Assembly (NCBI RefSeq): GCF_015461805.1
Contig: NZ_JACVZE010000008.1
Span: 1 to 64,000 of the forward strand
From: Pseudomonas pisciculturae
Lineage (GTDB): Bacteria; Pseudomonadota; Gammaproteobacteria; Pseudomonadales; Pseudomonadaceae
Reading direction: 5' to 3'
Length of the DNA stretch: 64,000 nucleotides
Shown in pieces: positions 1 to 64,000 of the stretch. Each line of letters starts with the position of its first letter. Position 1 is the stretch's first letter. A program made the position numbers and the translations under genes. The notes beneath the pieces are model-generated. The model was not told the origin of the DNA and searched no databases. It saw nothing but the letters and a program-made list of their open reading frames with translations.

Positions 1-55
1 CGAGCACCATACTGGCTGCCTTGAGTTTGAATTCACTGGAATAAGATTTGCGCAT
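1..55 (-). CDS. IS3-family transposase OrfA, 5' end only
   Basis: Only the first 18 codons lie in the window; the gene runs off the left edge. The visible start, MRKSYSSEFKLKAASMVL, is the typical beginning of an IS3-family OrfA, the helix-turn-helix protein made together with the OrfB integrase by frameshifting. The start ATG is at 53-55. The terminal inverted repeat of the element follows about 50 bases upstream, as expected. The family call rests on this short N-terminus plus the terminal repeat; the exact IS cannot be named. Confidence 0.75.
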   Translation of the reverse strand, partial: MRKSYSSEFKLKAASMVL

Positions 56-127
56 ATTCAAAACACCTCAAATTTAGGCGCCATCATAGCGCCCGATTAA
101 AGTGTCCAAAATCATTAGGCCAGATCA
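1..127 (-). mobile_element. Left end of an IS3-family insertion sequence
   Basis: On the minus strand the element would begin TGATCTGGCCTAATGATTTT at about 127 and run leftwards through a short leader into the transposase start at 55. IS3-family ends are typically TG...CA, which fits. The sequence right of 127 is a REP palindrome missing its first bases, so the element appears inserted into, or abutting, a REP. The outer boundary could be off by a few bases because the target duplication cannot be seen from one end. Confidence 0.65.
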
Positions 128-147
128 AGCCCCCTCCCACATTGGGT
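128..147 (-). repeat. Truncated REP sequence
   Basis: The bases AGCCCCCTCCCACATT match the distal part of the REP found intact elsewhere in the window (for example 10171-10195). The GGGAGCA part that should precede them is replaced by the IS end. Confidence 0.55.
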
Positions 148-177
148 TTGCGGTGGTCTGTAGATCAGCGCTTACTG

Positions 178-1440
178 TCAGAGCAACGAAATCGGGTAAC
201 TGATAAAGACCCGATTCTCATCAAACTCGTTATTACTGAAATCCCGACGCATGGTCGCATTGCGCCAGCGCACGTTCAGGTTCTTCAACGCACCACTCTG
301 CACCGTATACGCCAACTCCGACTCCCGGCCCCATTCCTTGCCGTCGGTAATCGCGCCGGTGTGCACGTTACTGCCGCTGATATAGCGGTTCATCATGGTC
401 AGCCCCGGAATGCCCAGCACCACGAAGTTGAAGTCATGGCGCACCTGCCAGGATTTTTCCTTGGCGTTGTCGTAGCTGGCGTTGTAGCTGTCGTTGGCCA
501 GTGTGCCGCCGCTGGTGCCATTAACCTTCATCCAAGCGCTGTCGCCGGTGAGTTTCTGCAAGCCGACATAGAAGGTGTTGCCGTTGTATTTGGCCGAGAG
601 CAGGGCAAACGCGGTCTTGTTATCGAGGTCGCCGGCCAGGGCGCTGCCGTCTTCCTTGCCGGTGAAGAAGCCGAGGTTGGCGCCCAGGGTCCAGTCGCCC
701 ACGGGCTGGCTGTGGGTGAGGTTGAAATACTGCTGCTGGTAGATATCGGTCAGCTCGGCGTACCACACGCCAACCTGGGTGCGTTTGTCGTTGAAGGTGT
801 ATTCGCCGCCACCGAAGTTGAAACGGTCGGAGGTGAAGGCGGCTTTGCCGTTCATGAACATGTCTTCCATGCTCGCGTCGTTGCGCGGGCTGTTGCCGCG
901 AAACTGGCCGCCGTAGAGGTTCAGGCCGGCGATTTCATTCGACGTCACCTGGCCGCCACGAAAGGTCTGGGGCAGGGAGCGGCCATCGTCGGAGCGCAGG
1001 ATTGGCAGCACCGGCATCCATTCGCCGACCTTCAGTTCGGTCTTCGACAGCTTGGTTTTCAGCGCCACGCCCAGGCGGCCGAAGTTATCGGCGGGGCGGC
1101 CGTCATCGTGCACGGGCAACAGTTGAGTACCGGCAGTGCCTTTGCCACCGTCGAGTTTTTGCGAATACAGGCCCAGCACATCAATGCCGAAGCCAACGGT
1201 ACCTTGGGTGAAGCCTGACTTGGCATCGAGGATGAAGTTTTGCGTCCACTCTTCGGCCTTGGCCTGAGGGTTGGTGTCGTTGGTGAAATTGCGGTTGAAG
1301 TAGGCGTTGCGCAGGTTGAGGGTGGCTTTGGCGTCTTCGACAAAGCCATCGGCCTGGGCGCTGAGGGGGAGGGTGAAGGCGAGGCTGCCAAAACTGATAA
1401 AACCCAGACGTGCGCAGGAATTGCGGGCGAATTGACTCAC
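178..1440 (-). CDS. OprD-family outer-membrane porin
   Basis: The 420-residue protein has an N-terminal signal peptide ending near SAQA (residues 27-30). After it comes the OprD-family opening GFVEDAKATLNLRNAYFNRNF, and the usual mix of short amphipathic strands continues to a C-terminal ...VFISYPISLL. OprD porins form 18-stranded beta-barrels that admit carboxylate-bearing small molecules such as basic amino acids or sugar acids. The start is GTG at 1440, with AGGGAG about 8 bases before it. A FadR-type operator-like palindrome lies 45 bases upstream, which suggests control by a GntR/FadR repressor and perhaps a sugar-acid or aromatic-acid substrate. The substrate cannot be read from sequence. 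Confidence 0.9.
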   Translation of the reverse strand: MSQFARNSCARLGFISFGSLAFTLPLSAQADGFVEDAKATLNLRNAYFNRNFTNDTNPQAKAEEWTQNFILDAKSGFTQGTVGFGIDVLGLYSQKLDGGKGTAGTQLLPVHDDGRPADNFGRLGVALKTKLSKTELKVGEWMPVLPILRSDDGRSLPQTFRGGQVTSNEIAGLNLYGGQFRGNSPRNDASMEDMFMNGKAAFTSDRFNFGGGEYTFNDKRTQVGVWYAELTDIYQQQYFNLTHSQPVGDWTLGANLGFFTGKEDGSALAGDLDNKTAFALLSAKYNGNTFYVGLQKLTGDSAWMKVNGTSGGTLANDSYNASYDNAKEKSWQVRHDFNFVVLGIPGLTMMNRYISGSNVHTGAITDGKEWGRESELAYTVQSGALKNLNVRWRNATMRRDFSNNEFDENRVFISYPISLL

Positions 1441-1474
1441 AGTGAAGCTCCCTTTCTTTTGTTGTTTTTATTAT

Positions 1475-1496
1475 TTGTCATACGTTGTCGTACAAC
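1475..1496. promoter_or_regulatory. FadR/GntR-type operator upstream of the porin
   Basis: GTTGTCGTACAAC (1484-1496) is a perfect inverted repeat. Its core TTGTCGTACAA fits the FadR-subfamily consensus TNGTNNNACNA exactly. An overlapping near-match TTGTCATACGT starts at 1475. The position just upstream of the porin start fits a repressor site. No GntR gene is visible in the window. Confidence 0.5.
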
Positions 1497-1590
1497 ATTG
1501 GAGGTGATATTTGCGAGGTTTTGGTGAAGTGTCAAGCAGAAGTTATACGATGACTTTGCTGGCGATGATCTAAAGCGGGGCACGGTCAAA

Positions 1591-1675
1591 GTGGGAGCTG
1601 GCTTGCCTGCGATAGCATCGGCGCGGTGTTTCTGGCAGACCGCATCGTCTGCATCGCAGGCAAGCCAGCTCCCAC
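1591..1675. repeat. REPIN (two inverted REPs)
   Basis: GTGGGAGCTGGCTTGCCTGC at 1591 is mirrored by GCAGGCAAGCCAGCTCCCAC ending at 1675. This forms a long hairpin between the porin gene and copD. Confidence 0.85.
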
Positions 1676-1702
1676 AGTTGATTGCATTTCAAAGAGGGGA
1701 CG

Positions 1703-2560
1703 TCAGTTGGCCATGACCATCGGTGGCAGGGTTCCTAGTAGAGAAACCGCCGCCACTGCCGCAATCCCCAACAGCCACTCCAGCATCACACTGGCCTTCA
1801 AACTGCCTACACGCTCGTCACAACGCTCGATCCGCAACCGGTTCAACAGCGCCAGTGCCAACATCCCGAGCACCAGCATCACCTTGATCAACAGAATCAA
1901 CGCAAACCCGCTGAACAGCGGGGTGGGCCACAACTGCCCGGTCAGCACGCGCACGTTGATCAAGCCAGTGACCAGCAGCCCGGCCACCAAGCCATACCCC
2001 ACACCGCTGAACCGTCGAAGGGTCGGCTCCAGCGCATGGCCTTGCGGTTGACGCAGGATCAACACCAGTAACAACAACCCGCCAAGCCACGCGCCCACGC
2101 AGGCCAGATGCACCACCTGATTGAGAATCAGCAGTTGCCCGCTGAGCCCATCGAGCATGGCGCCATGGCCAACCGGGGCCAGGGTTGCCAGCAGCAGGGC
2201 GAGCACGGGCAGTCGCAGTGCCGGCCAGGGCCTGGCCAGCACGATCACCAGTAACAGGTTGAGCAGCAGATGCCACACCCACACCTGGCCAAAAAACGTC
2301 TTGCCCAGTACCAACTGCACGGTGGCCGGTTGCAGCGCCGCATCCCAACTGCCGGCCATGCTGGCGGTGATCAACAGCAGCCAGGTCACGCCCGATACGA
2401 GCCCGATCCAGGCCAGTGCGCGAGTGATGCGCAACAACTGCCGGTCCAGTCTTGGCTGTGCTTCAACGCCCAGCAGCCAGGGCCTGAACAAGCAGGCCCC
2501 GAACATCAGCAACACAACGATGAAATGCACAAAACGGCACAGCACCAGCAGGGTCGCCAT
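1703..2560 (-). CDS. copD: CopD-family copper resistance membrane protein
   Basis: The 285-residue protein is almost entirely hydrophobic, with about eight membrane segments, and matches the CopD family (PcoD/YebZ type). CopD works with periplasmic CopC to move copper across the inner membrane. Conserved histidines within the helices (for example in CRFVHFIV near the N-terminus and LNQVVHLACVGAW mid-protein) are of the kind proposed to bind metal. It starts 3 bases after the copC stop, so the two are translationally linked in the order copC-copD. No copA, copB or copRS lies nearby, so this is the minimal CopCD pair, more likely copper uptake or homeostasis than full resistance. Confidence 0.9.
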   Translation of the reverse strand: MATLLVLCRFVHFIVVLLMFGACLFRPWLLGVEAQPRLDRQLLRITRALAWIGLVSGVTWLLLITASMAGSWDAALQPATVQLVLGKTFFGQVWVWHLLLNLLLVIVLARPWPALRLPVLALLLATLAPVGHGAMLDGLSGQLLILNQVVHLACVGAWLGGLLLLVLILRQPQGHALEPTLRRFSGVGYGLVAGLLVTGLINVRVLTGQLWPTPLFSGFALILLIKVMLVLGMLALALLNRLRIERCDERVGSLKASVMLEWLLGIAAVAAVSLLGTLPPMVMAN

Positions 2561-2563
2561 GGG

Positions 2564-2929
2564 TTATTGGCCGACCTTGAAGCTGTATTCACCGTTGCTC
2601 TTGTGGGTGTCGACCGACACCGCGTTCCACACCACCTTGTAGGTGCCGGTGGCCAGTGGTGCGGCAGGCGTGACCACCAGGGTTTTCTTGTCGGCGTCTG
2701 GGGTTTGCAGGCCTTGGATGGCGACTTCGGTGCCGTCCTTGCTCAGGGACACTTTGGTAAAGGTGGCTTCTACGCCTTCGCTGAAGGTCAGGCGCAGATC
2801 CGCAGGCGCGGCGACGGTGCTGTCGGCGGCGGGCGTTGCGGTTTTCAAGTGGGCGTGGGCGAAAGCCGCCGAAGCGCCTAATAGGGAGGCGAGCAGGGTG
2901 ACGGTGGTCAGGGTCTTTTTGATCAACAT
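2564..2929 (-). CDS. copC: Periplasmic copper-binding protein CopC
   Basis: The 121-residue protein has a signal peptide cleaved after ASAAFA, leaving a mature N-terminus starting HAHLKTATPA. The N-terminal histidine is a copper ligand in CopC proteins. The remainder is one CopC/YobA immunoglobulin-like domain ending in the typical WNAVSVDTHKSNGEYSFKV. The methionine-rich Cu(I) loop of classical Pseudomonas CopC is not evident, so it probably binds only Cu(II). It is the first gene of copC-copD and is divergent from the TetR-type gene at 3048. Confidence 0.93.
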   Translation of the reverse strand: MLIKKTLTTVTLLASLLGASAAFAHAHLKTATPAADSTVAAPADLRLTFSEGVEATFTKVSLSKDGTEVAIQGLQTPDADKKTLVVTPAAPLATGTYKVVWNAVSVDTHKSNGEYSFKVGQ

Positions 2930-3047
2930 TGTTCAATACCAATCAATGGGGGCAGAAGCGGGCAGTGTACGAAGTTTTAGTATGGCCTGTCGCCGCGATC
3001 TAGAGCCGGTGGTAGTCTCTAACCCTAGTTGTTGTCAGGGAGCCCTT

Positions 3048-3668
3048 ATGGGCAATCACAAGATCGGAATTCGCCGGGTCAACGTCGAAAAAATCCTACT
3101 GGCGGCGGAGAAAATCTTCGCCGAGAAAGGCTATGGCAGCACCGCCATGGCCGATATCGCCGAAGAAGCGCAACTGCCGCGCTCCAACCTGCATTACTAC
3201 TTCACCACCAAGAGCGAACTGTACAGCGCTGTGCTGTTCGACCTGCTGGAATTGTGGAAACAGGACGCCCTGAGTTTTGAGACCTTCGATGACCCACGCG
3301 TGGTGCTCAGCAGCTACATCCGCGCCAAGATGCAGCGCTCGCGCACGCGGCCCTATGGTTCGAAAGTCTGGGCCAATGAAATCATCCACGGTGCGCCTAC
3401 CCTGGGCGAAGCGCTGGATGAAAGCCTGTACGACTGGGCCAAGATGAAGGAAGCGAAAATTCGCCAATGGGTGGAAGACAAACGCATCCTGGCGGTAGAA
3501 CCGTCGAGCCTGCTGTATATGATTTGGGCGTCGACGCAGCACTATGCTGACTTTGATCATCAGGTGAAGATTTTGAATGATCACCAGCCGTTGTCGGATA
3601 TGCAGTTTGAGCGGGCGATTCAGACGGTGACGGGGGTGATTTTGCGCGGGATTGGACTGGAGCCTTGA
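3048..3668 (+). CDS. TetR-family regulator (RutR-like)
   Basis: The 206-residue protein has an N-terminal TetR helix-turn-helix (EKIFAEKGYGSTAMADIAEEA, then LPRSNLHYYFTTKSELY, residues about 20-60) and a C-terminal domain like that of RutR/YcdC. It reads MGNHKIGIRRVNVEKILL from ATG 3048, with AGGGAG 8 bases upstream. Longer in-frame extensions upstream lack a ribosome site. It lies next to the preTA-hydA pyrimidine-degradation genes, and RutR-type proteins sense uracil or thymine. Control of this cluster is therefore the likely job, by inference from family and position. Confidence 0.85.
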   Translation: MGNHKIGIRRVNVEKILLAAEKIFAEKGYGSTAMADIAEEAQLPRSNLHYYFTTKSELYSAVLFDLLELWKQDALSFETFDDPRVVLSSYIRAKMQRSRTRPYGSKVWANEIIHGAPTLGEALDESLYDWAKMKEAKIRQWVEDKRILAVEPSSLLYMIWASTQHYADFDHQVKILNDHQPLSDMQFERAIQTVTGVILRGIGLEP

Positions 3669-3692
3669 GGTGTGTGGTGAGGCTGATAGCCT

Positions 3693-3770
3693 CATCGGGG
3701 GCAAGCCCCCTCCCACATTTGGGTTTGTGAACACGGTCAAATGTGGGAGCTGGCTTGCCTGCGATAGCGG
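3693..3770. repeat. Pair of inverted REPs
   Basis: ATCGGGGGCAAGCCCCCTCC (from 3693) and ATGTGGGAGCTGGCTTGCCT (from 3741) are two different REP variants facing each other. They lie between the convergent tetR-like gene and preA. Confidence 0.8.
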
Positions 3771-3779
3771 TCTGAAGGC

Positions 3780-5054
3780 CTACACCGCTTCCCGATAAGG
3801 ATTACGCGGATCCTGCGTCCAATTCAAAAACGGCTTGCCGGTATCCATCGGCACCATCTCGATACAGTCCGCCACCGGGCAGGTGATCTGGCACAGGTTG
3901 CAGCCCACACATTCATCATCGATCACCTCGTATTTGTGCGTGCCATCTGCCTGTTTCAAGCTCGCAATCGCTTGGTGCGAGGTGTCCTCACAGGCAATGT
4001 GGCAACGCCCACAGCCAATACAGGCCTCTTGGTCGATCTTCGCGATCACCTGATAGTTGATGTCCAGGTACTTCCAGTCCGTGGTATTGCCCACCGCCCG
4101 CCCGGAAAATTCCTGCAGGCTGGTGTAGCCCTGGCTGTCCATCCAGCGCGACAGCCCGTCCTTCATCTCTTCCACAATCCGAAACCCATGCAGCATCGCC
4201 GCCGTGCACACCTGCACCGCGCCGCAGCCCAGCGCAACGAATTCGGCTGCATCGCGCCAGTTGCCGATGCCGCCAATGCCGCAGATCGGCAGGCCCTGGG
4301 TTTGCGGGTCGCGGGCAATTTCGGCGACCATGTTCAGCGCGATCGGCTTGACCGCTGAGCCGCAATAACCGCCGTGGGTGCTTTGAGTACCCACCATCGG
4401 CAGGGCGACCATGCGCTCCAGGTCGACGCTGGTGATGGAGTTGATGGTGTTGATCAGCGACACGGCATCCGCGCCGCCGCGATAGGCCGCCCGCGCCGCC
4501 ACGCGAATGTCGGTGATGTTCGGCGTGAGCTTGACGATCACCGGCAGCGAGCAATAGGTCTTGCACCAGCGCGTCACCTGTTCGACATACTCCGGCACCT
4601 GGCCCACCGCTGCACCCATGCCGCGCTCGGGCATGCCGTGGGGGCAGCCGAAGTTCAGTTCGATGCCATCGCAACCGGTGGCTTCCACCAGCGGCAGGAT
4701 GTTTTTCCAGGACTCCTCCACACACGGCACCATCAGCGACACGATCAGCGCGCGGTCGGGCCAGTCTTTTTTCACCTGGGTGATTTCCCGCAGGTTGATC
4801 TCCAGGGAACGGTCGGTGATCAGCTCGATATTATTGATGCCCAGTACTTCACGGTTGGCGCCGTAGTGGGCCGAGTAGCGGGATGACACGTTGACCGCCG
4901 CCGGGTCTTCACCGAGGGTTTTCCACACCACGCCGCCCCAGCCTGCTTCGAAGGCGCGCACTACGTTGTAGGCCTTGTCGGTGGGCGGCGCAGAGGCCAG
5001 CCAGAAGGGGTTAGGGGCTTTGATACCGGCGAACACAATCGAGAGATCGGCCAT
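3780..5054 (-). CDS. preA: NAD-dependent dihydropyrimidine dehydrogenase, subunit PreA
   Basis: This 424-residue subunit carries the FMN-binding TIM barrel of dihydroorotate/dihydropyrimidine dehydrogenases, starting MADLSIVFAGIKAPNPFWLAS and including the active-site cysteine region NFGCPHGMPERGMG (around residue 150). A C-terminal ferredoxin domain has two 4Fe-4S motifs, CIGCGRCHIAC and CVGCNLCQITC. With PreT it reduces uracil or thymine to the dihydropyrimidine in the cytoplasm. The start at 5054 overlaps the preT stop by one base (TAATG), so the two are translationally coupled. A longer in-frame extension lies inside preT and is rejected. Confidence 0.95.
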   Translation of the reverse strand: MADLSIVFAGIKAPNPFWLASAPPTDKAYNVVRAFEAGWGGVVWKTLGEDPAAVNVSSRYSAHYGANREVLGINNIELITDRSLEINLREITQVKKDWPDRALIVSLMVPCVEESWKNILPLVEATGCDGIELNFGCPHGMPERGMGAAVGQVPEYVEQVTRWCKTYCSLPVIVKLTPNITDIRVAARAAYRGGADAVSLINTINSITSVDLERMVALPMVGTQSTHGGYCGSAVKPIALNMVAEIARDPQTQGLPICGIGGIGNWRDAAEFVALGCGAVQVCTAAMLHGFRIVEEMKDGLSRWMDSQGYTSLQEFSGRAVGNTTDWKYLDINYQVIAKIDQEACIGCGRCHIACEDTSHQAIASLKQADGTHKYEVIDDECVGCNLCQITCPVADCIEMVPMDTGKPFLNWTQDPRNPYREAV

Positions 5055-6421
5055 TACGCAGCCTCCACATTCAGCATGAGTTGGGCGTGCATGGCTTCGG
5101 CAGCCAACTTGCCGTGTTGCACGGCTTGCACGGTGAGGTCTTGGCCGAGGCTGACGCAATCGCCGCCGGCATACACCCCGGGAATACTTGTGCGCAGCTG
5201 TTCATCGACGAAGATGCGCTCGCCGACGCGGTGCAGTTGTTGAGCGAGAGGATCGTGCAACGCCTCGCTGTCAAACCCTTGGCCGATGGCCTTGAAGATC
5301 GCATCGGCGGCCAGTTCAAAGGTCTCGCCGGTGGGGTGCAGGCGGCCGTTTTCCATGTGGGTACGCAGGAAGCGCATGCCGCGTACGTGGCCTTTTTCGT
5401 CGAGCAGTACTTCTTCGGGCTGGGCCCAGGTCAGCAGGCGCACCTGATTGGCTTTGGCAATGTCTTGCTCGTGATGAGTGGCGCCCATATCGGCCAGGCC
5501 GCGACGGTACACGAGGTTCACATCACGAGCGCCGAGTCGGGCCATCTGCACGGCCATGTCGATGGCAGTATTACCGGCGCCGAGCACGATGCAGCGGTCG
5601 GCCAGCGGCAGTTGGGTCAGGTCATCGGCCTGGCGCAGTTCGCGAATGTACTCGGTGGCGGCGAGCAGGCCGGGGGCGTCCTCATGGGGCAGGCCGAGTT
5701 GTTTGCTGGCGGCGAGGCCGAGGCCCAGGAACACCGAGTCGAATTGTTGGTGCAGCTCGCTCAGGCTGAGGTTGTCGCCCAGGCGTTGGCCGTGGCGTAT
5801 CTCGATGCCACCGATTTGCAGGAGAAAATCCAGCTCTTTCTGGGCGAAATCATCCACCAGCTTGTACTTGGCGATCCCGTATTCGTTGAGGCCGCCGGCT
5901 TTTTCTCGGGCTTCGAAAATCACCACGTCATGGCCGTGCAAGGCACTTCGATGGGCGCAGGCCAAACCGGCGGGCCCGGCGCCGACCACGGCAATGCGCT
6001 TGCCAGTGGAGGCGGCACGGTGGAAGGGGTGTTCAGTGAAATGCGCGTTGTCTACCGCATAGCGTTGCAGCAAGCCGATCAGCACCGGGGCGCATTCTTC
6101 GGCGTTGTTACGCACGCAGGCTTGCTGGCACAGGATTTCGGTGGGGCACACTCTGGCGCAGCTGCCACCGAGGATGTTGGCCGAGAGGATTTTTTGCGCA
6201 GCGCCTTGCACGTTTTCGGTGTGAATGTTGCGGATGAACGATGGGATATCGATCTCGCTGGGGCATGCGTTCACGCATGGCGCGTCGTAGCAATACAGGC
6301 AGCGCGAGGCTTCCAGTTGGGCCTGGCGGGCGTTGAGGGGGGGCGCCAGGTCGGTGAAGTGGCTGGCGAGGGTAGGGCCATCCTCTAGGGGATGGGGGAG
6401 GTGGGTCAGGGTCTGGATCAC
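5054..6421 (-). CDS. preT: NAD-dependent dihydropyrimidine dehydrogenase, subunit PreT
   Basis: The 455-residue subunit resembles the small subunit of glutamate synthase. It has N-terminal cysteine clusters for iron-sulphur centres (CLYCYDAPCVNACP, then CARVCPTEILCQQAC), an FAD-binding [10 protein letters not shown] near residue 147, and a second dinucleotide site GAGNTAIDMA near residue 285 for NAD(P)H. It passes electrons from NADH to PreA. The start appears to be GTG at 6421, with GTGAGG about 10 bases upstream. It is the first gene of preT-preA, with a REP pair between it and hydA. Confidence 0.94.
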   Translation of the reverse strand: MIQTLTHLPHPLEDGPTLASHFTDLAPPLNARQAQLEASRCLYCYDAPCVNACPSEIDIPSFIRNIHTENVQGAAQKILSANILGGSCARVCPTEILCQQACVRNNAEECAPVLIGLLQRYAVDNAHFTEHPFHRAASTGKRIAVVGAGPAGLACAHRSALHGHDVVIFEAREKAGGLNEYGIAKYKLVDDFAQKELDFLLQIGGIEIRHGQRLGDNLSLSELHQQFDSVFLGLGLAASKQLGLPHEDAPGLLAATEYIRELRQADDLTQLPLADRCIVLGAGNTAIDMAVQMARLGARDVNLVYRRGLADMGATHHEQDIAKANQVRLLTWAQPEEVLLDEKGHVRGMRFLRTHMENGRLHPTGETFELAADAIFKAIGQGFDSEALHDPLAQQLHRVGERIFVDEQLRTSIPGVYAGGDCVSLGQDLTVQAVQHGKLAAEAMHAQLMLNVEAA

Positions 6422-6493
6422 GGGTTTGGCCTCACGGTTATTGAGGTGCTGCCTCTGATGGGCATTGGTTTTTGTGTTGTTTGTACTGGCCTC

Positions 6494-6567
6494 TTCGCGA
6501 GCAAGCCCGCTCCCACATTTTGAATGTGTTCACAAATCGAAATGTGGGAGGGGGCTTGCTCCCGAAG
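6494..6567. repeat. Pair of inverted REPs of different subtype
   Basis: TTCGCGAGCAAGCCCGCTCC (from 6494) belongs to the CGCGAA subtype. ATGTGGGAGGGGGCTTGCTC (from 6542) belongs to the CCCGAA subtype. They form a mixed pair between hydA and preT. Confidence 0.8.
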
Positions 6568-6573
6568 GCGGCT

Positions 6574-8605
<2,032 letters not shown>

Positions 8606-10093
8606 ATGCAACAGAACAGATCGCAAGTCATTGAACGCAACGGCCTGTACGAACTCGACGCCGGCCCCGACGTCCTCGACAGCCCGCGCTACAACCACGA
8701 CATGGCACCGACCAAGGTGCACGAACGAACCTGGAACAAGTGGCATATCACCGCGCTGTGGGTGGGCATGTCGATCTGTGTGCCCACTTACACGCTGGGC
8801 GGGGTGCTCACTGCGTACTTCGGCTTGTCGGTGGGCGAGGCGCTGATGGCGATCTTGCTGGCCAATATCGTGGTGTTGATCCCGCTGACCCTCAATGCGT
8901 TTCCTGGCACCAAGTACGGCATTCCGTTTCCGGTGTTGTTGCGTTCATCGTTCGGCATTCTGGGTTCTAACGTGCCGTGCCTGATTCGGGCGCTGGTGGC
9001 GTGCGGCTGGTTTGGTATTCAGACGATGTTTGGCGGGCTGGCGATCCACCTGTTTTTGGGGTCGATTTTCGAAGGGTGGAAGTCCCTCGGTGGCACCGGT
9101 GAAGTCATCGGTTTCATGATTTTCTGGGTGCTGAACCTGTGGGTGGTGTTGCGCGGCGCCGAGTCGATCAAGCTGTTGGAAACCCTGTCGGCGCCGCTGC
9201 TGGTGGCCGTGGGGATTGGCCTGCTGGTATGGGCGATGCCGAATGTGTCCATCAGCGAGTTGATGGCGATCCCGCCCAAGCGCCCCGAAGGCGCGAGCCT
9301 CACCGGTTACTTCATGGCCGGCCTGACCGCGATGGTGGGGTTCTGGGCGACCTTGTCGCTGAATATTCCGGACTTCAGCCGTTACGCCAAGAGCCAGAAG
9401 GACCAGATACTGGGGCAGATTTTCGGCTTGCCCCTGACCATGTTCCTGTTCGCCTCCCTGGGCGTGATCATGACCGCCGCATCGGTGAAACTGGTGGGTG
9501 TGAGTGTGTCCGACCCGGTGACGTTGATTGGGCATATCCAGAGCCCGGTGTGGGTCGCGGTGGCCATGGCGCTGATTATCGTCGCCACGTTGTCCACCAA
9601 TACCGCGGCGAACATCGTTTCGCCCACCAATGACTTTCAGAACATTGCCCCCAAGCTGATCAACCGCACGACCGCCGTCATCCTCACGGGGCTGGTGGGG
9701 TTGGCGTTGATGGGGCATGAGCTGCTGAAGAAACTGGGGTTGATCGTCTCCGACGTGAGCCTGGAGACGGTCTACTCCAACTGGTTGCTCGGTTACTCAA
9801 GCCTGCTCGGGCCTATCGCCGGGATCATGGTGGTGGACTACTTCATCACCCGCAAACAGCAACTCGACCTGGCCGGTTTGTACCGCGATGACGTGTACCC
9901 GGCGTGGAACTGGAGCGGTTTTATCGCGTTTGGCGTGCCGGTGGTGCTGACGCTTTTGTCGTTGGGCAGTGACGCATTCAGCTGGTTCTACAGCTATGGC
10001 TGGTTTACCGGTTCGGCGTTGGGTGGGCTGCTGTATTACGGCCTGAATGCCAAGCGCGGGGCCAGCCCGGTGCCCGCCAAATCCCAGTTGTGA
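8606..10093 (+). CDS. NCS1-family pyrimidine/hydantoin:cation symporter
   Basis: The 495-residue inner-membrane protein has about twelve membrane segments of the nucleobase:cation symporter-1 family. The family's N-terminal region NKWHITALWVGMSICVPTYTLGG and motifs such as NAFPGTKYGIPFPVLLRSSFG and NIPDFSRYAKS are present. It sits between dihydropyrimidinase and the carbamoylase-type gene, so uracil, thymine or a hydantoin is the likely substrate. The start ATG 8606 follows GTGGAG. It is probably co-expressed with the amidohydrolase at 10240, though a REPIN lies between them. Confidence 0.92.
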   Translation: MQQNRSQVIERNGLYELDAGPDVLDSPRYNHDMAPTKVHERTWNKWHITALWVGMSICVPTYTLGGVLTAYFGLSVGEALMAILLANIVVLIPLTLNAFPGTKYGIPFPVLLRSSFGILGSNVPCLIRALVACGWFGIQTMFGGLAIHLFLGSIFEGWKSLGGTGEVIGFMIFWVLNLWVVLRGAESIKLLETLSAPLLVAVGIGLLVWAMPNVSISELMAIPPKRPEGASLTGYFMAGLTAMVGFWATLSLNIPDFSRYAKSQKDQILGQIFGLPLTMFLFASLGVIMTAASVKLVGVSVSDPVTLIGHIQSPVWVAVAMALIIVATLSTNTAANIVSPTNDFQNIAPKLINRTTAVILTGLVGLALMGHELLKKLGLIVSDVSLETVYSNWLLGYSSLLGPIAGIMVVDYFITRKQQLDLAGLYRDDVYPAWNWSGFIAFGVPVVLTLLSLGSDAFSWFYSYGWFTGSALGGLLYYGLNAKRGASPVPAKSQL

Positions 10094-10103
10094 ATGCGGA
10101 CCA

Positions 10104-10195
10104 GTGTGGGAGGGGGCTTGCTCCCGATAGCGGTGTATCAGCTACAGAGTTATCAACTGAACCACTGCAATCGGGAGCAAGCCCCCTCCCACATT
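10104..10195. repeat. REPIN (two inverted REPs)
   Basis: GTGTGGGAGGGGGCTTGCTC at 10104 is mirrored by ATCGGGAGCAAGCCCCCTCC ending near 10190. This is the same subtype as the repeats that flank the RAYT gene. Confidence 0.88.
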
Positions 10196-10239
10196 TGACC
10201 CGAGTCAAACCATAAGAAATTCAGCTTGAGGAGATCCCC

Positions 10240-11523
10240 ATGAACGCTGCGCTCGACGTTCTGCAATCCACCCATCAGCACATCAACCGCGACCGCTTGT
10301 GGCAGTCCCTGATGGACCTGGCCCAACTTGGCGCCACGCCCAAGGGCGGCGTGTGTCGCCTGGCCCTCACCGACCTCGACCGCAAGGCCCGCGATCTGTT
10401 TGTGCAGTGGTGCGAAGACGCCGGCTGCACCGTGACCGTCGACGGTATAGGTAACATCTTCGCCCGCCGCCCCGGCCGCAACCCCAACCTGCCGCCGGTG
10501 ATGACCGGCAGCCATATCGACACCCAGCCCACCGGCGGCAAGTTCGACGGTTGTTTTGGCGTGCTGGCCGGAGTGGAGGTTCTACGTACGCTTAACGACC
10601 TAAAGATCGAGACCGAAGCGCCGCTGGAAGTGGTGGTATGGACCAACGAGGAAGGCTCGCGTTTTCCGCCGTGCATGATGGGCTCAGGGGTATTTGCCAA
10701 GAAATTCAGCCTAGCGGATACCTTGGCCAAGGTTGACGCGGATGGCATTTCTGTAGGCGACGCGCTGAACGCCATCGGCTATGCGGGTACTCGTCCGGAA
10801 AGCGGTCACAAGGTCGGCGCGTATTTCGAGGCCCATATTGAACAAGGCCCGATTCTGGAGGATGAGAAAAAAACCATCGGCGTAGTGTTAGGCGCATTGG
10901 GCCAGAAGTGGTTCGACCTGAAACTGCGCGGCGTCGAAGCCCATGCCGGGCCAACACCGATGCACCTGCGCAAGGACGCCTTGGTCGGCGCGGCGGCTGT
11001 GGTTGCAGCGGTGAATGCGGCAGCGTTGGGGCATCAGCCGCATGCTTGCGGCACGGTGGGTTGTTTGCAGGCTTATCCGGGGTCGCGCAACGTCATCCCC
11101 GGCGAAGTGCGCATGACCCTGGATTTTCGTCACCTGGAACCGGCACGGCTGGACTCGATGATCGCCCAGGTACGTAACGTGATCGAAGACACCTGCGCCA
11201 AACACGGCTTGAGTTTCGAAATGGAACCCACTGCGGACTTCCCACCGCTGTACTTCGACAAAGGCTGCGTGGACGCCGTGCGCGACGCAGCCAATGGCTT
11301 GGGCCTGTCGAACATGGACATCGTCAGCGGGGCCGGGCACGACGCGATCTTCGTCGCTGAACTGGGCCCGGCGGGGATGATCTTTGTGCCGTGCGAAGGG
11401 GGCATCAGCCATAACGAAATCGAGAATGCTGCGCCGGATGATTTGGCCGCCGGCTGCGCGGTTTTGTTGAGGGCAATGGTCGCCGCCTCAGCCGCTATCG
11501 CCAGCGGCAAACTCGCCGCCTGA
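10240..11523 (+). CDS. Zn-dependent N-carbamoyl-beta-alanine amidohydrolase (beta-ureidopropionase type)
   Basis: The 427-residue enzyme is an M20/M28-type metallo-amidohydrolase of the hydantoinase/carbamoylase family. Visible metal-site and family motifs are MTGSHIDTQPTGGKFDG near residue 88, TNEEGSRFPPCMMGS near residue 130, the dimer-domain FEAHIEQGPILE, and SGAGHDA with the C-terminal CEGGISHNEIE. Given its neighbours it should hydrolyse N-carbamoyl-beta-alanine or the methylated form to beta-alanine or beta-aminoisobutyrate, CO2 and ammonia. An L-amino-acid carbamoylase or allantoate amidohydrolase would look similar, so the substrate is inferred from context. Confidence 0.9.
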   Translation: MNAALDVLQSTHQHINRDRLWQSLMDLAQLGATPKGGVCRLALTDLDRKARDLFVQWCEDAGCTVTVDGIGNIFARRPGRNPNLPPVMTGSHIDTQPTGGKFDGCFGVLAGVEVLRTLNDLKIETEAPLEVVVWTNEEGSRFPPCMMGSGVFAKKFSLADTLAKVDADGISVGDALNAIGYAGTRPESGHKVGAYFEAHIEQGPILEDEKKTIGVVLGALGQKWFDLKLRGVEAHAGPTPMHLRKDALVGAAAVVAAVNAAALGHQPHACGTVGCLQAYPGSRNVIPGEVRMTLDFRHLEPARLDSMIAQVRNVIEDTCAKHGLSFEMEPTADFPPLYFDKGCVDAVRDAANGLGLSNMDIVSGAGHDAIFVAELGPAGMIFVPCEGGISHNEIENAAPDDLAAGCAVLLRAMVAASAAIASGKLAA

Positions 11524-11539
11524 AATGCAGTTCAAAACT

Positions 11540-11628
11540 GTGGGAGGGGGCTTGCTCCCGATGGCGGTGTGTCAGCTACATATGTATCAGCTGACACGTC
11601 GCTATCGGGAGCAAGCCCCCTCCCACAT
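11540..11628. repeat. REPIN adjoining the RAYT gene
   Basis: GTGGGAGGGGGCTTGCTCCC at 11540 is mirrored by GGGAGCAAGCCCCCTCCCAC ending at 11627. A second, inner inverted repeat (TGTCAGCT/AGCTGACA) lies between the arms. It begins 18 bases past the right end of the RAYT coding region. Confidence 0.9.
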
Positions 11629-11645
11629 TTGAACTGTGTTGGCAG

Positions 11646-12104
11646 TTAGATCCAGATGGCATCCCATAGTGGGTAGTCGCCAATTCGCTCGACCAAACCT
11701 GCCCGTAGCGGGTTGGCCACCACATACCTGGCCATCTTCACCAAATCATCTTCCTTGCGCAGTGCTCGATCATGAAAACTCTCCTGCCAAAGCCGCCCTT
11801 TGCGCCCGCTTGCCCCGTTGACGGTCCGTGTGCTTTTAGATTTCACCTGACACATCAGATCCGCCAGCGATCCCTTTTTCAACTCGATAATCCAATGAAA
11901 GTGGTCAGGCATGATCACCCACGCCAGCGAATTCGCCAGCCCTTGGTACTGAACCAGGCGAAACTGCCAAACCACCAGCCGACCGAGATAAAAGTTGCTA
12001 AAAATGGGCGTGTGTTCGTGGGTGTTGGTGGTGATGAGATAGATGCGGTTGGGCTCGCTGAAACGCCCGATACGCAGGCGGTTTGACGCCGGTAGATCTG
12101 CCAT
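11646..12104 (-). CDS. REP-associated tyrosine transposase (RAYT)
   Basis: The 152-residue protein belongs to the Y1 transposase group related to IS200/IS605 TnpA. It has the HxH metal motif in MPDHFHWII near residue 66 and the likely catalytic tyrosine in ARYVVANPLRAGLV near residue 128. RAYTs are single-copy domesticated transposases thought to move or maintain the REP/REPIN sequences around them. This one is bracketed by REPINs of one subtype (11540-11628 and 12199-12294), the usual arrangement of a RAYT with its cognate repeats. It ends in WDAIWI and appears intact. Confidence 0.9.
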   Translation of the reverse strand: MADLPASNRLRIGRFSEPNRIYLITTNTHEHTPIFSNFYLGRLVVWQFRLVQYQGLANSLAWVIMPDHFHWIIELKKGSLADLMCQVKSKSTRTVNGASGRKGRLWQESFHDRALRKEDDLVKMARYVVANPLRAGLVERIGDYPLWDAIWI

Positions 12105-12198
12105 TCCCTGGCCCTCTCAAGGTGTGTGTTGAGAGGCTAGATGGGTGTGCAAGAAGTTGATGGGCAGGCTGTTGGCAGGATGTGTCTGGGCAGGCGCT

Positions 12199-12294
12199 AT
12201 CGGGAGCAAGCCCCCTCCCACATTGGATCTGCGGTGTTTATACAATCTGTGTCTTGCGCAGAACCCATGTGGGAGGGGGCTTGCTCCCGATGCG
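12199..12294. repeat. REP pair upstream of the RAYT gene
   Basis: ATCGGGAGCAAGCCCCCTCC (from 12199) and CATGTGGGAGGGGGCTTGCT (from 12266) are two REPs of the same subtype as 11540-11628. They are arranged the opposite way round, with the variable ends facing outwards. Confidence 0.85.
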
Positions 12295-12314
12295 GTGCGT
12301 CAGTCGCAGCAGTT

Positions 12315-13736
12315 TTAACCGGCACGCCTTTGCCAGCCGCCGCCAAGGGCTGTGATCAAGCCGACGCTGGCTTGCAGTTGTCGCGTCTGCACCGCCTGCA
12401 ACGTTCTCTGTGCCTGCAACGCCGCCGTCTGTGCAGTCACCACATCCAGATAACTCACCGCCCCGGCCTGGTAGCTGTTCATCGCCAGCGTTTGGGTGTG
12501 CTGCGCTGCATCCGCCGCTGCTTGTTCATCCTGCGCTTCCTGCTGCAAATCCCTCAGTTGCCCCAGGTTGTCTTCAACTTCGCGGATGGCTTTGAGCACA
12601 TGACTACGGTACTGCGCCGAGGCTTCTTCGAATTCGGCTTTTGCCTGGCGTTCATTGGCGCTCAGGCGGCCGCCATCGAAGATCGGCAGGTTGACCAGCG
12701 GCCCCAGCGCCCAATAGCGATTACCCGCCGAGAGCAAATTGCCAACGCCCTGGGTCTGCCCGCCTATCAGCCCGGTCAGGCTGAAGTCCGGGTACCACGC
12801 GGCCTTGGCCACGCCGATATTGGCGTTGGCGGCGAACACCCGGCGTTCTGCCGCAGCGATATCCGGGCGGCGTTGCAACAGGTGGCTGGGCAGTTGCGAA
12901 GGAATGCCTGGCAAGGTGATTAGTTGCTGGCTCGGCGGCAATGAAAAATCACTCGCCGCCACGCCCACCAGTTCGCCGATGGCATGCTCGGTGAGGTTGC
13001 GTTGGCCGCGTACTTCATCCAGCTGCGCCTTGGCTTGCGCGAGTTGGTTTTGCGCGCGGGTCAGGTCCAGCTCCGAAGCGATCTGGCCTTCGTAGCGACT
13101 GCGCGTGAGTTGTAGCGCCTGGCTGAAATCCTCCAGCGAACTGTTGAGAATCCGTGCCTGGGCGTCGAGCCCATTGAGCTGCACATACAAGGTCGCCAAC
13201 TGGTGTTGCAGGCTCAGGCGCGCCACCGCTAGATCGTCGGCGGACGCTTGCGCCTGGGCATCGCCGGCCGCCACCTGGTTGCGGATTTTGCCCCAGAGGT
13301 CCAGGTCGTAACTCAGGGAAAAACCAGCGGTGTTGCTGTTGTAGACCGACGGCTGGGTATCGCCCCGCAGCGGTCGTGAGTCCGACTGGCGTTGTCGCAA
13401 CGGCTGCGCACTGGCAGTGATCTGCGGGAACAGCCCGGCATGCAATTGGCTGGCATACGCCTGGGACGCGTCAAAGTGCGCCAGCGCGGCGGCCAAATCC
13501 GGGTTGGCCTTGAGCAGTTGCTGTTGCAGGCCGCTCAGGCGCGAATCGTTGTAGAGCGTCCACCATTGAGGCGCCAATGGGTCGGACGGTTGCGCGCTGT
13601 GCCACGGGCCGTCGCTGGTTTGTTCGCGATAGCCCGCTGGCAAATCAACCGAGGGCACCTTGTAGGTCGGCGCCATTGAGCAGCCCTGTAATGCCAGCAG
13701 CATCAAGGCGGTGAGGGGCTTAAGCCTTGGGTGCAT
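12315..13736 (-). CDS. RND efflux outer-membrane factor, NodT/OprM-type lipoprotein
   Basis: The protein is about 473 residues with a lipoprotein signal ending LLALQGC (Cys19) and two TolC/OEP repeats. The family mark PTYKVPSVDLPAGYRE lies at the start and the second repeat includes RRPDIAAAERRVFAANANIGVAKAAWYPDFSLTG. It forms the trimeric outer-membrane channel of the pump encoded just upstream. ATG 13736 is preferred because GGAGG lies five bases before it; a GTG two codons earlier is also possible. It overlaps the end of the adaptor gene and is the last gene of the three-gene operon. Confidence 0.9.
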   Translation of the reverse strand: MHPRLKPLTALMLLALQGCSMAPTYKVPSVDLPAGYREQTSDGPWHSAQPSDPLAPQWWTLYNDSRLSGLQQQLLKANPDLAAALAHFDASQAYASQLHAGLFPQITASAQPLRQRQSDSRPLRGDTQPSVYNSNTAGFSLSYDLDLWGKIRNQVAAGDAQAQASADDLAVARLSLQHQLATLYVQLNGLDAQARILNSSLEDFSQALQLTRSRYEGQIASELDLTRAQNQLAQAKAQLDEVRGQRNLTEHAIGELVGVAASDFSLPPSQQLITLPGIPSQLPSHLLQRRPDIAAAERRVFAANANIGVAKAAWYPDFSLTGLIGGQTQGVGNLLSAGNRYWALGPLVNLPIFDGGRLSANERQAKAEFEEASAQYRSHVLKAIREVEDNLGQLRDLQQEAQDEQAAADAAQHTQTLAMNSYQAGAVSYLDVVTAQTAALQAQRTLQAVQTRQLQASVGLITALGGGWQRRAG

Positions 13737-14889
13737 GCGCACCTCCGGAGGCCGCTGCCAGTTGCACCGGGTCGCCTTCGCGCAGGGCGTCGGGTGGGTT
13801 GTCGACGACGCGGTCGGCGGGTTTCAGGCCTTGGTCGATGACCAGGCGTTCGCCGAGGTCCAGGCCGATGTGGATGGTTTGCAGATGCACATGATTCTGC
13901 GCGTCCAACACAGCGACTTGGGTGCCTTGGGCACGGAAGATCAGGGCGCTGGCGGGAATGCTAACGCCGTGGGTGTCTGCTGGAATCGGCAGTGTCGCTT
14001 CGGCGTAGTCACCCGGCAGCAATTCGCCCTTGGGATTGTCGGCCACGAACTGCGCGAGCAAGGTGCCGGAGCGGCGATCAATGGCGGTGGAGTCGCCAAT
14101 CAGGCGCGCCTTGAAGTGTTCACCGGGATGCTCGGGCACGGTCAGCTCGGCTTCAAGGCCTGGGTGGATGACGGCCGCGTAGTTCTGCGGCACCGGCACG
14201 TACAGGCGCAGTTGGTGAGTGTCGGCGATATTGAACAACTCCGGGTCGCTGTCGGTATCGGCTTTGATCAACTGGCCGATATCGGTGTTGCGCGCGGTGA
14301 TGGTACCGGCGAACGGTGCGCGCAGGGTCTTGTAGCTTTCCAGTGCCGACAGCCTTGCGTAGTCGGCTGCGGCGGCTTCGGCGTTGGCCTTGGCGGCCGC
14401 GGCGTTGGAGGTTTTTTCATCGGCCTCCTGACGTGATACCGAGTGGCTGGCCAACAGGTTTTGCCAGCGCGTGGCCGTGGTTGCGGCCAGGCGTGCGTTG
14501 GCCTGTTCCTGAATCAGGCGGGCGTGGGTTTGGGCTAGTTGTTGGTCCAAATCCGGGCTGTCGATTTCGGCAAGGATCTGCCCGGCTTTGACCTGGGTGC
14601 CGATATCGGCTTTCCAGTCTTTCAAGTAGCCGCTGACCCGTGCATGGATCGGCGCCTTGCTCCAGGCTTCCAGGTGTGCGGGCAAGCGCAGGGTGTCGCC
14701 GGCGGCGTTTTGTTGCGGTTGGAACACCATCACTTGCGCGATGGCGGCGGTTTCCGTCCACGCAGTAACCGATTGCTCGTGCAATGTACGGGCGTGCAGG
14801 CCGTTGGCGACCAGCAGGGCGGCCAGTGTCAGGCCGCCGACACCCATGAGCATCAGACGCTTGCGCGAGGGTTGGTGATCAGACGACAT
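13720..14889 (-). CDS. RND efflux periplasmic adaptor (membrane fusion protein)
   Basis: The 389-residue adaptor has an N-terminal membrane anchor (RLMLMGVGGLTLAALLVANG, residues 11-30). A split biotinyl-lipoyl domain (KAPIHARVSGYLKDWKADIGTQVKAGQILAEIDSP and the later FAGTITARNTDIGQLI) encloses a coiled-coil hairpin, followed by a beta-barrel domain. It joins the inner-membrane pump to the outer-membrane channel. The start at 14889 overlaps the pump gene's stop by 11 bases. An upstream in-frame extension lies inside the pump gene and is rejected. Confidence 0.9.
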   Translation of the reverse strand: MSSDHQPSRKRLMLMGVGGLTLAALLVANGLHARTLHEQSVTAWTETAAIAQVMVFQPQQNAAGDTLRLPAHLEAWSKAPIHARVSGYLKDWKADIGTQVKAGQILAEIDSPDLDQQLAQTHARLIQEQANARLAATTATRWQNLLASHSVSRQEADEKTSNAAAAKANAEAAAADYARLSALESYKTLRAPFAGTITARNTDIGQLIKADTDSDPELFNIADTHQLRLYVPVPQNYAAVIHPGLEAELTVPEHPGEHFKARLIGDSTAIDRRSGTLLAQFVADNPKGELLPGDYAEATLPIPADTHGVSIPASALIFRAQGTQVAVLDAQNHVHLQTIHIGLDLGERLVIDQGLKPADRVVDNPPDALREGDPVQLAAASGGAHAPKA

Positions 14890-17800
14890 GTGGGGTTTCT
14901 CCTGCAACAGCGCGAGTAGGGTGACGCCCGTGGACCAGGCTGAAAACCACGGGTACAAACAACAGGGTGGCGACGGTGGCGAAGATCAAGCCACCAATCA
15001 CCGCCCGGCCGAGGGGGGCGTTTTGTTCTTCGGAAAGGGCCAGCGGCAACATGCCGATGATCATCGCCAGGGCGGTCATGCACACCGGGCGGAAGCGCGT
15101 GTAGCCGGCCTCCATCGCGGCCTTGAGCGCATCACCATGCTCGGCCAGGCGTTCGCGGCAGAAGCTCACCACCAGGATCGAGTTGGCGGTGGCCACGCCC
15201 ATGCACAAGATGGCCCCGGTCAGTGCCGGCACCGACAGCGAGGTGCCGCTGAGGAACAGCATCCAGACGATCCCTGCGAGTGCCGCCGGCAATGCGGTGA
15301 TGATCACGAACGGGTCGGCCCAGGATTGGAAATTGACTACGATCAGCAGGTAAATCAGCACCACCGCGCCCAGCAGGCCCAGGCTCAGGCCGCTGAAGGC
15401 TTCGTGCAGTGCATCGATCTGCCCATGCAGGCTGATGGTCGCGCCTTTGGGGCGCATTGACGCGGTGTTATCCAGCACCTTTTGCACATCCCGTGCTACG
15501 CCGCCGAGGTCGCGGCCCTGTACGTTGGCGTAGAGGTCCAGGGTCGGCTCGATGTTGTAGTGGGTCACCACCGCCGGGCTTTGCACGCGAGAAATGCTCG
15601 CCACGCCGCCGAGGATTTGCGACTGGCCGTTGGCACCGGTCACCGGTAGCGCTTCCAGTGACGGCAGGCTGTCGAGGCGGTATTGCGGCGTGGCCGCGAC
15701 GATGGAGTACGACACGCCATTGGCCGGGTTGAGCCAGAAGGTCGGCGCGGTCTGCGAGGTGCCGGCCAGGGAGGCGACCATGCTGTTGGTGACGTCGCGC
15801 TCGGTGATGCCCAAGCCGTTGGCACGCAGGCGGTCCACATTCACTTGCAGCGACGGGTAGCCGGTGGACTGCTGGATGCGCAGGTCGGCGATACCGGGTA
15901 CGTGTTGCAGGCGGCGCTCAAGCTCTACCGCGTAGGCACGGTTTTGTGCATCGTTGCGCCCGGAGATTTTCACGTCCAGCGGAGCCGGGGCGCCGAAGTT
16001 GAGGATCTGGCTGCTGATGTCGGCTGGCAGGAATGCGAAGTGACTGCCGGGGAAGCTTTGCGGCAGGGCTTCACGCAGTTTTTTCACGTAGTCGGCGGTG
16101 GGGGCGTGGTCCTTTTTCAGGCTGACCTGGATGTCGCCGTCCTGCGGGCCGATGGTGCCGCTGCTGCTGTAGGCCATGTCGATGCCGCTCAGCGGGATGC
16201 CGATGTTGTCGACGATGGTGTCCAGTTCTTCGGCAGGGATCACTTCGCGGATTCGCGCTTCGATACGGTCGAAGGCGGCGGCGCTTTCTTCAATGCGCGT
16301 GCCCAGCGGCAGGCGCACATGCAGGGCCAGGGCGCCTGCGTCGGTGGCCGGGAAGAAGTCCTGGCCCAGGCTTGGCAGCAGCAGGAACGAGGCGAGTACA
16401 CAGGCCAGGAAGCCGACGATAAAGCGCTTGCGGTTGCCCAGCGCCAACATCAACAGGCCATGGTAGGTGTCGCGGATATTCGAGAAGTGGCGCTCGAAAC
16501 CCTGCTGGAAATTCAGCACCGCTTGCAGCAGCGCATTTCGCGGAGGTTTGTGCTGCTCGCCCTCGTGGTGGTTGATGAATTGATCTTCCGGGTGATGCCC
16601 TTCGCCTTGCTCCGGTGTGTGGGGCTTGAGCAGGAACATCGCCAGGGTTGGCACCAGGGTGCGCGAGAGGATGAACGAACTGGCCATGGCAAAGATCACC
16701 GCCAGGGCCATGGGCCGGAACAGATAACCGGCGATGCCTTGCAGCAGGAACATCGGCACGAACACGATGCAGATACACAGCAGCGAGACGAACGCGGGGC
16801 CGACGATCTGCGCGGCGCCGTCGAGGATCGCGGTTTTCACCGACTTGCCTTGTTCCAGGTGCCAGTTGATGTTTTCGATGGTCACCGTGGCGTCATCCAC
16901 CAGGATACCCACGGCCAACGCCAGCCCGCCCAACGTCATCACGTTGAGGGTTTGCCCGCTCACCGCCAGCAGCGCGATGGCCGACAAGACTGCCAGGGGA
17001 ATCGAGGCGGCGATGATCAGCGTCGAACGCCAGCTGCCGAGAAACAGCAGGATCATCGCGCTGGTCAGCAGTGCGGCAATGATGCCTTCCTGGGCCACGC
17101 TGCCCACCGATTGCTTGACGAACACCGAGGCATCACCCAGCAGCGAAGTCTTCAGCGACGGCGGCAGGGTTTCGTTGATGCGCGGCAGCATCTGGCGGAT
17201 GCCGTCGATGATCGACAGGGTGGAGATGCTGCCGTTTTTCAACGCCGGCATCAGCACGGCGCGGTGGCCGTCGACGCGTACGATGTTGGTCTGCGGCGGC
17301 GAGCCGTCCCGTACGTGAGCCACTTGGCCGATGGTGATCAGCGCGCCATCCACGGTCTTGATCGGCAAGTCGTTAAGCTCGTCGATCGCCTTGGGGCTGT
17401 TGTTGAGCAAGATCGTGTATTCGTTGGGGCCGAGTTTGGCGGTGCCCACCGGAATGATCTGGTTCTGCAAGGCCAGGGCGTTGCCCACGTCCTGCGCCGA
17501 CAGGCCTTTGGCGGCCAGCGCCTGCGGGTCGAGGTCGAGGGTGATCTGGCGTTGCTTGCCGCCCATGGGGGTGGGCATGGCCAGGCCGGGCAGGGCGCTC
17601 AGGGGCAGGCGGATATTGTTCTGCACCAGGTCGCGGATCTTCGCCTCCGAGAGGCTGGGGCTGGAGAACGCCATTTGCAGGATCGGCACCGTGGAGGCGC
17701 TGTAGTTGAGGATCAGCGGCGGCGTGATGCCCGGTGGCATCTGCTTGAGCACGGTTTGTGACACCGCCGTGACTTGGGCGTTGGCGGTACGGATATCTAC

Positions 17801-18100
17801 GCCGGGCTGGAAGAAGATCTTGACGATGCCCATGCCGGGCAGCGATTGCGATTCGATATGTTCGATGTCGTTGACGGTGGTACTCAGGGAGCGTTCATAG
17901 GTATAGATCACCCGACCGGCCATGGCGTCTGGCGACAGGCCGTTGTACTGCCACACCACGGCGACCACAGGGATGCCAATATCGGGAAACACGTCGGTGG
18001 GAGTTCGCAGGGCCGCCATCGGCCCGATGATGCAGATGAATATGGCCAACACGATAAAGGTGTATGGCTTTTGCAGTGCGGTCTTTACCAGCCCGAGCAT
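14879..18100 (-). CDS. RND-family efflux pump, inner-membrane permease
   Basis: The 1073-residue protein is a full HAE-type RND pump with one membrane segment at residues 10-30, two large periplasmic domains and two clusters of membrane helices. Charged residues for proton relay occur in GGLALAVGILVDDATVTIENI (about residue 400). The start MLGLVKTALQKPYTF at 18100 has GGAG about 8 bases upstream; a 30-codon upstream extension has no ribosome site. An unusual feature is a histidine- and glutamate-rich central linker (HTPEQGEGHHPEDQFINHH). The pump gene comes first in the operon, before adaptor and channel, not adaptor-first as in mexAB-oprM. The substrate is unknown. Confidence 0.92.
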   Translation of the reverse strand: MLGLVKTALQKPYTFIVLAIFICIIGPMAALRTPTDVFPDIGIPVVAVVWQYNGLSPDAMAGRVIYTYERSLSTTVNDIEHIESQSLPGMGIVKIFFQPGVDIRTANAQVTAVSQTVLKQMPPGITPPLILNYSASTVPILQMAFSSPSLSEAKIRDLVQNNIRLPLSALPGLAMPTPMGGKQRQITLDLDPQALAAKGLSAQDVGNALALQNQIIPVGTAKLGPNEYTILLNNSPKAIDELNDLPIKTVDGALITIGQVAHVRDGSPPQTNIVRVDGHRAVLMPALKNGSISTLSIIDGIRQMLPRINETLPPSLKTSLLGDASVFVKQSVGSVAQEGIIAALLTSAMILLFLGSWRSTLIIAASIPLAVLSAIALLAVSGQTLNVMTLGGLALAVGILVDDATVTIENINWHLEQGKSVKTAILDGAAQIVGPAFVSLLCICIVFVPMFLLQGIAGYLFRPMALAVIFAMASSFILSRTLVPTLAMFLLKPHTPEQGEGHHPEDQFINHHEGEQHKPPRNALLQAVLNFQQGFERHFSNIRDTYHGLLMLALGNRKRFIVGFLACVLASFLLLPSLGQDFFPATDAGALALHVRLPLGTRIEESAAAFDRIEARIREVIPAEELDTIVDNIGIPLSGIDMAYSSSGTIGPQDGDIQVSLKKDHAPTADYVKKLREALPQSFPGSHFAFLPADISSQILNFGAPAPLDVKISGRNDAQNRAYAVELERRLQHVPGIADLRIQQSTGYPSLQVNVDRLRANGLGITERDVTNSMVASLAGTSQTAPTFWLNPANGVSYSIVAATPQYRLDSLPSLEALPVTGANGQSQILGGVASISRVQSPAVVTHYNIEPTLDLYANVQGRDLGGVARDVQKVLDNTASMRPKGATISLHGQIDALHEAFSGLSLGLLGAVVLIYLLIVVNFQSWADPFVIITALPAALAGIVWMLFLSGTSLSVPALTGAILCMGVATANSILVVSFCRERLAEHGDALKAAMEAGYTRFRPVCMTALAMIIGMLPLALSEEQNAPLGRAVIGGLIFATVATLLFVPVVFSLVHGRHPTRAVAGETPHVV

Positions 18101-18297
18101 GCGTGAGTCTCCGGAGAAAGCAGGATTGCAAACCCCGGCAGTCTTGCCCGACCCACCTAACACGCACCTTTCAGCCAGGTGAAGGAACATTTAGGTTGGG
18201 GCTTAAGATCGTTTCATCTGTATTCATTTGTTCTACGCAGGCCAGCTCTCCAAGCTTGTAACCCATTGGACACATCGTCTTCCCTTGGAGCCCTGCC

Positions 18298-18723
18298 ATG
18301 TCACTTAAACCTAAGTCACTTAACCCTCTGTTGTTGATTCCCGCCCTCGGTGCCGTGCTGTTATTATCGGCGTGCGCCGGCCCGATCCCGAAAGCGGACC
18401 CGAGCGAAGCCTGGATTGGTTTGAAAGAAGACGCGCCGAATGACCTGATGGCCGAGCGCGTGGACGGCAAGCGTGTGGATGACGGGCGTTTTTTTGAGGT
18501 GACCCCAGGGGATCATCGCCTGGACGTGACGTTATTCGAAGAGGAACCCGGTGACGACAACCAGCGGGATTGCCAGGGCCGGGTCGAGTACCAGGATTTC
18601 AAGGCGGGTGAGCACTACACCCTGACGGAATCAAGCTTGGGCACCACCGTGCGCGCATCCCTGAAGGATGGCCATGGCAAGGAAGTCGCAGCAACGCAGG
18701 ACTTCAGTTGCATGCCCGGCTAG
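18298..18723 (+). CDS. Small lipoprotein of unknown function
   Basis: The 141-residue protein has a lipoprotein signal ending LLLSAC (Cys26), then a small acidic domain with GRFFEVTPGDHRLDVTLFEEE and FKAGEHYTLTESSLG. This resembles PEGA-like or other small envelope domains that present a short beta-sandwich, but I do not recognise a named family. The start ATG 18298 follows TTGGAG. The gene shares a CTAG with the stop of the convergent small gene at 18720. Confidence 0.7.
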   Translation: MSLKPKSLNPLLLIPALGAVLLLSACAGPIPKADPSEAWIGLKEDAPNDLMAERVDGKRVDDGRFFEVTPGDHRLDVTLFEEEPGDDNQRDCQGRVEYQDFKAGEHYTLTESSLGTTVRASLKDGHGKEVAATQDFSCMPG

Positions 18724-18872
18724 GCGTGATGCACCGCCGCCTTGTGGGGCTTCGCGGGTTTAACGTGGGGGTGATGGTGCCGGCGCGTAATGCGCAACAC
18801 CCCCCACAACATAGCGCCGGCAACGGCCAGCCAACCGCAGATCAACATTAAAATCGTTGTAGCAAGGCTCAT
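18720..18872 (-). CDS. 50-residue single-pass membrane protein with histidine-rich tail
   Basis: The protein starts MSLATTILMLICGWLAVAGA, forming one membrane helix (residues about 5-27), and ends in a basic tail containing RRHHHPHVKPAKPHKAAVHH. A very strong ribosome site, AAAGGAGG, lies 6 bases before ATG 18872, which supports real translation. Its TAG stop overlaps the convergent lipoprotein's stop. No function is recognised; the six-histidine tail could bind metal or haem, which is speculation. Confidence 0.6.
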   Translation of the reverse strand: MSLATTILMLICGWLAVAGAMLWGVLRITRRHHHPHVKPAKPHKAAVHHA

Positions 18873-18886
18873 TCTGGCCTCCTTTC

Positions 18887-18900
18887 GCCCCGTACGGGGC
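18887..18900. promoter_or_regulatory. Perfect GC-rich palindrome in the leader of the 50-residue gene
   Basis: GCCCCGTACGGGGC is a perfect 14-base palindrome a few bases upstream of the AAAGGAGG ribosome site. It could be an operator or a small leader structure. Confidence 0.35.
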
Positions 18901-19083
18901 ACACACAGTCTTCTCAATGGACAGTCTAGCTACCTGGCGGTTGCCTGCTATTGACCAATGGTCGTGTCTGTCCAACTTCTTTGCTCTATGCCGGGTGTTT
19001 TACTGGCGCTTGAGGCTATACCCGCGTGGCAGAGCGTCCTATGATCATCGGCCTTACCGGCAGTTGATCAAGAGAGTAAAAAA

Positions 19084-19746
19084 TTGCGGTTACGGTCGAA
19101 CCTTTCAACGTCCTTGTTGCTTGCTTGTGCCCTGGGCCTCGCAGCCTGTTCCTCTGCGCCTTCAAAGCTGCCGGGCTTGCCGGAGCGTGTCGAGCTCAAC
19201 GGTGTGCCGACTTTTCGTGGTGAGGCCTATCAGAGCGGCCCTACGGCTTTAGCCAGCATGCTGTCGCAACAAGGCATTGTCATGACACCGGGCTTGCTGG
19301 ATAAGCCCTTGCATTTGCCCGGCGGCGAAGCGCACCTGGAGCGCAACATGCAGGTGCTGGCGCGTGAATACGGGCTGATGGTGTACCCGTTGGACGCCAA
19401 GCTGACGGCGGTGCTGGCGCAGGTGGCTGCGGGTTACCCGGTGATGGCGCGGATTGGCGGCGGGGTATGGTCGGATGCGCGCTATGTCGTGGTAGTGGGG
19501 TTCAATCAACAGAAAAGCACAGTGCTGCTGCGGTCGGGCATGGACCGACGTTTGTTGATGAGCTTCAGCGACTTTGAATCAAAGTGGAAGAGCGCCGGGA
19601 ACTGGGCAATTCTCACCCAGCGGCCGAGCCAGTTACCGGCCAATGTGGATGCGCAGCGCTGGCGGGATGCGGCGAATGCGACGGCTCAGGCCGGGCAGGA
19701 GCGGGCGGCGGCGCAGGCCCTAAAGGTGCTGGCAGAACGCAAATAA
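19084..19746 (+). CDS. C39-peptidase-like lipoprotein lacking catalytic residues
   Basis: The 220-residue protein starts at TTG 19084, after AGAGAG, and has a lipoprotein signal ending LGLAAC (Cys22). The middle resembles the papain-like C39_2 peptidase fold: VPTFRGEAYQSGPTALASML stands where active families have Q-x-x-x-CGPAAL, and SDARYVVVVGFN where they have H-[YW]-V-V-V-x-G. The cysteine and histidine positions read Ser and Arg, so it is probably an inactive structural or binding protein. The C-terminal 40 residues are Ala/Gln-rich and may be helical. Confidence 0.65.
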   Translation: MRLRSNLSTSLLLACALGLAACSSAPSKLPGLPERVELNGVPTFRGEAYQSGPTALASMLSQQGIVMTPGLLDKPLHLPGGEAHLERNMQVLAREYGLMVYPLDAKLTAVLAQVAAGYPVMARIGGGVWSDARYVVVVGFNQQKSTVLLRSGMDRRLLMSFSDFESKWKSAGNWAILTQRPSQLPANVDAQRWRDAANATAQAGQERAAAQALKVLAERK

Positions 19747-19763
19747 TCCATCATGTGTAGGTC

Positions 19764-19887
19764 AATGTGGGAGGGGCGGTGCGACGATTCGACTTGCCCC
19801 CGATAGCGGTGTTTCAGTCACATAGTTATCAACTGACCCACTGTCATCGGGGGCAAGTCGAATCGTCGCACCGCCCCTCCCACATTT
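19764..19887. repeat. REPIN of extended-stem variant
   Basis: Two arms of about 41 bases are perfect reverse complements. Each is a REP (GTGGGAGGGGC...TTGCCCCCGAT) carrying the same 15-base internal insert GGTGCGACGATTCGA. It lies between the C39-like gene and pbpG and may end transcription of both. Confidence 0.85.
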
Positions 19888-19918
19888 GAGCATTTCATAT
19901 TGGAATTGAGGTTGTGGC

Positions 19919-20842
19919 TTAGCGACGCACTTCTGCCGCGTTCGGGCGATTCTTCAGGTTTTTATCGGCCTTGTAGCGCAACGCTACATCCGGCACCGAC
20001 CCACTCTTGCCGGTCTCAACCCAATTGCGAATCCGGCTGGCATCGGCAAAGTGCGTGAACTTGCCAAACGCATCCAGGATCACCAACGACACCGGGCGGT
20101 TACCCATGCTGGTGACCAGCACCAGGCAGTGGCCAGCCTGGTTGGTAAAGCCGGTCTTGGTCAGCTTGATATCCCAGTTGGCGCGGTTGATCAGGTGGTC
20201 GGTGTTGGAGAAGCCCAGGGTGTAGTTGGGCTTGCGGAACGACACGGTCTTTTCCTTGGTGGTGCTCAACTGGCTCAGCATTGGATAGTGACGCGCTGCG
20301 GCCAGCAGCTTGCTCAGGTCGCGGGCCGTGGACACGTTGTGAATTGACAGGCCTGTAGGCTCTACATAGTGCGTGCTGGTCATGCCCAGCGCCTTGGCCT
20401 TGGCGTTCATCGCGGCGATAAAGGCTGGGTAGCCGCCTGGGTAGTGGTGGGCCAGGCTGGCGGCGGCACGGTTTTCCGAGGACATCAGGGCGATCAGCAG
20501 CATTTCTTTGCGGGGCATTTCGCTGCCGATTTTCACGCGGGAGAACACGCCTTTCATTTCTGGCGTGTCCTTGATGTTGATATCGATGTACTCATCCATG
20601 TTCTGCTTGGCTTCGAGCACGATCAGGCCGGTCATCAACTTGCTCACCGAGGCGATGGGTACCACCACGTCGGGGTTGCTGGAATAGATGACCTTGTTGG
20701 TCTGCAAGTCCACCAGCATGGCGCTGCCGGAGGCGATTTGCAGTTTGGAGGTGTCACGCGGCGCTTGGGTGGTCTCGGCGGCGTGCGCGAAGGTGCCTGT
20801 GAAAGCAAAAAATAGGCTGGCAATAGAAAGACGAATTTTCAC
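19919..20842 (-). CDS. pbpG: D-alanyl-D-alanine endopeptidase PBP7
   Basis: The 307-residue periplasmic penicillin-binding protein cleaves DD-crosslinks in peptidoglycan. All three active-site motifs are present: SVSK in [14 protein letters not shown] in LMSSENRAA, and KTG in [13 protein letters not shown]. The signal peptide is [21 protein letters not shown], read from GTG 20842; a TTG 19 codons earlier would put a long polar stretch before the signal and is less likely. The gene is monocistronic. Confidence 0.92.
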
Positions 20843-21040
20843 GCGGATGAACTCGCTAAAAAGTAAGGAAATACCGTTGGGGAACGGGTTGTGCGACAAA
20901 TGCCGTTACATTTTAGGAGTATGGATCAGAAAGCGATAGAGAGCCTTTAAATAAAGGCTGTAAGCCGATGATGGGTTAGGGCTGTACCGGGTGTGTGGGG
21001 CTGGGATGTATGGGGGCGTTACAAATTTTGTTGCTGAGTA

Positions 21041-21985
21041 TCACTGCGTTGCTTTCTGGCGATACTCGGTTGGAGTCAACCCGAGTTCCCGGCGGAACGC
21101 CCGGCTAAATGCTGCATCCGAGTCATAGCCAAGACCTTCGGCAATTGTAGAGATACGCTGGCTTGAGGATCTAAGGCGTTTGACGGCGAGTTGCATTCTC
21201 CAGCGCACGAGATATCGCATTGGGGATTCGCCGATCAGCCGGCTAAATTTATTCGCAAGATTTGACCGTGATTGACCAATTCTGGTCGCAAGCTTCTCCA
21301 CCGTCCAATCTGCACCTGGCTCGGCGTGCAGCAATGCAAGTGCGTGACCGACGATAGGGTCGCGCAATGCCGAAATCCAGCCGGTAAAGCTATCCGGTGC
21401 TGTTGAAAGCCAGTTACGAATTGCCCAGATGAACATCAGGTCGATGATCCTGGAGAGCATGATCTTGCTCCCTATCGACGGAAACGCCTGCTCCTTTTGC
21501 ATTGCCTGCACCGTCAGGTTGAGCCACTCCCTGGAGCCAAGCGTGTCAGGCTCGGTGGATGGCTGGCTTGACACGTGGAGAACCTTCGGCAAGCCCGACA
21601 TCAGGGCCTTGCCGCCAATGCAATCAAACCGGTAAAGCCCGGAGGTAATGCTGCCGCCGGGCGTCGACGCTGTGGTTTGATACTGGATCCAATGGCTTAC
21701 GCCACTGGGGATAAAAATGATGTCGCCCGTGCAAAGGTGCGTTGGCGTGTTGGCGTCCTCAAAGTGCAGTGCGAACGCCCCGTGATGCACGATATGAAAG
21801 CACCCCTTTTCTCCGTCAAAACGCTGCTTTTCAGTTTTTGAATAAACGTGTGTTGGAAGCAACTCGCTGGTCATTTCTGCCTTACTGAAGACATCAAAAA
21901 AAACGTCTGCAGCCGGGTGCCTCAAGTCGGCGTCGAACTTTCCCGTACTGCGGCGTTTCAGCATGTTTTCTGGCGTTTCGATCAT
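21041..21985 (-). CDS. AraC-family regulator with cupin sensor domain
   Basis: The 314-residue protein has an N-terminal cupin_6-type sensor (GCFHIVHHGAFALHFEDANTPTHLCTGDIIFIPSGVSHWI, residues 60-105) and a C-terminal pair of AraC helix-turn-helix motifs, ending GYDSDAAFSRAFRRELGLTPTEYR. It is divergent from the alpha/beta hydrolase gene at 22148 and probably controls it. Lower G+C and more A/T-ending codons than neighbouring genes suggest later acquisition of the pair. Confidence 0.88.
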   Translation of the reverse strand: MIETPENMLKRRSTGKFDADLRHPAADVFFDVFSKAEMTSELLPTHVYSKTEKQRFDGEKGCFHIVHHGAFALHFEDANTPTHLCTGDIIFIPSGVSHWIQYQTTASTPGGSITSGLYRFDCIGGKALMSGLPKVLHVSSQPSTEPDTLGSREWLNLTVQAMQKEQAFPSIGSKIMLSRIIDLMFIWAIRNWLSTAPDSFTGWISALRDPIVGHALALLHAEPGADWTVEKLATRIGQSRSNLANKFSRLIGESPMRYLVRWRMQLAVKRLRSSSQRISTIAEGLGYDSDAAFSRAFRRELGLTPTEYRQKATQ

Positions 21986-22147
21986 GGTAAATCCCTTTCT
22001 GTCGACACAATAATTGCTCGGCCAGAAGGCTCCGAGGGTTTGCGCTTGGTTTGGCAGATGAAACGATTCAGGGTTCCTCTGGGAGATGCTCTAAACAACG
22101 GATTTCCGCTTAGCGGATTTCTTTCACTGACGAGTGGGGTTCTAACA

Positions 22148-22846
22148 ATGACCAATAAACCTACGATATTGCTGGTCCACGGGTTTTGGGGCGGCGCAGC
22201 GCACTGGAGCAAAGTAATTGTTGAGTTAAACCGTAAAGGCTATACGTCCATTCATGCAGTAGAGATGCCTTTGACATCGCTCGCTGAAGATGCAGAGCGC
22301 ACGCGTAAGATGATCGCTCAGCAAAAGGGGCCTGTCTTGCTTGTGGGGCATTCGTACGGTGGCGCCGTCATCACTGAAGCGGGTGACCAGCCCAATGTCA
22401 TTGGGCTGGTTTACATCGCGGCATTTGCACCTGATGCAGGTGAGAGCCCGGGCGAGATCACTCAGCGAAATCTGCCACAAGCTGCCGCCAACCTTGAGCC
22501 GGATAGCGACGGATATCTGTGGGTAAAGGCGGATAAATTCCATGAGAGCTTTTGCCAGGACCTCTCTGCCAGTGAAGCGTTGGTGATGGCCGTCACTCAA
22601 AAGGCTCCGCTCGCCAGTACATTTGGCGACAAGATCACTGCACCTGCCTGGAAGAACAAACCGTCTTGGTATCAAGTGTCCAGTGAAGACAGAATGATTC
22701 ATCCCGAGAATCAGAGGTTAATGGCGGCAAAGCTTGATCCTGAGGGCCTTATTACTTTAGCGACCAGCCATGCGTCGCTGGCGACTAAGCCTTTCGAAGT
22801 TGCTTCGTTTATTGATGAGGCTGCGGTAGCTGCATCCAAGGACTAA
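22148..22846 (+). CDS. Alpha/beta-hydrolase, EstC/salicylate-esterase-like
   Basis: The 232-residue cytoplasmic hydrolase starts MTNKPTILLVHGFWGGAAHW at 22148. It shows the oxyanion HGFWGG, the nucleophile elbow GHSYGG (Ser near residue 73), a candidate acid in SSEDRMI and histidine in TSHASL. The family includes small esterases and plant hydroxynitrile-lyase-like enzymes; the substrate is unknown. An upstream in-frame extension overlaps the divergent araC start and is rejected. It is followed by a bidirectional terminator. Confidence 0.85.
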   Translation: MTNKPTILLVHGFWGGAAHWSKVIVELNRKGYTSIHAVEMPLTSLAEDAERTRKMIAQQKGPVLLVGHSYGGAVITEAGDQPNVIGLVYIAAFAPDAGESPGEITQRNLPQAAANLEPDSDGYLWVKADKFHESFCQDLSASEALVMAVTQKAPLASTFGDKITAPAWKNKPSWYQVSSEDRMIHPENQRLMAAKLDPEGLITLATSHASLATKPFEVASFIDEAAVAASKD

Positions 22847-22908
22847 GTTCGCCCGAAGGATCCACTAGCCCAGCGTGTGTTGGGCTGCCCATGTTTATTA
22901 CAGGCAAT

Positions 22909-22939
22909 AAAAAGCCCTGCGCAACGGCAGGGCTTTTTT
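22909..22939. terminator. Bidirectional terminator between hydrolase gene and folD
   Basis: GCCCTGC-GCAACG-GCAGGGC is a 7-base-pair stem flanked by AAAAA on the left and TTTTTT on the right, so it can act in both directions. A smaller hairpin AGCCCA/TGGGCT lies just before it. Confidence 0.88.
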
Positions 22940-22953
22940 AGCACGGCTGTTTA

Positions 22954-23808
22954 TTAGTCGTGCAGGGCTTCTGCCGCATACAGCGTGTTTTCCAGCAAGC
23001 ACGCTCGGGTCATCGGGCCGACGCCACCCGGTACTGGAGTGATCCAGCCGGCGCGGGGCAGGGCGGTTTCGTACACCACGTCGCCCACCAGCTTACCGTC
23101 TTCCTGACGGTTGATGCCGACGTCGATAACGATGGCGCCCTCCTTGATCCACTCACCCTTGACCAGGCCTGGCTTGCCGGCGGCAACCACTACCAGGTCG
23201 GCGCGGCCAACGTGGCCGGCGAGGTCCTTGGTGAAGCGGTGGGTGACGGTCACGGTGCAGCCGGCCAGCAGCAGTTCCATGGCCATCGGGCGACCGACGA
23301 TGTTGGAGGCGCCGACGACCACGGCATCGAGGCCGTACAGGTCGATACCGGTGCTTTCCAGCAGGGTCATGATGCCTTTCGGCGTGCACGGGCGCAGCAG
23401 CGGAATACGCTGGGCCAGGCGGCCGACGTTATAAGGGTGGAAACCGTCGACGTCCTTGTCTGGGCGGATGCGCTCCAGCAGTTTGGAGGCGTCCAGGTGT
23501 TGCGGCAGTGGCAGTTGCAGCAGGATGCCGTCGATACCCGCGTCGTCGTTGAGGCCGTCGATCAGGTCGGTGAGCGCCTGTTGGGAGGTCTCGGCAGGCA
23601 GGTCGTAGGCCTTTGAAATAAAGCCGACCTCTTCACAGTCTTTACGCTTGTGCGAGACATAAACCTGAGAGGCAGGATCGCTGCCGACCAGGATCACCGC
23701 GAGGCCAGGCGTGCGCAGGCCTTGCTGGCTGCGCTCGGTGACTCGTTTGGCGATCTGCTGGCGCAGGCTGGCGGCGATTGATTTGCCGTCGATAAGTTGT
23801 GCAGTCAT
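22954..23808 (-). CDS. folD: Methylenetetrahydrofolate dehydrogenase/cyclohydrolase FolD
   Basis: The 284-residue bifunctional enzyme interconverts 5,10-methylene-THF, methenyl-THF and 10-formyl-THF. Signatures visible are the catalytic lysine/tyrosine region [18 protein letters not shown] (residues 46-63), [13 protein letters not shown], and [17 protein letters not shown] for NADP binding, with the C-terminal [13 protein letters not shown]. It is a single gene upstream of, and divergent from, the tRNA cluster, the arrangement usual in Pseudomonas. Confidence 0.97.
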
Positions 23809-23940
23809 TACGCGTGATTAACCATCGAGAGGGGGAAGAAAAGTGCGCGCATTCTCGCATGCCATGGCGTGAGGGCAAAGGCGCTTGGTCTGCAAATTGC
23901 CCTAACCCCTTAAATAAAATGAATTTTTTTCAAAAAAGAT

Positions 23941-23967
23941 TTGACGGGTTTCCAGGCCCTCTATACT
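23941..23967 (+). promoter_or_regulatory. Candidate sigma-70 promoter for the tRNA cluster
   Basis: TTGACG (23941-23946) and TATACT (23962-23967) are close to consensus, but the spacing is short at 15 bases. The site lies 120 bases before tRNA-Arg in an otherwise gene-free stretch (23809-24087). Confidence 0.45.
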
Positions 23968-24087
23968 ATTCGTCGCACTTGTCGGGCACAGCCTAGCACT
24001 GGTTAAGAAGGTCAAGCAGAATAGATGGTTATTCTGTAAGGCTGGAAGCATTTAGTTTGTAGTCCTAATAGAATACAGATTAATCAG

Positions 24088-24164
24088 GCGCCCGTAGCTC
24101 AGCTGGATAGAGCATCCGCCTTCTAAGCGGATGGTCGCAGGTTCGAGTCCTGCCGGGTGCGCCA
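24088..24164 (+). tRNA. tRNA-Arg (anticodon TCT)
   Basis: The 77-base cloverleaf starts GCGCCCG and ends CGGGTGC plus G and an encoded CCA. The anticodon loop reads CTTCTAA with TCT in the middle, and the T-arm is GCAGG-TTCGAGT-CCTGC. It is the first of four tRNAs on this strand. Confidence 0.97.
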
Positions 24165-24196
24165 TTAGGCAGCTTTGGCACAAGTAGCGCTATATG

Positions 24197-24272
24197 GTGG
24201 GCGTAGCTCAGTTGGTAGAGCACGGGATTGTGACTCCCGTTGTCGAGGGTTCGATCCCCTTCGTCCACCCCA
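24197..24272 (+). tRNA. tRNA-His (anticodon GTG), copy 1
   Basis: The acceptor GTGGGCG pairs with CGTCCAC and CCA is encoded. The anticodon loop is ATTGTGA. A G precedes the first base, giving the extra G-1 typical of tRNA-His. It is identical to copy 2 at 24494. Confidence 0.97.
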
Positions 24273-24280
24273 TATTTTGA

Positions 24281-24318
24281 AAAGGCGCCAGATTAATCGT
24301 CTGGCGCCTTTGCTTTAA
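24281..24318 (+). terminator. Hairpin after first tRNA-His
   Basis: AAAGGCGCCAGA and TCTGGCGCCTTT form a 12-base-pair stem with a 7-base loop, then TGCTTT. The T-run is imperfect, so it may be a partial terminator or a processing signal between tRNAs. Confidence 0.55.
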
Positions 24319-24329
24319 GAGCTTCAAGC

Positions 24330-24414
24330 GCGGATGTGGTGGAATTGGTAGACACACTGGATTTAGGTTCCAGCGCCGCGAGGCGTAAGAGTTCGAGTCT
24401 CTTCATCCGCACCA
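24330..24414 (+). tRNA. tRNA-Leu (anticodon TAG)
   Basis: The 85-base tRNA has acceptor GCGGATG/CATCCGC, a long variable arm and encoded CCA. The anticodon stem-loop CTGGATTTAGGTTCCAG has TAG in the loop. Confidence 0.97.
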
Positions 24415-24493
24415 ATTTCAAAGCGTCACCCTGCCGCAAGGTGAGGTGAGGTTCAACAAAGAAGATGTTCGAGTTCTTTGTTAATGCAATATG

Positions 24494-24569
24494 GTGGGCG
24501 TAGCTCAGTTGGTAGAGCACGGGATTGTGACTCCCGTTGTCGAGGGTTCGATCCCCTTCGTCCACCCCA
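24494..24569 (+). tRNA. tRNA-His (anticodon GTG), copy 2
   Basis: The sequence matches copy 1 base for base, including the preceding TATGG context and the G-1. A hairpin almost the same as that after copy 1 follows, here with a proper T-run, so the whole gene-plus-hairpin unit looks duplicated. Confidence 0.97.
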
Positions 24570-24575
24570 TATTCG

Positions 24576-24610
24576 AAAGGCGCCAGATTTAACAGTCTGG
24601 CGCCTTTTTT
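24576..24610 (+). terminator. Rho-independent terminator of the tRNA cluster
   Basis: AAAGGCGCCAGA and TCTGGCGCCTTT form a 12-base-pair stem, followed by TTTTTT in total. It lies 6 bases past the second tRNA-His. Confidence 0.9.
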
Positions 24611-24969
24611 GGTTTTAGCGGTTCGAATATTCAGTGGCTGCAGGTTCTGGGCTGCAACGGCAGGGCGTTTCATCGTATTTATGTGTCTCGATGATACTGC
24701 GTTGTCCGCTCGCTCCCTTTGAAGGGTGGGCCGTCAGGGAGATGGGTGACGACTTCTTCTATATATAGAAGGGGCGGCGCAGAGCCCTGGCGTGATTGTC
24801 TGTATTTGTCACCGGGGCGAGGTACTTCAGTGCCTTCGTACCGATAAATTGCCGGCTGTTTTCGGGCGTATTTGCAGTAGGGTGACTTCTTGAGTTTGAC
24901 CCACTAGAATGCATGCCCTTGATTGGGGTCGGAAATGGCCGGCTAACGTCTGTGCAACGAGGAATATCC
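24611..24969. other. Gene-free stretch before tig
   Basis: I see no credible coding frame here. It contains a perfect 16-base palindrome CTTCTATATATAGAAG (24756-24771) and the probable tig promoter at 24882-24910. From memory of the P. aeruginosa PAO1 map, the PA1797-parS-parR genes sit at this point; nothing equivalent is present here. Confidence 0.55.
24882..24910 (+). promoter_or_regulatory. Candidate promoter for tig
   Basis: TAGAAT (24905-24910) is a good -10. GTGACT, 17 bases upstream at 24882-24887, is a moderate -35. The tig start is 60 bases downstream. Confidence 0.4.
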
Positions 24970-26280
24970 ATGCAAGTTTCTGTTGAAAATACTACTGCTA
25001 TCGAACGTCGCCTGAGCATCACCGTGCCGGCTGAGCGTATCGAAACTGCGGTCAACAAGCGTCTGCAGCAGACTGCCCAGAAAGCCAAGATCGCTGGTTT
25101 CCGTCCAGGCAAAGTGCCGATGAGCGAAATCAAGCGCCGTTTTGGTGCTGATGCGCGCCAGGAAGCTGTTGGTGACGTGATTCAGGCTTCTTTCTACGAA
25201 GCTGTTGTTGAGCATAAGCTGAACCCGGCTGGCTCGCCTTCGATCGAGCCTAAGTCCCTGGAAGCGGGCAAGGACCTGGAGTACGTTGCTGTATTCGAAG
25301 TGTTCCCAGAATTTGAAGTGGCCGGTTTCGAAGGTATCGAAATCGAGCGTCTGAGCGCCGAAGTGGCTGATTCGGACCTGGACAACATGCTGGAAATCCT
25401 GCGCAAGCAGAACACTCGTTTTGAAGTGGCCGACCGCGCTGCCCAGAACGAAGACCAGCTGAACATCGATTTCGTTGGCAAGGTTGATGGCGAAGTATTC
25501 GCTGGCGGCTCCGCCAAGGGTACTCAGCTGGTGCTGGGTTCCAACCGCATGATCCCTGGTTTTGAAGACGGTCTGGTTGGCGCTAAAGCCGGCGAAGAGC
25601 GCGTTCTGAACCTGACTTTCCCTGCTGACTACCAGAACCTGGACCTGGCTGGCAAAGCCGCCGAGTTCACCGTGACCGTCAACAGCGTTTCCGAGCCTAA
25701 GCTGCCAGAGCTGAACGAAGAATTCTTCGCTCAATTCGGTATCAAGGAAACCGGTATCGAAGGTTTCCGCACCGAAGTTCGCAAGAACATGGAGCGCGAG
25801 CTGCGTCAGGCCATCAAGTCCAAGGTCAAGAACCAGGTTATGGACGGCCTGCTGGCTGCCAACCCGATCGAAGTGCCTAAGGCTCTGCTGTCCAACGAAG
25901 TGGATCGCCTGCGCGTTCAAGCGGTTCAGCAGTTTGGTGGCAACATCAAGCCTGACCAACTGCCGGCTGAGCTGTTCGAAGAGCAAGCCAAGCGCCGCGT
26001 TGTGCTGGGCCTGATCGTGGCTGAAGTGGTCAAGCAGTTCGACCTCAAGCCAGACGAAGACCGCGTTCGCGAAATGATCCAGGAGATGGCTTCGGCCTAC
26101 CAGGAGCCTGAGCAGGTCGTGGCTTGGTACTACAAGAACGACCAACAGCTGAACGAAGTACGTTCGGTTGTGCTTGAAGAACAAGTTGTGGATACTGTTC
26201 TGCAGAAGGCTAAGGTGACCGATAAAGCGGTCTCTTACGAAGAAGCAGTCAAACCGGCGGAAGCAGCACAAGCCGACTGA
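24970..26280 (+). CDS. tig: Trigger factor, ribosome-associated chaperone
   Basis: The 436-residue protein binds the ribosome exit tunnel and protects nascent chains. The N-terminal domain carries the ribosome-docking signature [17 protein letters not shown] (residues about 42-58). The FKBP-type prolyl isomerase domain (residues about 150-245) includes [18 protein letters not shown]. The C-terminal helical chaperone arms follow. The start [16 protein letters not shown] at 24970 follows ACGAGGAAT. A strong hairpin at 26306-26338 separates it from clpP. Confidence 0.97.
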
Positions 26281-26305
26281 TTGTCCAACTCGTTGGAAAT
26301 ACAAC

Positions 26306-26338
26306 CATAAGCCAGCCTCGCGCTGGCTTATGCGTTTT
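26306..26338 (+). terminator. Hairpin between tig and clpP
   Basis: CATAAGCCAGC-CTCGC-GCTGGCTTATG is a perfect 11-base-pair stem, followed by CGTTTT. It is probably a partial terminator or attenuator that sets the tig:clpP ratio. Confidence 0.65.
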
Positions 26339-26371
26339 CAAGACATGACTATTTGGGAGTAACTGCAGAGC

Positions 26372-27007
26372 ATGTTCCGTAATTCCTATATTCAGCAGAA
26401 CTCTGATATCCAGGCCGCTGGCGGCCTGGTCCCGATGGTTGTCGAGCAGTCCGCTCGTGGCGAACGCGCCTACGACATCTACTCGCGCCTGCTCAAGGAG
26501 CGAGTGATCTTTCTGGTGGGCCCGGTAGAGGACTACATGGCCAACCTGATCTGTGCGCAACTGCTGTTCCTTGAAGCGGAAAACCCGGACAAGGACATCC
26601 ATCTCTACATCAACTCTCCAGGCGGTTCGGTAACGGCGGGCATGTCGATCTACGACACCATGCAGTTCATCAAGCCAAACGTGTCGACCACCTGCATCGG
26701 CCAGGCCTGCAGCATGGGCGCGTTCCTGCTGACCGCGGGTGCCGAAGGCAAGCGTTTCTGCCTGCCGAACTCCCGTGTGATGATTCACCAGCCACTGGGC
26801 GGCTTCCAGGGCCAGGCGTCGGACATCGAAATCCACGCCAAGGAAATCCTGTTCATCCGTGAGCGTCTCAATACGCTAATGGCTAAACACAGCGGGCATA
26901 CCCTGGAAGAAATCGAGCGCGACACCAATCGCGACAACTTCATGAGCGCCGAGGCTGCGCAGGCATATGGCCTGATCGATAAAGTGATTGACCGTCGCCC
27001 CGCTTAA
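26372..27007 (+). CDS. clpP: ATP-dependent Clp protease proteolytic subunit ClpP
   Basis: The 211-residue serine peptidase assembles as a double heptamer with ClpX or ClpA. Catalytic residues are visible: Ser in [11 protein letters not shown] (about residue 112), His in VMIHQPLGG (about 137), and Asp in the following helix region. [18 protein letters not shown] is the oxyanion region. A short N-terminal propeptide ends near the conserved [11 protein letters not shown] 26372 is preceded by GGGAG at some distance. clpX follows after 112 bases. Confidence 0.97.
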
Positions 27008-27030
27008 TATAAGCCGCTCAAAATAGGGCT

Positions 27031-27071
27031 GGTCGGCATGTCCGACCACTTGCGGGCTTGAAAAAGCCCGC
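27031..27071 (+). other. Two tandem hairpins between clpP and clpX
   Basis: GGTCGG-CATGT-CCGACC (27031-27047) and GCGGGCTT-GAAA-AAGCCCGC (27052-27071) are both perfect stems, the second with a GAAA tetraloop. No T-run follows. They may be mRNA processing or stability elements and not a terminator. Confidence 0.5.
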
Positions 27072-27119
27072 ATAAGCCTTCATCTTGTGTTGCAAGCCTA
27101 TCGGATTTGGATCGAACGA

Positions 27120-28403
27120 ATGACTGACACCCGCAACGGCGAGGACAACGGCAAGCTGCTCTATTGCTCCTTCTGTGGCAAAAGCCAGCATGAAGTACGC
27201 AAATTGATTGCCGGCCCCTCGGTCTTTATCTGCGACGAGTGCGTCGACCTGTGCAATGACATCATCCGTGAGGAGGTGCAGGAAGCCCAGGCCGAGAGCA
27301 GCGCGCATAAATTGCCTTCGCCTAAAGAAATCAGCGGCATCCTTGACCAGTACGTGATTGGTCAAGAGCGTGCAAAGAAGGTTCTGGCCGTAGCGGTGTA
27401 CAACCACTACAAGCGCTTGAACCAGCGTGACAAGAAAGGTGACGAAGTTGAACTCGGCAAGAGCAACATCTTGCTGATCGGTCCTACGGGCTCGGGTAAA
27501 ACCTTGCTTGCAGAGACCCTTGCTCGCCTGCTGAACGTTCCGTTCACCATCGCCGACGCCACCACCCTCACCGAGGCTGGCTATGTGGGCGAAGACGTCG
27601 AGAACATCATTCAGAAGTTGCTGCAGAAGTGTGACTACGACGTAGAGAAGGCCCAGATGGGTATTGTCTACATCGACGAAATCGACAAGATTTCGCGCAA
27701 GTCCGACAACCCGTCGATCACCCGTGACGTTTCCGGTGAAGGCGTGCAGCAAGCGCTGTTGAAGCTTATCGAAGGCACGGTTGCTTCCGTACCGCCCCAA
27801 GGCGGCCGCAAGCACCCGCAGCAGGAGTTCCTGCAGGTCGATACGCGCAACATCCTGTTTATCTGTGGCGGTGCATTCTCCGGGCTGGAAAAAGTTATCC
27901 AGCAGCGTTCCACCCGTGGCGGCATCGGTTTCAGTGCAGAAGTGCGCAGCAAGGAAGAAGGCAAGAAGGTGGGCGAGTCCCTGCGTGAAGTCGAGCCTGA
28001 TGATTTGGTCAAGTTCGGTCTGATCCCGGAATTCGTTGGCCGTCTGCCGGTCCTGGCCACGTTGGACGAGCTGGATGAGGCTGCTCTGATTCAGATCCTC
28101 ACCGAGCCGAAAAACGCCCTGACCAAGCAATACGCCAAGCTGTTCGAAATGGAAGGTGTAGACCTCGAGTTCCGTACCGATGCACTCAAGTCAGTGGCCA
28201 AGCGGGCACTGGAGCGCAAAACCGGTGCACGTGGTCTGCGTTCGATTCTCGAAGGCGTGTTGCTCGACACCATGTACGAAATCCCCTCGCAGTCTGAGGT
28301 GAGTAAAGTGGTGATCGACGAAAGCGTTATAGAAGGTAAGTCCAAGCCACTGTATATCTACGAAAACAGTGAGCCGGCTGCCAAGGCTGCGCCAGACGCG
28401 TAA
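27120..28403 (+). CDS. clpX: ClpX, ATPase subunit of the Clp protease
   Basis: The 427-residue AAA+ unfoldase begins [22 protein letters not shown]. The zinc-binding domain has Cys pairs in CSFC and CDEC (residues about 16-45), Walker A is GPTGSGKT (about 120), Walker B is VYIDEIDKI (about 183), and the ClpP-binding loop region and sensor-2 [10 protein letters not shown] are present. It recognises tagged substrates and feeds them into ClpP. The start at 27120 is used because it begins the conserved protein. It ends before a terminator at 28422. Confidence 0.97.
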
Positions 28404-28421
28404 GCGTTTTGCAGTTTCGGT

Positions 28422-28456
28422 AAAAACAAGGGGCCTTTAGGGGCCCCTTTGTTTTT
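28422..28456 (+). terminator. Rho-independent terminator after clpX
   Basis: The stem AACAAGGGGCC/GGGGCCCCTTTGTT has one bulged base and a short TTTA loop, and GTTTTT follows. It separates clpPX from lon. Confidence 0.85.
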
Positions 28457-28507
28457 ACGGCGTTTTTTGTTGCGAGGCGTTTCCTGCGTTTAACTGCTGG
28501 CAATAAG

Positions 28508-28534
28508 CTTGTTTTTTTTGCATGCAGCCCCCAT
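28508..28534 (+). promoter_or_regulatory. RpoH (sigma-32) heat-shock promoter of lon
   Basis: CTTGTTT (28508-28514), 14 bases, then CCCCAT (28529-28534) followed by CT. This matches the sigma-32 consensus CTTGAAA-N13/14-CCCCATNT closely. The lon start is 44 bases downstream. Heat induction of lon by RpoH is well established in gammaproteobacteria. Confidence 0.75.
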
Positions 28535-28577
28535 CTTGGTTTCAAGCTTATTTTTCATCTGTCATAGAGGCGAAATC

Positions 28578-30974
28578 ATGAAGACCACCATTGAATTGCC
28601 TCTCCTGCCGTTGCGTGATGTCGTCGTCTATCCGCACATGGTTATCCCGCTGTTCGTGGGGCGCGAGAAGTCTATCGAAGCCCTCGAGGCCGCGATGACG
28701 GGCGACAAGCAGATCCTGCTGTTGGCCCAGAGAAATCCTGCTGACGATGATCCAGGCGAAGACGCCCTGTATCGCGTTGGTACCATCGCTACTGTCCTGC
28801 AACTGCTCAAGCTGCCTGATGGCACCGTCAAGGTGTTGGTCGAGGGTGAGCAGCGCGGTGCGGTGGAACGTTTCATGGAGGTGGACGGCCACCTGCGCGC
28901 CGAAGTGGCGCTGATCGACGAAGTCGAAGCCCCTGAGCGTGAGTCCGAAGTCTTTGTACGCAGCCTGCTCTCGCAGTTCGAGCAGTATGTGCAGTTGGGC
29001 AAGAAAGTCCCGGCTGAAGTGCTGTCTTCCCTCAACAGTATCGATGAGCCAAGCCGCCTGGTAGACACCATGGCCGCGCACATGGCGCTGAAGATCGAGC
29101 AGAAGCAGGATATCCTCGAAATCATCGACCTGTCGGCCCGTGTCGAGCACGTACTGGCGCTGCTGGATGCCGAAATCGACCTGTTGCAGGTTGAAAAGCG
29201 CATTCGCGGTCGCGTGAAGAAACAAATGGAGCGCAGCCAGCGCGAGTACTACCTGAATGAGCAGATGAAGGCCATTCAGAAAGAACTCGGCGACAGCGAA
29301 GACGGCCACAACGAAATCGAAGAGCTGAAAAAGCGCATCGATGCTGCGGGCCTGCCAAAAGACGCCCTGACCAAAGCCACCGCTGAACTCAACAAGCTCA
29401 AGCAAATGTCGCCGATGTCGGCCGAAGCCACCGTGGTTCGTTCCTATATCGACTGGCTGGTGCAGGTGCCGTGGAAGGCCCAGACCAAGGTGCGTCTGGA
29501 CCTGGCTCGCGCCGAAGATATCCTCGACGCCGACCACTATGGCCTCGAAGAAGTCAAAGAACGCATCCTCGAATACCTCGCTGTGCAAAAACGCGTGAAG
29601 AAGATTCGTGGTCCTGTGTTGTGCCTGGTGGGGCCGCCTGGGGTGGGTAAAACATCCCTGGCTGAGTCCATTGCCAACGCGACCAACCGCAAATTCGTGC
29701 GCATGGCCCTCGGTGGTGTGCGTGATGAGGCGGAAATTCGTGGTCATCGCCGTACTTACATCGGTTCGATGCCAGGAAGATTGATTCAAAAGATGACAAA
29801 GGTGGGTGTGCGCAACCCGCTGTTCCTGCTCGATGAAATCGACAAAATGGGCAGCGACATGCGTGGCGATCCGGCATCAGCCTTGCTGGAAGTGCTCGAC
29901 CCCGAGCAGAACCATAATTTCAACGACCATTACCTGGAAGTCGACTACGACTTGTCCGACGTAATGTTCCTGTGCACCTCCAACTCCATGAATATTCCGC
30001 CAGCCTTGCTGGACCGGATGGAGGTGATTCGTCTGCCGGGTTACACCGAAGACGAGAAGATCAACATCGCCGTCAAATACCTTGCGCCCAAGCAGATTTC
30101 GGCCAACGGTCTGAAAAAGGGTGAGATCGAGTTCGAGGTCGGCACCATCCGCGACATCGTGCGCTACTACACCCGCGAGGCCGGTGTACGGGGCCTTGAG
30201 CGCCAGATAGCGAAGATCTGCCGCAAGGCGGTCAAGGAACATGCGTTGGAAAAACGCTTCTCGGTGAAGGTCACGGCCGACTCCCTGGAACACTTCCTGG
30301 GCGTGCGTAAGTTCAGCTACGGCCTGGCCGAGCAACAGGATCAGGTCGGCCAGGTAACTGGCTTGGCATGGACTCAGGTAGGCGGCGAATTGCTGACCAT
30401 CGAAGCCGCCGTGATCCCGGGCAAGGGCCAGTTGATCAAGACCGGCTCCCTCGGCGATGTGATGGTCGAATCCATCACTGCCGCGCAGACCGTGGTGCGC
30501 AGCCGCGCCAAGAGCCTGGGGATTCCCCTGGACTTCCACGAGAAGCACGACACCCACATCCACATGCCGGAAGGGGCAACCCCCAAAGATGGCCCTAGTG
30601 CTGGCGTAGGCATGTGCACGGCCCTGGTGTCGGCACTGACTGGCATTCCGGTGCGCGCCGATGTGGCAATGACGGGCGAAATCACCCTGCGTGGCCAGGT
30701 ATTGGCTATCGGTGGGTTGAAAGAGAAATTGCTTGCCGCACACCGGGGTGGTATCAAGACCGTGATCATTCCTGAAGAGAATGTTCGCGACTTGAAGGAA
30801 ATTCCTGACAACATCAAGCAAGATCTGCAGATTAAACCGGTTAAATGGATTGACGAGGTCCTGCAAATTGCGCTGCAATACGCGCCGGAGCCCTTGCCGG
30901 ATGTGGCTCCGGAGATAGTTGCAAAGGACGAAAAACGTGAGTCTGATTCCAAGGAAAGAATTAGCACGCATTAA
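28578..30974 (+). CDS. lon: ATP-dependent protease Lon
   Basis: The 798-residue protease has an N-terminal substrate-binding domain (from MKTTIELPLLPLRDVVVYPHMVIPLFVGR), a AAA+ domain with Walker A GPPGVGKT (about residue 355) and Walker B FLLDEIDKM, and a C-terminal protease domain. The Ser-Lys dyad is visible in TPKDGPSAGVGM (Ser near 678) and in GGLKEKLLAAHRGG (Lys near 721). It degrades misfolded and regulatory proteins. ATG 28578 follows GAGGCG. It has its own heat-shock-type promoter and is separate from clpX. Confidence 0.98.
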   Translation: MKTTIELPLLPLRDVVVYPHMVIPLFVGREKSIEALEAAMTGDKQILLLAQRNPADDDPGEDALYRVGTIATVLQLLKLPDGTVKVLVEGEQRGAVERFMEVDGHLRAEVALIDEVEAPERESEVFVRSLLSQFEQYVQLGKKVPAEVLSSLNSIDEPSRLVDTMAAHMALKIEQKQDILEIIDLSARVEHVLALLDAEIDLLQVEKRIRGRVKKQMERSQREYYLNEQMKAIQKELGDSEDGHNEIEELKKRIDAAGLPKDALTKATAELNKLKQMSPMSAEATVVRSYIDWLVQVPWKAQTKVRLDLARAEDILDADHYGLEEVKERILEYLAVQKRVKKIRGPVLCLVGPPGVGKTSLAESIANATNRKFVRMALGGVRDEAEIRGHRRTYIGSMPGRLIQKMTKVGVRNPLFLLDEIDKMGSDMRGDPASALLEVLDPEQNHNFNDHYLEVDYDLSDVMFLCTSNSMNIPPALLDRMEVIRLPGYTEDEKINIAVKYLAPKQISANGLKKGEIEFEVGTIRDIVRYYTREAGVRGLERQIAKICRKAVKEHALEKRFSVKVTADSLEHFLGVRKFSYGLAEQQDQVGQVTGLAWTQVGGELLTIEAAVIPGKGQLIKTGSLGDVMVESITAAQTVVRSRAKSLGIPLDFHEKHDTHIHMPEGATPKDGPSAGVGMCTALVSALTGIPVRADVAMTGEITLRGQVLAIGGLKEKLLAAHRGGIKTVIIPEENVRDLKEIPDNIKQDLQIKPVKWIDEVLQIALQYAPEPLPDVAPEIVAKDEKRESDSKERISTH

Positions 30975-31122
30975 TGCGATTAAGCCTGGGGGCTTCCTTG
31001 ACAGCTTTTTAGAGCCCTTGTTATAAAGCGGCTCTTAAGTGTCTGTAGGCCATTCAGCACTGGTTTTTGCTTTCACCAAAAAACTTAGAATCATACTCAA
31101 TAGATATATAAGGGGACTTAGA

Positions 31123-31395
31123 GTGAACAAGTCGGAACTGATTGATGCTATCGCTGCATCCGCTGATATCCCGAAAGCTGCTGCTGGCCGTGCGCTGGAT
31201 GCAGTAATCGAATCCGTCACTGGCGCTCTGAAGGCCGGCGACTCCGTAGTACTGGTAGGCTTCGGTACTTTCTCTGTGACCGATCGCCCAGCTCGCACTG
31301 GCCGTAACCCACAGACTGGCGCAGCCCTGAAAATCGCTGCTGCCAAGAAACCAGGTTTCAAAGCCGGTAAAGCCCTGAAAGAAGCCGTTAACTAA
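31123..31395 (+). CDS. hupB: DNA-binding protein HU-beta
   Basis: The 90-residue nucleoid protein starts at GTG 31123 (read as [22 protein letters not shown]), with AGGGGA about 7 bases upstream. The DNA-gripping arm is [24 protein letters not shown], with the conserved Arg-Asn-Pro tip. HU bends and compacts DNA as a dimer. In-frame codons upstream of 31123 belong to the promoter-like AT-rich leader. Confidence 0.97.
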
Positions 31396-31440
31396 GCTTC
31401 GATCCAGCCTTTACCTACCCGGGTCGAACGCAGGTTTGAC

Positions 31441-31524
31441 CTGGCAGCGGAGCGGCAGTTGACCCATGTATGCATCGGGTCGCCACGCCGGGGGGAGAAC
31501 CAAAGCCCCCGTCCGCTCCGCCAG
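31441..31524 (+). ncRNA. Candidate structured RNA between hupB and ppiD
   Basis: The outer stem GCGGAGCGG (31447-31455) pairs perfectly with CCGCTCCGC (31513-31521), with CTG/CAG adding three pairs beyond a bulge. It encloses two hairpins: GACCCATG/CAT-C-GGGTC (31461-31481) and ACG-GGGG/CCCC-CGT (31485-31512). A terminator hairpin follows at 31532. This three-way fold suggests a hupB 3'-UTR element or a small RNA. No promoter of its own is obvious, and I cannot match it to a named family. Confidence 0.45.
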
Positions 31525-31531
31525 TTGCGAG

Positions 31532-31560
31532 AAGGCGCATCCTTGGATGCGCCTTTCTTA
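31532..31560 (+). terminator. Rho-independent terminator after hupB
   Basis: AAGGCGCATCC-TT-GGATGCGCCTT is a perfect stem of about 11 pairs (the innermost may open to form the loop), followed by TCTTAT. The T-run is modest. Confidence 0.75.
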
Positions 31561-31625
31561 TATCCGTACTCTACCCACGCTCCACGGTTGGCTATTTCTG
31601 AAGATCAACCGTTTCTGGGGGACGC

Positions 31626-33500
31626 ATGCTGCAAAATATCAGGGACAATTCACAAGGCTGGATTGCCAAGACCATTATCGGGATCATCGTCGCATTGATG
31701 GCGTTCACCGGTATCGAAGCCATTTTCCAGGCTTCGGGTAACAGTAAGCAGGACGTGGCCAAGGTCAACGGTGAAGAAATCACCCAGACCGAGCTGAGCC
31801 AGGCCGTCGACATGCAACGTCGCCAGTTGATGCAACAGCTGGGCAAGGATTTCGATGCTTCCCTGCTGGACGAAAAACTGCTGCGCGAGGCGGCCCTCAA
31901 GGGTCTGATCGATCGCAAGCTGTTGCTGCAAGGCGCTGCCGATTCCAAGTTTGGCTTCTCTGAAGCAGCATTGGACCAAGTGATCCTGCAGACGCCGGAA
32001 TTCCAGGTGGACGGCAAGTTCAACGCCGAACGCTTTGACCAGGTGATCCGTCAGCTGGGCTACAGCCGTATGCAATTCCGTCAGATGATGACCCAGGAAA
32101 TGCTCATCGGCCAGGTTCGTGCAGGTATCGCTGGCAGCGGTTTCGTGACCGACGCCGAAGTGTTGGCATTCGCCCGTCTGGAAAAACAGACCCGTGACTT
32201 CGCCACTGTCAACGTCAAGGCCAACCCAGCGGCGGTGAAACTCACCGACGATGAGGTCAAGGCTTACTATGACCAGCACGCCAAAGAGTTCATGACCCCG
32301 GATCAAGTCGTCATCGACTACCTGGAGCTGAAGAAGTCCTCCTTCTTCGACCAGGTCAGCGTCAAGGACGATGAACTGCAGGCTGCCTATCAGAAAGAAA
32401 CCGCCAACCTCGCTGAACAGCGTCGCGCGGCGCACATCCTGATTGAAGTCAACGATAAGGTCACCGACGCCCAGGCCAAGGCCAAGATCGAAGAGATCCA
32501 GGCACGCCTGGCCAAGGGTGAGAAGTTCGAAGCCCTGGCTAAAGAGTTCTCCCAGGACCCGGGTTCAGCCAACACTGGCGGCGATCTGGGCTTTGCCGGC
32601 CCTGGCGTTTATGACCCAGACTTCGAAACGGCCTTGTACGCGTTGAACAAGGACCAGGTTTCGGCGCCGGTACGCAGCACCTTCGGTTGGCACTTGATCA
32701 AGCTGTTGGGCGTTGAAGCACCTGAAGTGCCGACGTTTGCCAGCCTGAAAGACAAGCTGACCCGCGAGCTCAAGACCCAACAGGTCGAGCAGCGTTATGT
32801 CGAAGCGACCAAGCAATTGGAAGATGCGGCATTTGAAGCCTCTGACCTGGCCCAGCCAGCGTCCGACCTGAAGCTGACCGTGCACACCTCCGCGCCGTTT
32901 GGCCGCGAGGGTGGCGAAGGTGTTGCGGCCAACCGTGCCGTGGTCACTGCGGCGTTCAGCCCGGAAGTGCTGGATGAAGGTGCCAACAGCACCGCTATCG
33001 AACTGGACCCGGAAACCATCATCGTGCTGCGTGCCAAAGAGCACTTGAAGCCTTCGCAGTTACCGCTGGAAAGCGTCGCTGCGGCGATCCGCACCCAGAT
33101 GGCCAAGGAGCGCGCAAGCGCGGCTGCCAAGGCACATGCTGACGAGTTGATCGCCAGCCTGCGTGATGGCAAGACCCCGCTGAACCAGCCGATTGACGGC
33201 CAGGCGTGGAAGGTTACCGAAGCCGCTACCCGCAACCAGGAAGCGATCGACCCTACCGTGCTGCAAGCCCTGTTCCGCATGCCCAAGCCTGCGGCCAAGG
33301 ACAAGCCGACCTTCACCACCGTGACCTTGCGTGACGGTAGCCTGGTGATCGTGCGCTTGAACGGCGTCAACGAAGCGGCTGCCCCAACGGACGAAGAAAA
33401 GGCGCAAATCCGCCGCTTCCTCGCTTCTCGTGTGGGCCAGCAGGACTTCGCGGCGTACCGCAAGCAGCTGGAAACCAAGGCTGACATCAAGAAGTTCTGA
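31626..33500 (+). CDS. ppiD: Periplasmic folding chaperone/prolyl isomerase PpiD
   Basis: The 624-residue protein is anchored by one N-terminal helix (IAKTIIGIIVALMAFTGIEAIF, residues about 14-35) and faces the periplasm near the Sec translocon. A SurA-N-like chaperone region is followed by a parvulin domain (residues about 265-355, RAAHILIE...KFEALAKEFSQDPGSANTGGDLGFAGPGVYDPDFE). The C-terminal chaperone lobe completes it. The start ATG 31626 follows GGGGGAC. It lies next to hupB as in other Pseudomonas. Confidence 0.95.
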   Translation: MLQNIRDNSQGWIAKTIIGIIVALMAFTGIEAIFQASGNSKQDVAKVNGEEITQTELSQAVDMQRRQLMQQLGKDFDASLLDEKLLREAALKGLIDRKLLLQGAADSKFGFSEAALDQVILQTPEFQVDGKFNAERFDQVIRQLGYSRMQFRQMMTQEMLIGQVRAGIAGSGFVTDAEVLAFARLEKQTRDFATVNVKANPAAVKLTDDEVKAYYDQHAKEFMTPDQVVIDYLELKKSSFFDQVSVKDDELQAAYQKETANLAEQRRAAHILIEVNDKVTDAQAKAKIEEIQARLAKGEKFEALAKEFSQDPGSANTGGDLGFAGPGVYDPDFETALYALNKDQVSAPVRSTFGWHLIKLLGVEAPEVPTFASLKDKLTRELKTQQVEQRYVEATKQLEDAAFEASDLAQPASDLKLTVHTSAPFGREGGEGVAANRAVVTAAFSPEVLDEGANSTAIELDPETIIVLRAKEHLKPSQLPLESVAAAIRTQMAKERASAAAKAHADELIASLRDGKTPLNQPIDGQAWKVTEAATRNQEAIDPTVLQALFRMPKPAAKDKPTFTTVTLRDGSLVIVRLNGVNEAAAPTDEEKAQIRRFLASRVGQQDFAAYRKQLETKADIKKF

Positions 33501-33515
33501 TGTCGGTTTGAATAG

Positions 33516-33550
33516 AAAGCCCCCGGCCTGAAAAGACCGGGGGCTTTTTT
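33516..33550. terminator. Terminator between ppiD and the MFS gene
   Basis: AAAGCCCCCGG and CCGGGGGCTTT form an 11-base-pair stem with a 10-base loop, followed by T6. It serves ppiD and, with A residues on the other side, perhaps also the convergent MFS gene, whose stop touches the T-run. Confidence 0.9.
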
Positions 33551-34694
33551 ATGGGCGCTTGCTCAGCGCCAGCAGCATCAACACGACGACTGCCCACGGG
33601 AACGCAATTACCCCCCAGCTTTGCAGCAACAAACCACCCACCAGCCCGCCGCCGGCGATACCCAGGTTCCACACAGTCACGAGCATCGACTGTGCTGCAT
33701 CTGCAGAGTCCCCAGCGGCCTTGACCAGCGCAGTTTGTAGCAGGGCAGGCAGGCCACCGAACGCCAGGCCCCAAACCGCTACAGCAATGTAGACCACCAG
33801 GGGCGAGCTGAGCCACATCGCCAACGCGAGGGCGAGCAAACCAAACAGTGCGCAACTGATCAGCACCAACAGGCGCAGCCAGCGGTCGATCAACAGCCCC
33901 ACCAGCCAGATACTTACCAGCGCTGCCAGGCCAAACACCAGCAGCACGCTATCGATGTCGGCGGCGATCCCGGCCGGAACCAGCAACGGTGCAATGTAGG
34001 TGTACAGAATGTTATGGGCCAGCACGTAGGTAAAGGTCACCCACAACACCGGACGAATGCCGGGCAGCGCCAGCACTTGACGCAGCCCCCGGCGCTTCTC
34101 GGTGGGCTGGCCGGCGAAGTCCGGCAGTTGCCAGCGCGCCCAGATCAGCAGCACCAGGGTCAGCCCGGTCATAATTGCGAAGCTCAGACGCCAGCCCACC
34201 ACAGCGCCCAGAAAGGTGCCGGCCGGCACGCCCAGTGACAGTGCCAGTGGCGCACCTAACATGGCCACTGCAATCGCCCGGCCTTGCAGGTGTGGCGCCA
34301 CCATCCGGCTCGCGTAACCGGCTAGCAGCGCCCAAAGCAACCCGGCGAATACCCCGGCGAAGAAACGCGCGATCAACGTAATACCGTAGTGGCTGGACAC
34401 GGCGGTCACGCTGTTGACCAAGGCAAAGCCCCCAATGGCCAGCAACAACAGCGGCCGTCTGCGCCAGCCCCGGGTCAGCAAGGTCAGGGGAATGGCTGCC
34501 AGCAATGAGCCCAAGGCGTAAAGTGTAACCAGTTGGCCGACCAGTGCAGGTGACACGCCAAGGCCTTCTCCCATTTGGGGCAGCAGCCCGGCGGGCATGG
34601 CTTCGGTGAGGATGGTGATAAAGCCGGCGCAGGCCAGTGCCAGCAAGCCGCCTAAGGGAAGCCTATCCGGGGAGTCGCTTACAAGTGATGTCAT
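33549..34694 (-). CDS. MFS drug/sugar efflux-type transporter
   Basis: The protein is about 381 residues with twelve predicted membrane segments. It resembles the AraJ/SotB/YdhP-type MFS exporters (GFITILTEAMPAGLLPQMGEGLGVSPALVGQLVTLYALGSLLAAIPLT...RPLLLLAIGGFAL). Substrates of this group include arabinose, chloramphenicol-like drugs and purine analogues; none can be chosen here. The start MTSLVSDSP at 34694 is chosen, and ATG six codons earlier is possible. It is divergent from the LysR gene at 34813, its likely regulator. Confidence 0.88.
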   Translation of the reverse strand: MTSLVSDSPDRLPLGGLLALACAGFITILTEAMPAGLLPQMGEGLGVSPALVGQLVTLYALGSLLAAIPLTLLTRGWRRRPLLLLAIGGFALVNSVTAVSSHYGITLIARFFAGVFAGLLWALLAGYASRMVAPHLQGRAIAVAMLGAPLALSLGVPAGTFLGAVVGWRLSFAIMTGLTLVLLIWARWQLPDFAGQPTEKRRGLRQVLALPGIRPVLWVTFTYVLAHNILYTYIAPLLVPAGIAADIDSVLLVFGLAALVSIWLVGLLIDRWLRLLVLISCALFGLLALALAMWLSSPLVVYIAVAVWGLAFGGLPALLQTALVKAAGDSADAAQSMLVTVWNLGIAGGGLVGGLLLQSWGVIAFPWAVVVLMLLALSKRP

Positions 34695-34765
34695 GACGCA
34701 GTATCCATGCAAAGGGCAAGGATGCAGGGTAGGGGGCTGTGATCGACGGAAAAACAGGCTAAGGT

Positions 34766-34792
34766 TCCGAACTTATCGGACATCAGCGTCCG
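34766..34792. promoter_or_regulatory. Overlapping inverted repeats between MFS and LysR genes
   Basis: TCCGA-ACTTA-TCGGA (34766-34780) overlaps CGGAC-ATCAGC-GTCCG (34777-34792) in the 118-base divergent promoter region. This suits a LysR-type binding site. Confidence 0.45.
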
Positions 34793-34812
34793 TAATAATT
34801 GAGGACTCAATC

Positions 34813-35712
34813 ATGGATAGTCTGGGCAGCCTCTCAGTCTTCGTGCAGGTCGCAGAGACTCGCAGCTTCACGGCGGCCGGGCGCGCCTTGGGTGTGTCGT
34901 CTTCGGCAGTGGGCAAAAGCATTGCGAGAATGGAAGATCGCCTCGGGGTGCGCTTGTTTCATCGCAGCACCCGCAGCATCACCTTAACCTCGGAGGGCGC
35001 GTTATTCCTTGAGCGTTCGCGGCGCATCTTGGCCGAGGTCGAGGCGGCCGAGCGTGAGTTGACGCAAGCCAGCGCTACGCCACGGGGCAAGTTGCGTATC
35101 AGCCTGCCACAAGTACGCGGATTGTTGATGCCGGTGCTCAGCGACTTTATGCGTGCTTACCCGCAGATCGAGTTGGATGTGGACTTTTCCGACCGCATGG
35201 TGGACGTTATCGAAGAAGGCTTCGATGCAGTCATACGCACCGGCAAGCCGGAAGATTCGCGCCTGATGGCCCGTCATCTAGGGCACTACCACTTGGTGCT
35301 GGTAGGTACGCCGGCCTACTTCCGTCAATACGGTACGCCGCAACAGCCGCTGCACCTCAATGACCACGCTTGCTTGCGCCACAAGTTCTGCGCCACGGGC
35401 AAACTGGAGCCCTGGCCGCTGCGCCTGGCGCCTGGTACGGTGGAGCCGACCCTGCGCGCGCCTTTGGTCAGCACCACCATCGAGTCCCTTAATCATGTGG
35501 TGCATGAGGGGTTAGGCATTGCCTGCCTGCCGGATTACATGGTTAACCATGCCGTTGCGCAAGGGCGCCTGCAAAGGGTACTGGATGATTACCTGGAGCA
35601 TCAGGGTAGTTTCTGGATGCTCTGGCCATCAAGTCGCCATGCCTCGGCCAAACTGCGCGTGTTTATTGATCATATGTGCGCTGGGCTTTTTCCCACCGCT
35701 ACCCCTGCGTAG
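34813..35712 (+). CDS. LysR-family transcriptional regulator
   Basis: The 299-residue regulator has an N-terminal winged helix (SLSVFVQVAETRSFTAAGRALGVSSSAVGKSIARMEDRLGVRLFHRSTRSITLT, residues 5-60). The effector domain resembles the CrgA/DsdC-like branch (DVDFSDRMVDVIEEGFDAVIRTG, IACLPDYMV). ATG 34813 is chosen by homology to the family start. It probably regulates the divergent MFS exporter gene. Confidence 0.9.
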   Translation: MDSLGSLSVFVQVAETRSFTAAGRALGVSSSAVGKSIARMEDRLGVRLFHRSTRSITLTSEGALFLERSRRILAEVEAAERELTQASATPRGKLRISLPQVRGLLMPVLSDFMRAYPQIELDVDFSDRMVDVIEEGFDAVIRTGKPEDSRLMARHLGHYHLVLVGTPAYFRQYGTPQQPLHLNDHACLRHKFCATGKLEPWPLRLAPGTVEPTLRAPLVSTTIESLNHVVHEGLGIACLPDYMVNHAVAQGRLQRVLDDYLEHQGSFWMLWPSSRHASAKLRVFIDHMCAGLFPTATPA

Positions 35713-35800
35713 CCCTGTGACGTTTTACTGACAGGAATGCGCCCGCCAAGGCCTGTTCTGTTGCACAATACCGCCCGGACTGTTTTCCCCAGGATTTTCA

Positions 35801-36580
35801 ATGTCGACATCATTTCACTTGCGTAGCCTCGGGCTGGCGCTGGTGTTGGCGGGCGCCGCGGGCTGCTCGTCACCCAAGACCGCTATTTATGAACATGAGA
35901 ATTTCGACGACTCCGGCACGTTTTCCCGGGATTACCCGGTGACTGATGTGGCGGCATGCGAAGCGGCGCGACGTGCGCTGCTGAGCCAGGGTTACATCAT
36001 CACCAGCAACGATCCGAAGCTGGTAGTGGGTAACAAGAGTTTCCAGCAGACCGGTGAGAGCCATCTGCAGATCAGCTTCAACGTGGTGTGTGCCGATGAT
36101 GGCAAGGGTACTAACCACTCGACGATGTTCGCCAACGCCTTGCAGGACCGCTATGCGCTGAAGAAGGTCAACAACTCAGCAAGCCTGGGTGTCGGCGTGC
36201 TGGGCTCGGTGTCGATGCCGATCGGCTCTACGGATGACTCGATGGTGAAGGTCGCCAGTGAGACCGTGTCGGCGCCGAAGTTCTACGACCGCTATTTTGC
36301 GCTGGTGGATGTATTCCTGCCGCAAGAGGTGAAGAAGGCCGAGAATATCCCCGAGAAGCCCAAGGCAGACCTGGGGGTGCCGGAGCCAAAAGTCGCACCG
36401 GCTGCCGAAAAGGTTGAGGCGCCCAAGGAAGAGCCAGCGGTTTCCGTTCCGGTCTCGCCGCCCGCCGAGGCCGCGCCGATTGCCCCGCAGGAAGAAACTG
36501 CGCCTGCACCAGCGACCAGTAATCCGGACCTGCCGGCGCCAACAGAAGCGATTCCGCCTCTGCCGACGCCCGCGCAGTAA
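35801..36580 (+). CDS. DUF2242 lipoprotein with Pro/Ala/Glu-rich tail
   Basis: The 259-residue protein has a lipoprotein signal ending LAGAAGC (Cys22), then a DUF2242 domain (residues about 25-180: ENFDDSGTFSRDYPV, AARRALLSQGYII, KSFQQTGESHLQI). Its C-terminal 75 residues are rich in Pro, Ala and Glu, a low-complexity extension likely to be flexible and to span the periplasm. The domain has no assigned function. It is convergent with the E1 gene, with 1 base between the stops. Confidence 0.85.
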   Translation: MSTSFHLRSLGLALVLAGAAGCSSPKTAIYEHENFDDSGTFSRDYPVTDVAACEAARRALLSQGYIITSNDPKLVVGNKSFQQTGESHLQISFNVVCADDGKGTNHSTMFANALQDRYALKKVNNSASLGVGVLGSVSMPIGSTDDSMVKVASETVSAPKFYDRYFALVDVFLPQEVKKAENIPEKPKADLGVPEPKVAPAAEKVEAPKEEPAVSVPVSPPAEAAPIAPQEETAPAPATSNPDLPAPTEAIPPLPTPAQ

Positions 36581-36581
36581 A

Positions 36582-39242
36582 TCACACCGCTACGGGGTCG
36601 ACCTTGTCGACGTTGATCCCGTAGCGTGTGATCGCCTCACTGACTTTGTCGCGGCCTATTACGCCGTCATCCGCTAGCGCCTTCAAGGCCGCCAGAGCGA
36701 TGAAATAGCGGTCCACCTCGAAGAACGCCCTTAAGGTCTCCCGCGTATCCGATTGCCCGAAACCATCGGTGCCGAGCGCGACAAAGCGCCGGCCTGGTAC
36801 GAATGGGCGGATCTGATCGGCGAATAACTTCATGTAATCCGTCGCGACGACCACCGGCCCGGTGTGCCTGGCCAGGCACTGCTCCACATAACTTACACGC
36901 GGCGCGTGCTCGGGGTGCAGCAGGTTCCAGCGTTCTACGGCATGCCCATCGCGGCGCAATTCGGTGAGGCTGGTTGCGCTCCACACCGTGCTGCGCACGG
37001 CGAAATCGTTTTCCAGCAGCTCAGCGGCGGCGATCACTTCCCGCAGGATCGAGCCGCTGCCCATCAGTTGCACCTGCGCCTGATCGCTTGTGCTCAGTGG
37101 GTACATGCCTTTGATAATCCCATCTTCCACGCCGTCGGGCATGGCCGGATGCGGGTAGTTTTCGTTGAGCAGGGTGATGTAGTAATAAATGTCCTCCTGC
37201 TCGACATACATCCGGCGCATGCCCTCGCGAATAATCACCGCCAACTCGTAGGCAAAGGTCGGGTCGTAGGACACGCAGCACGGAATCACCGACGAGAGGA
37301 TATGGCTGTGCCCGTCGTCGTGTTGCAGGCCTTCGCCCATCAGCGTGGTGCGCCCGGCCGTGGCACCCAGCAGGAAGCCGCGGGCCCTTGCATCGCCCGC
37401 CGCCCAGGCCAGGTCGCCGACGCGCTGGAAGCCGAACATCGAATAGAAAATATAGAACGGTACGGTCATCAGACCGTGGTTGCTGTAGGACGTACTCGCC
37501 GCAATCCAAGAGGAAATGGCGCCGGATTCATTCAGGCCTTCCTGCATGATCTGCCCGTCTTTGCTCTCTTTGTAGTAGCTCAGTTGCCCGGCGTCCTGTG
37601 GGGTATAGAGCTGGCCAACGGCGGAGTGGATACCGATCTGACGGAACAGGCTTTCCATGCCGAAGGTGCGCGATTCGTCTGGCACGATGGGTACGATCAG
37701 CTTGCCCAGGTGCGGGTCTTTTAGCAGGGTGCCGAGGATGCGCACGAAGGCCATGGTGGTGGATATCGCGCGTTCGCCGGTGTCCTTGAGCTGGGTGCTG
37801 AAGGCTGACAGTTCGGGAATTTGCAGCGACTGCACGGCGCTATGGCGAGCGGGTACATAGCCCCCCAAAGCCTGACGGCGCGCCGCGAAATAGCGGGCTT
37901 CTTCGCTGTCGGCGGCGGGCTTGATGTAGGGGATTTCGGCGAGTTGCTCGTCAGCTACTTCCAGACCGAAACGGTCACGAAAGGCTTTGATGGCGTCGGC
38001 GCCCATCTTCTTCAACTGGTGATTGATGTTTTGGCCTTCGCCAGCATCCCCCATGCCAAAGCCCTTGACGGTCTTTGCCAGGATCACCGTCGGTTGGCCG
38101 GTGTGGCGCACAGCGGCGGCGTAAGCGTTGTAGACCTTGTCGGGGTCATGCCCGCCTCGTGAGAGTTTCCAGATTTCGTCGTCGGACATGTCTGCCACCA
38201 GTGCGAGCAGCTCGGGGTACTTGCCGAAGAAATGTTCGCGCACATAGGCGCCGTTCTGGGATTTGTAGTTCTGATACTCACCGTCCACGCACTCCATCAT
38301 GCGTTGGCGCAGCAGGCCGCTCTTGTCTTTGTCCAACAGCGCATCCCAGCCGCCACCCCAGATCACCTTGATCACGTTCCAGCCGGCGGCGCGGTAGAGG
38401 CTTTCGAACTCCTGGATCACCTTGCCGTTGCCACGTACCGGGCCGTCCAGGCGTTGCAGGTTGCAGTTGACCACGAAGATCAGGTTGTCGAGTTTTTCGC
38501 GACCGGCCAGGGAAATGGCGGCCAGGGATTCCGGTTGGTCCATTTCGCCATCACCGAGGAACGCCCAGACTTTGCGGCCCTGATGTTGCTTGAGGTCGCG
38601 AAACTCCAGGTAACGCATGAAGCGCGCCTGGTACGCGGCGGTGATCGGGCCCAGGCCCATGGATACCGTAGGAAACTGCCAGAAGTCGGGCATCAACCGT
38701 GGGTGCGGGTAGGAAGAAATACCCTCGCCACCGGCTTCGCGCCGGAAGTTGTCGAGCTGCGCTTCGCTGATGCGCCCCTCTAGGTAGGCGCGACCGTAGA
38801 TGCCTGGGGAGGAGTGGCCTTGGATATACACCAAGTCGCCGTCGAAGCTGTCGGTACGCCCACGGAAGAAATGGTCGAAGCCTACGTCGTACAGTACGGC
38901 GGCTGACGCATAGGTGGCGATATGCCCACCTACACCGGAGTGTTTGCCTGCGCGCAGCACCATGGCCATGGCGTTCCAGCGAATGTACGCATTGGTGCGG
39001 CGCTCAATCGCCAGGTCTCCGGGGTAGGGCAGTTGGCGGTCCACCGCAATGGTGTTGACGTAGGGGGTGGTGACCCGCCCGTAGAAGTCGCCATGGCGCG
39101 CAACGTCGAAATCAAGCAACTGGTCGATCAGGTAGTGGGCGCGCGGGCGACCTTCGGTGTGCAGCACCGATTCGATGGACTCCAGCCACTCGCGGGTTTC
39201 CTGCGGATCGTCGTCGCGTCTGATTGCGTTATTCGGGGGCAT
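36582..39242 (-). CDS. Homodimeric 2-oxoacid dehydrogenase E1 (AceE/MdeB-like), solitary
   Basis: The 886-residue enzyme has the full length of the AceE-type pyruvate dehydrogenase E1. The thiamine diphosphate motif is GDGEMDQPESLAAISLAGREKLDNLIFVVNCNLQ, and the E1 signatures GHIATYASAAVLYDVGFDHFFRG and TDGFGQSDTRETLRAFFEVD are present. It decarboxylates a 2-oxoacid and passes the acyl group to an E2 lipoyl protein. No aceF or lpd gene is adjacent, so this is a second, accessory E1 and probably not the housekeeping AceE. MdeB of P. putida (2-oxobutyrate, methionine breakdown) is one comparable solitary E1. It is divergent from a MarR gene over a shared palindrome. Confidence 0.88.
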   Translation of the reverse strand: MPPNNAIRRDDDPQETREWLESIESVLHTEGRPRAHYLIDQLLDFDVARHGDFYGRVTTPYVNTIAVDRQLPYPGDLAIERRTNAYIRWNAMAMVLRAGKHSGVGGHIATYASAAVLYDVGFDHFFRGRTDSFDGDLVYIQGHSSPGIYGRAYLEGRISEAQLDNFRREAGGEGISSYPHPRLMPDFWQFPTVSMGLGPITAAYQARFMRYLEFRDLKQHQGRKVWAFLGDGEMDQPESLAAISLAGREKLDNLIFVVNCNLQRLDGPVRGNGKVIQEFESLYRAAGWNVIKVIWGGGWDALLDKDKSGLLRQRMMECVDGEYQNYKSQNGAYVREHFFGKYPELLALVADMSDDEIWKLSRGGHDPDKVYNAYAAAVRHTGQPTVILAKTVKGFGMGDAGEGQNINHQLKKMGADAIKAFRDRFGLEVADEQLAEIPYIKPAADSEEARYFAARRQALGGYVPARHSAVQSLQIPELSAFSTQLKDTGERAISTTMAFVRILGTLLKDPHLGKLIVPIVPDESRTFGMESLFRQIGIHSAVGQLYTPQDAGQLSYYKESKDGQIMQEGLNESGAISSWIAASTSYSNHGLMTVPFYIFYSMFGFQRVGDLAWAAGDARARGFLLGATAGRTTLMGEGLQHDDGHSHILSSVIPCCVSYDPTFAYELAVIIREGMRRMYVEQEDIYYYITLLNENYPHPAMPDGVEDGIIKGMYPLSTSDQAQVQLMGSGSILREVIAAAELLENDFAVRSTVWSATSLTELRRDGHAVERWNLLHPEHAPRVSYVEQCLARHTGPVVVATDYMKLFADQIRPFVPGRRFVALGTDGFGQSDTRETLRAFFEVDRYFIALAALKALADDGVIGRDKVSEAITRYGINVDKVDPVAV

Positions 39243-39306
39243 GTGAGGCTCCAGGGTAGGCGGATTTCAAGTGGCGGGTTCCTTGTGGGAATGCCGTCAA
39301 AGTAAT

Positions 39307-39318
39307 TGCAATTGCAAC
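39307..39318. promoter_or_regulatory. MarR-type operator between E1 and marR genes
   Basis: TTGCAATTGCAA is a perfect palindrome centred 70 bases from both start codons. The same core recurs as an 18-base palindrome before the orphan E1-like gene (41023-41040). A half-site ATTGCAAC lies at about 39353. Confidence 0.7.
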
Positions 39319-39387
39319 TACAAGGTCGAATCTAGCGCGGGATGAGCTACTATTGCAACCTTCTTGAAATTCCCCGGATGGTGTTGC

Positions 39388-39858
39388 ATGTCGTCGAAAG
39401 AGCCTGATGTATGGTTCCGTTTTGTCAGGGCCCACAGGACGGTCATCCGCGAAATCGAACGGCGCCTGGCTGAAGCGGGCTTGCCGCCCTATGCCTGGTA
39501 CGACGCATTGTGGGGTTTGGAAAGCGGGCCAGAGGGCACGCGCCGCATGCACGAATTGGCCGATGTGCTGGCTATTGAGCGCTACAACCTCACACGCCTG
39601 GTAGACCGCTTGGAAAAGGATGGTCTGGTGGTGCGCTCCCGGTCCGAAGGCGATGGTCGTGGAGCATCCGCTTCGATCACAGACACTGGCCGGGTGCTGC
39701 GTAAAAAGATGTGGAAGATTTACGAAAGCACGGTAGATGAGTTGTTTTTGTCGCAAATCGAGCCCGAGCAGCGCCAGGGGTTTGCCGATGCGTTGGAGCG
39801 CACGGCGGGGATGGCCATGGAGGCGGGTGTGCAGACCCGTGGGCGCCGCAAAACCTGA
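39388..39858 (+). CDS. MarR-family transcriptional regulator
   Basis: The 156-residue protein has a MarR winged helix (RRMHELADVLAIERYNLTRLVDRLEKDGLVVRSRSEGDGRGASASITDTG, residues about 55-105) between helical dimerisation arms. ATG 39388 begins MSSKEPDVWFRF. It is divergent from the E1 gene, with the TTGCAATTGCAA palindrome midway. MarR proteins typically repress a divergent gene and themselves and are released by a small acid. The ligand is unknown. Confidence 0.9.
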   Translation: MSSKEPDVWFRFVRAHRTVIREIERRLAEAGLPPYAWYDALWGLESGPEGTRRMHELADVLAIERYNLTRLVDRLEKDGLVVRSRSEGDGRGASASITDTGRVLRKKMWKIYESTVDELFLSQIEPEQRQGFADALERTAGMAMEAGVQTRGRRKT

Positions 39859-39875
39859 AGAGCTGTGGAGATCCG

Positions 39876-39966
39876 ATGTGGGAGCGGGCTTGCTCGCGAA
39901 AGCGGTGGTTCAGTTGAAGCATCTGTGAATGACACACCGTATTCGCGAGCAAGCCCGCTCCCACAT
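39876..39966. repeat. REPIN, CGCGAA subtype
   Basis: ATGTGGGAGCGGGCTTGCTC (39876) is mirrored by GAGCAAGCCCGCTCCCACAT (to 39966). It lies between the convergent marR and orphan E1-like genes. Confidence 0.9.
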
Positions 39967-39984
39967 GTTTGATAGCATTCCAAT

Positions 39985-40971
39985 TCATGGCAGTGGGTAG
40001 CGGGCCATCGCTGTTTCCAATTGCTGTAAACCAATACGCCCTTCATCCACCAACGCGCGCAACGCCGCCACCACAATCCAATACCGACTCGGCGCAGCCC
40101 CCAACGCGACAAACCTGGCATCCATGTACCCGCCCAGTTGATCGACAATCGGCTGCGGATAGCCGGTGATAGCAATCACGGGCGCTTCACTCCCTTCCAG
40201 GCAATCACGCAAATGGCAGCCACGCTTGGGCTCGGTGGGATGCAGGCGATTCCAGCGCTCAGCGGCCGCCGCCTCGCGAGCCAGTCGCGTATAGCTGGGG
40301 CAACTCCATACCTGCGACTTCACATTCCAGTCCTGTTCCAGCAGCCACGCCGCTTGAAGGACTTCCTCCAACGCCTGGCCCGCGCCTAGCAATCGGATAT
40401 CGGCTGCGCGTTCACCCTGGATCAGGTACATGCCCTTGAGCGCGCCGTCGCGGTCTTGCTCCGCCAGTGGCATTGCGCGCTCATGATCATGCAGCGCCAG
40501 GTAGTAAAAGCCCGGCTGGCCGTCCACATACAAGCTGCGCAACCCGGCCAGCACAATCGCCCGGGCTTCCTCGCCGCAGGCCGGGTCGTACGGTGTGCAG
40601 CGTGGGTTGGTCGCCAGCCAAAGTGGCAAAGAGGGCTGCGTGCCTTTGGGCCAGCGGGAGGGGTGGTTCTCGATGTCGTTGCACAGGATGCCACGCTGCG
40701 CCGTGGCGTCCGACAGCGCGCACAACTGCGCCGAAGACGCCGCACTGTGCAAGTACAGCATGGGTTTTTCCGCGGTGTTGCGGGCGAACCAGGTAGGCCA
40801 GCGGCCCAGGCGTTGGTTGCGCGACTGGCTGCGAATCACCCACGCCTGCCGGCTGGATTCAAGGGTATTGGCTATGTTCATCACGGTGTACAGCGGCGAG
40901 CTGCGGGAATGTTCGGCAGCGCTCAACGCATCAAGGCACAGCTGTGCGGCGTGGGCGGTGGAGGCGGGCAT
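39985..40971 (-). CDS. Orphan protein matching the C-terminal half of E1 (transketolase-like)
   Basis: The 328-residue protein aligns by eye with the last third of the neighbouring E1. For example CTPYDPACGEEARAIVLAGL matches CVSYDPTFAYELAVIIREG, GALKGMYLIQGERAADIRLL matches GIIKGMYPLSTSDQAQVQL, and AAERWNRLHPTEPKRGCHLR matches AVERWNLLHPEHAPRVSYVE. It lacks the N-terminal thiamine-diphosphate domain and the GTDGFGxSD loop. It therefore cannot be an E1 alone and may bind or modulate the full E1. The frame is intact, and an 18-base MarR-type palindrome lies 52 bases upstream. It begins MPASTAHAAQLCLDALSAAE. Confidence 0.75.
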   Translation of the reverse strand: MPASTAHAAQLCLDALSAAEHSRSSPLYTVMNIANTLESSRQAWVIRSQSRNQRLGRWPTWFARNTAEKPMLYLHSAASSAQLCALSDATAQRGILCNDIENHPSRWPKGTQPSLPLWLATNPRCTPYDPACGEEARAIVLAGLRSLYVDGQPGFYYLALHDHERAMPLAEQDRDGALKGMYLIQGERAADIRLLGAGQALEEVLQAAWLLEQDWNVKSQVWSCPSYTRLAREAAAAERWNRLHPTEPKRGCHLRDCLEGSEAPVIAITGYPQPIVDQLGGYMDARFVALGAAPSRYWIVVAALRALVDEGRIGLQQLETAMARYPLP

Positions 40972-41022
40972 GGGTTGAGTCCCCTGATAACGAATGCCCT
41001 AACCCTAAAGGAAAAGTGTATG

Positions 41023-41040
41023 TGATTGCAATTGCAATCA
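41023..41040. promoter_or_regulatory. 18-base palindrome, candidate MarR operator of the orphan E1-like gene
   Basis: TGATTGCAATTGCAATCA is perfect and contains the TTGCAATTGCAA core also found at 39307. On the minus strand it fills the space between a TTGATT-like -35 and TACACT (about 41017-41022), where a bound repressor would block RNA polymerase. Confidence 0.7.
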
Positions 41041-41198
41041 AATTCGAAATCCAAGATGCTAAATTGCCACAACGCTGCTACGTTTAATTCTGGAGTGCAG
41101 GAACGTCATGGCGCAGACATTTTTTCGTCACAACGGCACTTTAGGCTGGTGATGCAGGTCACTTATTTGCATCCGCTTTTTTCAAGAAGGAGTCCACG

Positions 41199-41285
41199 AT
41201 GGACGATTACCAGGAAGAGTTGCTCGAGTACCACGCGATTGAGTTGGACCCGTTGGAACCGGCAGACGACGCAACAGAGTTGTAA
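41199..41285 (+). CDS. 28-residue acidic micro-protein
   Basis: The frame reads MDDYQEELLEYHAIELDPLE then PADDATEL and stop. A strong ribosome site, AAGGAG, lies 8 bases before ATG 41199. The peptide is very acidic (11 Asp/Glu) with one short helix-like stretch. It stands alone between the orphan E1-like gene and the convergent AraC gene. I do not recognise a function; the ribosome site is the main evidence that it is real. Confidence 0.6.
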   Translation: MDDYQEELLEYHAIELDPLEPADDATEL

Positions 41286-41293
41286 CACCGACT

Positions 41294-42322
41294 TCAGGCG
41301 GAATGCCGCTGACTGCGGCGAAATTCCCCTGGGGTCTGGTTGTTCCACCGCCTGAACGCCCGTTGAAACGCCTGGGCTGAGGCAAAACCCAGCAGGTAGG
41401 CGATCTCGCCAAATGCCAGCTCCGTATCGCGAATGTAGGTCATGGCCAGATCGCGGCGGGTATCGTTGAGAATCGCGCGAAACTGAGTGCCTTCTTCGGC
41501 CAGTTTGCGGCGCAGTGTCCAGGTGGGCAGCTTCAGGCGTGCCGCCACTTCTTCCAGGTCGGGCTCCCGGCCACCATTGAGCATCGGCCCGAGCAAGCGG
41601 GTAATGCGCTCGCGTAGGCTGCGGGTGCGGGTCAACTGCTCCAACTCCCTCTCGCAAAGTTGTAACAACAGGTTCCAGGTACTGGGGCAATGCTGTGGGT
41701 TGCGTAATGCCAGGGTGTGCTGGTTCAAGCGCAGTTGGTTGGCATCGGCGCCGAAATGAACATCGCCGAGCATGCTGTAGCGCTCGCTGTAGTCCGGCAC
41801 TTCAAACTCGATGTCGATGCGTTGCGCCTGCACCGCCTGCTGCGCCAGGGCCGATAACTGAAACAACCAGCCGGCGATGATCGAGTCCACCACAAAGCGG
41901 TTGTAGGCGTTATACGGGCTGATGGAATAGAACCGCAGCCAAGCGCCTTCGGCATCCTCATGAAAACTCGATTGCCCGCGGTAGTTGGAGCCGTAAAGCG
42001 CCTCGAACCGGGTGAGTGCACGCGCGGCTTCACGCACATTGGGCGCCTGGGCGGCGGTGACGCCAGCGAGCCCGGCCTGGCTCAAGCGGCTGAGCTGGCC
42101 CATGCGCAGGCCCAAGCCTGGGTCGCCGGTGAGTTGGATGGCCGCATGACCCAGTCGCATATAACGCGGGATCGATAACCGTGCACCGGCCTCGGCGAGT
42201 CGCGCCGGGTCGAGGCCGTATTGCAGCAGCAGTGGCTGCGGGTCTAGCCCGTGGCTTTGAATGGCATCGGCCAAGGTGTGCACAAAACCCACCGACAGGT
42301 CCCCCAGCCGCACCGGTTTCAC
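41294..42322 (-). CDS. AraC-family regulator with arabinose-binding-type N-domain
   Basis: The 342-residue protein has an N-terminal AraC-ligand domain of the OruR/ArgR-like group (SIPRYMRLGHAAIQLTGDPGLGLRMGQ, residues 48-75) and a C-terminal AraC DNA-binding domain ending GFASAQAFQRAFRRWNNQTPGEFRRS. Its ATG overlaps the stop of the nitrilase-like gene (ATGA), so the two form an operon and probably act in one process. The inducer is unknown. Confidence 0.88.
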   Translation of the reverse strand: MKPVRLGDLSVGFVHTLADAIQSHGLDPQPLLLQYGLDPARLAEAGARLSIPRYMRLGHAAIQLTGDPGLGLRMGQLSRLSQAGLAGVTAAQAPNVREAARALTRFEALYGSNYRGQSSFHEDAEGAWLRFYSISPYNAYNRFVVDSIIAGWLFQLSALAQQAVQAQRIDIEFEVPDYSERYSMLGDVHFGADANQLRLNQHTLALRNPQHCPSTWNLLLQLCERELEQLTRTRSLRERITRLLGPMLNGGREPDLEEVAARLKLPTWTLRRKLAEEGTQFRAILNDTRRDLAMTYIRDTELAFGEIAYLLGFASAQAFQRAFRRWNNQTPGEFRRSQRHSA

Positions 42323-43449
42323 AGCCAGATATTCAACATGCGCGCGCCACGGGCTTCACCGTCGGCGCTGATTTGGCCGTGGTTGCTGAGAAAACTGTGG
42401 CCGCCGGTGCCCAGGTCCCAGAACTGCCCGCGTAGAAATACACTCATGCCAGCACTGGCCTGACTGACGGGCTGCTGGCTGATCAACGTCAGGCGGCGCC
42501 AGGCTTCGCCCTCGCTGAGCTCTTCGGGTTTAAGGCTGATTTCGGGCGGGGTGGACACGCTTTTAAAACCGCGCCAAGGTCGGTCCCAGGTATCGCGGCC
42601 CAGCACAAACGCGGGCACTGCGATCATTTGCGCGCCTTGCTCGTTGAGTTTGCGGTAGTTGTCCGGGTACCAGCTGTCACTGCCTACCAACACGCCCAAA
42701 CGCCCGGCGGGTGTGTCGACCACACTGACGATGTTCTCATCGCCGGGGGCGATAAAACCGCGTTCATCGTAGATCGGGTAGAGCTGGCGCTGCGGCTGGC
42801 CCACTGGCAAGCCGTCGGCGTTGAATACCAGGCTGGCGTTGTACAGCGCGCCGTGGCCGATTTGCAGTTGCCCTTGGCTCACCGTCGGATTGGGCAAGGT
42901 GATGGAGCCGGCCACCAGGGTGACGCCAAACTCCTTGGCCAAGCCGCCGAACAGCACTTGATAGTCGCGGGCCATGTCGGCCGATTTCATGCGCAAGTAG
43001 GCATCATCGGTACGGTTGTCGCCGGTGGCGCTGATCCAGGCGCGGGCGAAGCGCAGCGGGTTGCTGACCGACAGCCAGTTCATCGCCTCCTTGGCATGCA
43101 AGGCTTGGTACACCTCGTTCTTTTCGCCCTTGAGCATCAGCCAGGTGCCAATATGTTCCGGCAGCACCACGATAGTCTTGTCGTTGATCAGGCCCTGGTC
43201 GCGGGCGTTTTGCAGATAGGCCGCGAGTTTCAGGTGCAGGCGTTCCAGGCTTTGGTAGTCGGCCGGGAACAGCTCCGGCTGGATGCCCAGCAAGTTGCCA
43301 CGATCGGCCGGCAGGCCTTCGTTGACGGCGAGGGTGATGCGCAGGTCCGACAGGTAATGCGCCACAGGGCGCTCCTGGGTCCAGACCAGATACGCGGCGA
43401 CGGCGGCAACCAGGGCCAGGGAAACGGTAAAAGCGAGAAGTTTACGCAT
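42319..43449 (-). CDS. Membrane-anchored nitrilase-fold protein lacking catalytic Cys
   Basis: The 376-residue protein has an N-terminal membrane anchor or uncleaved signal (LLAFTVSLALVAAVAAYLVW, residues 3-22) and a carbon-nitrogen hydrolase fold. The catalytic Glu motif is kept (VVLPEHIGTW). The lysine motif reads QPQRQLYP, and the Cys motif, normally [IV]CYDxxFPE, reads VGSDSWYPD. The nucleophile is therefore absent, suggesting a binding or sensing role. It is translationally coupled to the AraC gene downstream. Confidence 0.72.
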   Translation of the reverse strand: MRKLLAFTVSLALVAAVAAYLVWTQERPVAHYLSDLRITLAVNEGLPADRGNLLGIQPELFPADYQSLERLHLKLAAYLQNARDQGLINDKTIVVLPEHIGTWLMLKGEKNEVYQALHAKEAMNWLSVSNPLRFARAWISATGDNRTDDAYLRMKSADMARDYQVLFGGLAKEFGVTLVAGSITLPNPTVSQGQLQIGHGALYNASLVFNADGLPVGQPQRQLYPIYDERGFIAPGDENIVSVVDTPAGRLGVLVGSDSWYPDNYRKLNEQGAQMIAVPAFVLGRDTWDRPWRGFKSVSTPPEISLKPEELSEGEAWRRLTLISQQPVSQASAGMSVFLRGQFWDLGTGGHSFLSNHGQISADGEARGARMLNIWL

Positions 43450-43601
43450 GGGGCAACAGACAACAGACCGGGTATAGGGTTCGCCGACTAGGGTAGGGCT
43501 CATGCACGCGCTTGCCAAGGGGCGCTGTACATTTGGATCAATAAGTTGTCAGTTACGGTCATTGAGCCTTCATCCATCGCCTCTTAGTCTGTGGGACATA
43601 A

Positions 43602-45701
<2,100 letters not shown>

Positions 45702-45746
45702 GGCACATAGACTACGGGCCCTTTTTGCACGCCGAGATGCATTCCG

Positions 45747-46631
45747 ATGGGCCCGTTTGATTGGCTTCCCCGCGCACCCCTCGAACCCTTGCATCTGGAT
45801 TGGCTGCAAGGGGTTGAGCTGGCCGTACTGCGCCTGGACCGCATCGACCCGCTGATCAGCGGCAACAAGTGGTTCAAACTCACCGGGCATCTGGCCCAGG
45901 CGCAAACAGCCAGCGGCATCATCAGCCTGGGCGGCGCCTACTCCAACCATTTGCATGCGCTGGCGGCGGCGGGCAAACGCTTTGGTTTTCCCACTGTCGG
46001 CCTGCTGCGTGGCCATCCTCAAGACACCCCCACGGTGCTCGACCTCAAAGCCTTTGGCATGCACCTGCATTGGCTGGGTTATGGCGGTTATCGTGCGCGC
46101 AACGAGCCGGATTTCTGGTTGCCTTGGCGCGAGCAATATCCTCATTTTCATCCTGTGCCCGAAGGTGGCGGCGGGTTGGCCGGTGCGGTGGGGTGCGGCG
46201 TGCTGGTGGAGCAAGCCCGCACGCAGTTGAGCGCATTGGGTTGGAGCGATTACGACGGCTGGTGGTTGGCTGCGGGTACCGGCACCACATTGGCGGGGTT
46301 GGTGCTGGCGGAGGCAGGTACGCACCCGGTATACGGCGCCATGGCCGTACCGGATGATCACGGTGTGGCGCAAAATGTGGCCGCTATCGCGGAAGGTGGT
46401 TATGAGCTGTTGGACGCCTGCCGAGGGGGCTTCGCCAAGGTTGATCCGCAGCTTCTCGACTTTATTGAAACCACGGAAAAGGCTTGCGGTTTGCGCCTCG
46501 AATCGCTCTACACCGGCAAAGCCCTACTGGCCTTGAAACAACAGATCGAGGCCGGGCGCTTCACCCCCGGCACCCGCCTGATCTTCATCCATACCGGCGG
46601 CCTGCAAGGCTGTCGCGGGTTCAAGGGTTAG
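45747..46631 (+). CDS. PLP-dependent D-cysteine desulfhydrase/ACC deaminase family protein
   Basis: The 294-residue fold-type II PLP enzyme carries the cofactor lysine in SGNKWFKLTGHL (Lys near residue 40) and the family motifs SLGGAYSNHLHALAAAGKRFG and AAGTGTTLAGLVLA. Members include D-cysteine desulfhydrase (DcyD) and 1-aminocyclopropane-1-carboxylate deaminase. The short length favours the YedO/DcyD-like group over true ACC deaminase (about 338 residues). It overlaps the convergent cytochrome gene by 11 bases. Confidence 0.87.
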   Translation: MGPFDWLPRAPLEPLHLDWLQGVELAVLRLDRIDPLISGNKWFKLTGHLAQAQTASGIISLGGAYSNHLHALAAAGKRFGFPTVGLLRGHPQDTPTVLDLKAFGMHLHWLGYGGYRARNEPDFWLPWREQYPHFHPVPEGGGGLAGAVGCGVLVEQARTQLSALGWSDYDGWWLAAGTGTTLAGLVLAEAGTHPVYGAMAVPDDHGVAQNVAAIAEGGYELLDACRGGFAKVDPQLLDFIETTEKACGLRLESLYTGKALLALKQQIEAGRFTPGTRLIFIHTGGLQGCRGFKG

Positions 46632-47178
46632 CCCGCTTCCCCGGCATCATCCGCAACGCCGTGTTATCGCGCATCACATAATGGTGAAACAGCCCCGCCA
46701 ACGCATGCAGCCCGATCAACCAGTACCCCACCTTGCCAAACCACACATGCCAACCCTCGATCTGCTTGGCCAAGTCCTTGTTTTCGCCAATCAACGGCGG
46801 CAGCTCCATGCCATAGAACATCACCGAATGCCCCTCGGCACTGACGATCAGCCAGCCGGCAATCGGCATGCCGATCATCAGCGCATACAGCGCCACATGC
46901 ATGAGCGTCGCCAACAGGCTCTGCCATTGCGGCGGTGCGGGCACGATCTTCGGTGCAACGCCCAGGCTGCGGGCAAACAGGCGCAGCCATACCAGCACAA
47001 ACACGGTGAGGCCGAGCATAAAGTGCATCTCGACAATCAACGTACGCGCACCGCTGCCTTTGGGAAACTGGCCGCGTAACTCAATGCAGGCGTAGACCAC
47101 CGCCAGCAGCACCACCATCAGCCAGTGCAACGCAATCGATACAGTGCTGTATCGCGTATCGGAGTTTTTCCACGGCAT
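46621..47178 (-). CDS. Cytochrome b561
   Basis: The 185-residue protein has four membrane helices with haem-ligand histidines in ALHWLMVVL (helix 1), LIVEMHFMLGL (helix 2), and the last helices (GWHVWFGKVGYWLIGLHALAGLFHHY). This is the YodB/CybB family of di-haem quinol oxidases or superoxide oxidases. ATG 47178 (MPWKNSDTRYS) with GAGGAA upstream is preferred over GTG 47193. A separate cytochrome b561 occurs at 62756. Confidence 0.92.
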   Translation of the reverse strand: MPWKNSDTRYSTVSIALHWLMVVLLAVVYACIELRGQFPKGSGARTLIVEMHFMLGLTVFVLVWLRLFARSLGVAPKIVPAPPQWQSLLATLMHVALYALMIGMPIAGWLIVSAEGHSVMFYGMELPPLIGENKDLAKQIEGWHVWFGKVGYWLIGLHALAGLFHHYVMRDNTALRMMPGKRANP

Positions 47179-47208
47179 CGCTGGGTTCCTCACTCATCAG
47201 GGCAAACG

Positions 47209-47304
47209 TGTGGCGAGGGAGCTTGCTCCCGCTGGGGCGCGAAGCGGCCCCCAAAAGCCGGCTCCAGCTTCGCTGTCGAACGGGACCAAGCGCCCTCGCC
47301 ACAG
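47209..47304. repeat. REP-like inverted pair, GAGGGAGCTTGCTCCC subtype
   Basis: TGTGGCGAGGGAGCTTGCTC (47209) is loosely mirrored by GACCAAGCGCCCTCGCCACA (to 47304). The arms are imperfect, so this is an older or decayed REPIN of a different subtype. Confidence 0.7.
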
Positions 47305-47404
47305 GTACGGTTAACAGCATTGCGTTCTTGAGCGACGCAGTCCTTTTACTGTATGCCGGTTTTGAGCGGTTTGCCTGGTGCGAGTGCCGTTGTCTTGACC
47401 TCTA

Positions 47405-48232
47405 TCAATGACCCTGCGGCATTTCCCCACGGGCCAGGCGCGCATTGATGTCGGCGATCACCCCTGGCAAGTCAATGAGGGTGTCGATCAGGTAGTGCGG
47501 GCGCGAGCCTTCGAACAGCGCTTCGATACGCTGGCGTTCGCTGGCCAGTGTCGCGGCATCCAGGGCGCGGAACTGTTCGTAGGTCAGGCCCAGCGCGTTG
47601 CCGGAGCAGGTCAGGGCCACGGTCCACATACCCGCACGGCGGCCTTCGAGGATGCCGGGCACTGTGTCGTCGACCTTTACGCAGGCCGCGACATCATCGA
47701 GCCCCAGCGCAATCACGTTGGCCAACGCCTGGGCGGGCCAGGGGCGACCGTTGGGTACTTCGTCGGTGGCCACCACGTGGTCGGCAACGTAGCCGTTGGT
47801 GGCGGCCAGTGCGACGACTTTATCCATCACCTGCTTGGGGTAGCCGGAGCACGAGCCGATCTTCAGGCCTTGCGCGCGTAGCTGGGCGATGGTGTCGAGG
47901 GCGCCGGGGATCAACGCCGAGTGTTCGGCGATCTTCTCAATCTGCAACGGCATAAAACGCTGGTAGATAGCGCTGACGTCATCGTCGGTCGGCGTACGGC
48001 CGAATGCCTGGCGATAACGCTCGGCCACCTGCGGCTGATCGCACAGGGTGCGGATGTGGTCCCACTTACCCATCCCCATCGGGCCTCGCGCTTCTTCAAT
48101 GGAAACTTGCACGTCGAACTCGGCAAAGGCCTCGACAAAAATCTGCGTGGGCGCAAACGAGCCGAAGTCGACCACGGTGCCGGCCCAATCGAGGATCACA
48201 GCCTGGACAGTGTTGGGGTTTTGATAATTCAT
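47405..48232 (-). CDS. phnX: Phosphonoacetaldehyde hydrolase
   Basis: The 275-residue HAD-family enzyme splits phosphonoacetaldehyde to acetaldehyde and phosphate. The nucleophile Asp is in [13 protein letters not shown] (about residue 15), the Schiff-base lysine is in [14 protein letters not shown] (about residue 56), and the magnesium Asp residues are in [13 protein letters not shown] 48232 overlaps the phnW stop (ATGA), so it is translationally coupled. PhnW and PhnX together convert 2-aminoethylphosphonate to alanine, acetaldehyde and phosphate. Confidence 0.96.
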
Positions 48233-49356
48233 GCGGGCGATCCAATGGAAGAAAGGTTGATGTTCATGGCGTGCAGTGCCTCGGCGATGGCGGCGACGGC
48301 GGCGTGCATGTCGGTGGCGTCGACGTCGCCGATGCAGCCCACGCGAAAGGTGTCTACCTCGGTCAGTTTGCCGGGGTAGAGGATGAAACCCTTGGCCTTG
48401 ACCCGCTCGTAGAAGTGCTTGAACTGGTAGCGCGGGTCTTGCGGGGCATGAAAGGTGACGATGATCGGCGCCTGGATCGCGGCCGGCAGAAAGCTGCGCA
48501 GGCCGAGTTCGGCCATGCCGCCCAGCAGCACCTGGCAATTGCGTGCGTAGCGTTGATGGCGTGCGGGCAGGCCACCTGCTTCGGCGTATTGCAGCAGCGC
48601 TTCATGCAGGGCGGCGACCACGTGGGTCGGCGGAGTGAAGCGCCATTGGCCGGTCTTGGCCATGTACGCGTGCTGGTCGAACAGGTCCATCGCCAGGGAA
48701 TGGCAGTTACCTTGGGCGGCCGCCAGCGCTTGTTTGTCGGCGAAGACGAAGCCCATGCCGGGCACGCCTTCCAGGCACTTGCCGGACGCGGCGATCAGCG
48801 CATCGAACGGCACTTCGCGGGCATCGATGGGCAGCGCGCCGAAGGAGCTCATGGCGTCGACGATCAGGCGCTTGCCATGGTTTTTCACGACCTGAGCAAT
48901 GGCCGGCAGCGGGTTGAGAATGCCGGTGCTGGTTTCACAGTGGATCAACGCGACGTGGGTGATGGCGCTGTCGGCGCGCAGCAGGCGATCAACATCGGCG
49001 GCGGTAGTGGGTTCGTCTTCGGCGGTTTCAAACGTGCAGAAGGCGCGCCCCAGTACTTCACAGATCTTCGCCAGGCGCTTGCCATAGGCGCCGTTGATCA
49101 GCACCAGCACCTTGCCGTTGCGCGGCACCAGGGTGCCGATGGCGGCTTCGACGGCGAACGTGCCGCTGCCTTGCAAAGGCACGCAGTGATGGCTGCTGGT
49201 GCCATCAATGATCGCCAGCAATTGCTCGCAGACGCTGGCGGTCAGTTGGTTGAAGCGCTCGTCCCATGAACCCCAATCCACCATCATCGCCTGGCGGGTG
49301 CGGGCAGAAGTGGTCAAGGGGCCTGGGGTGAGCAGGGTCGGTGCGGCGGCGGTCAT
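48229..49356 (-). CDS. phnW: 2-aminoethylphosphonate--pyruvate transaminase
   Basis: The 375-residue class V aminotransferase has the N-terminal [25 protein letters not shown], the PLP lysine in [16 protein letters not shown] (about residue 194), and the substrate arginine near [10 protein letters not shown]. It converts 2-aminoethylphosphonate and pyruvate to phosphonoacetaldehyde and alanine. The start [13 protein letters not shown] at 49356 follows AGGATG. It is the first gene of phnW-phnX, divergent from a LysR gene. No phosphonate transporter lies nearby. Confidence 0.96.
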
Positions 49357-49466
49357 TTTACATCCTCGCAAGGCTGGGGCTGAAGCTACGGCGCCTAAAT
49401 TGCAGTTTGGCTTGTTATCAATCAAATTGTTTGTTGTTATGCGAGCTATCAGTGAGGCCGATAGCT

Positions 49467-50324
49467 ATGAACCTGTTTCAACTGCGTGCATTCGATGCCG
49501 TGGCCCGCGAGGGCAGTTTTACCCGTGCCGCAAAGCGATTGTTTATCAGCCAGCCGGCGGTGACGGGGCATATCAAGGCCCTGGAGGAGTACTACCAGAT
49601 CCCCTTGCTGCGCCGCACGGCGCGACGGGTGGAGCTGACCGAGGAGGGCGCACGCCTGGCGGCGATTACCCGGGCGATCTTTGGCCTGGTGGACGAAGCG
49701 CAAGCCCTGCTGGAGGCCAATCGCCAATTGCTCACCGGGCGCCTCGAAGTGGCGGCCGATGGCCCGCACCTGGTGATGCCGATGATCGCCAGCCTGCGGG
49801 CGCGCTACCCCGGCATCACCGTCAACCTGCGCTTGGGCAATGCCCAGGAAACCTTGGCGGCGTTGTTGTCCGAGCATGCGGATGTGGCGGTGCTGACCGA
49901 AGTGGAGCAACGTAATGGCCTGCATTTGCAGCCCTTGAGCGAGTCACGGATTTGCGCGCTGGTGCCGGCCAACCACCCCTGGGCGACACAGCCAGAAGGT
50001 ATCCGCCTGGCGCAACTCAACGACGAGATCATGGTGCTGCGCGAGCCCAGCTCCATTACCCGCCGCACCTTTGATGACGCCTGCCTGGCGGCTGGCGTAC
50101 AGCCCAAGGTGTTGCTGGAACTCGACAGCCGTGAGGCCGTGACCGAAGCCGTCGCCGCCCAATTGGGGGTTGGGGTCGTGTCGTCGATGGAGGTCAGCCC
50201 AGACCCTCGGGTACAGGCGGTCGCGCTGCAAGGTGACGGCCTGGCCAACCGGCACATGCTCGGCTGCCTGGAGCGACGCCGCTCATTGCGCCTGATCCAG
50301 GCGTTTTTCGAGTTGGCGCCCTGA
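49467..50324 (+). CDS. LysR-type regulator of 2-aminoethylphosphonate use
   Basis: The 285-residue LysR protein begins MNLFQLRAFDAVAREGSFTR, with a typical winged helix (residues 3-60), and has an effector domain with DVAVLTEVEQRNGL and MVLREPSSITRRTFDDA. It is divergent from phnW over 110 bases, and LysR proteins in this position activate phnWX in other Pseudomonas. The start ATG 49467 follows GTGAGG at moderate distance. Confidence 0.9.
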   Translation: MNLFQLRAFDAVAREGSFTRAAKRLFISQPAVTGHIKALEEYYQIPLLRRTARRVELTEEGARLAAITRAIFGLVDEAQALLEANRQLLTGRLEVAADGPHLVMPMIASLRARYPGITVNLRLGNAQETLAALLSEHADVAVLTEVEQRNGLHLQPLSESRICALVPANHPWATQPEGIRLAQLNDEIMVLREPSSITRRTFDDACLAAGVQPKVLLELDSREAVTEAVAAQLGVGVVSSMEVSPDPRVQAVALQGDGLANRHMLGCLERRRSLRLIQAFFELAP

Positions 50325-50424
50325 CGGTTTTTTGGTGGAACGTTGCGTTTTTGCGCTATAAACTCTGCCCCCAAAGCGCCGGCCAGTAGACGTTTGGGCG
50401 CGATGGATATCGAGAGAGTGAGTC

Positions 50425-51132
50425 ATGGGCGCACAGTGGAAAGTCAAACATAAAGAAGCGGCATCCAATGCCAAGGGCAAGATCTTCGGCAAGCTGGTGA
50501 AAGAAATCACCATCGCCGCCCGCAACGGTGCCGACACCGCGACCAACGCCCACCTGCGTCTGGTTGTAGAGCAGGCCAAAAAGGCCTCGATGCCCAAGGA
50601 AACCCTGGAGCGCGCCATCAAAAAAGGCGCCGGCCTGTTGGGCGAAACCGTGCAGTACCACCGCGTGACCTACGAAGGGTTTGCCCCGCACCAGGTGCCG
50701 CTGATCGTTGAGTGTGTGACCGACAACATCAACCGTACCGTGGCAGAAATCCGTGTGGCGTTCCGCAAAGGCCAACTGGGGGCTTCCGGCTCCGTGGCTT
50801 GGGACTTTAACCATGTCGGCCTGATCGAAGCTTCGCCGGACACTCCGGACGCTGACCCTGAGATGGCGGCCATTGAAGCCGGTGCTCAGGATTTCGAAGA
50901 CGGTGAAGAGGAAGGCGCGACCCTGTTCATCACCGAGACCACCGACCTGGATGCGGTACAGAAATCGCTGCCAGAGCAGGGTTTCACCGTGTTGTCGGCC
51001 AAGTTGGGTTATATCGCCAAAAACCCGGTGAGCGGTTTGAGCGACGAGCAGATGGCTGAAGTTGAAGCCTTCCTCGAAGGCCTGGACAACCATGATGACG
51101 TGCAGGATATGTTCGTCGGGTTGGCTGGCTGA
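50425..51132 (+). CDS. YebC/PmpR (TACO1) family protein
   Basis: The 235-residue protein has the three-domain YebC fold: N-terminal basic [35 protein letters not shown], then [18 protein letters not shown] and [28 protein letters not shown]. Family members act as DNA-binding regulators (PmpR) or ribosome-associated translation factors (YebC/TACO1). The sequence is nearer the YeeN-like branch than the one beside ruvC. It stands alone, with a REPIN after it. Confidence 0.9.
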
Positions 51133-51160
51133 TTATCCAACTGGATAAATAGGCCCAAAA

Positions 51161-51250
51161 TGTGGGAGCGGGCTTGCTCGCGAATGCGGTGTATCAGTCA
51201 ATTCATGTATCGACTGATACACCGCATTCGCGAGCAAGCCCGCTCCCACA
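51161..51250. repeat. REPIN, CGCGAA subtype
   Basis: TGTGGGAGCGGGCTTGCTCG (51161) is mirrored by CGAGCAAGCCCGCTCCCACA (to 51250). An inner repeat GTATCAGTC/GACTGATAC lies between the arms. It lies between the convergent YebC-family and LRR-kinase genes. Confidence 0.92.
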
Positions 51251-51255
51251 TTGGT

Positions 51256-52557
51256 TTAGTGGTGTTGGAGGGAACTGAGTACGACTTCAATTTCCTCGAA
51301 GCCAGGCCGCGCCAACACATCCGGCTGGCAGCAGCTGTCGCGCAACGCTAGCAGCCCCTCACCTACCTCCCTCTCAACCCGCTCCAACAACTCCCCTAAC
51401 AACACCCCAAACGCCCGCACTTCAATGCGCTGCAACGCCCGAGTCTCCAACGTGTCCGCCGTGGTGTGAAACGACGCCGCGCCAAAGTCCCCCAGCAAAC
51501 AATCCCCCGCGTCATTGCACAGGATATTGTGACCGTACAAATCGCCATGGGTGATGCCGTGCCGGTGCAGATGCGCCGCGACCGAAGCAATGCCCCGCGC
51601 CATGCGCAACGCAACCTCAAGACTGAAACGGGTATCGGGTGCGTAGATATCGCGGGTGCACGAGGCCAGGCTCGGCAGGGCGGCGAGGTTGCGGTAGCTG
51701 GGGTCGATCAGGCTCATCACCAATGCCGCCTGACCCTCAGGATGATCGATTACGCGGCCTTCTACCTTGATCAGGTTGGGATGCAGCCCGGCAGCGATGC
51801 AGGCCTGCATTTCGTGCAAGGGCGAACCGTCGCTGGTGATGGTGCCTTTGTAGAGTTTCACCGCCACGGGTTTAGCCGCCGGCGTCCACATGGCCTTGCG
51901 GATCACGCCAGAGGCGCCCTCACCGAGAACCTCGGCCATTTCCAGTTCGGCCCAGGGAATGTCTGGCGTGGCGTCTTCCTCGGCGATGCTCACCGCCATC
52001 TCCACCGGGTTACCGGCGTAGGCCAGCCAGGTGAGGTTCGGCAACGCCAGTAGCCATTGCGGTAAGTGAGTAAAGCGGTTCGAGGCAATACGCAGCAGTT
52101 CGAGGTTATGACAGTTGGCCAGGCTGTGGGGCAACTGTGACAACTGGTTACCGGCCAGCATGAGTTTTTGCAGCAAAGGCCGCTGGCCCAACTCATCGGG
52201 CAATTGGCTGATCTGGTTGTCGGTGAGGATCAACCAGCGCAGTAACGGCGGCAGTGCGGCGGCGGGTACATGGCTGATCTGGTTGGCCTTGAAGCCGATC
52301 ATGCTCAGCTTGGCGCACTGGCCCAGGCATTCCGGCAGTTCCGTAAAGAGGTTGTCCGAGCAAAACAGCACGCGCAGGTGCGGCAGGCGGTGCAAGTCGT
52401 CGGGCAGGCTGCTCAGGGCATTGGCGCTGAGGTTGAGGATTTCCAGGGAGTCCGCCAGCGCGAAGATTTCCCGGGGGAACTCGGTCAGCCCGCAGGACAG
52501 GTCCAGGCGCGTGATGCCAGCCAGTTGGCCGGCCTTGAGTTGGGCGAGGGTGTGCAT
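51256..52557 (-). CDS. Leucine-rich-repeat protein kinase
   Basis: The 433-residue cytoplasmic protein has about eight 23-residue LRRs (residues about 14-200, e.g. LEILNLSANALSSLPDDL, LRWLILTDNQISQLPDEL). They are joined to a protein kinase domain (residues about 205-430). The kinase keeps the glycine loop GEGASG, the ATP lysine in VAVKLYKG, the catalytic loop HGDLYGHN and the DFG motif, so it should be active. No signal or membrane segment is seen, and no phosphatase or obvious substrate gene lies beside it. LRR plus kinase in one soluble bacterial protein is uncommon; substrates are unknown. Confidence 0.88.
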   Translation of the reverse strand: MHTLAQLKAGQLAGITRLDLSCGLTEFPREIFALADSLEILNLSANALSSLPDDLHRLPHLRVLFCSDNLFTELPECLGQCAKLSMIGFKANQISHVPAAALPPLLRWLILTDNQISQLPDELGQRPLLQKLMLAGNQLSQLPHSLANCHNLELLRIASNRFTHLPQWLLALPNLTWLAYAGNPVEMAVSIAEEDATPDIPWAELEMAEVLGEGASGVIRKAMWTPAAKPVAVKLYKGTITSDGSPLHEMQACIAAGLHPNLIKVEGRVIDHPEGQAALVMSLIDPSYRNLAALPSLASCTRDIYAPDTRFSLEVALRMARGIASVAAHLHRHGITHGDLYGHNILCNDAGDCLLGDFGAASFHTTADTLETRALQRIEVRAFGVLLGELLERVEREVGEGLLALRDSCCQPDVLARPGFEEIEVVLSSLQHH

Positions 52558-52590
52558 GACCGGCGCAATCTCTGATGGCGTGAAGGGGGC

Positions 52591-53685
52591 TCATGATACC
52601 GGGTCGGGCAGCGCTTGCGGGTCGAGCGGCTGCAGTTGGCCCAGACGGCTGGCGGTGCGTGCCAGGTCGATGGCCTGGCCCGCCAGGCATTCGGCCAGGG
52701 GCTGGAGGCCGATCAGGGTCAGGTGCTTGTCCTTGTCGTAAAGCACGTCCACCAGGTTGATAAAACGCTGCTGTACGGCAATCGGGCAATCGGCCAGGTG
52801 GGGCAGGCCGTCGATGATCCAGTGGTCGAAGTCTTGGCACAGCAGCAGGTAGTCCATGACTGCCGTGAGCTGTTCGCACAGGTCGTTGAACGCGAAGGCG
52901 ATGGTGCGCCCCTGTTGGCTGCGGCAACGCAACTGACGGTTGCCGACGGCCAGGGGCTGTGGCGGGCAGTCTGCAGCGGGTAGATCGAGCGCAGTACGCT
53001 GACTGGCGGTGCCCGGCCACACGTAATGGCCGTGGGTAAAGCGTTGCGTACTTTGCGCTTGGGGCAGGCTGCGAAAGTCCTGGGGTGAACTGACTTCCAG
53101 CACATCCATGCGCGCCGCGATCAAGTCAATCACCGGCTTGAAGCGTTCATGGTACAGCGGGTTGGGCAGCAGCCCTTCGGGCGGGTAGTTGGACGTGACC
53201 AGCACCAGCACGCCGCGTTGGAACAGCGCCTTGAACAAGCGGCTGATGAGCATGGCATCGCCGATGTCATGCACATGGAATTCGTCGAAACACAGCACCT
53301 GGCAACCTGCCAGCAACTCATCCAGGGTCATCGCCAGCGCATCGTCCTGATGCTGGTGCTGGAACATGCCCCGGTGTAAACGCGCAAAGAAATCGTGGAA
53401 ATGCACGCGTTGCTTTTCGGCAATCGGCAGCGCCTGGAAAAAACCGTCCAGCAGCCAGCTTTTACCGCGCCCCACCGGCCCGTGCAGGTACAGGCTGCGG
53501 GTGGCCAGGCCCGCAAGCAGGTGCTGGGTTTCGCGGGCCAGGGCGTTGATGGCGCGGGTCTGCCCATCGCTGAGGGTATAGCCCTGTTGCGCGGCTTTTT
53601 TCTGAAAGAACGGCGGGATGGGAGAGTCGTCAAGGGTGTCGGTTTTTTTACCGAGCAGGCGACGAATCAGGGAGCGCGGAGCCAA
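52591..53685 (-). CDS. zapE: Cell-division ATPase ZapE (AFG1 family)
   Basis: The 364-residue AFG1/LACE1-type ATPase has Walker A GPVGRGKSWLLD (about residue 70), Walker B VLCFDEFHVHDIGDAM, and the C-terminal FNDLCEQLTAVMDYLLLCQDF. ZapE binds FtsZ and modulates Z-ring dynamics in E. coli. It lies 33 bases upstream of the LRR kinase gene on the same strand, so the two may be co-transcribed. It is a second or divergent copy if another zapE lies elsewhere, which cannot be told here. Confidence 0.9.
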   Translation of the reverse strand: MAPRSLIRRLLGKKTDTLDDSPIPPFFQKKAAQQGYTLSDGQTRAINALARETQHLLAGLATRSLYLHGPVGRGKSWLLDGFFQALPIAEKQRVHFHDFFARLHRGMFQHQHQDDALAMTLDELLAGCQVLCFDEFHVHDIGDAMLISRLFKALFQRGVLVLVTSNYPPEGLLPNPLYHERFKPVIDLIAARMDVLEVSSPQDFRSLPQAQSTQRFTHGHYVWPGTASQRTALDLPAADCPPQPLAVGNRQLRCRSQQGRTIAFAFNDLCEQLTAVMDYLLLCQDFDHWIIDGLPHLADCPIAVQQRFINLVDVLYDKDKHLTLIGLQPLAECLAGQAIDLARTASRLGQLQPLDPQALPDPVS

Positions 53686-53872
53686 GGCAAATCACTCTGT
53701 AGGTCGATGGTCGCTCACTTTAGGACGCTTGCCGCGATTTGACCAATAGAGAAGGGCGCCGCCAGCCATCTCGAAAAAGCATGGCGCTGGGTGGCCCTGT
53801 CGTAACTGGCGGATTCCCGCTGAGGGTCTAACCTTCTACACAGCAGTTACCCCTGTACAAGGATTTGGGGCA

Positions 53873-54400
53873 TTGAAGGGACGAGCAGTAGTGGCAGTCA
53901 TGAGCGCGATGCTCTGCAACACGGCTTACGCTGCGCAACTCCAGGTGGAGGTGCGCATCGACGTGCAGCGGGGCTGCCAGCTGGTGGGTATGACCCGCAG
54001 TGCTGGCATCGAGCAACTTGGCGTATTGGATTTTGGCAGCGGCCCGCGTCTGGATGACCCGGCCGGGCCCCTGAGTGCGGCGCTCATCAGCCAGCGCCAA
54101 CCACGCCTTGAGTGCAACCCCGACACGCCATACCAACTGCGCGTCGATGGCGGCCTGCATGGCGGCTCCGGCGACGTGCGCTACCTCAGCGCGGGTCTCC
54201 CTTCTGGCAAACCCATTCCCTATCGTTTGTATGCCGACGCCGCGCGGCGCATCCCCTTGCCGGTGGATGTGCCCCTCAGCGGTCGCGTGCCGGATTCGGG
54301 CAGCGTCGACCTGCCGCTCTATGGGCGTATCGAACCGCTCAAGGACATCCCCGCAGTCGGTCGTTATTCCGACCTGCTCAAGGTCACGGTCACATGGTGA
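53873..54400 (+). CDS. Spore-coat-U-domain pilin 1 of a Csu-type pilus
   Basis: The 175-residue secreted protein has a signal peptide ending NTAYA, then one SCPU domain with Cys pair positions in RGCQLVG and RLECNPD, ending SDLLKVTVTW. SCPU proteins are the subunits of archaic chaperone-usher pili and are not related to sporulation here. The start is TTG 53873 (MKGRAVVAVM), with AAGGA upstream; GTG 53891 is an alternative. It is the first gene of a seven-gene operon and its stop overlaps the next start. Confidence 0.83.
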   Translation: MKGRAVVAVMSAMLCNTAYAAQLQVEVRIDVQRGCQLVGMTRSAGIEQLGVLDFGSGPRLDDPAGPLSAALISQRQPRLECNPDTPYQLRVDGGLHGGSGDVRYLSAGLPSGKPIPYRLYADAARRIPLPVDVPLSGRVPDSGSVDLPLYGRIEPLKDIPAVGRYSDLLKVTVTW

Positions 54401-54939
54401 GCCGGTGCCTGGCCCTGGTGGCTATGGGTGGCTTGCTGCTGCTGGCGGATGACGCGCAGGCGGCGGCCGCTACCGGGCAGATCCACGCGCGGCTGGTGAT
54501 CACCGCCAGTTGTGAGGTCAGCAAGGGCCCGGATGTCGCCCCGGTTACCCCGGAAAGCGGGTCAGCCCTGCTGGATTTCGGCAGTCATGGGCCGACTTGG
54601 AGCGAGGGGATGACCGCCGGCGTCACCGATGGCAACAATGCGCCGCTGGCCGTGTCCTGCAACCCCTCACTGGTCAGCAGTTTCACCGTGACCATCGACG
54701 GCGGCGTCAACGGTGACGGCGCCACGCGACGCCTGAGCAACGGCCGTCAGACCATTCCCTATCGTTTGTCGGCTGATCCCTTGGGGCGCAGCACCTACAG
54801 CATCGGCCAGCAACGCAATTTCGTCGTGACCAGGGGCACACAGATACCGATCCCGGTATTCGGCTCGGTGGTGGCGAATACCCGGGCCTTACCGGCCGGC
54901 ATCTACACAGACACCCTGACGGTGACTCTGGATTGGTAA
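54394..54939 (+). CDS. Spore-coat-U-domain pilin 2
   Basis: The 181-residue protein begins MVSRCLALVAMGGLLLLADD, with a signal cut after DDAQA, then an SCPU domain (TGQIHARLVITASCEVSKG ... LPAGIYTDTLTVTLDW). ATG 54394 overlaps the previous stop by 7 bases (ATGGTGA), indicating coupled translation. It probably corresponds to one of the minor subunits (CsuA or CsuB position). Confidence 0.85.
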   Translation: MVSRCLALVAMGGLLLLADDAQAAAATGQIHARLVITASCEVSKGPDVAPVTPESGSALLDFGSHGPTWSEGMTAGVTDGNNAPLAVSCNPSLVSSFTVTIDGGVNGDGATRRLSNGRQTIPYRLSADPLGRSTYSIGQQRNFVVTRGTQIPIPVFGSVVANTRALPAGIYTDTLTVTLDW

Positions 54940-54957
54940 ACCATGAGGATGGATATC

Positions 54958-55500
54958 ATGCATGTACGCGTATCTCGATTAGGCGTTTGCGCGCTGGGCC
55001 TGGCGATGGCTTGCAGTGTCAACGCGGCCACCACGGTGACTGGGCAGATCACCTCCAGCCTGACGTTGATCGCCAGTTGCCAGGTCAACGGCTCCGGGGC
55101 GGCCACCGGGCTGAACTTCGGTAGCTTGAACTTCGGCACCACCAACAGCCTGTTCACCAATGCCGACGCCCAGTTGCTCGGCGGTACTGGCACGGGTGGG
55201 GGGTTGTCGGTGCTGTGTTCGGCGGGTACCACGCCGACGATCAAGGTGCGTGCCGGCGCCCATGACAACGCCTCCCCTGGCGGCACCCGCGCGCTGGCCG
55301 ACGGGCTGGGCAATTTCGTGCCCTACGACTTCTACACCGACAGCGGGCATTCCACGCTGCTGGCCATTGATGGCGTGATTACGCTCGCCACCAGTACCGG
55401 CGTGGCGCAAACCGTTAGCCTCTACGGCCGGGCGGTGGGTAAGGCGGGGCTGCCAGCGGGCAACTACACCGACACCGTGGCCGTTGAACTGACGTTTTAG
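54958..55500 (+). CDS. Spore-coat-U-domain pilin 3, probable major pilin
   Basis: The 180-residue protein has a signal peptide MHVRVSRLGVCALGLAMACS ending VNA. Its mature start ATTVTGQITSSLTLIASCQV is the closest here to the CsuA/B major pilin. The SCPU domain ends LPAGNYTDTVAVELTF. GAGGA at 54945-54949 is spaced 8 bases from ATG 54958, which is preferred to ATG 54943. Assigning it as the main shaft subunit is an inference. Confidence 0.84.
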   Translation: MHVRVSRLGVCALGLAMACSVNAATTVTGQITSSLTLIASCQVNGSGAATGLNFGSLNFGTTNSLFTNADAQLLGGTGTGGGLSVLCSAGTTPTIKVRAGAHDNASPGGTRALADGLGNFVPYDFYTDSGHSTLLAIDGVITLATSTGVAQTVSLYGRAVGKAGLPAGNYTDTVAVELTF

Positions 55501-55502
55501 CG

Positions 55503-55991
55503 ATGTGGCGCATCGCATTGATGGCCTGTGGGCTGGCGCTTCCTTTGCCGTTATCGGCGTTGCCCAGCCAGAGCTTCCAGGTGAGTGCCACCATCACACC
55601 GGGTTGCCTGGTGGTGGGAGGCGGCAGCAATTACGGGACGTTGGCCTACGGCAGTTATTCGGCGCTGGCCACCAGTACGGTGACCGCCGCGCTGACGGGC
55701 GGTGTGACCCTGCAATGCACGCCGGGGGTGACGCTGAACATGAGCGTCGACGGCGGGCTGCATAACAGCGCCGGGCGTAATTTGCAGCTCAACACCGGCA
55801 GTGCGCGGGTGGCTTATCAGTTGTTTCGCGATGCGGCGTTCAGCCAAAGCCTAGGGGTCAGTCAGAGCGTCAGCGTGGCCTACACCGACGCCAATAACAT
55901 CAGCCTGCCGATCTACGGGCGGGTGCAATTACCGGGCAATCAGCCTGGGGGGACGTACAGCGACACGTTGCAGGTGCAACTGTCGTGGTAG
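55503..55991 (+). CDS. Spore-coat-U-domain pilin 4
   Basis: The 162-residue protein has a signal ending PLSA, then an SCPU domain (SFQVSATITPGCLVVGGG ... PGGTYSDTLQVQLSW) with Cys residues in PGCLV and LQCTPG. It starts 3 bases after the preceding stop, so it is part of the same transcript. It gives this operon four small pilins, where the best-known Acinetobacter csu operon has three. Confidence 0.85.
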   Translation: MWRIALMACGLALPLPLSALPSQSFQVSATITPGCLVVGGGSNYGTLAYGSYSALATSTVTAALTGGVTLQCTPGVTLNMSVDGGLHNSAGRNLQLNTGSARVAYQLFRDAAFSQSLGVSQSVSVAYTDANNISLPIYGRVQLPGNQPGGTYSDTLQVQLSW

Positions 55992-56016
55992 GGCTATGGG
56001 TATAAGGAGTGGTTTT

Positions 56017-56805
56017 ATGCGTTCACCTTCCCGGCGGTTGTGGGCCGCGGGTGTTGCCTTGGGTGCTTTGTGCACGGCCGGGCTCGTGTCGGCGGCCAGC
56101 TCGGTGCTGATCTGGCCTATCGACCCGGTGCTGGAGGCTGACCAACAGGCCAGCGCACTCTGGCTGGAAAACCGAGGCTCAGAGACGGCCAACTTGCAGG
56201 TCCGGGTGTTTGCCTGGAGCCAGAGCGGGTTTGACGAGCAATATCAGAACCAGCGCGACGTGATCGGCAGCCCGCCGGTGGCCAGGATCGAACCGGGGCA
56301 GAAGCAACTGGTACGCCTGACCCGTACCCGCGAAGTGCCCCCGGGGCAGGAGCTGGCCTACCGCATCATCATTGATGAAATCCCGTCACCCATGCAGTTG
56401 CCCACACCACCGGAGGGCAAGACCACGGCGGCGGCGATTCGCTTCCAGATGCGTTATTCGGTGCCGCTGTTCGCCTATGGCACGGGCCTGTGGAGCAAGG
56501 AGGATGCCACGCGCCAACGTGACCCCAAGGGCGCCGGCAAGCCGGACCTGAACTGGCACAAAGTCACGGTGGCGGGGCGCAGTTACATCGAAGTGCGCAA
56601 CCAGGGCGCCGTGCATGCCCGCCTGACTGATGCCTCGTTCAAACAGGGCGGCCAGACTCGGCCCCTGGTGGACGGCCTGTTGGGCTACGTATTACCGGGC
56701 GCGACCATGCGCTGGCCGGTGCCGGATACCTTATCGGCCGACCAGCCGCTGCAGGTGCGTATCAACGGCGCAGCGCAGTTGGAGAGCCTTGCGCCGAAGC
56801 GGTAA
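56017..56805 (+). CDS. Periplasmic pilus chaperone (CsuC-like, PapD fold)
   Basis: The 262-residue chaperone begins MRSPSRRLWAAGVALGALCT, with a signal ending LVSA, then two immunoglobulin-like domains. The first carries SSVLIWPIDPVLEADQQASALWLENRGSE and the G1-strand partner region RLTRTREVPPGQELAYRIIIDEIP; the second ends in a short RINGAAQLE. AAGGAG lies 8 bases before ATG 56017. It caps SCPU subunits by donor-strand complementation and hands them to the usher. Confidence 0.88.
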   Translation: MRSPSRRLWAAGVALGALCTAGLVSAASSVLIWPIDPVLEADQQASALWLENRGSETANLQVRVFAWSQSGFDEQYQNQRDVIGSPPVARIEPGQKQLVRLTRTREVPPGQELAYRIIIDEIPSPMQLPTPPEGKTTAAAIRFQMRYSVPLFAYGTGLWSKEDATRQRDPKGAGKPDLNWHKVTVAGRSYIEVRNQGAVHARLTDASFKQGGQTRPLVDGLLGYVLPGATMRWPVPDTLSADQPLQVRINGAAQLESLAPKR

Positions 56806-56877
56806 CGGGGTGTGCAGCGGGACGGGCTGACGCCCGGGTTCAACAGGATGGAGATGTCCATTGAAGGGCACAACGCC

Positions 56878-59241
56878 ATGGTGAGTCGTGGTCCGGCTCG
56901 TTGTCTGTGGTCGTCGGTGGCAGTGGTGAGCGGGCTGTGGGGTGCACTGTTTGCGCTGCCAGGCGTGGCTGGCGACTTGCCGCCGCCGCCGAGCAGTATG
57001 GAGGCTGTCGCCGATGCGCAGTTGTTTCTGGAGCTGGTGGTCAACCAGATGGACACCGGCCGTGTCATCGCGGTCGAGCAACGGGCTGGGCAACTCTATG
57101 TGCCGGCCACCGCCTTGCAGGACGTGGGCATGAAGCTGCCCGGCGAACCCACAGGCAGCGTGGCCCTGGAAAAAGTCCCCGGCCTGCACAGCGACTACGA
57201 CAGCAATGGCCAACGCCTGTTGTTGGACGTGCCGCCATCGTGGTTGCAGGAACAGTTTATCGGTAACCGCAACACTTACCCGCGCACCCCGGCGATGAGC
57301 AGCTTTGGTGCCTTGCTCAACTACGACCTGTATTTCAATGACACTGATGAAGGCGGCAGCTACCTCGCCGCCTGGAACGAACTGCGGCTATTTGATAATT
57401 GGGGCACCTTGTCCAACACCGGGCAATACCGCCAGACCCTGGCCGGCGGCATCAGCAACAGCACCCTCAACAACGGCTATCGGCGTTACGACACCACTTG
57501 GCGTTTCTCCGACGATGAGCGAATGCTCACCTACGAGGCCGGTGATGTGATCAGCGGTTCGTTGCCCTGGAGCAGTTCGGTGCGCCTGGGCGGGGTGCAG
57601 CTGTCGCGGGACTTTGCCGTGCGGCCGGACTTGGTGACGTACCCCTTGCCACAATTTGCCGGCGAGGCGGCGGTGCCGTCGTCGGTTGACCTGTTTATCA
57701 ACGGCTACAAATCCGAAAGCGCACAGCTGCAACCGGGCCCCTACACCCTGACCAACGTGCCGTTTATCAATGGCGCGGGCGAAGCGGTGGTGGTGACCAC
57801 CGATGCCTTGGGTCGCCAGGTATCGACCACGGTGCCGTTCTACGTCACCAGTACGTTGTTGCAACAAGGCCTGACGGATTTCTCGGTAGCGGCCGGGACC
57901 TTGCGGCGGGACTACACCGTTCGGGACTTTGCCTACGGCCCAGGCGTGGCCAGCGGTACCTTTCGTTACGGCTATTCCGACAACCTGACCCTGGAAAGCC
58001 ACGCCGAGGCCGCCAGCAACCTGACCCTGGGCGGGCTGGGCGGCAATCTGCGCTTGGGCAACTTCGGCGTGCTCAACAGCGCCGTCAGTCAAAGCCAGTT
58101 TGAGGGGCGCACCGGCCAGCAACTGAGCCTGGGCTATCAGTACAACAGCACGCGCTACAGCTTGTCGTACCAGCGGGTGGAGCGGCGCGACGAGTACGCC
58201 GACCTGACCCTGGTGGACACCCCTTACGCCAGCCTGAGCAAGCGCAGTGAACAGGTGACCCTGAGCCTTAACCTGGAACGCTTCGGCAGCCTGGGCCTGG
58301 GCTATTTCGATGTGCAGGCGTCGGATGACTCGCGCACACGCCTGCTCAACCTGAGCTGGAGCAAACCGCTGTGGCGCAATACCAGTTTTTACCTGTCGGC
58401 CAACCGCGAGATCGGCGACAGCAACTGGGCCATGCAGGCGCAGTTGGTGATCCCGTTCGACCTCAATGGCAGCCTGGCCGTGAGCAGCGAACGCGGCAAG
58501 GACGGCGCCAGTCGCCAGCGCGTCAACTACAGCAGCGCGGTGCCCAGTGAAGGCGGCGTGGGTTACAACCTCGGCTACGCCCAGGGCGATGGGCCCACCT
58601 ATCGCCAGGCCGACCTGACCTGGCGCCTGCAATCGGTGCAATTGCAGGCGGGCGTGTACGGCAGCAGCGATGCCCAGACCCGTTGGGCCGATGCCAGCGG
58701 CTCGTTGGTGTGGATGGGCGGCGACACCTTTGCCGCCAACCGCATCAACGATGCTTTTGTGGTGGTGAGTACCCAAGGGTTTGCCGGGATCCCGGTGCGC
58801 TACGAGAACCAACTGGTGGGCCAGACCGACCGCAACGGCAAATTGCTGGTGCCGTGGAGCAGCGCCTACTACCGCGCCAAGTACGAAATCGACCCACTGA
58901 ACCTGCCGCCCAATATCCAGAGCCAGAATGTGGAACAGCGGGTGTCGGTGCGGCGCGGCAGTGGCTACCTGCTGGAGTTTCCGCTGCGTCGGGTGCTGGC
59001 CGCCAGCGTCACGCTGGTGGACAGCCAGCATCAGGAACTGCCCCTGGGCAGCCTGGTGGTGCATGAGCAGAGCAGCCAGCAGGCGGTGGTGGGTTGGGAT
59101 GGCTTGGTGTACCTGGACAATCTGGCGGCCCATAACACGTTACAGGTGACCCTCGGTGAAGGGCGAACCTGCCAGGCGACGTTTGATATCGATGAGCAGC
59201 AACAAGACGTGCCTTTGATCGGGCCGTTGGTGTGCCAATGA
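56878..59241 (+). CDS. Outer-membrane pilus usher (CsuD-like)
   Basis: The 787-residue usher has a signal peptide (MVSRGPARCLWSSVAVVSGLWGALFALPGVAG), an N-terminal substrate domain, and a 24-strand barrel with a plug (NYDLYFNDTDEGG, FINGYKSESAQLQPGPYTLTNVPFINGAGEAVVVTTDALG). The C-terminal domain has a disulphide (GEGRTCQATFDI ... GPLVCQ). It exports and orders the pilins. The start is uncertain: ATG 56878 gives the cleanest signal, but ATG 56854 or 56848 is possible. It belongs to the archaic usher branch. Confidence 0.88.
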   Translation: MVSRGPARCLWSSVAVVSGLWGALFALPGVAGDLPPPPSSMEAVADAQLFLELVVNQMDTGRVIAVEQRAGQLYVPATALQDVGMKLPGEPTGSVALEKVPGLHSDYDSNGQRLLLDVPPSWLQEQFIGNRNTYPRTPAMSSFGALLNYDLYFNDTDEGGSYLAAWNELRLFDNWGTLSNTGQYRQTLAGGISNSTLNNGYRRYDTTWRFSDDERMLTYEAGDVISGSLPWSSSVRLGGVQLSRDFAVRPDLVTYPLPQFAGEAAVPSSVDLFINGYKSESAQLQPGPYTLTNVPFINGAGEAVVVTTDALGRQVSTTVPFYVTSTLLQQGLTDFSVAAGTLRRDYTVRDFAYGPGVASGTFRYGYSDNLTLESHAEAASNLTLGGLGGNLRLGNFGVLNSAVSQSQFEGRTGQQLSLGYQYNSTRYSLSYQRVERRDEYADLTLVDTPYASLSKRSEQVTLSLNLERFGSLGLGYFDVQASDDSRTRLLNLSWSKPLWRNTSFYLSANREIGDSNWAMQAQLVIPFDLNGSLAVSSERGKDGASRQRVNYSSAVPSEGGVGYNLGYAQGDGPTYRQADLTWRLQSVQLQAGVYGSSDAQTRWADASGSLVWMGGDTFAANRINDAFVVVSTQGFAGIPVRYENQLVGQTDRNGKLLVPWSSAYYRAKYEIDPLNLPPNIQSQNVEQRVSVRRGSGYLLEFPLRRVLAASVTLVDSQHQELPLGSLVVHEQSSQQAVVGWDGLVYLDNLAAHNTLQVTLGEGRTCQATFDIDEQQQDVPLIGPLVCQ

Positions 59242-59264
59242 GGGTGTGAGCAAGGAGCGCGCGG

Positions 59265-60260
59265 GTGAGGGGCAAGGGATGGCTATACAGTGTGTTGAGC
59301 GTTGCCGGCGTGGGTATTTCGAGCCCGGCGCTGGCCCTGTGCGGGGTGGCGGTAACGACGCCGGCGGGTTTTGGCTCGGTCAGTTCGGTCACTGTGAACA
59401 CCACCTCGCAAGGCAGTTCGACCTTGAACGGCGGGTTGAGCTGCGGGCAGTCGCTGATCGCCCTGGGCACCAACGATCACTTTTACCTGACCGTTTCCTC
59501 GTTGACGGCGGGGATGGTCGGTCCTACCGGCGATGTGATCCGCTATACGGTCTATGGCAATAACACCACCAGCTATCCCATCGCGCGTAACACGCTGTTT
59601 GACTTCGGGCCTAATGGCATCGCCACCGCCGCGGGGCTCTTGACCGGCCCGGGCAATAAGTCCTTGCCGCTTTACTTGGGCAGCATCACTGGCAGCAATG
59701 TGGCGGCGGGGGTCTACACCGAAGTCTTGAACCTGGCGTGGTCCTGGGACTATTGCGTCGGCTTGGGTGTGGGCACGTTATGTGCGGTGCGCGATAAAAA
59801 CCTGACGCCCCAGACCCGTACGTTGACCGTCACAATGACGGTGACCAATGACTGCCAGATCACGGCACCGGCCATCAGCTTTGGCAGCGCCCCGGTGATC
59901 AGCGGTTTTGCCACCGTGACCGGGCAGGCCAGCGTCTCTTGCACCAAGGGCAGCACCTACACCGTGGGCATGAGCGACGGCCAGAACCCGGTTGCCGTGG
60001 GCGGGCGCCGGCGGATGATTTCGGGCAGTAATTACTTGGCCTACGACATCTTCAAAAGCGCCGGCGCCACCCGATGGGGCAGCGTCGGCGCGGCTCGGCG
60101 CGACAGTTCAACCGCCGAAATCAACCCCGGCAATGGCCTGGGCACTGGCACGGGGGTGGGCAGCCAGGTGTACAACTACAACGCGAAAATCTACACCGAC
60201 CAGACCACGCCGCCGGCAGGCACCTATATCGACAACGTGGTACTCGATGTGGGTTTCTAG
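59265..60260 (+). CDS. Two-domain SCPU tip adhesin (CsuE-like)
   Basis: The 331-residue protein starts at GTG 59265, with AAGGAG 8 bases before it. It has a signal ending SSPALA and two SCPU-type domains: an N-terminal lectin-like tip domain (residues about 24-190) and a C-terminal pilin domain (NDCQITAPAISFGSAP ... GTYIDNVVLDVGF). CsuE-type tips mediate attachment to abiotic surfaces through hydrophobic loops. It is the last gene of the pilus operon, convergent with the anti-sigma gene and overlapping it by 4 bases. Confidence 0.85.
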   Translation: MRGKGWLYSVLSVAGVGISSPALALCGVAVTTPAGFGSVSSVTVNTTSQGSSTLNGGLSCGQSLIALGTNDHFYLTVSSLTAGMVGPTGDVIRYTVYGNNTTSYPIARNTLFDFGPNGIATAAGLLTGPGNKSLPLYLGSITGSNVAAGVYTEVLNLAWSWDYCVGLGVGTLCAVRDKNLTPQTRTLTVTMTVTNDCQITAPAISFGSAPVISGFATVTGQASVSCTKGSTYTVGMSDGQNPVAVGGRRRMISGSNYLAYDIFKSAGATRWGSVGAARRDSSTAEINPGNGLGTGTGVGSQVYNYNAKIYTDQTTPPAGTYIDNVVLDVGF

Positions 60261-60994
60261 AAACTCAGCAGCGGTGTGGCAGGCTGGTTTTCAGGGCTGA
60301 CCATCGCGTAGTTGTAGCCGCCGCCGGACCAATATTGGGCGCGCAAGCCGTCTGCACTGCGATTGCCCCGCGGCAGAAAGCCGTTATCCGGGCCGGGTGG
60401 GCGGATGTAGAAGCTGATGCGCCGACCGTTTTGATCCTCATACAGCACCATTGCCGCCGCGCCTTGATCGGTGGTGAGCAAACGCCCGCTGATCGGCGTG
60501 AACCCGGCAGCGCTCAAGTCCGGCAGGCGGTGGGCCTGGTTGAAGTAACGGTCGAGCCAGGCCTGCATGGTGCCGCCACCCTGGGCCTTGAAATCGGCGG
60601 GCATGATGCCGTCCTGGGCAAACAGGCGGTAAGCCTGCATCGCATCGGCCATCGGCAGCAGCGGTGGTTGCGTGGCTTCGCGGGCATGCCAGCCGCCGAG
60701 GCCGCCGAGGCTCACGGCAATCAGCAACACCGCCGCTGTGGCGAACTGCCGGCGTGTTTGATGCTTGATGCGTTGGCGTATCAGCGCCGGGTCCAGGTCT
60801 GGGTTGGCCGGCTGTTGCAGGGTGCCGCCCAATGCGGCGCGCAGCGATTGCGCATCCTGTTGCCAGGCATGCACCTGGGCCGCGACGTCCGGGTGGGCCG
60901 CCAGCCAGGTTTCAAGGGCACGTCGATCGCTCTCCTGGAGCTGGTGATCGACATAGGCGTGCAAATCGCGTTCGTTGGGGGGCAGGCTGATCAT
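60257..60994 (-). CDS. Membrane anti-sigma factor
   Basis: The 245-residue protein has a cytoplasmic N-terminal anti-sigma domain (ERDLHAYVDHQLQESDRRALETWLAAHPDVAAQV, residues 8-42), one membrane helix (residues about 84-102, ATAAVLLIAVSLGGLGGW), and a periplasmic domain ending in GGYNYAMVSPENQP. It lacks the HxxxCxxC zinc motif, so it is not a ZAS-type sensor. Its start overlaps the sigma gene's stop (ATGA). It presumably holds the ECF sigma inactive until a periplasmic stress. Confidence 0.9.
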   Translation of the reverse strand: MISLPPNERDLHAYVDHQLQESDRRALETWLAAHPDVAAQVHAWQQDAQSLRAALGGTLQQPANPDLDPALIRQRIKHQTRRQFATAAVLLIAVSLGGLGGWHAREATQPPLLPMADAMQAYRLFAQDGIMPADFKAQGGGTMQAWLDRYFNQAHRLPDLSAAGFTPISGRLLTTDQGAAAMVLYEDQNGRRISFYIRPPGPDNGFLPRGNRSADGLRAQYWSGGGYNYAMVSPENQPATPLLSF

Positions 60995-61497
60995 TTGAGT
61001 ATCCGCAGAGAAGGGCTGGCAATTTCGCCATCACTGAGTTGACGCAGGGCTTGGCGCGCCCTCGACAGGCGCGACATCACGGTACCAATGGGCACCTCAA
61101 GGATCTCGGCGACCTCCTTGTAGCTCAAGCCCTCCACCGACACCCACAGCAGCAGCGCACGTTGCTCGGTGTTGAGTTGGTCGAAGGCTTGCAGGGTCGA
61201 TTGGGCGATCACCGTACGTTCCACCGATGGCTGCGCGTCATCGCGACCGGTAAAGAACTCCAGCATGCGCGCATAGCGCCGGGTGCGGCGGTGCGCGTCG
61301 AGGAACTGTCGGTAGAGGATCGAGAACAGCCACGCGCGCAGATCGCCTTCGATGCGCTTGTCGGCCCAGCGCGTGATCGCGCGTTCAAGGGTCGATTGCA
61401 CCAAGTCGTCGGCGCTGCTGGCGTTACGGGTCAGGGACACGGCAAAGCGCCGCAGCCTGGGGATGAGTTCACGTAACGGTTCGTCGAGTTCGTGCAT
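60991..61497 (-). CDS. ECF RNA polymerase sigma factor
   Basis: The sigma factor is about 168 residues, with region 2 (RFAVSLTRNASSADDLVQSTLERAITRW ... LRAWLFSILYRQFLDAHRR) and region 4 (LLLWVSVEGLSYKEVAEILEVPIGTVMSRLSRARQALRQ). The start MHELDEPLRELIPRLRRF at 61497 is chosen. A longer frame back to 61596 would cross the sigma's own promoter. Its promoter (61533-61557) and that of the catalase operon share GGAAT-N16-CGTC, indicating autoregulation and direct control of 61677-63295. Confidence 0.92.
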   Translation of the reverse strand: MHELDEPLRELIPRLRRFAVSLTRNASSADDLVQSTLERAITRWADKRIEGDLRAWLFSILYRQFLDAHRRTRRYARMLEFFTGRDDAQPSVERTVIAQSTLQAFDQLNTEQRALLLWVSVEGLSYKEVAEILEVPIGTVMSRLSRARQALRQLSDGEIASPSLRILK

Positions 61498-61532
61498 GGG
61501 AATCTGGCTGGTCACTACGCTGGGACTAGGGA

Positions 61533-61557
61533 GACGTGCGGCGTTGAAGGTTATTCC
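61533..61557 (-). promoter_or_regulatory. ECF-type promoter of the sigma/anti-sigma operon
   Basis: Read on the minus strand: GGAAT (61557-61553), 16 bases, CGTC (61536-61533). This is the classic ECF -35/-10 pair at ideal spacing, 36 bases before the sigma start codon. Confidence 0.72.
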
Positions 61558-61596
61558 CGGTCTTTGCAAAAAATCGGCAAATAAATCGAAGGCCAA

Positions 61597-61621
61597 GGAA
61601 TAGACCCGTGCGGCGTTCGTC
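61597..61621 (+). promoter_or_regulatory. ECF-type promoter of the catalase/cytochrome operon
   Basis: GGAAT (61597-61601), 16 bases, CGTC (61618-61621), 55 bases before the catalase-like start. Motifs and spacing are identical to the divergent site at 61533-61557. Confidence 0.75.
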
Positions 61622-61676
61622 TTAATGCTCCGACCTTATGTTTCACCCCTAAGGCCTTTGGCCCTGGAGTTCCTTC

Positions 61677-62759
61677 ATGGTAGATCAGTCATCACCGCCC
61701 CGTCCCCCCTTAAGCACCGCGAGCCTGATCGCACGCCTCGTGGGTATCGGCGCCGTGGTTGCGGTTGTTGCGGGGGCGTTTGCCTACGTCAACGGCACCC
61801 TTGACCCACAACGCCTGCGCCCGAAAACCTTGGTCAATGCCCTGGAAACCAACAACGGCGTGCACCCAGGTTTTCGCCGCAACCATGCCAAGGGCGTGTG
61901 CGTGGCCGGGTATTTCGAGAGCAGTACGCAGGCCCGTGCTTACTCCAGTGCCCAGGTGTTCAGCGAAGCCAAGACGCCGGTGATCGGCCGGTTTGCCTTG
62001 CCCAGCGGCAACCCCTACGCACCGGACAGCAGTGTGCCGATCCGCAGCTTTGCCCTGCAATTCAGCCAGGCCAATGGTCAGCAATGGCGCACCGGGATGA
62101 ACAGCATGCCGGTGTTCCCGGTGGGTACGCCTGAAGCCTTCTACGGTTTGCTCAAGGCCGGCGCGCCGGACCCAGCCACGGGCAAACCGGACCCGGCGGC
62201 GATGCCGGCGTTTTTTGCGGCCCATCCCGAGACGGCGGCGTTTCTAGCCTGGGTCAAGACGGCCAAACCGTCGGCCAGCTATGCGACTGAAACCTATAAC
62301 GGCATCAACGCGTTTTACCTGGTGGGCGCCGATGGCAAGCGTCAGGCGGTGCGTTGGGGCGTGGTGCCACAGAGCCAGGACGCAGCAGGCGATAGCGCGC
62401 CGGCCGGCGGCGACTTCCTCGAAAAAGACCTGGTGCAGCGCCTGTCTGCCGGGCCGCTGCGCTGGCAGTTGAACATGACCCTGGCCAACCCCGGCGACCC
62501 GCTGGACGATGCCAGCAAGACCTGGACCGGTGAACACAAGGTGCTGAACGCCGGCACCCTGGTGCTGCAAAGCAGCCAGCCGCAGGCCGACGGTGATTGC
62601 CGCGACATCAACTTCGACCCGCTGATTTTGCCCAGCGGCATCCAAGCCTCCAATGACCCGCTGCTGGCGGCACGTTCGGCGGCCTACGCCAGTTCGTACC
62701 TGCGCCGCGCCGGCGAAGTCAGCCCGTTGCACAACACTCCACAGGAGTCGAAGCCATGA
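61677..62759 (+). CDS. Membrane-anchored catalase-family peroxidase (SrpA-like)
   Basis: The 360-residue haem protein has an N-terminal membrane helix (residues about 18-38) that places the enzyme in the periplasm. The catalase core is shortened. The distal histidine motif is in RRNHAKGVCVAGYFE (about residue 69), and the proximal haem tyrosine motif RxxxY is in AARSAAYASSYLRR near the C-terminus. It probably detoxifies peroxide or an organic peroxide in the periplasm, with electrons from the cytochrome b561 encoded next (4-base overlap). It is under the ECF promoter at 61597. Confidence 0.88.
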   Translation: MVDQSSPPRPPLSTASLIARLVGIGAVVAVVAGAFAYVNGTLDPQRLRPKTLVNALETNNGVHPGFRRNHAKGVCVAGYFESSTQARAYSSAQVFSEAKTPVIGRFALPSGNPYAPDSSVPIRSFALQFSQANGQQWRTGMNSMPVFPVGTPEAFYGLLKAGAPDPATGKPDPAAMPAFFAAHPETAAFLAWVKTAKPSASYATETYNGINAFYLVGADGKRQAVRWGVVPQSQDAAGDSAPAGGDFLEKDLVQRLSAGPLRWQLNMTLANPGDPLDDASKTWTGEHKVLNAGTLVLQSSQPQADGDCRDINFDPLILPSGIQASNDPLLAARSAAYASSYLRRAGEVSPLHNTPQESKP

Positions 62760-63295
62760 ATGCCCAACCCCGGTTTTTCGCCCCGTTGGCGCGCCTGTTG
62801 CACTGGCTGATGGCGCTTATGGTCATCGCCATGCTGTTTATAGGCGCGGGTTTGGCGGCGTCGGTTTCAGAGCGATACGAATGGTTGATTCACCTGCACA
62901 AGCCCTTGGGGATCGCGATTCTGGCACTGGTGATCGTGCGGCTGGTGGTGCGTTTTTCCACCCGCCAACCGCCGTTGCCCGCAGACCTGCCATTGTGGCA
63001 AGTGCTGGCGGCCAAGGCGTCCCATCTGGTGCTCTACGGCCTGATGCTGGTGTTACCGCTATTGGGTTGGGCGATGATTTCAGCCGCCGGAGACCCGGTG
63101 ATGCTCAGCAGCTCGGTGCAGTTGCCGGCGTTGGTGGGGGCCAATGCGCCGTTGTTTGCGGTGTTGCGCAAGGCCCATGGTTACCTCGCCTACCTGCTGT
63201 TCTTGACGGTGCTGGTGCACCTGGCGGCGGCGTTGTTCCATGGGCTGATCCGGCGTGACGGCGTGCTGCAAAGCATGACCGGGTCCAAACCCTAG
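62756..63295 (+). CDS. Cytochrome b561 partner of the catalase-like peroxidase
   Basis: The 179-residue protein has four membrane helices with haem-ligand histidines (LLHWLMALMV, LIHLHKPLGI, ASHLVLYGLM, LVHLAAALFHGL). Its ATG overlaps the catalase-like stop (ATGA), so the proteins are made together. It likely passes electrons from the quinol pool to periplasmic peroxide reduction. It is a different paralogue from the b561 at 46621. Confidence 0.92.
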   Translation: MNAQPRFFAPLARLLHWLMALMVIAMLFIGAGLAASVSERYEWLIHLHKPLGIAILALVIVRLVVRFSTRQPPLPADLPLWQVLAAKASHLVLYGLMLVLPLLGWAMISAAGDPVMLSSSVQLPALVGANAPLFAVLRKAHGYLAYLLFLTVLVHLAAALFHGLIRRDGVLQSMTGSKP

Positions 63296-64000
63296 CGCAG
63301 GCGGCCGACGATATCGGCGATGCTGCTTAATACGTCCTTGCCCAATTGCAGCGAGCGCTTCCCCGACCAGCCCGTCAGGGGGTTGGGGGCGTCGTTGTTG
63401 TCTTTGAACGGCATTTCCAGGGTCAGGGACAGGCAGTCGTATTGCTCGCCCACGGCGTTGCAGGCCAACGTCATGTTGGCTTCACCCGGCAGGTCGCGGG
63501 TGTAGCCGTGGGTGGTCTGGAAGTCTCGGGTCAGTGAGCTCAAGTGGCTGCGAAAGTGTTTCTCCAGGCCGGCAATGCGGGGTGTGTAGCCGGGGTTGCC
63601 TTCGCAGCCGGCGGTGAATACGTAGGGGATTTCCTCGTCACCGTGGATATCGAGGAACAGGTCCACGCCGTACTTTTCCATCTGCTGCTGCACGAACAGC
63701 ACTTCGGGGCTGATCTCCTGGCTGGCGCTCTGCCAGGCGCGGTTAAGGTCCTGGCCCATGGCGTTGGTGCGCAGGTGGCCATGGAAGGCACCGTCCGGGT
63801 TCATATTGGGCACCAGGTAAAGGTCGGCGACCTTCAGCAACTTTTTCATCTCGGCGTCGCCGTCTTGTTGCAGGCGCTCAATGATGCCTTCCATAAACCA
63901 TTCGGCCATGTGTTCGCCGGGGTGTTGCTGGGCGATGATCCAGATCTTGCGTTGACCTTCACCGCCCTTGCCGCGACGCAACAGTTGGATATCGCGGCCT
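63292..64000 (-). CDS. M14-family zinc carboxypeptidase, 5' end outside window
   Basis: The visible 236 residues are the C-terminal part of a carboxypeptidase of the cytosolic-carboxypeptidase (CCP/AGBL-like) branch. Zinc ligands are in QQHPGEHMAEWF and FLDIHGDEE, and the catalytic glutamate is in LTLEMPFKDN. The frame continues open to the right edge (...GRDIQLLRRGKGG), and the N-terminal domain lies beyond it. It is convergent with the cytochrome gene, with a 4-base stop overlap. The substrate is unknown. Confidence 0.9.
   Translation of the reverse strand, partial: GRDIQLLRRGKGGEGQRKIWIIAQQHPGEHMAEWFMEGIIERLQQDGDAEMKKLLKVADLYLVPNMNPDGAFHGHLRTNAMGQDLNRAWQSASQEISPEVLFVQQQMEKYGVDLFLDIHGDEEIPYVFTAGCEGNPGYTPRIAGLEKHFRSHLSSLTRDFQTTHGYTRDLPGEANMTLACNAVGEQYDCLSLTLEMPFKDNNDAPNPLTGWSGKRSLQLGKDVLSSIADIVGRLR

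Follow-up and report, generated by a model that had tools for sequence, protein, structure and literature searches.

The window analysed here, a stretch of 64,000 nucleotides from Pseudomonas pisciculturae, contains the genes E1-II, marR and half-E1 (Table 1). All three had been proposed in an initial annotation made from the letters alone, and were recovered as open frames in agreement with it. They form a cassette whose complete form also includes a gene for a glutathione S-transferase (GST); this gene is absent from the window's locus, which represents the stand-alone form of the cassette. The product of marR carries a MarR winged-helix domain (PF12802, 51.3 bits; cut-off 27). Inspection of the open frames between 34 and 44.5 kb revealed no E2 gene, as the initial annotation had stated, and neither E2 nor E3 genes travel with the cassette. 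An Rfam search over 36–43 kb returned a single match, mir-590, which was taken as spurious (37.4 bits versus a gathering score of 65); its site coincides with an inverted repeat located between marR and half-E1.

Table 1. Genes and sequence elements of the locus (positions in the window)
Feature	Position	Strand	Description
E1-II	36582–39242	−	Second homodimeric pyruvate dehydrogenase E1, 886 aa; open frame with TIGR00759 match
Palindrome 1, TTGCAATTGCAA	39306–39317		Between E1-II and marR; putative MarR operator; kept in relatives
marR	39388–39858	+	Winged-helix regulator, 156 aa, cysteine-free; MarR_2 match
half-E1	39985–40971	−	328 aa; shrunken PYR domain and E1 C-terminal domain
TAGGGT	41002–41007	−	−10-like hexamer, 18 bp from the inner half-site TTGCAA; pattern match only
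Palindrome 2, TGATTGCAATTGCAATCA	41023–41040		Before half-E1; putative MarR operator

A complete E1 and a catalytically dead paralogue

E1-II is 62% identical to the E1 encoded on contig C14, the housekeeping-type E1 of this genome, where the next open frame was read by eye as aceF. It matches TIGR00759 over its full length (1425 bits; curated cut-off 859.9), exceeding the aceE cut-off by a wide margin, and stays under the TIGR03186 cut-off. Thirteen residues which we take to be ThDP-binding or catalytic (H106, H142, Y177, D230, N258, N260, K392, E401, H407, E522, E571, Y599 and H640) are kept in 51 of 51 E1-II proteins. E1-II thus resembles AceE (TIGR00759; E. coli 1l8a) in length and in the catalytic residues checked, but differs from it at 116 fixed positions, some of them near the active site, and has no E2/E3 partner genes. 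The changes fixed around the active site in the 51 proteins include E235Q, K403Q, A406N and 572S. E1-II is therefore a complete E1 with an altered active-site surround.

Half-E1, which scores 135 bits against TIGR00759 and so remains under the cut-off of 859.9, is a conserved, catalytically dead E1 paralogue. As proposed initially, it has neither the N-terminal ThDP (PP) domain nor the GTDGFGxSD loop. Equivalents of the catalytic Glu571 and His640 are also missing: the Glu571 segment is deleted and Pro113 occupies the position of His640. In fold, the protein corresponds to residues 468–877 of E. coli E1 (1l8a); relative to AceE, the PP domain, the catalytic segment and two loops have been lost. 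Its earlier description as the last third of an E1 holds for the C-terminal domain but overlooks the PYR domain, which is kept in shrunken form. The beta subunit of a split-gene transketolase (6yaj, Z 21.4) resembles half-E1 in that one gene encodes just the PYR and C-terminal portion; the rest of that transketolase, which is a working enzyme, is supplied by another subunit. Half-E1 differs in that its catalytic residues are lost and no PP-only partner gene was seen.

Phylogenetic analysis places half-E1 in a clade of its own that spans two orders (support 100/100). The possibility that it is a fresh copy of the neighbouring E1 was rejected, as a tree constrained to group both gave an AU p value of 0.0027. 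The half-E1 branches are long, which leaves their exact place in the tree unsure. The gene evolves faster than E1-II, and its median omega of 0.149 indicates purifying selection; decay under relaxed selection is thus not the rule. By the match table, in which genes in two pieces count as broken, 66 of the 69 Pseudomonas that carry it have an intact frame. Broken copies occur in G154, G361 and G414 and remnants in G145, G220 and G336, and seven further E1-II genomes lack half-E1 at the locus.

Shared palindrome and co-inheritance

The 12-mer TTGCAATTGCAA recurs at 41026–41037, inside palindrome 2; the first copy had initially been placed at 39307–39318, one base off. No further exact copy of the 12-mer exists in the genome, which comprises 6,223,697 bases in 20 contigs. 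Allowing one mismatch raises the genome-wide number to 14, compared with four for the reversed control; when two mismatches are allowed, the 64-kb window shows no enrichment of the motif (5 observed, 4.11 expected). The palindrome (up to one mismatch) precedes half-E1 in 51 of 53 loci, Burkholderiaceae included, versus 0.125 expected from shuffles. Copies that are broken or reduced to remnants (L120, L122, L131) were excluded from this set, as were loci fetched twice, and in Burkholderiaceae the first residue matched was used as the gene start. A TA-x-x-x-T hexamer at the spacing of TAGGGT is present in 20 of the 53 loci (pattern match only). In four genomes the cassette is split and the palindrome is retained at both pieces. 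One palindrome is thus common to E1-II/marR and half-E1, as initially suggested, and as a rule relatives keep it. A regulon of only two genes, as first envisaged, is too narrow: in many relatives the GST gene diverges from half-E1 across the palindrome 2 site and shares it. No palindrome was found near the azomycin (roh) genes described below.

Among 398 Pseudomonas genomes, both half-E1 and E1-II were found in 66, half-E1 only in three, E1-II only in 10 and neither in 319, with E1-II counted among the matches listed. The E1-II set comprises at least 76 near-full-length matches ranked by score, and broken copies such as that of G414 fall below them. Where the half-E1 searches hit the C-terminal part of a full-length E1, the match was discarded. 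Related genomes were treated as independent in these comparisons, and p values consequently overstate the association. As a rule half-E1, E1-II and marR are inherited together, in line with the initial annotation. Since E1-II occurs with marR and the operator in the absence of half-E1 in 10 of 76 genomes (among the matches listed), half-E1 is an accessory component. In Burkholderiaceae, where the surroundings were fetched for 16 of 19 genomes carrying half-E1, the same cassette including GST is present in 14 of the 16 loci, and also in B. arboris. Full-length half-E1 was detected among 299 genomes of the phylum only in two Pseudomonas, both already-known carriers.

Linkage to the azomycin operon

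Azomycin, or 2-nitroimidazole, is a natural antibiotic. An orthologue of RohP is encoded in 20 of the 398 genomes (five rohP-like matches of 29–35% were dropped), and 18 of these 20 carry both E1-II and half-E1, versus 48 of the 378 genomes without the orthologue (E1-II among the matches listed in both cases). In 16 of the 20 roh genomes the cassette is contiguous with a rohPQRST-type operon, in at least two arrangements. All 16 loci encode AT, DUF6190, DHDPS-like, Haem_oxygenas_2 and Rieske proteins in the order of rohPQRST. The P-type gene has as its best PDB match 6c3a, presumably RohP itself, followed by MppP; the S-type gene was matched to PbrRohS, and the Q, R and T types were assigned by gene order. 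The cluster beside half-E1 in L049 and L055 was also considered as a vinylglycine (gvg) cluster, which was rejected because its enzymes match MppP/6c3a and PbrRohS. The operon beside the cassette shares its five gene kinds, their order and the LuxR/LuxI neighbours with the Pseudomonas rohPQRST/luxRI locus of PMC12713392; a term search of the main text of that paper did not find the cassette, and the flank is called variable there.

The linkage has exceptions. Two roh genomes are without an adjacent cassette: G343 has no cassette and G226 has it elsewhere, and GST is missing from three of the 16 contiguous loci. In G080 and in the strain of locus L055, roh is accompanied by half-E1 and marR with no E1-II beside them; the broken frames of G080 may be errors, as its assembly is poor (86% complete, with AceE also split). 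T109, present in 44 of 51 E1-II proteins, also occurs in the AceE of G080 and G343, the two roh genomes without E1-II. However, AceE of G235 and G001, genomes with no rohP match, has T109 too, and that of G001 has two further changes in common with G080. The pattern was therefore left as a lineage signal.

The genome of the window (G000) has no rohP match at E 1e-40, and in this respect differs from the rohPQRST Pseudomonas treated in PMC12713392. It is one of 58 genomes without a rohP orthologue among 76 with E1-II (among the matches listed). Likewise, 18 of the 19 Burkholderiaceae genomes with half-E1 are devoid of any rohP-like gene, the nineteenth having one at 35%. The best reading is that the window's copy of the cassette survives without the azomycin pathway.

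A possible protection cassette and its alternatives

The fact that the cassette adjoins azomycin genes in many relatives suggests that it protects from an azomycin-type poison. We propose, with a probability of roughly 0.45, that the cassette is switched by MarR and protects against azomycin or related compounds, E1-II serving as a less sensitive replacement E1 and half-E1 as a dead partner subunit. MarR would repress from the palindrome and release it in response to azomycin or another nitroheterocycle, or to the harm it causes. E1-II might then load onto the ordinary AceF/Lpd core, so that pyruvate oxidation continues while AceE is poisoned, and GST could quench reactive reduction products. 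Through the PYR/C-terminal face that it has kept, half-E1 may bind E1 chains and act as a dead partner helping to exchange or shield them; this is the weakest part of the explanation.

Some antibiotic operons are accompanied by a duplicate of the enzyme that the antibiotic attacks, a known general kind of self-resistance. The cassette resembles this arrangement in placing a spare housekeeping enzyme, with changes near the active site, beside a biosynthetic operon, which is the case in 16 of 20 roh genomes and not in the window. Unlike the usual target duplication, it copies the pyruvate dehydrogenase (PDH) E1, has its own MarR switch, a GST and a dead half-paralogue, and occurs widely without the operon. 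ThDP enzymes may react with nitro or nitroso compounds. A bolder and rather doubtful version of the proposal is a pseudoenzyme-assisted target swap, in which azomycin-type nitroimidazoles would have PDH E1 as a main target in aerobic bacteria, E1-II being swapped in while half-E1 removes or shields. A ThDP-bound E1 intermediate would perhaps reduce the nitro or nitroso group or become trapped by it; half-E1 would be a dedicated dead subunit pairing with poisoned or spare E1 chains, and producers and bystanders would both survive. Against the proposal, nitroimidazoles are usually said to act through reduction and DNA damage (PMC12713392), not through PDH, and the introduction of that paper calls the mode of action non-specific. 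A natural product able to disable PDH E1 is known: dehydrophos/methyl acetylphosphonate, which a passage of PMC9239090 gives as the sole E1 inhibitor that is a natural product. Its chemistry and producer are different, and it has no tie to the cassette.

Alternatively, E1-II could be a dehydrogenase for another 2-oxo acid or growth state, switched by a metabolite via MarR and tuned by half-E1, its closeness to roh reflecting hitch-hiking of accessory genes. We regard this as unlikely, although most cassette carriers have no roh, E1-II has the 116 fixed differences from AceE, and enzymes of the E1 type that act on other substrates are known, for example the mdeB/TIGR03186 type annotated in plasmids. 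The contiguity with roh in 16 of 20 roh genomes and at least two arrangements, the GST, the lack of a travelling E2/E3 gene and the scores of E1-II against the aceE and TIGR03186 cut-offs argue against it. The model put forward initially, a toxin-free MarR regulon in which mixed half-E1/E1-II dimers set the activity or stability of E1-II, would agree with the shared putative operator, the co-conservation and the conserved dimer-type fold of half-E1. It is improbable given that E1-II dispenses with half-E1 in the 10 genomes mentioned above and half-E1 persists with no E1-II beside it in G080 and L055; moreover, GST and roh are left unaccounted for.

A working part for the cassette in azomycin biosynthesis, or in providing this pathway with pyruvate or reducing power, is very improbable. 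Contiguity with roh speaks for it, as does the release of pyruvate by a retro-aldolase step, deduced from the pathway outlined in PMC10724926; however, RohPQRS suffices to reconstitute the pathway in vitro according to the same source, most carriers are without roh, and G343 has roh without the cassette. Least probable of all is that half-E1 is a functionless decaying fragment: the breaks, remnants and losses in some E1-II genomes and its faster evolution have to be set against an unbroken frame in most carriers, the low omega, a single clade over two orders and retention of its own putative operator even where it has moved from E1-II.

In the literature searched, with most subscription journals outside the search, we found no report of a link between the cassette and azomycin, of E1-based self-resistance or of this gene set, and self-protection of azomycin makers is not treated in the passages of PMC12713392 covered. 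The link between the azomycin operon and a spare, conserved PDH E1 allows a cheap and direct test of whether AceE is a target. If true, the proposed function would assign a task to a dead but conserved half of a central enzyme, reveal a transferable protection module present in two orders of bacteria and provide a starting point for genome mining of further natural products acting on E1.

A reduced E1 paralogue and a second full-length E1

The only Pfam domain found in half-E1, the paralogue that accompanies the second homodimeric pyruvate dehydrogenase E1 (E1-II), is the transketolase C-terminal domain. An AlphaFold2 model based on an alignment of 43 sequences (pLDDT 87.2, pTM 0.88) matches E. 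coli E1 residues 468-877 over its whole length (five entries, Z 31.4-31.7, 317-319 residues, rmsd 2.6-2.7), and half-E1 is accordingly modelled as a shrunken PYR domain followed by the C-terminal domain of E1. The initial annotation described a protein without the thiamine-diphosphate domain and the GTDGFGxSD loop; the PP domain and the loop are indeed both missing, as is the Glu571 segment, and Pro113 stands at the position of His640. Half-E1 cannot be an E1 alone. It is under selection, with a median omega of 0.149 (28 pairs, 8 genomes); the values for E1-II and MarR are 0.060 and 0.095.

A tree built on the C-terminal region common to these proteins (57 rows, including 20 half-E1 and 16 E1-II) recovers half-E1 and E1-II as one group each (support 100/100 and 100/99), both containing Burkholderiaceae rows. 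A single joint group of the two was rejected (AU p 0.0027), a result to be taken with caution because the half-E1 branches are long. Several Pseudomonas genomes carry a third kind of full-length E1 (L171-L177), which forms a separate group (100/100).

We compared 51 aligned E1-II with AceE, the housekeeping-type E1, from E. coli and 12 Pseudomonas, calling a position fixed at a frequency of at least 95% in both sets. The ThDP residues checked and those that we take to be catalytic are kept in 51/51 E1-II, and 116 positions are fixed differently. The latter include E235Q, K403Q, A406N and 572S (51/51) as well as Y394F and I569L (50/51), all of which fall within or close to the active site and its loop. 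We saw neither an E2 nor an E3 gene in the cassette. E1-II would dock on AceF. Four AceE carry T109 instead of S109, as do 44/51 E1-II: both genomes with the azomycin operon rohPQRST (roh) and without E1-II (L224 of G343, L225 of G080), yet also two genomes without a rohP match (L169 of G235, L261 of G001).

Putative operators and composition of the cassette

All three genes and both palindromes of the initial annotation are there, palindrome 1 being shifted from 39307-39318. The exact 12-mer TTGCAATTGCAA occurs in only two places in the whole genome (6.22 Mb), palindromes 1 and 2, and its mismatched forms are not above chance frequency inside the 64-kb window.

Features of the cassette region in the window
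Feature	Position	Strand	Length
E1-II	36582-39242	-	886 aa
Palindrome 1	39306-39317		
marR	39388-39858	+	156 aa
Inverted repeat	39871-39969		
half-E1	39985-40971	-	328 aa
Palindrome 2	41023-41040		
Conserved-looking stretch	41040-41200		
Open frame	41199-41285		28 aa

Upstream of half-E1, TAGGGT is found 18 bp from TTGCAA, the inner half-site of the palindrome, in a -35/-10-like arrangement, so that a bound repressor would cover the promoter; TTGCAA is equally spaced from a similar hexamer in 20/53 half-E1 loci. The stretch upstream of palindrome 2 seems conserved across species, for example around CCTGC and CAGCCTAAAGTGCCGT, and appears also in L038-L041, L051, L053 and L054; the open frame follows it. 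The inverted repeat between marR and half-E1 is REP-like by eye and has a sub-threshold Rfam match to mir-590.

Within 250 bp upstream of half-E1, 51 of 53 loci (36 Pseudomonas, window included, and 17 Burkholderiaceae) carry the palindrome with no more than one mismatch and 29 carry it exactly, against shuffle expectations of 0.125 and 0.01; since the loci are related, this represents conservation and not 51 independent events. Only L049 and L055 depart from this, with two mismatches each. In four genomes half-E1 is separated from marR-E1-II, by ~159 kb (G159), ~365 kb (G165), ~1.7 Mb (G931) or on another contig (G880), and all four retain the site at both pieces with at most one mismatch.

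Half-E1 is present in 69/398 genomes of the genus, damaged in G154 (stop), G361 and G414 (frame breaks). Near-full-length E1-II, told apart by a clean gap (at least 77% identity, next match 63%), occurs in 76/398, together with half-E1 in 66. The ten genomes with E1-II alone all retain marR and the operator (at most one mismatch), and remnants of half-E1 persist in three (G145, G220, G336). Half-E1 occurs alone in G414, in G289, whose E1-II is missing its middle, and in G080, where no E1-II was found. E1-II and marR are therefore the core, with half-E1 as their usual companion. In G414 (L120), E1-II and half-E1 have decayed jointly, both being frame-broken, with marR and both palindromes apparently intact.

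In many relatives a glutathione S-transferase (GST) gene diverges from half-E1 across this palindrome; none adjoins the window cassette. A lead from tblastn of plasmid records revealed the order GST - operator - half-E1 - marR - operators - E1-II in Burkholderia arboris. Half-E1 occurs in 19/249 Burkholderiaceae genomes, and among the 16 of these whose surroundings were inspected, the complete cassette follows this order in 14 and is split in the other two.

Linkage to the azomycin operon

At five loci the cassette, reduced to half-E1 and marR in two of them, adjoins a LuxR gene and an operon for aminotransferase-like, DUF6190, DHDPS-like, haem-oxygenase-like and Rieske proteins. The solved structure nearest to the first enzyme is 6c3a, presumably RohP, followed by the arginine hydroxylase MppP; for the haem-oxygenase-like enzyme the nearest are 9pfw and PbrRohS. 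Operons of the rohPQRST type make azomycin, 2-nitroimidazole (PMC10724926, PMC12713392), and these matches, together with both papers, identify the adjoining operon as rohPQRST-type. PMC12713392 places luxRI beside rohPQRST and calls the opposite flank variable.

A rohP orthologue (at least 63% identity) was found in 20/398 genomes, broken in G080 and G172. Half-E1 and E1-II occur together in 18/20 of these versus 48/378 others (p 1.5e-13, the genomes being related). The cassette is contiguous with roh in 16/20, with GST in 13 of those 16, and roh lies either beyond the half-E1 side or beyond E1-II (L047, L150). Of the remainder, G080 has half-E1 and marR beside roh, G267 has roh on another contig, G226 has the two far apart and G343 has no cassette; in G226 and G343 a different GST-like gene lies near roh. 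Their roh operons (L157, L159) are variants whose RohP-type enzyme shares 64-66% identity with the one in L055, and no LuxR or LuxI was matched there. The palindrome was not seen at roh genes, and the genome of the window has no rohP orthologue.

A possible protective role

Co-inheritance and linkage are shown. That the cassette is a switchable set of genes protecting against azomycin or similar compounds is a tentative reading, to which we give slightly less than even odds (about 0.45). MarR would be the sensor, E1-II an E1 of lower sensitivity and half-E1 an inactive partner for E1 chains, and GST would act against reactive products. A spare target enzyme adjoining an antibiotic operon is of a known kind. 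The strongest facts against protection are that most cassette carriers lack roh, that some roh genomes lack the cassette, and that nitroimidazole toxicity is ascribed to reduction and DNA damage (PMC12713392, introduction).

In the literature searched, neither a PDH E1 copy, its half-paralogue nor this MarR/GST set is reported in connection with azomycin, and the terms aceE, MarR, glutathione and pyruvate are absent from the main text of PMC12713392. Dehydrophos is the only natural product named among known E1 inhibitors in the part of PMC9239090 concerned, and a second one would therefore be news.
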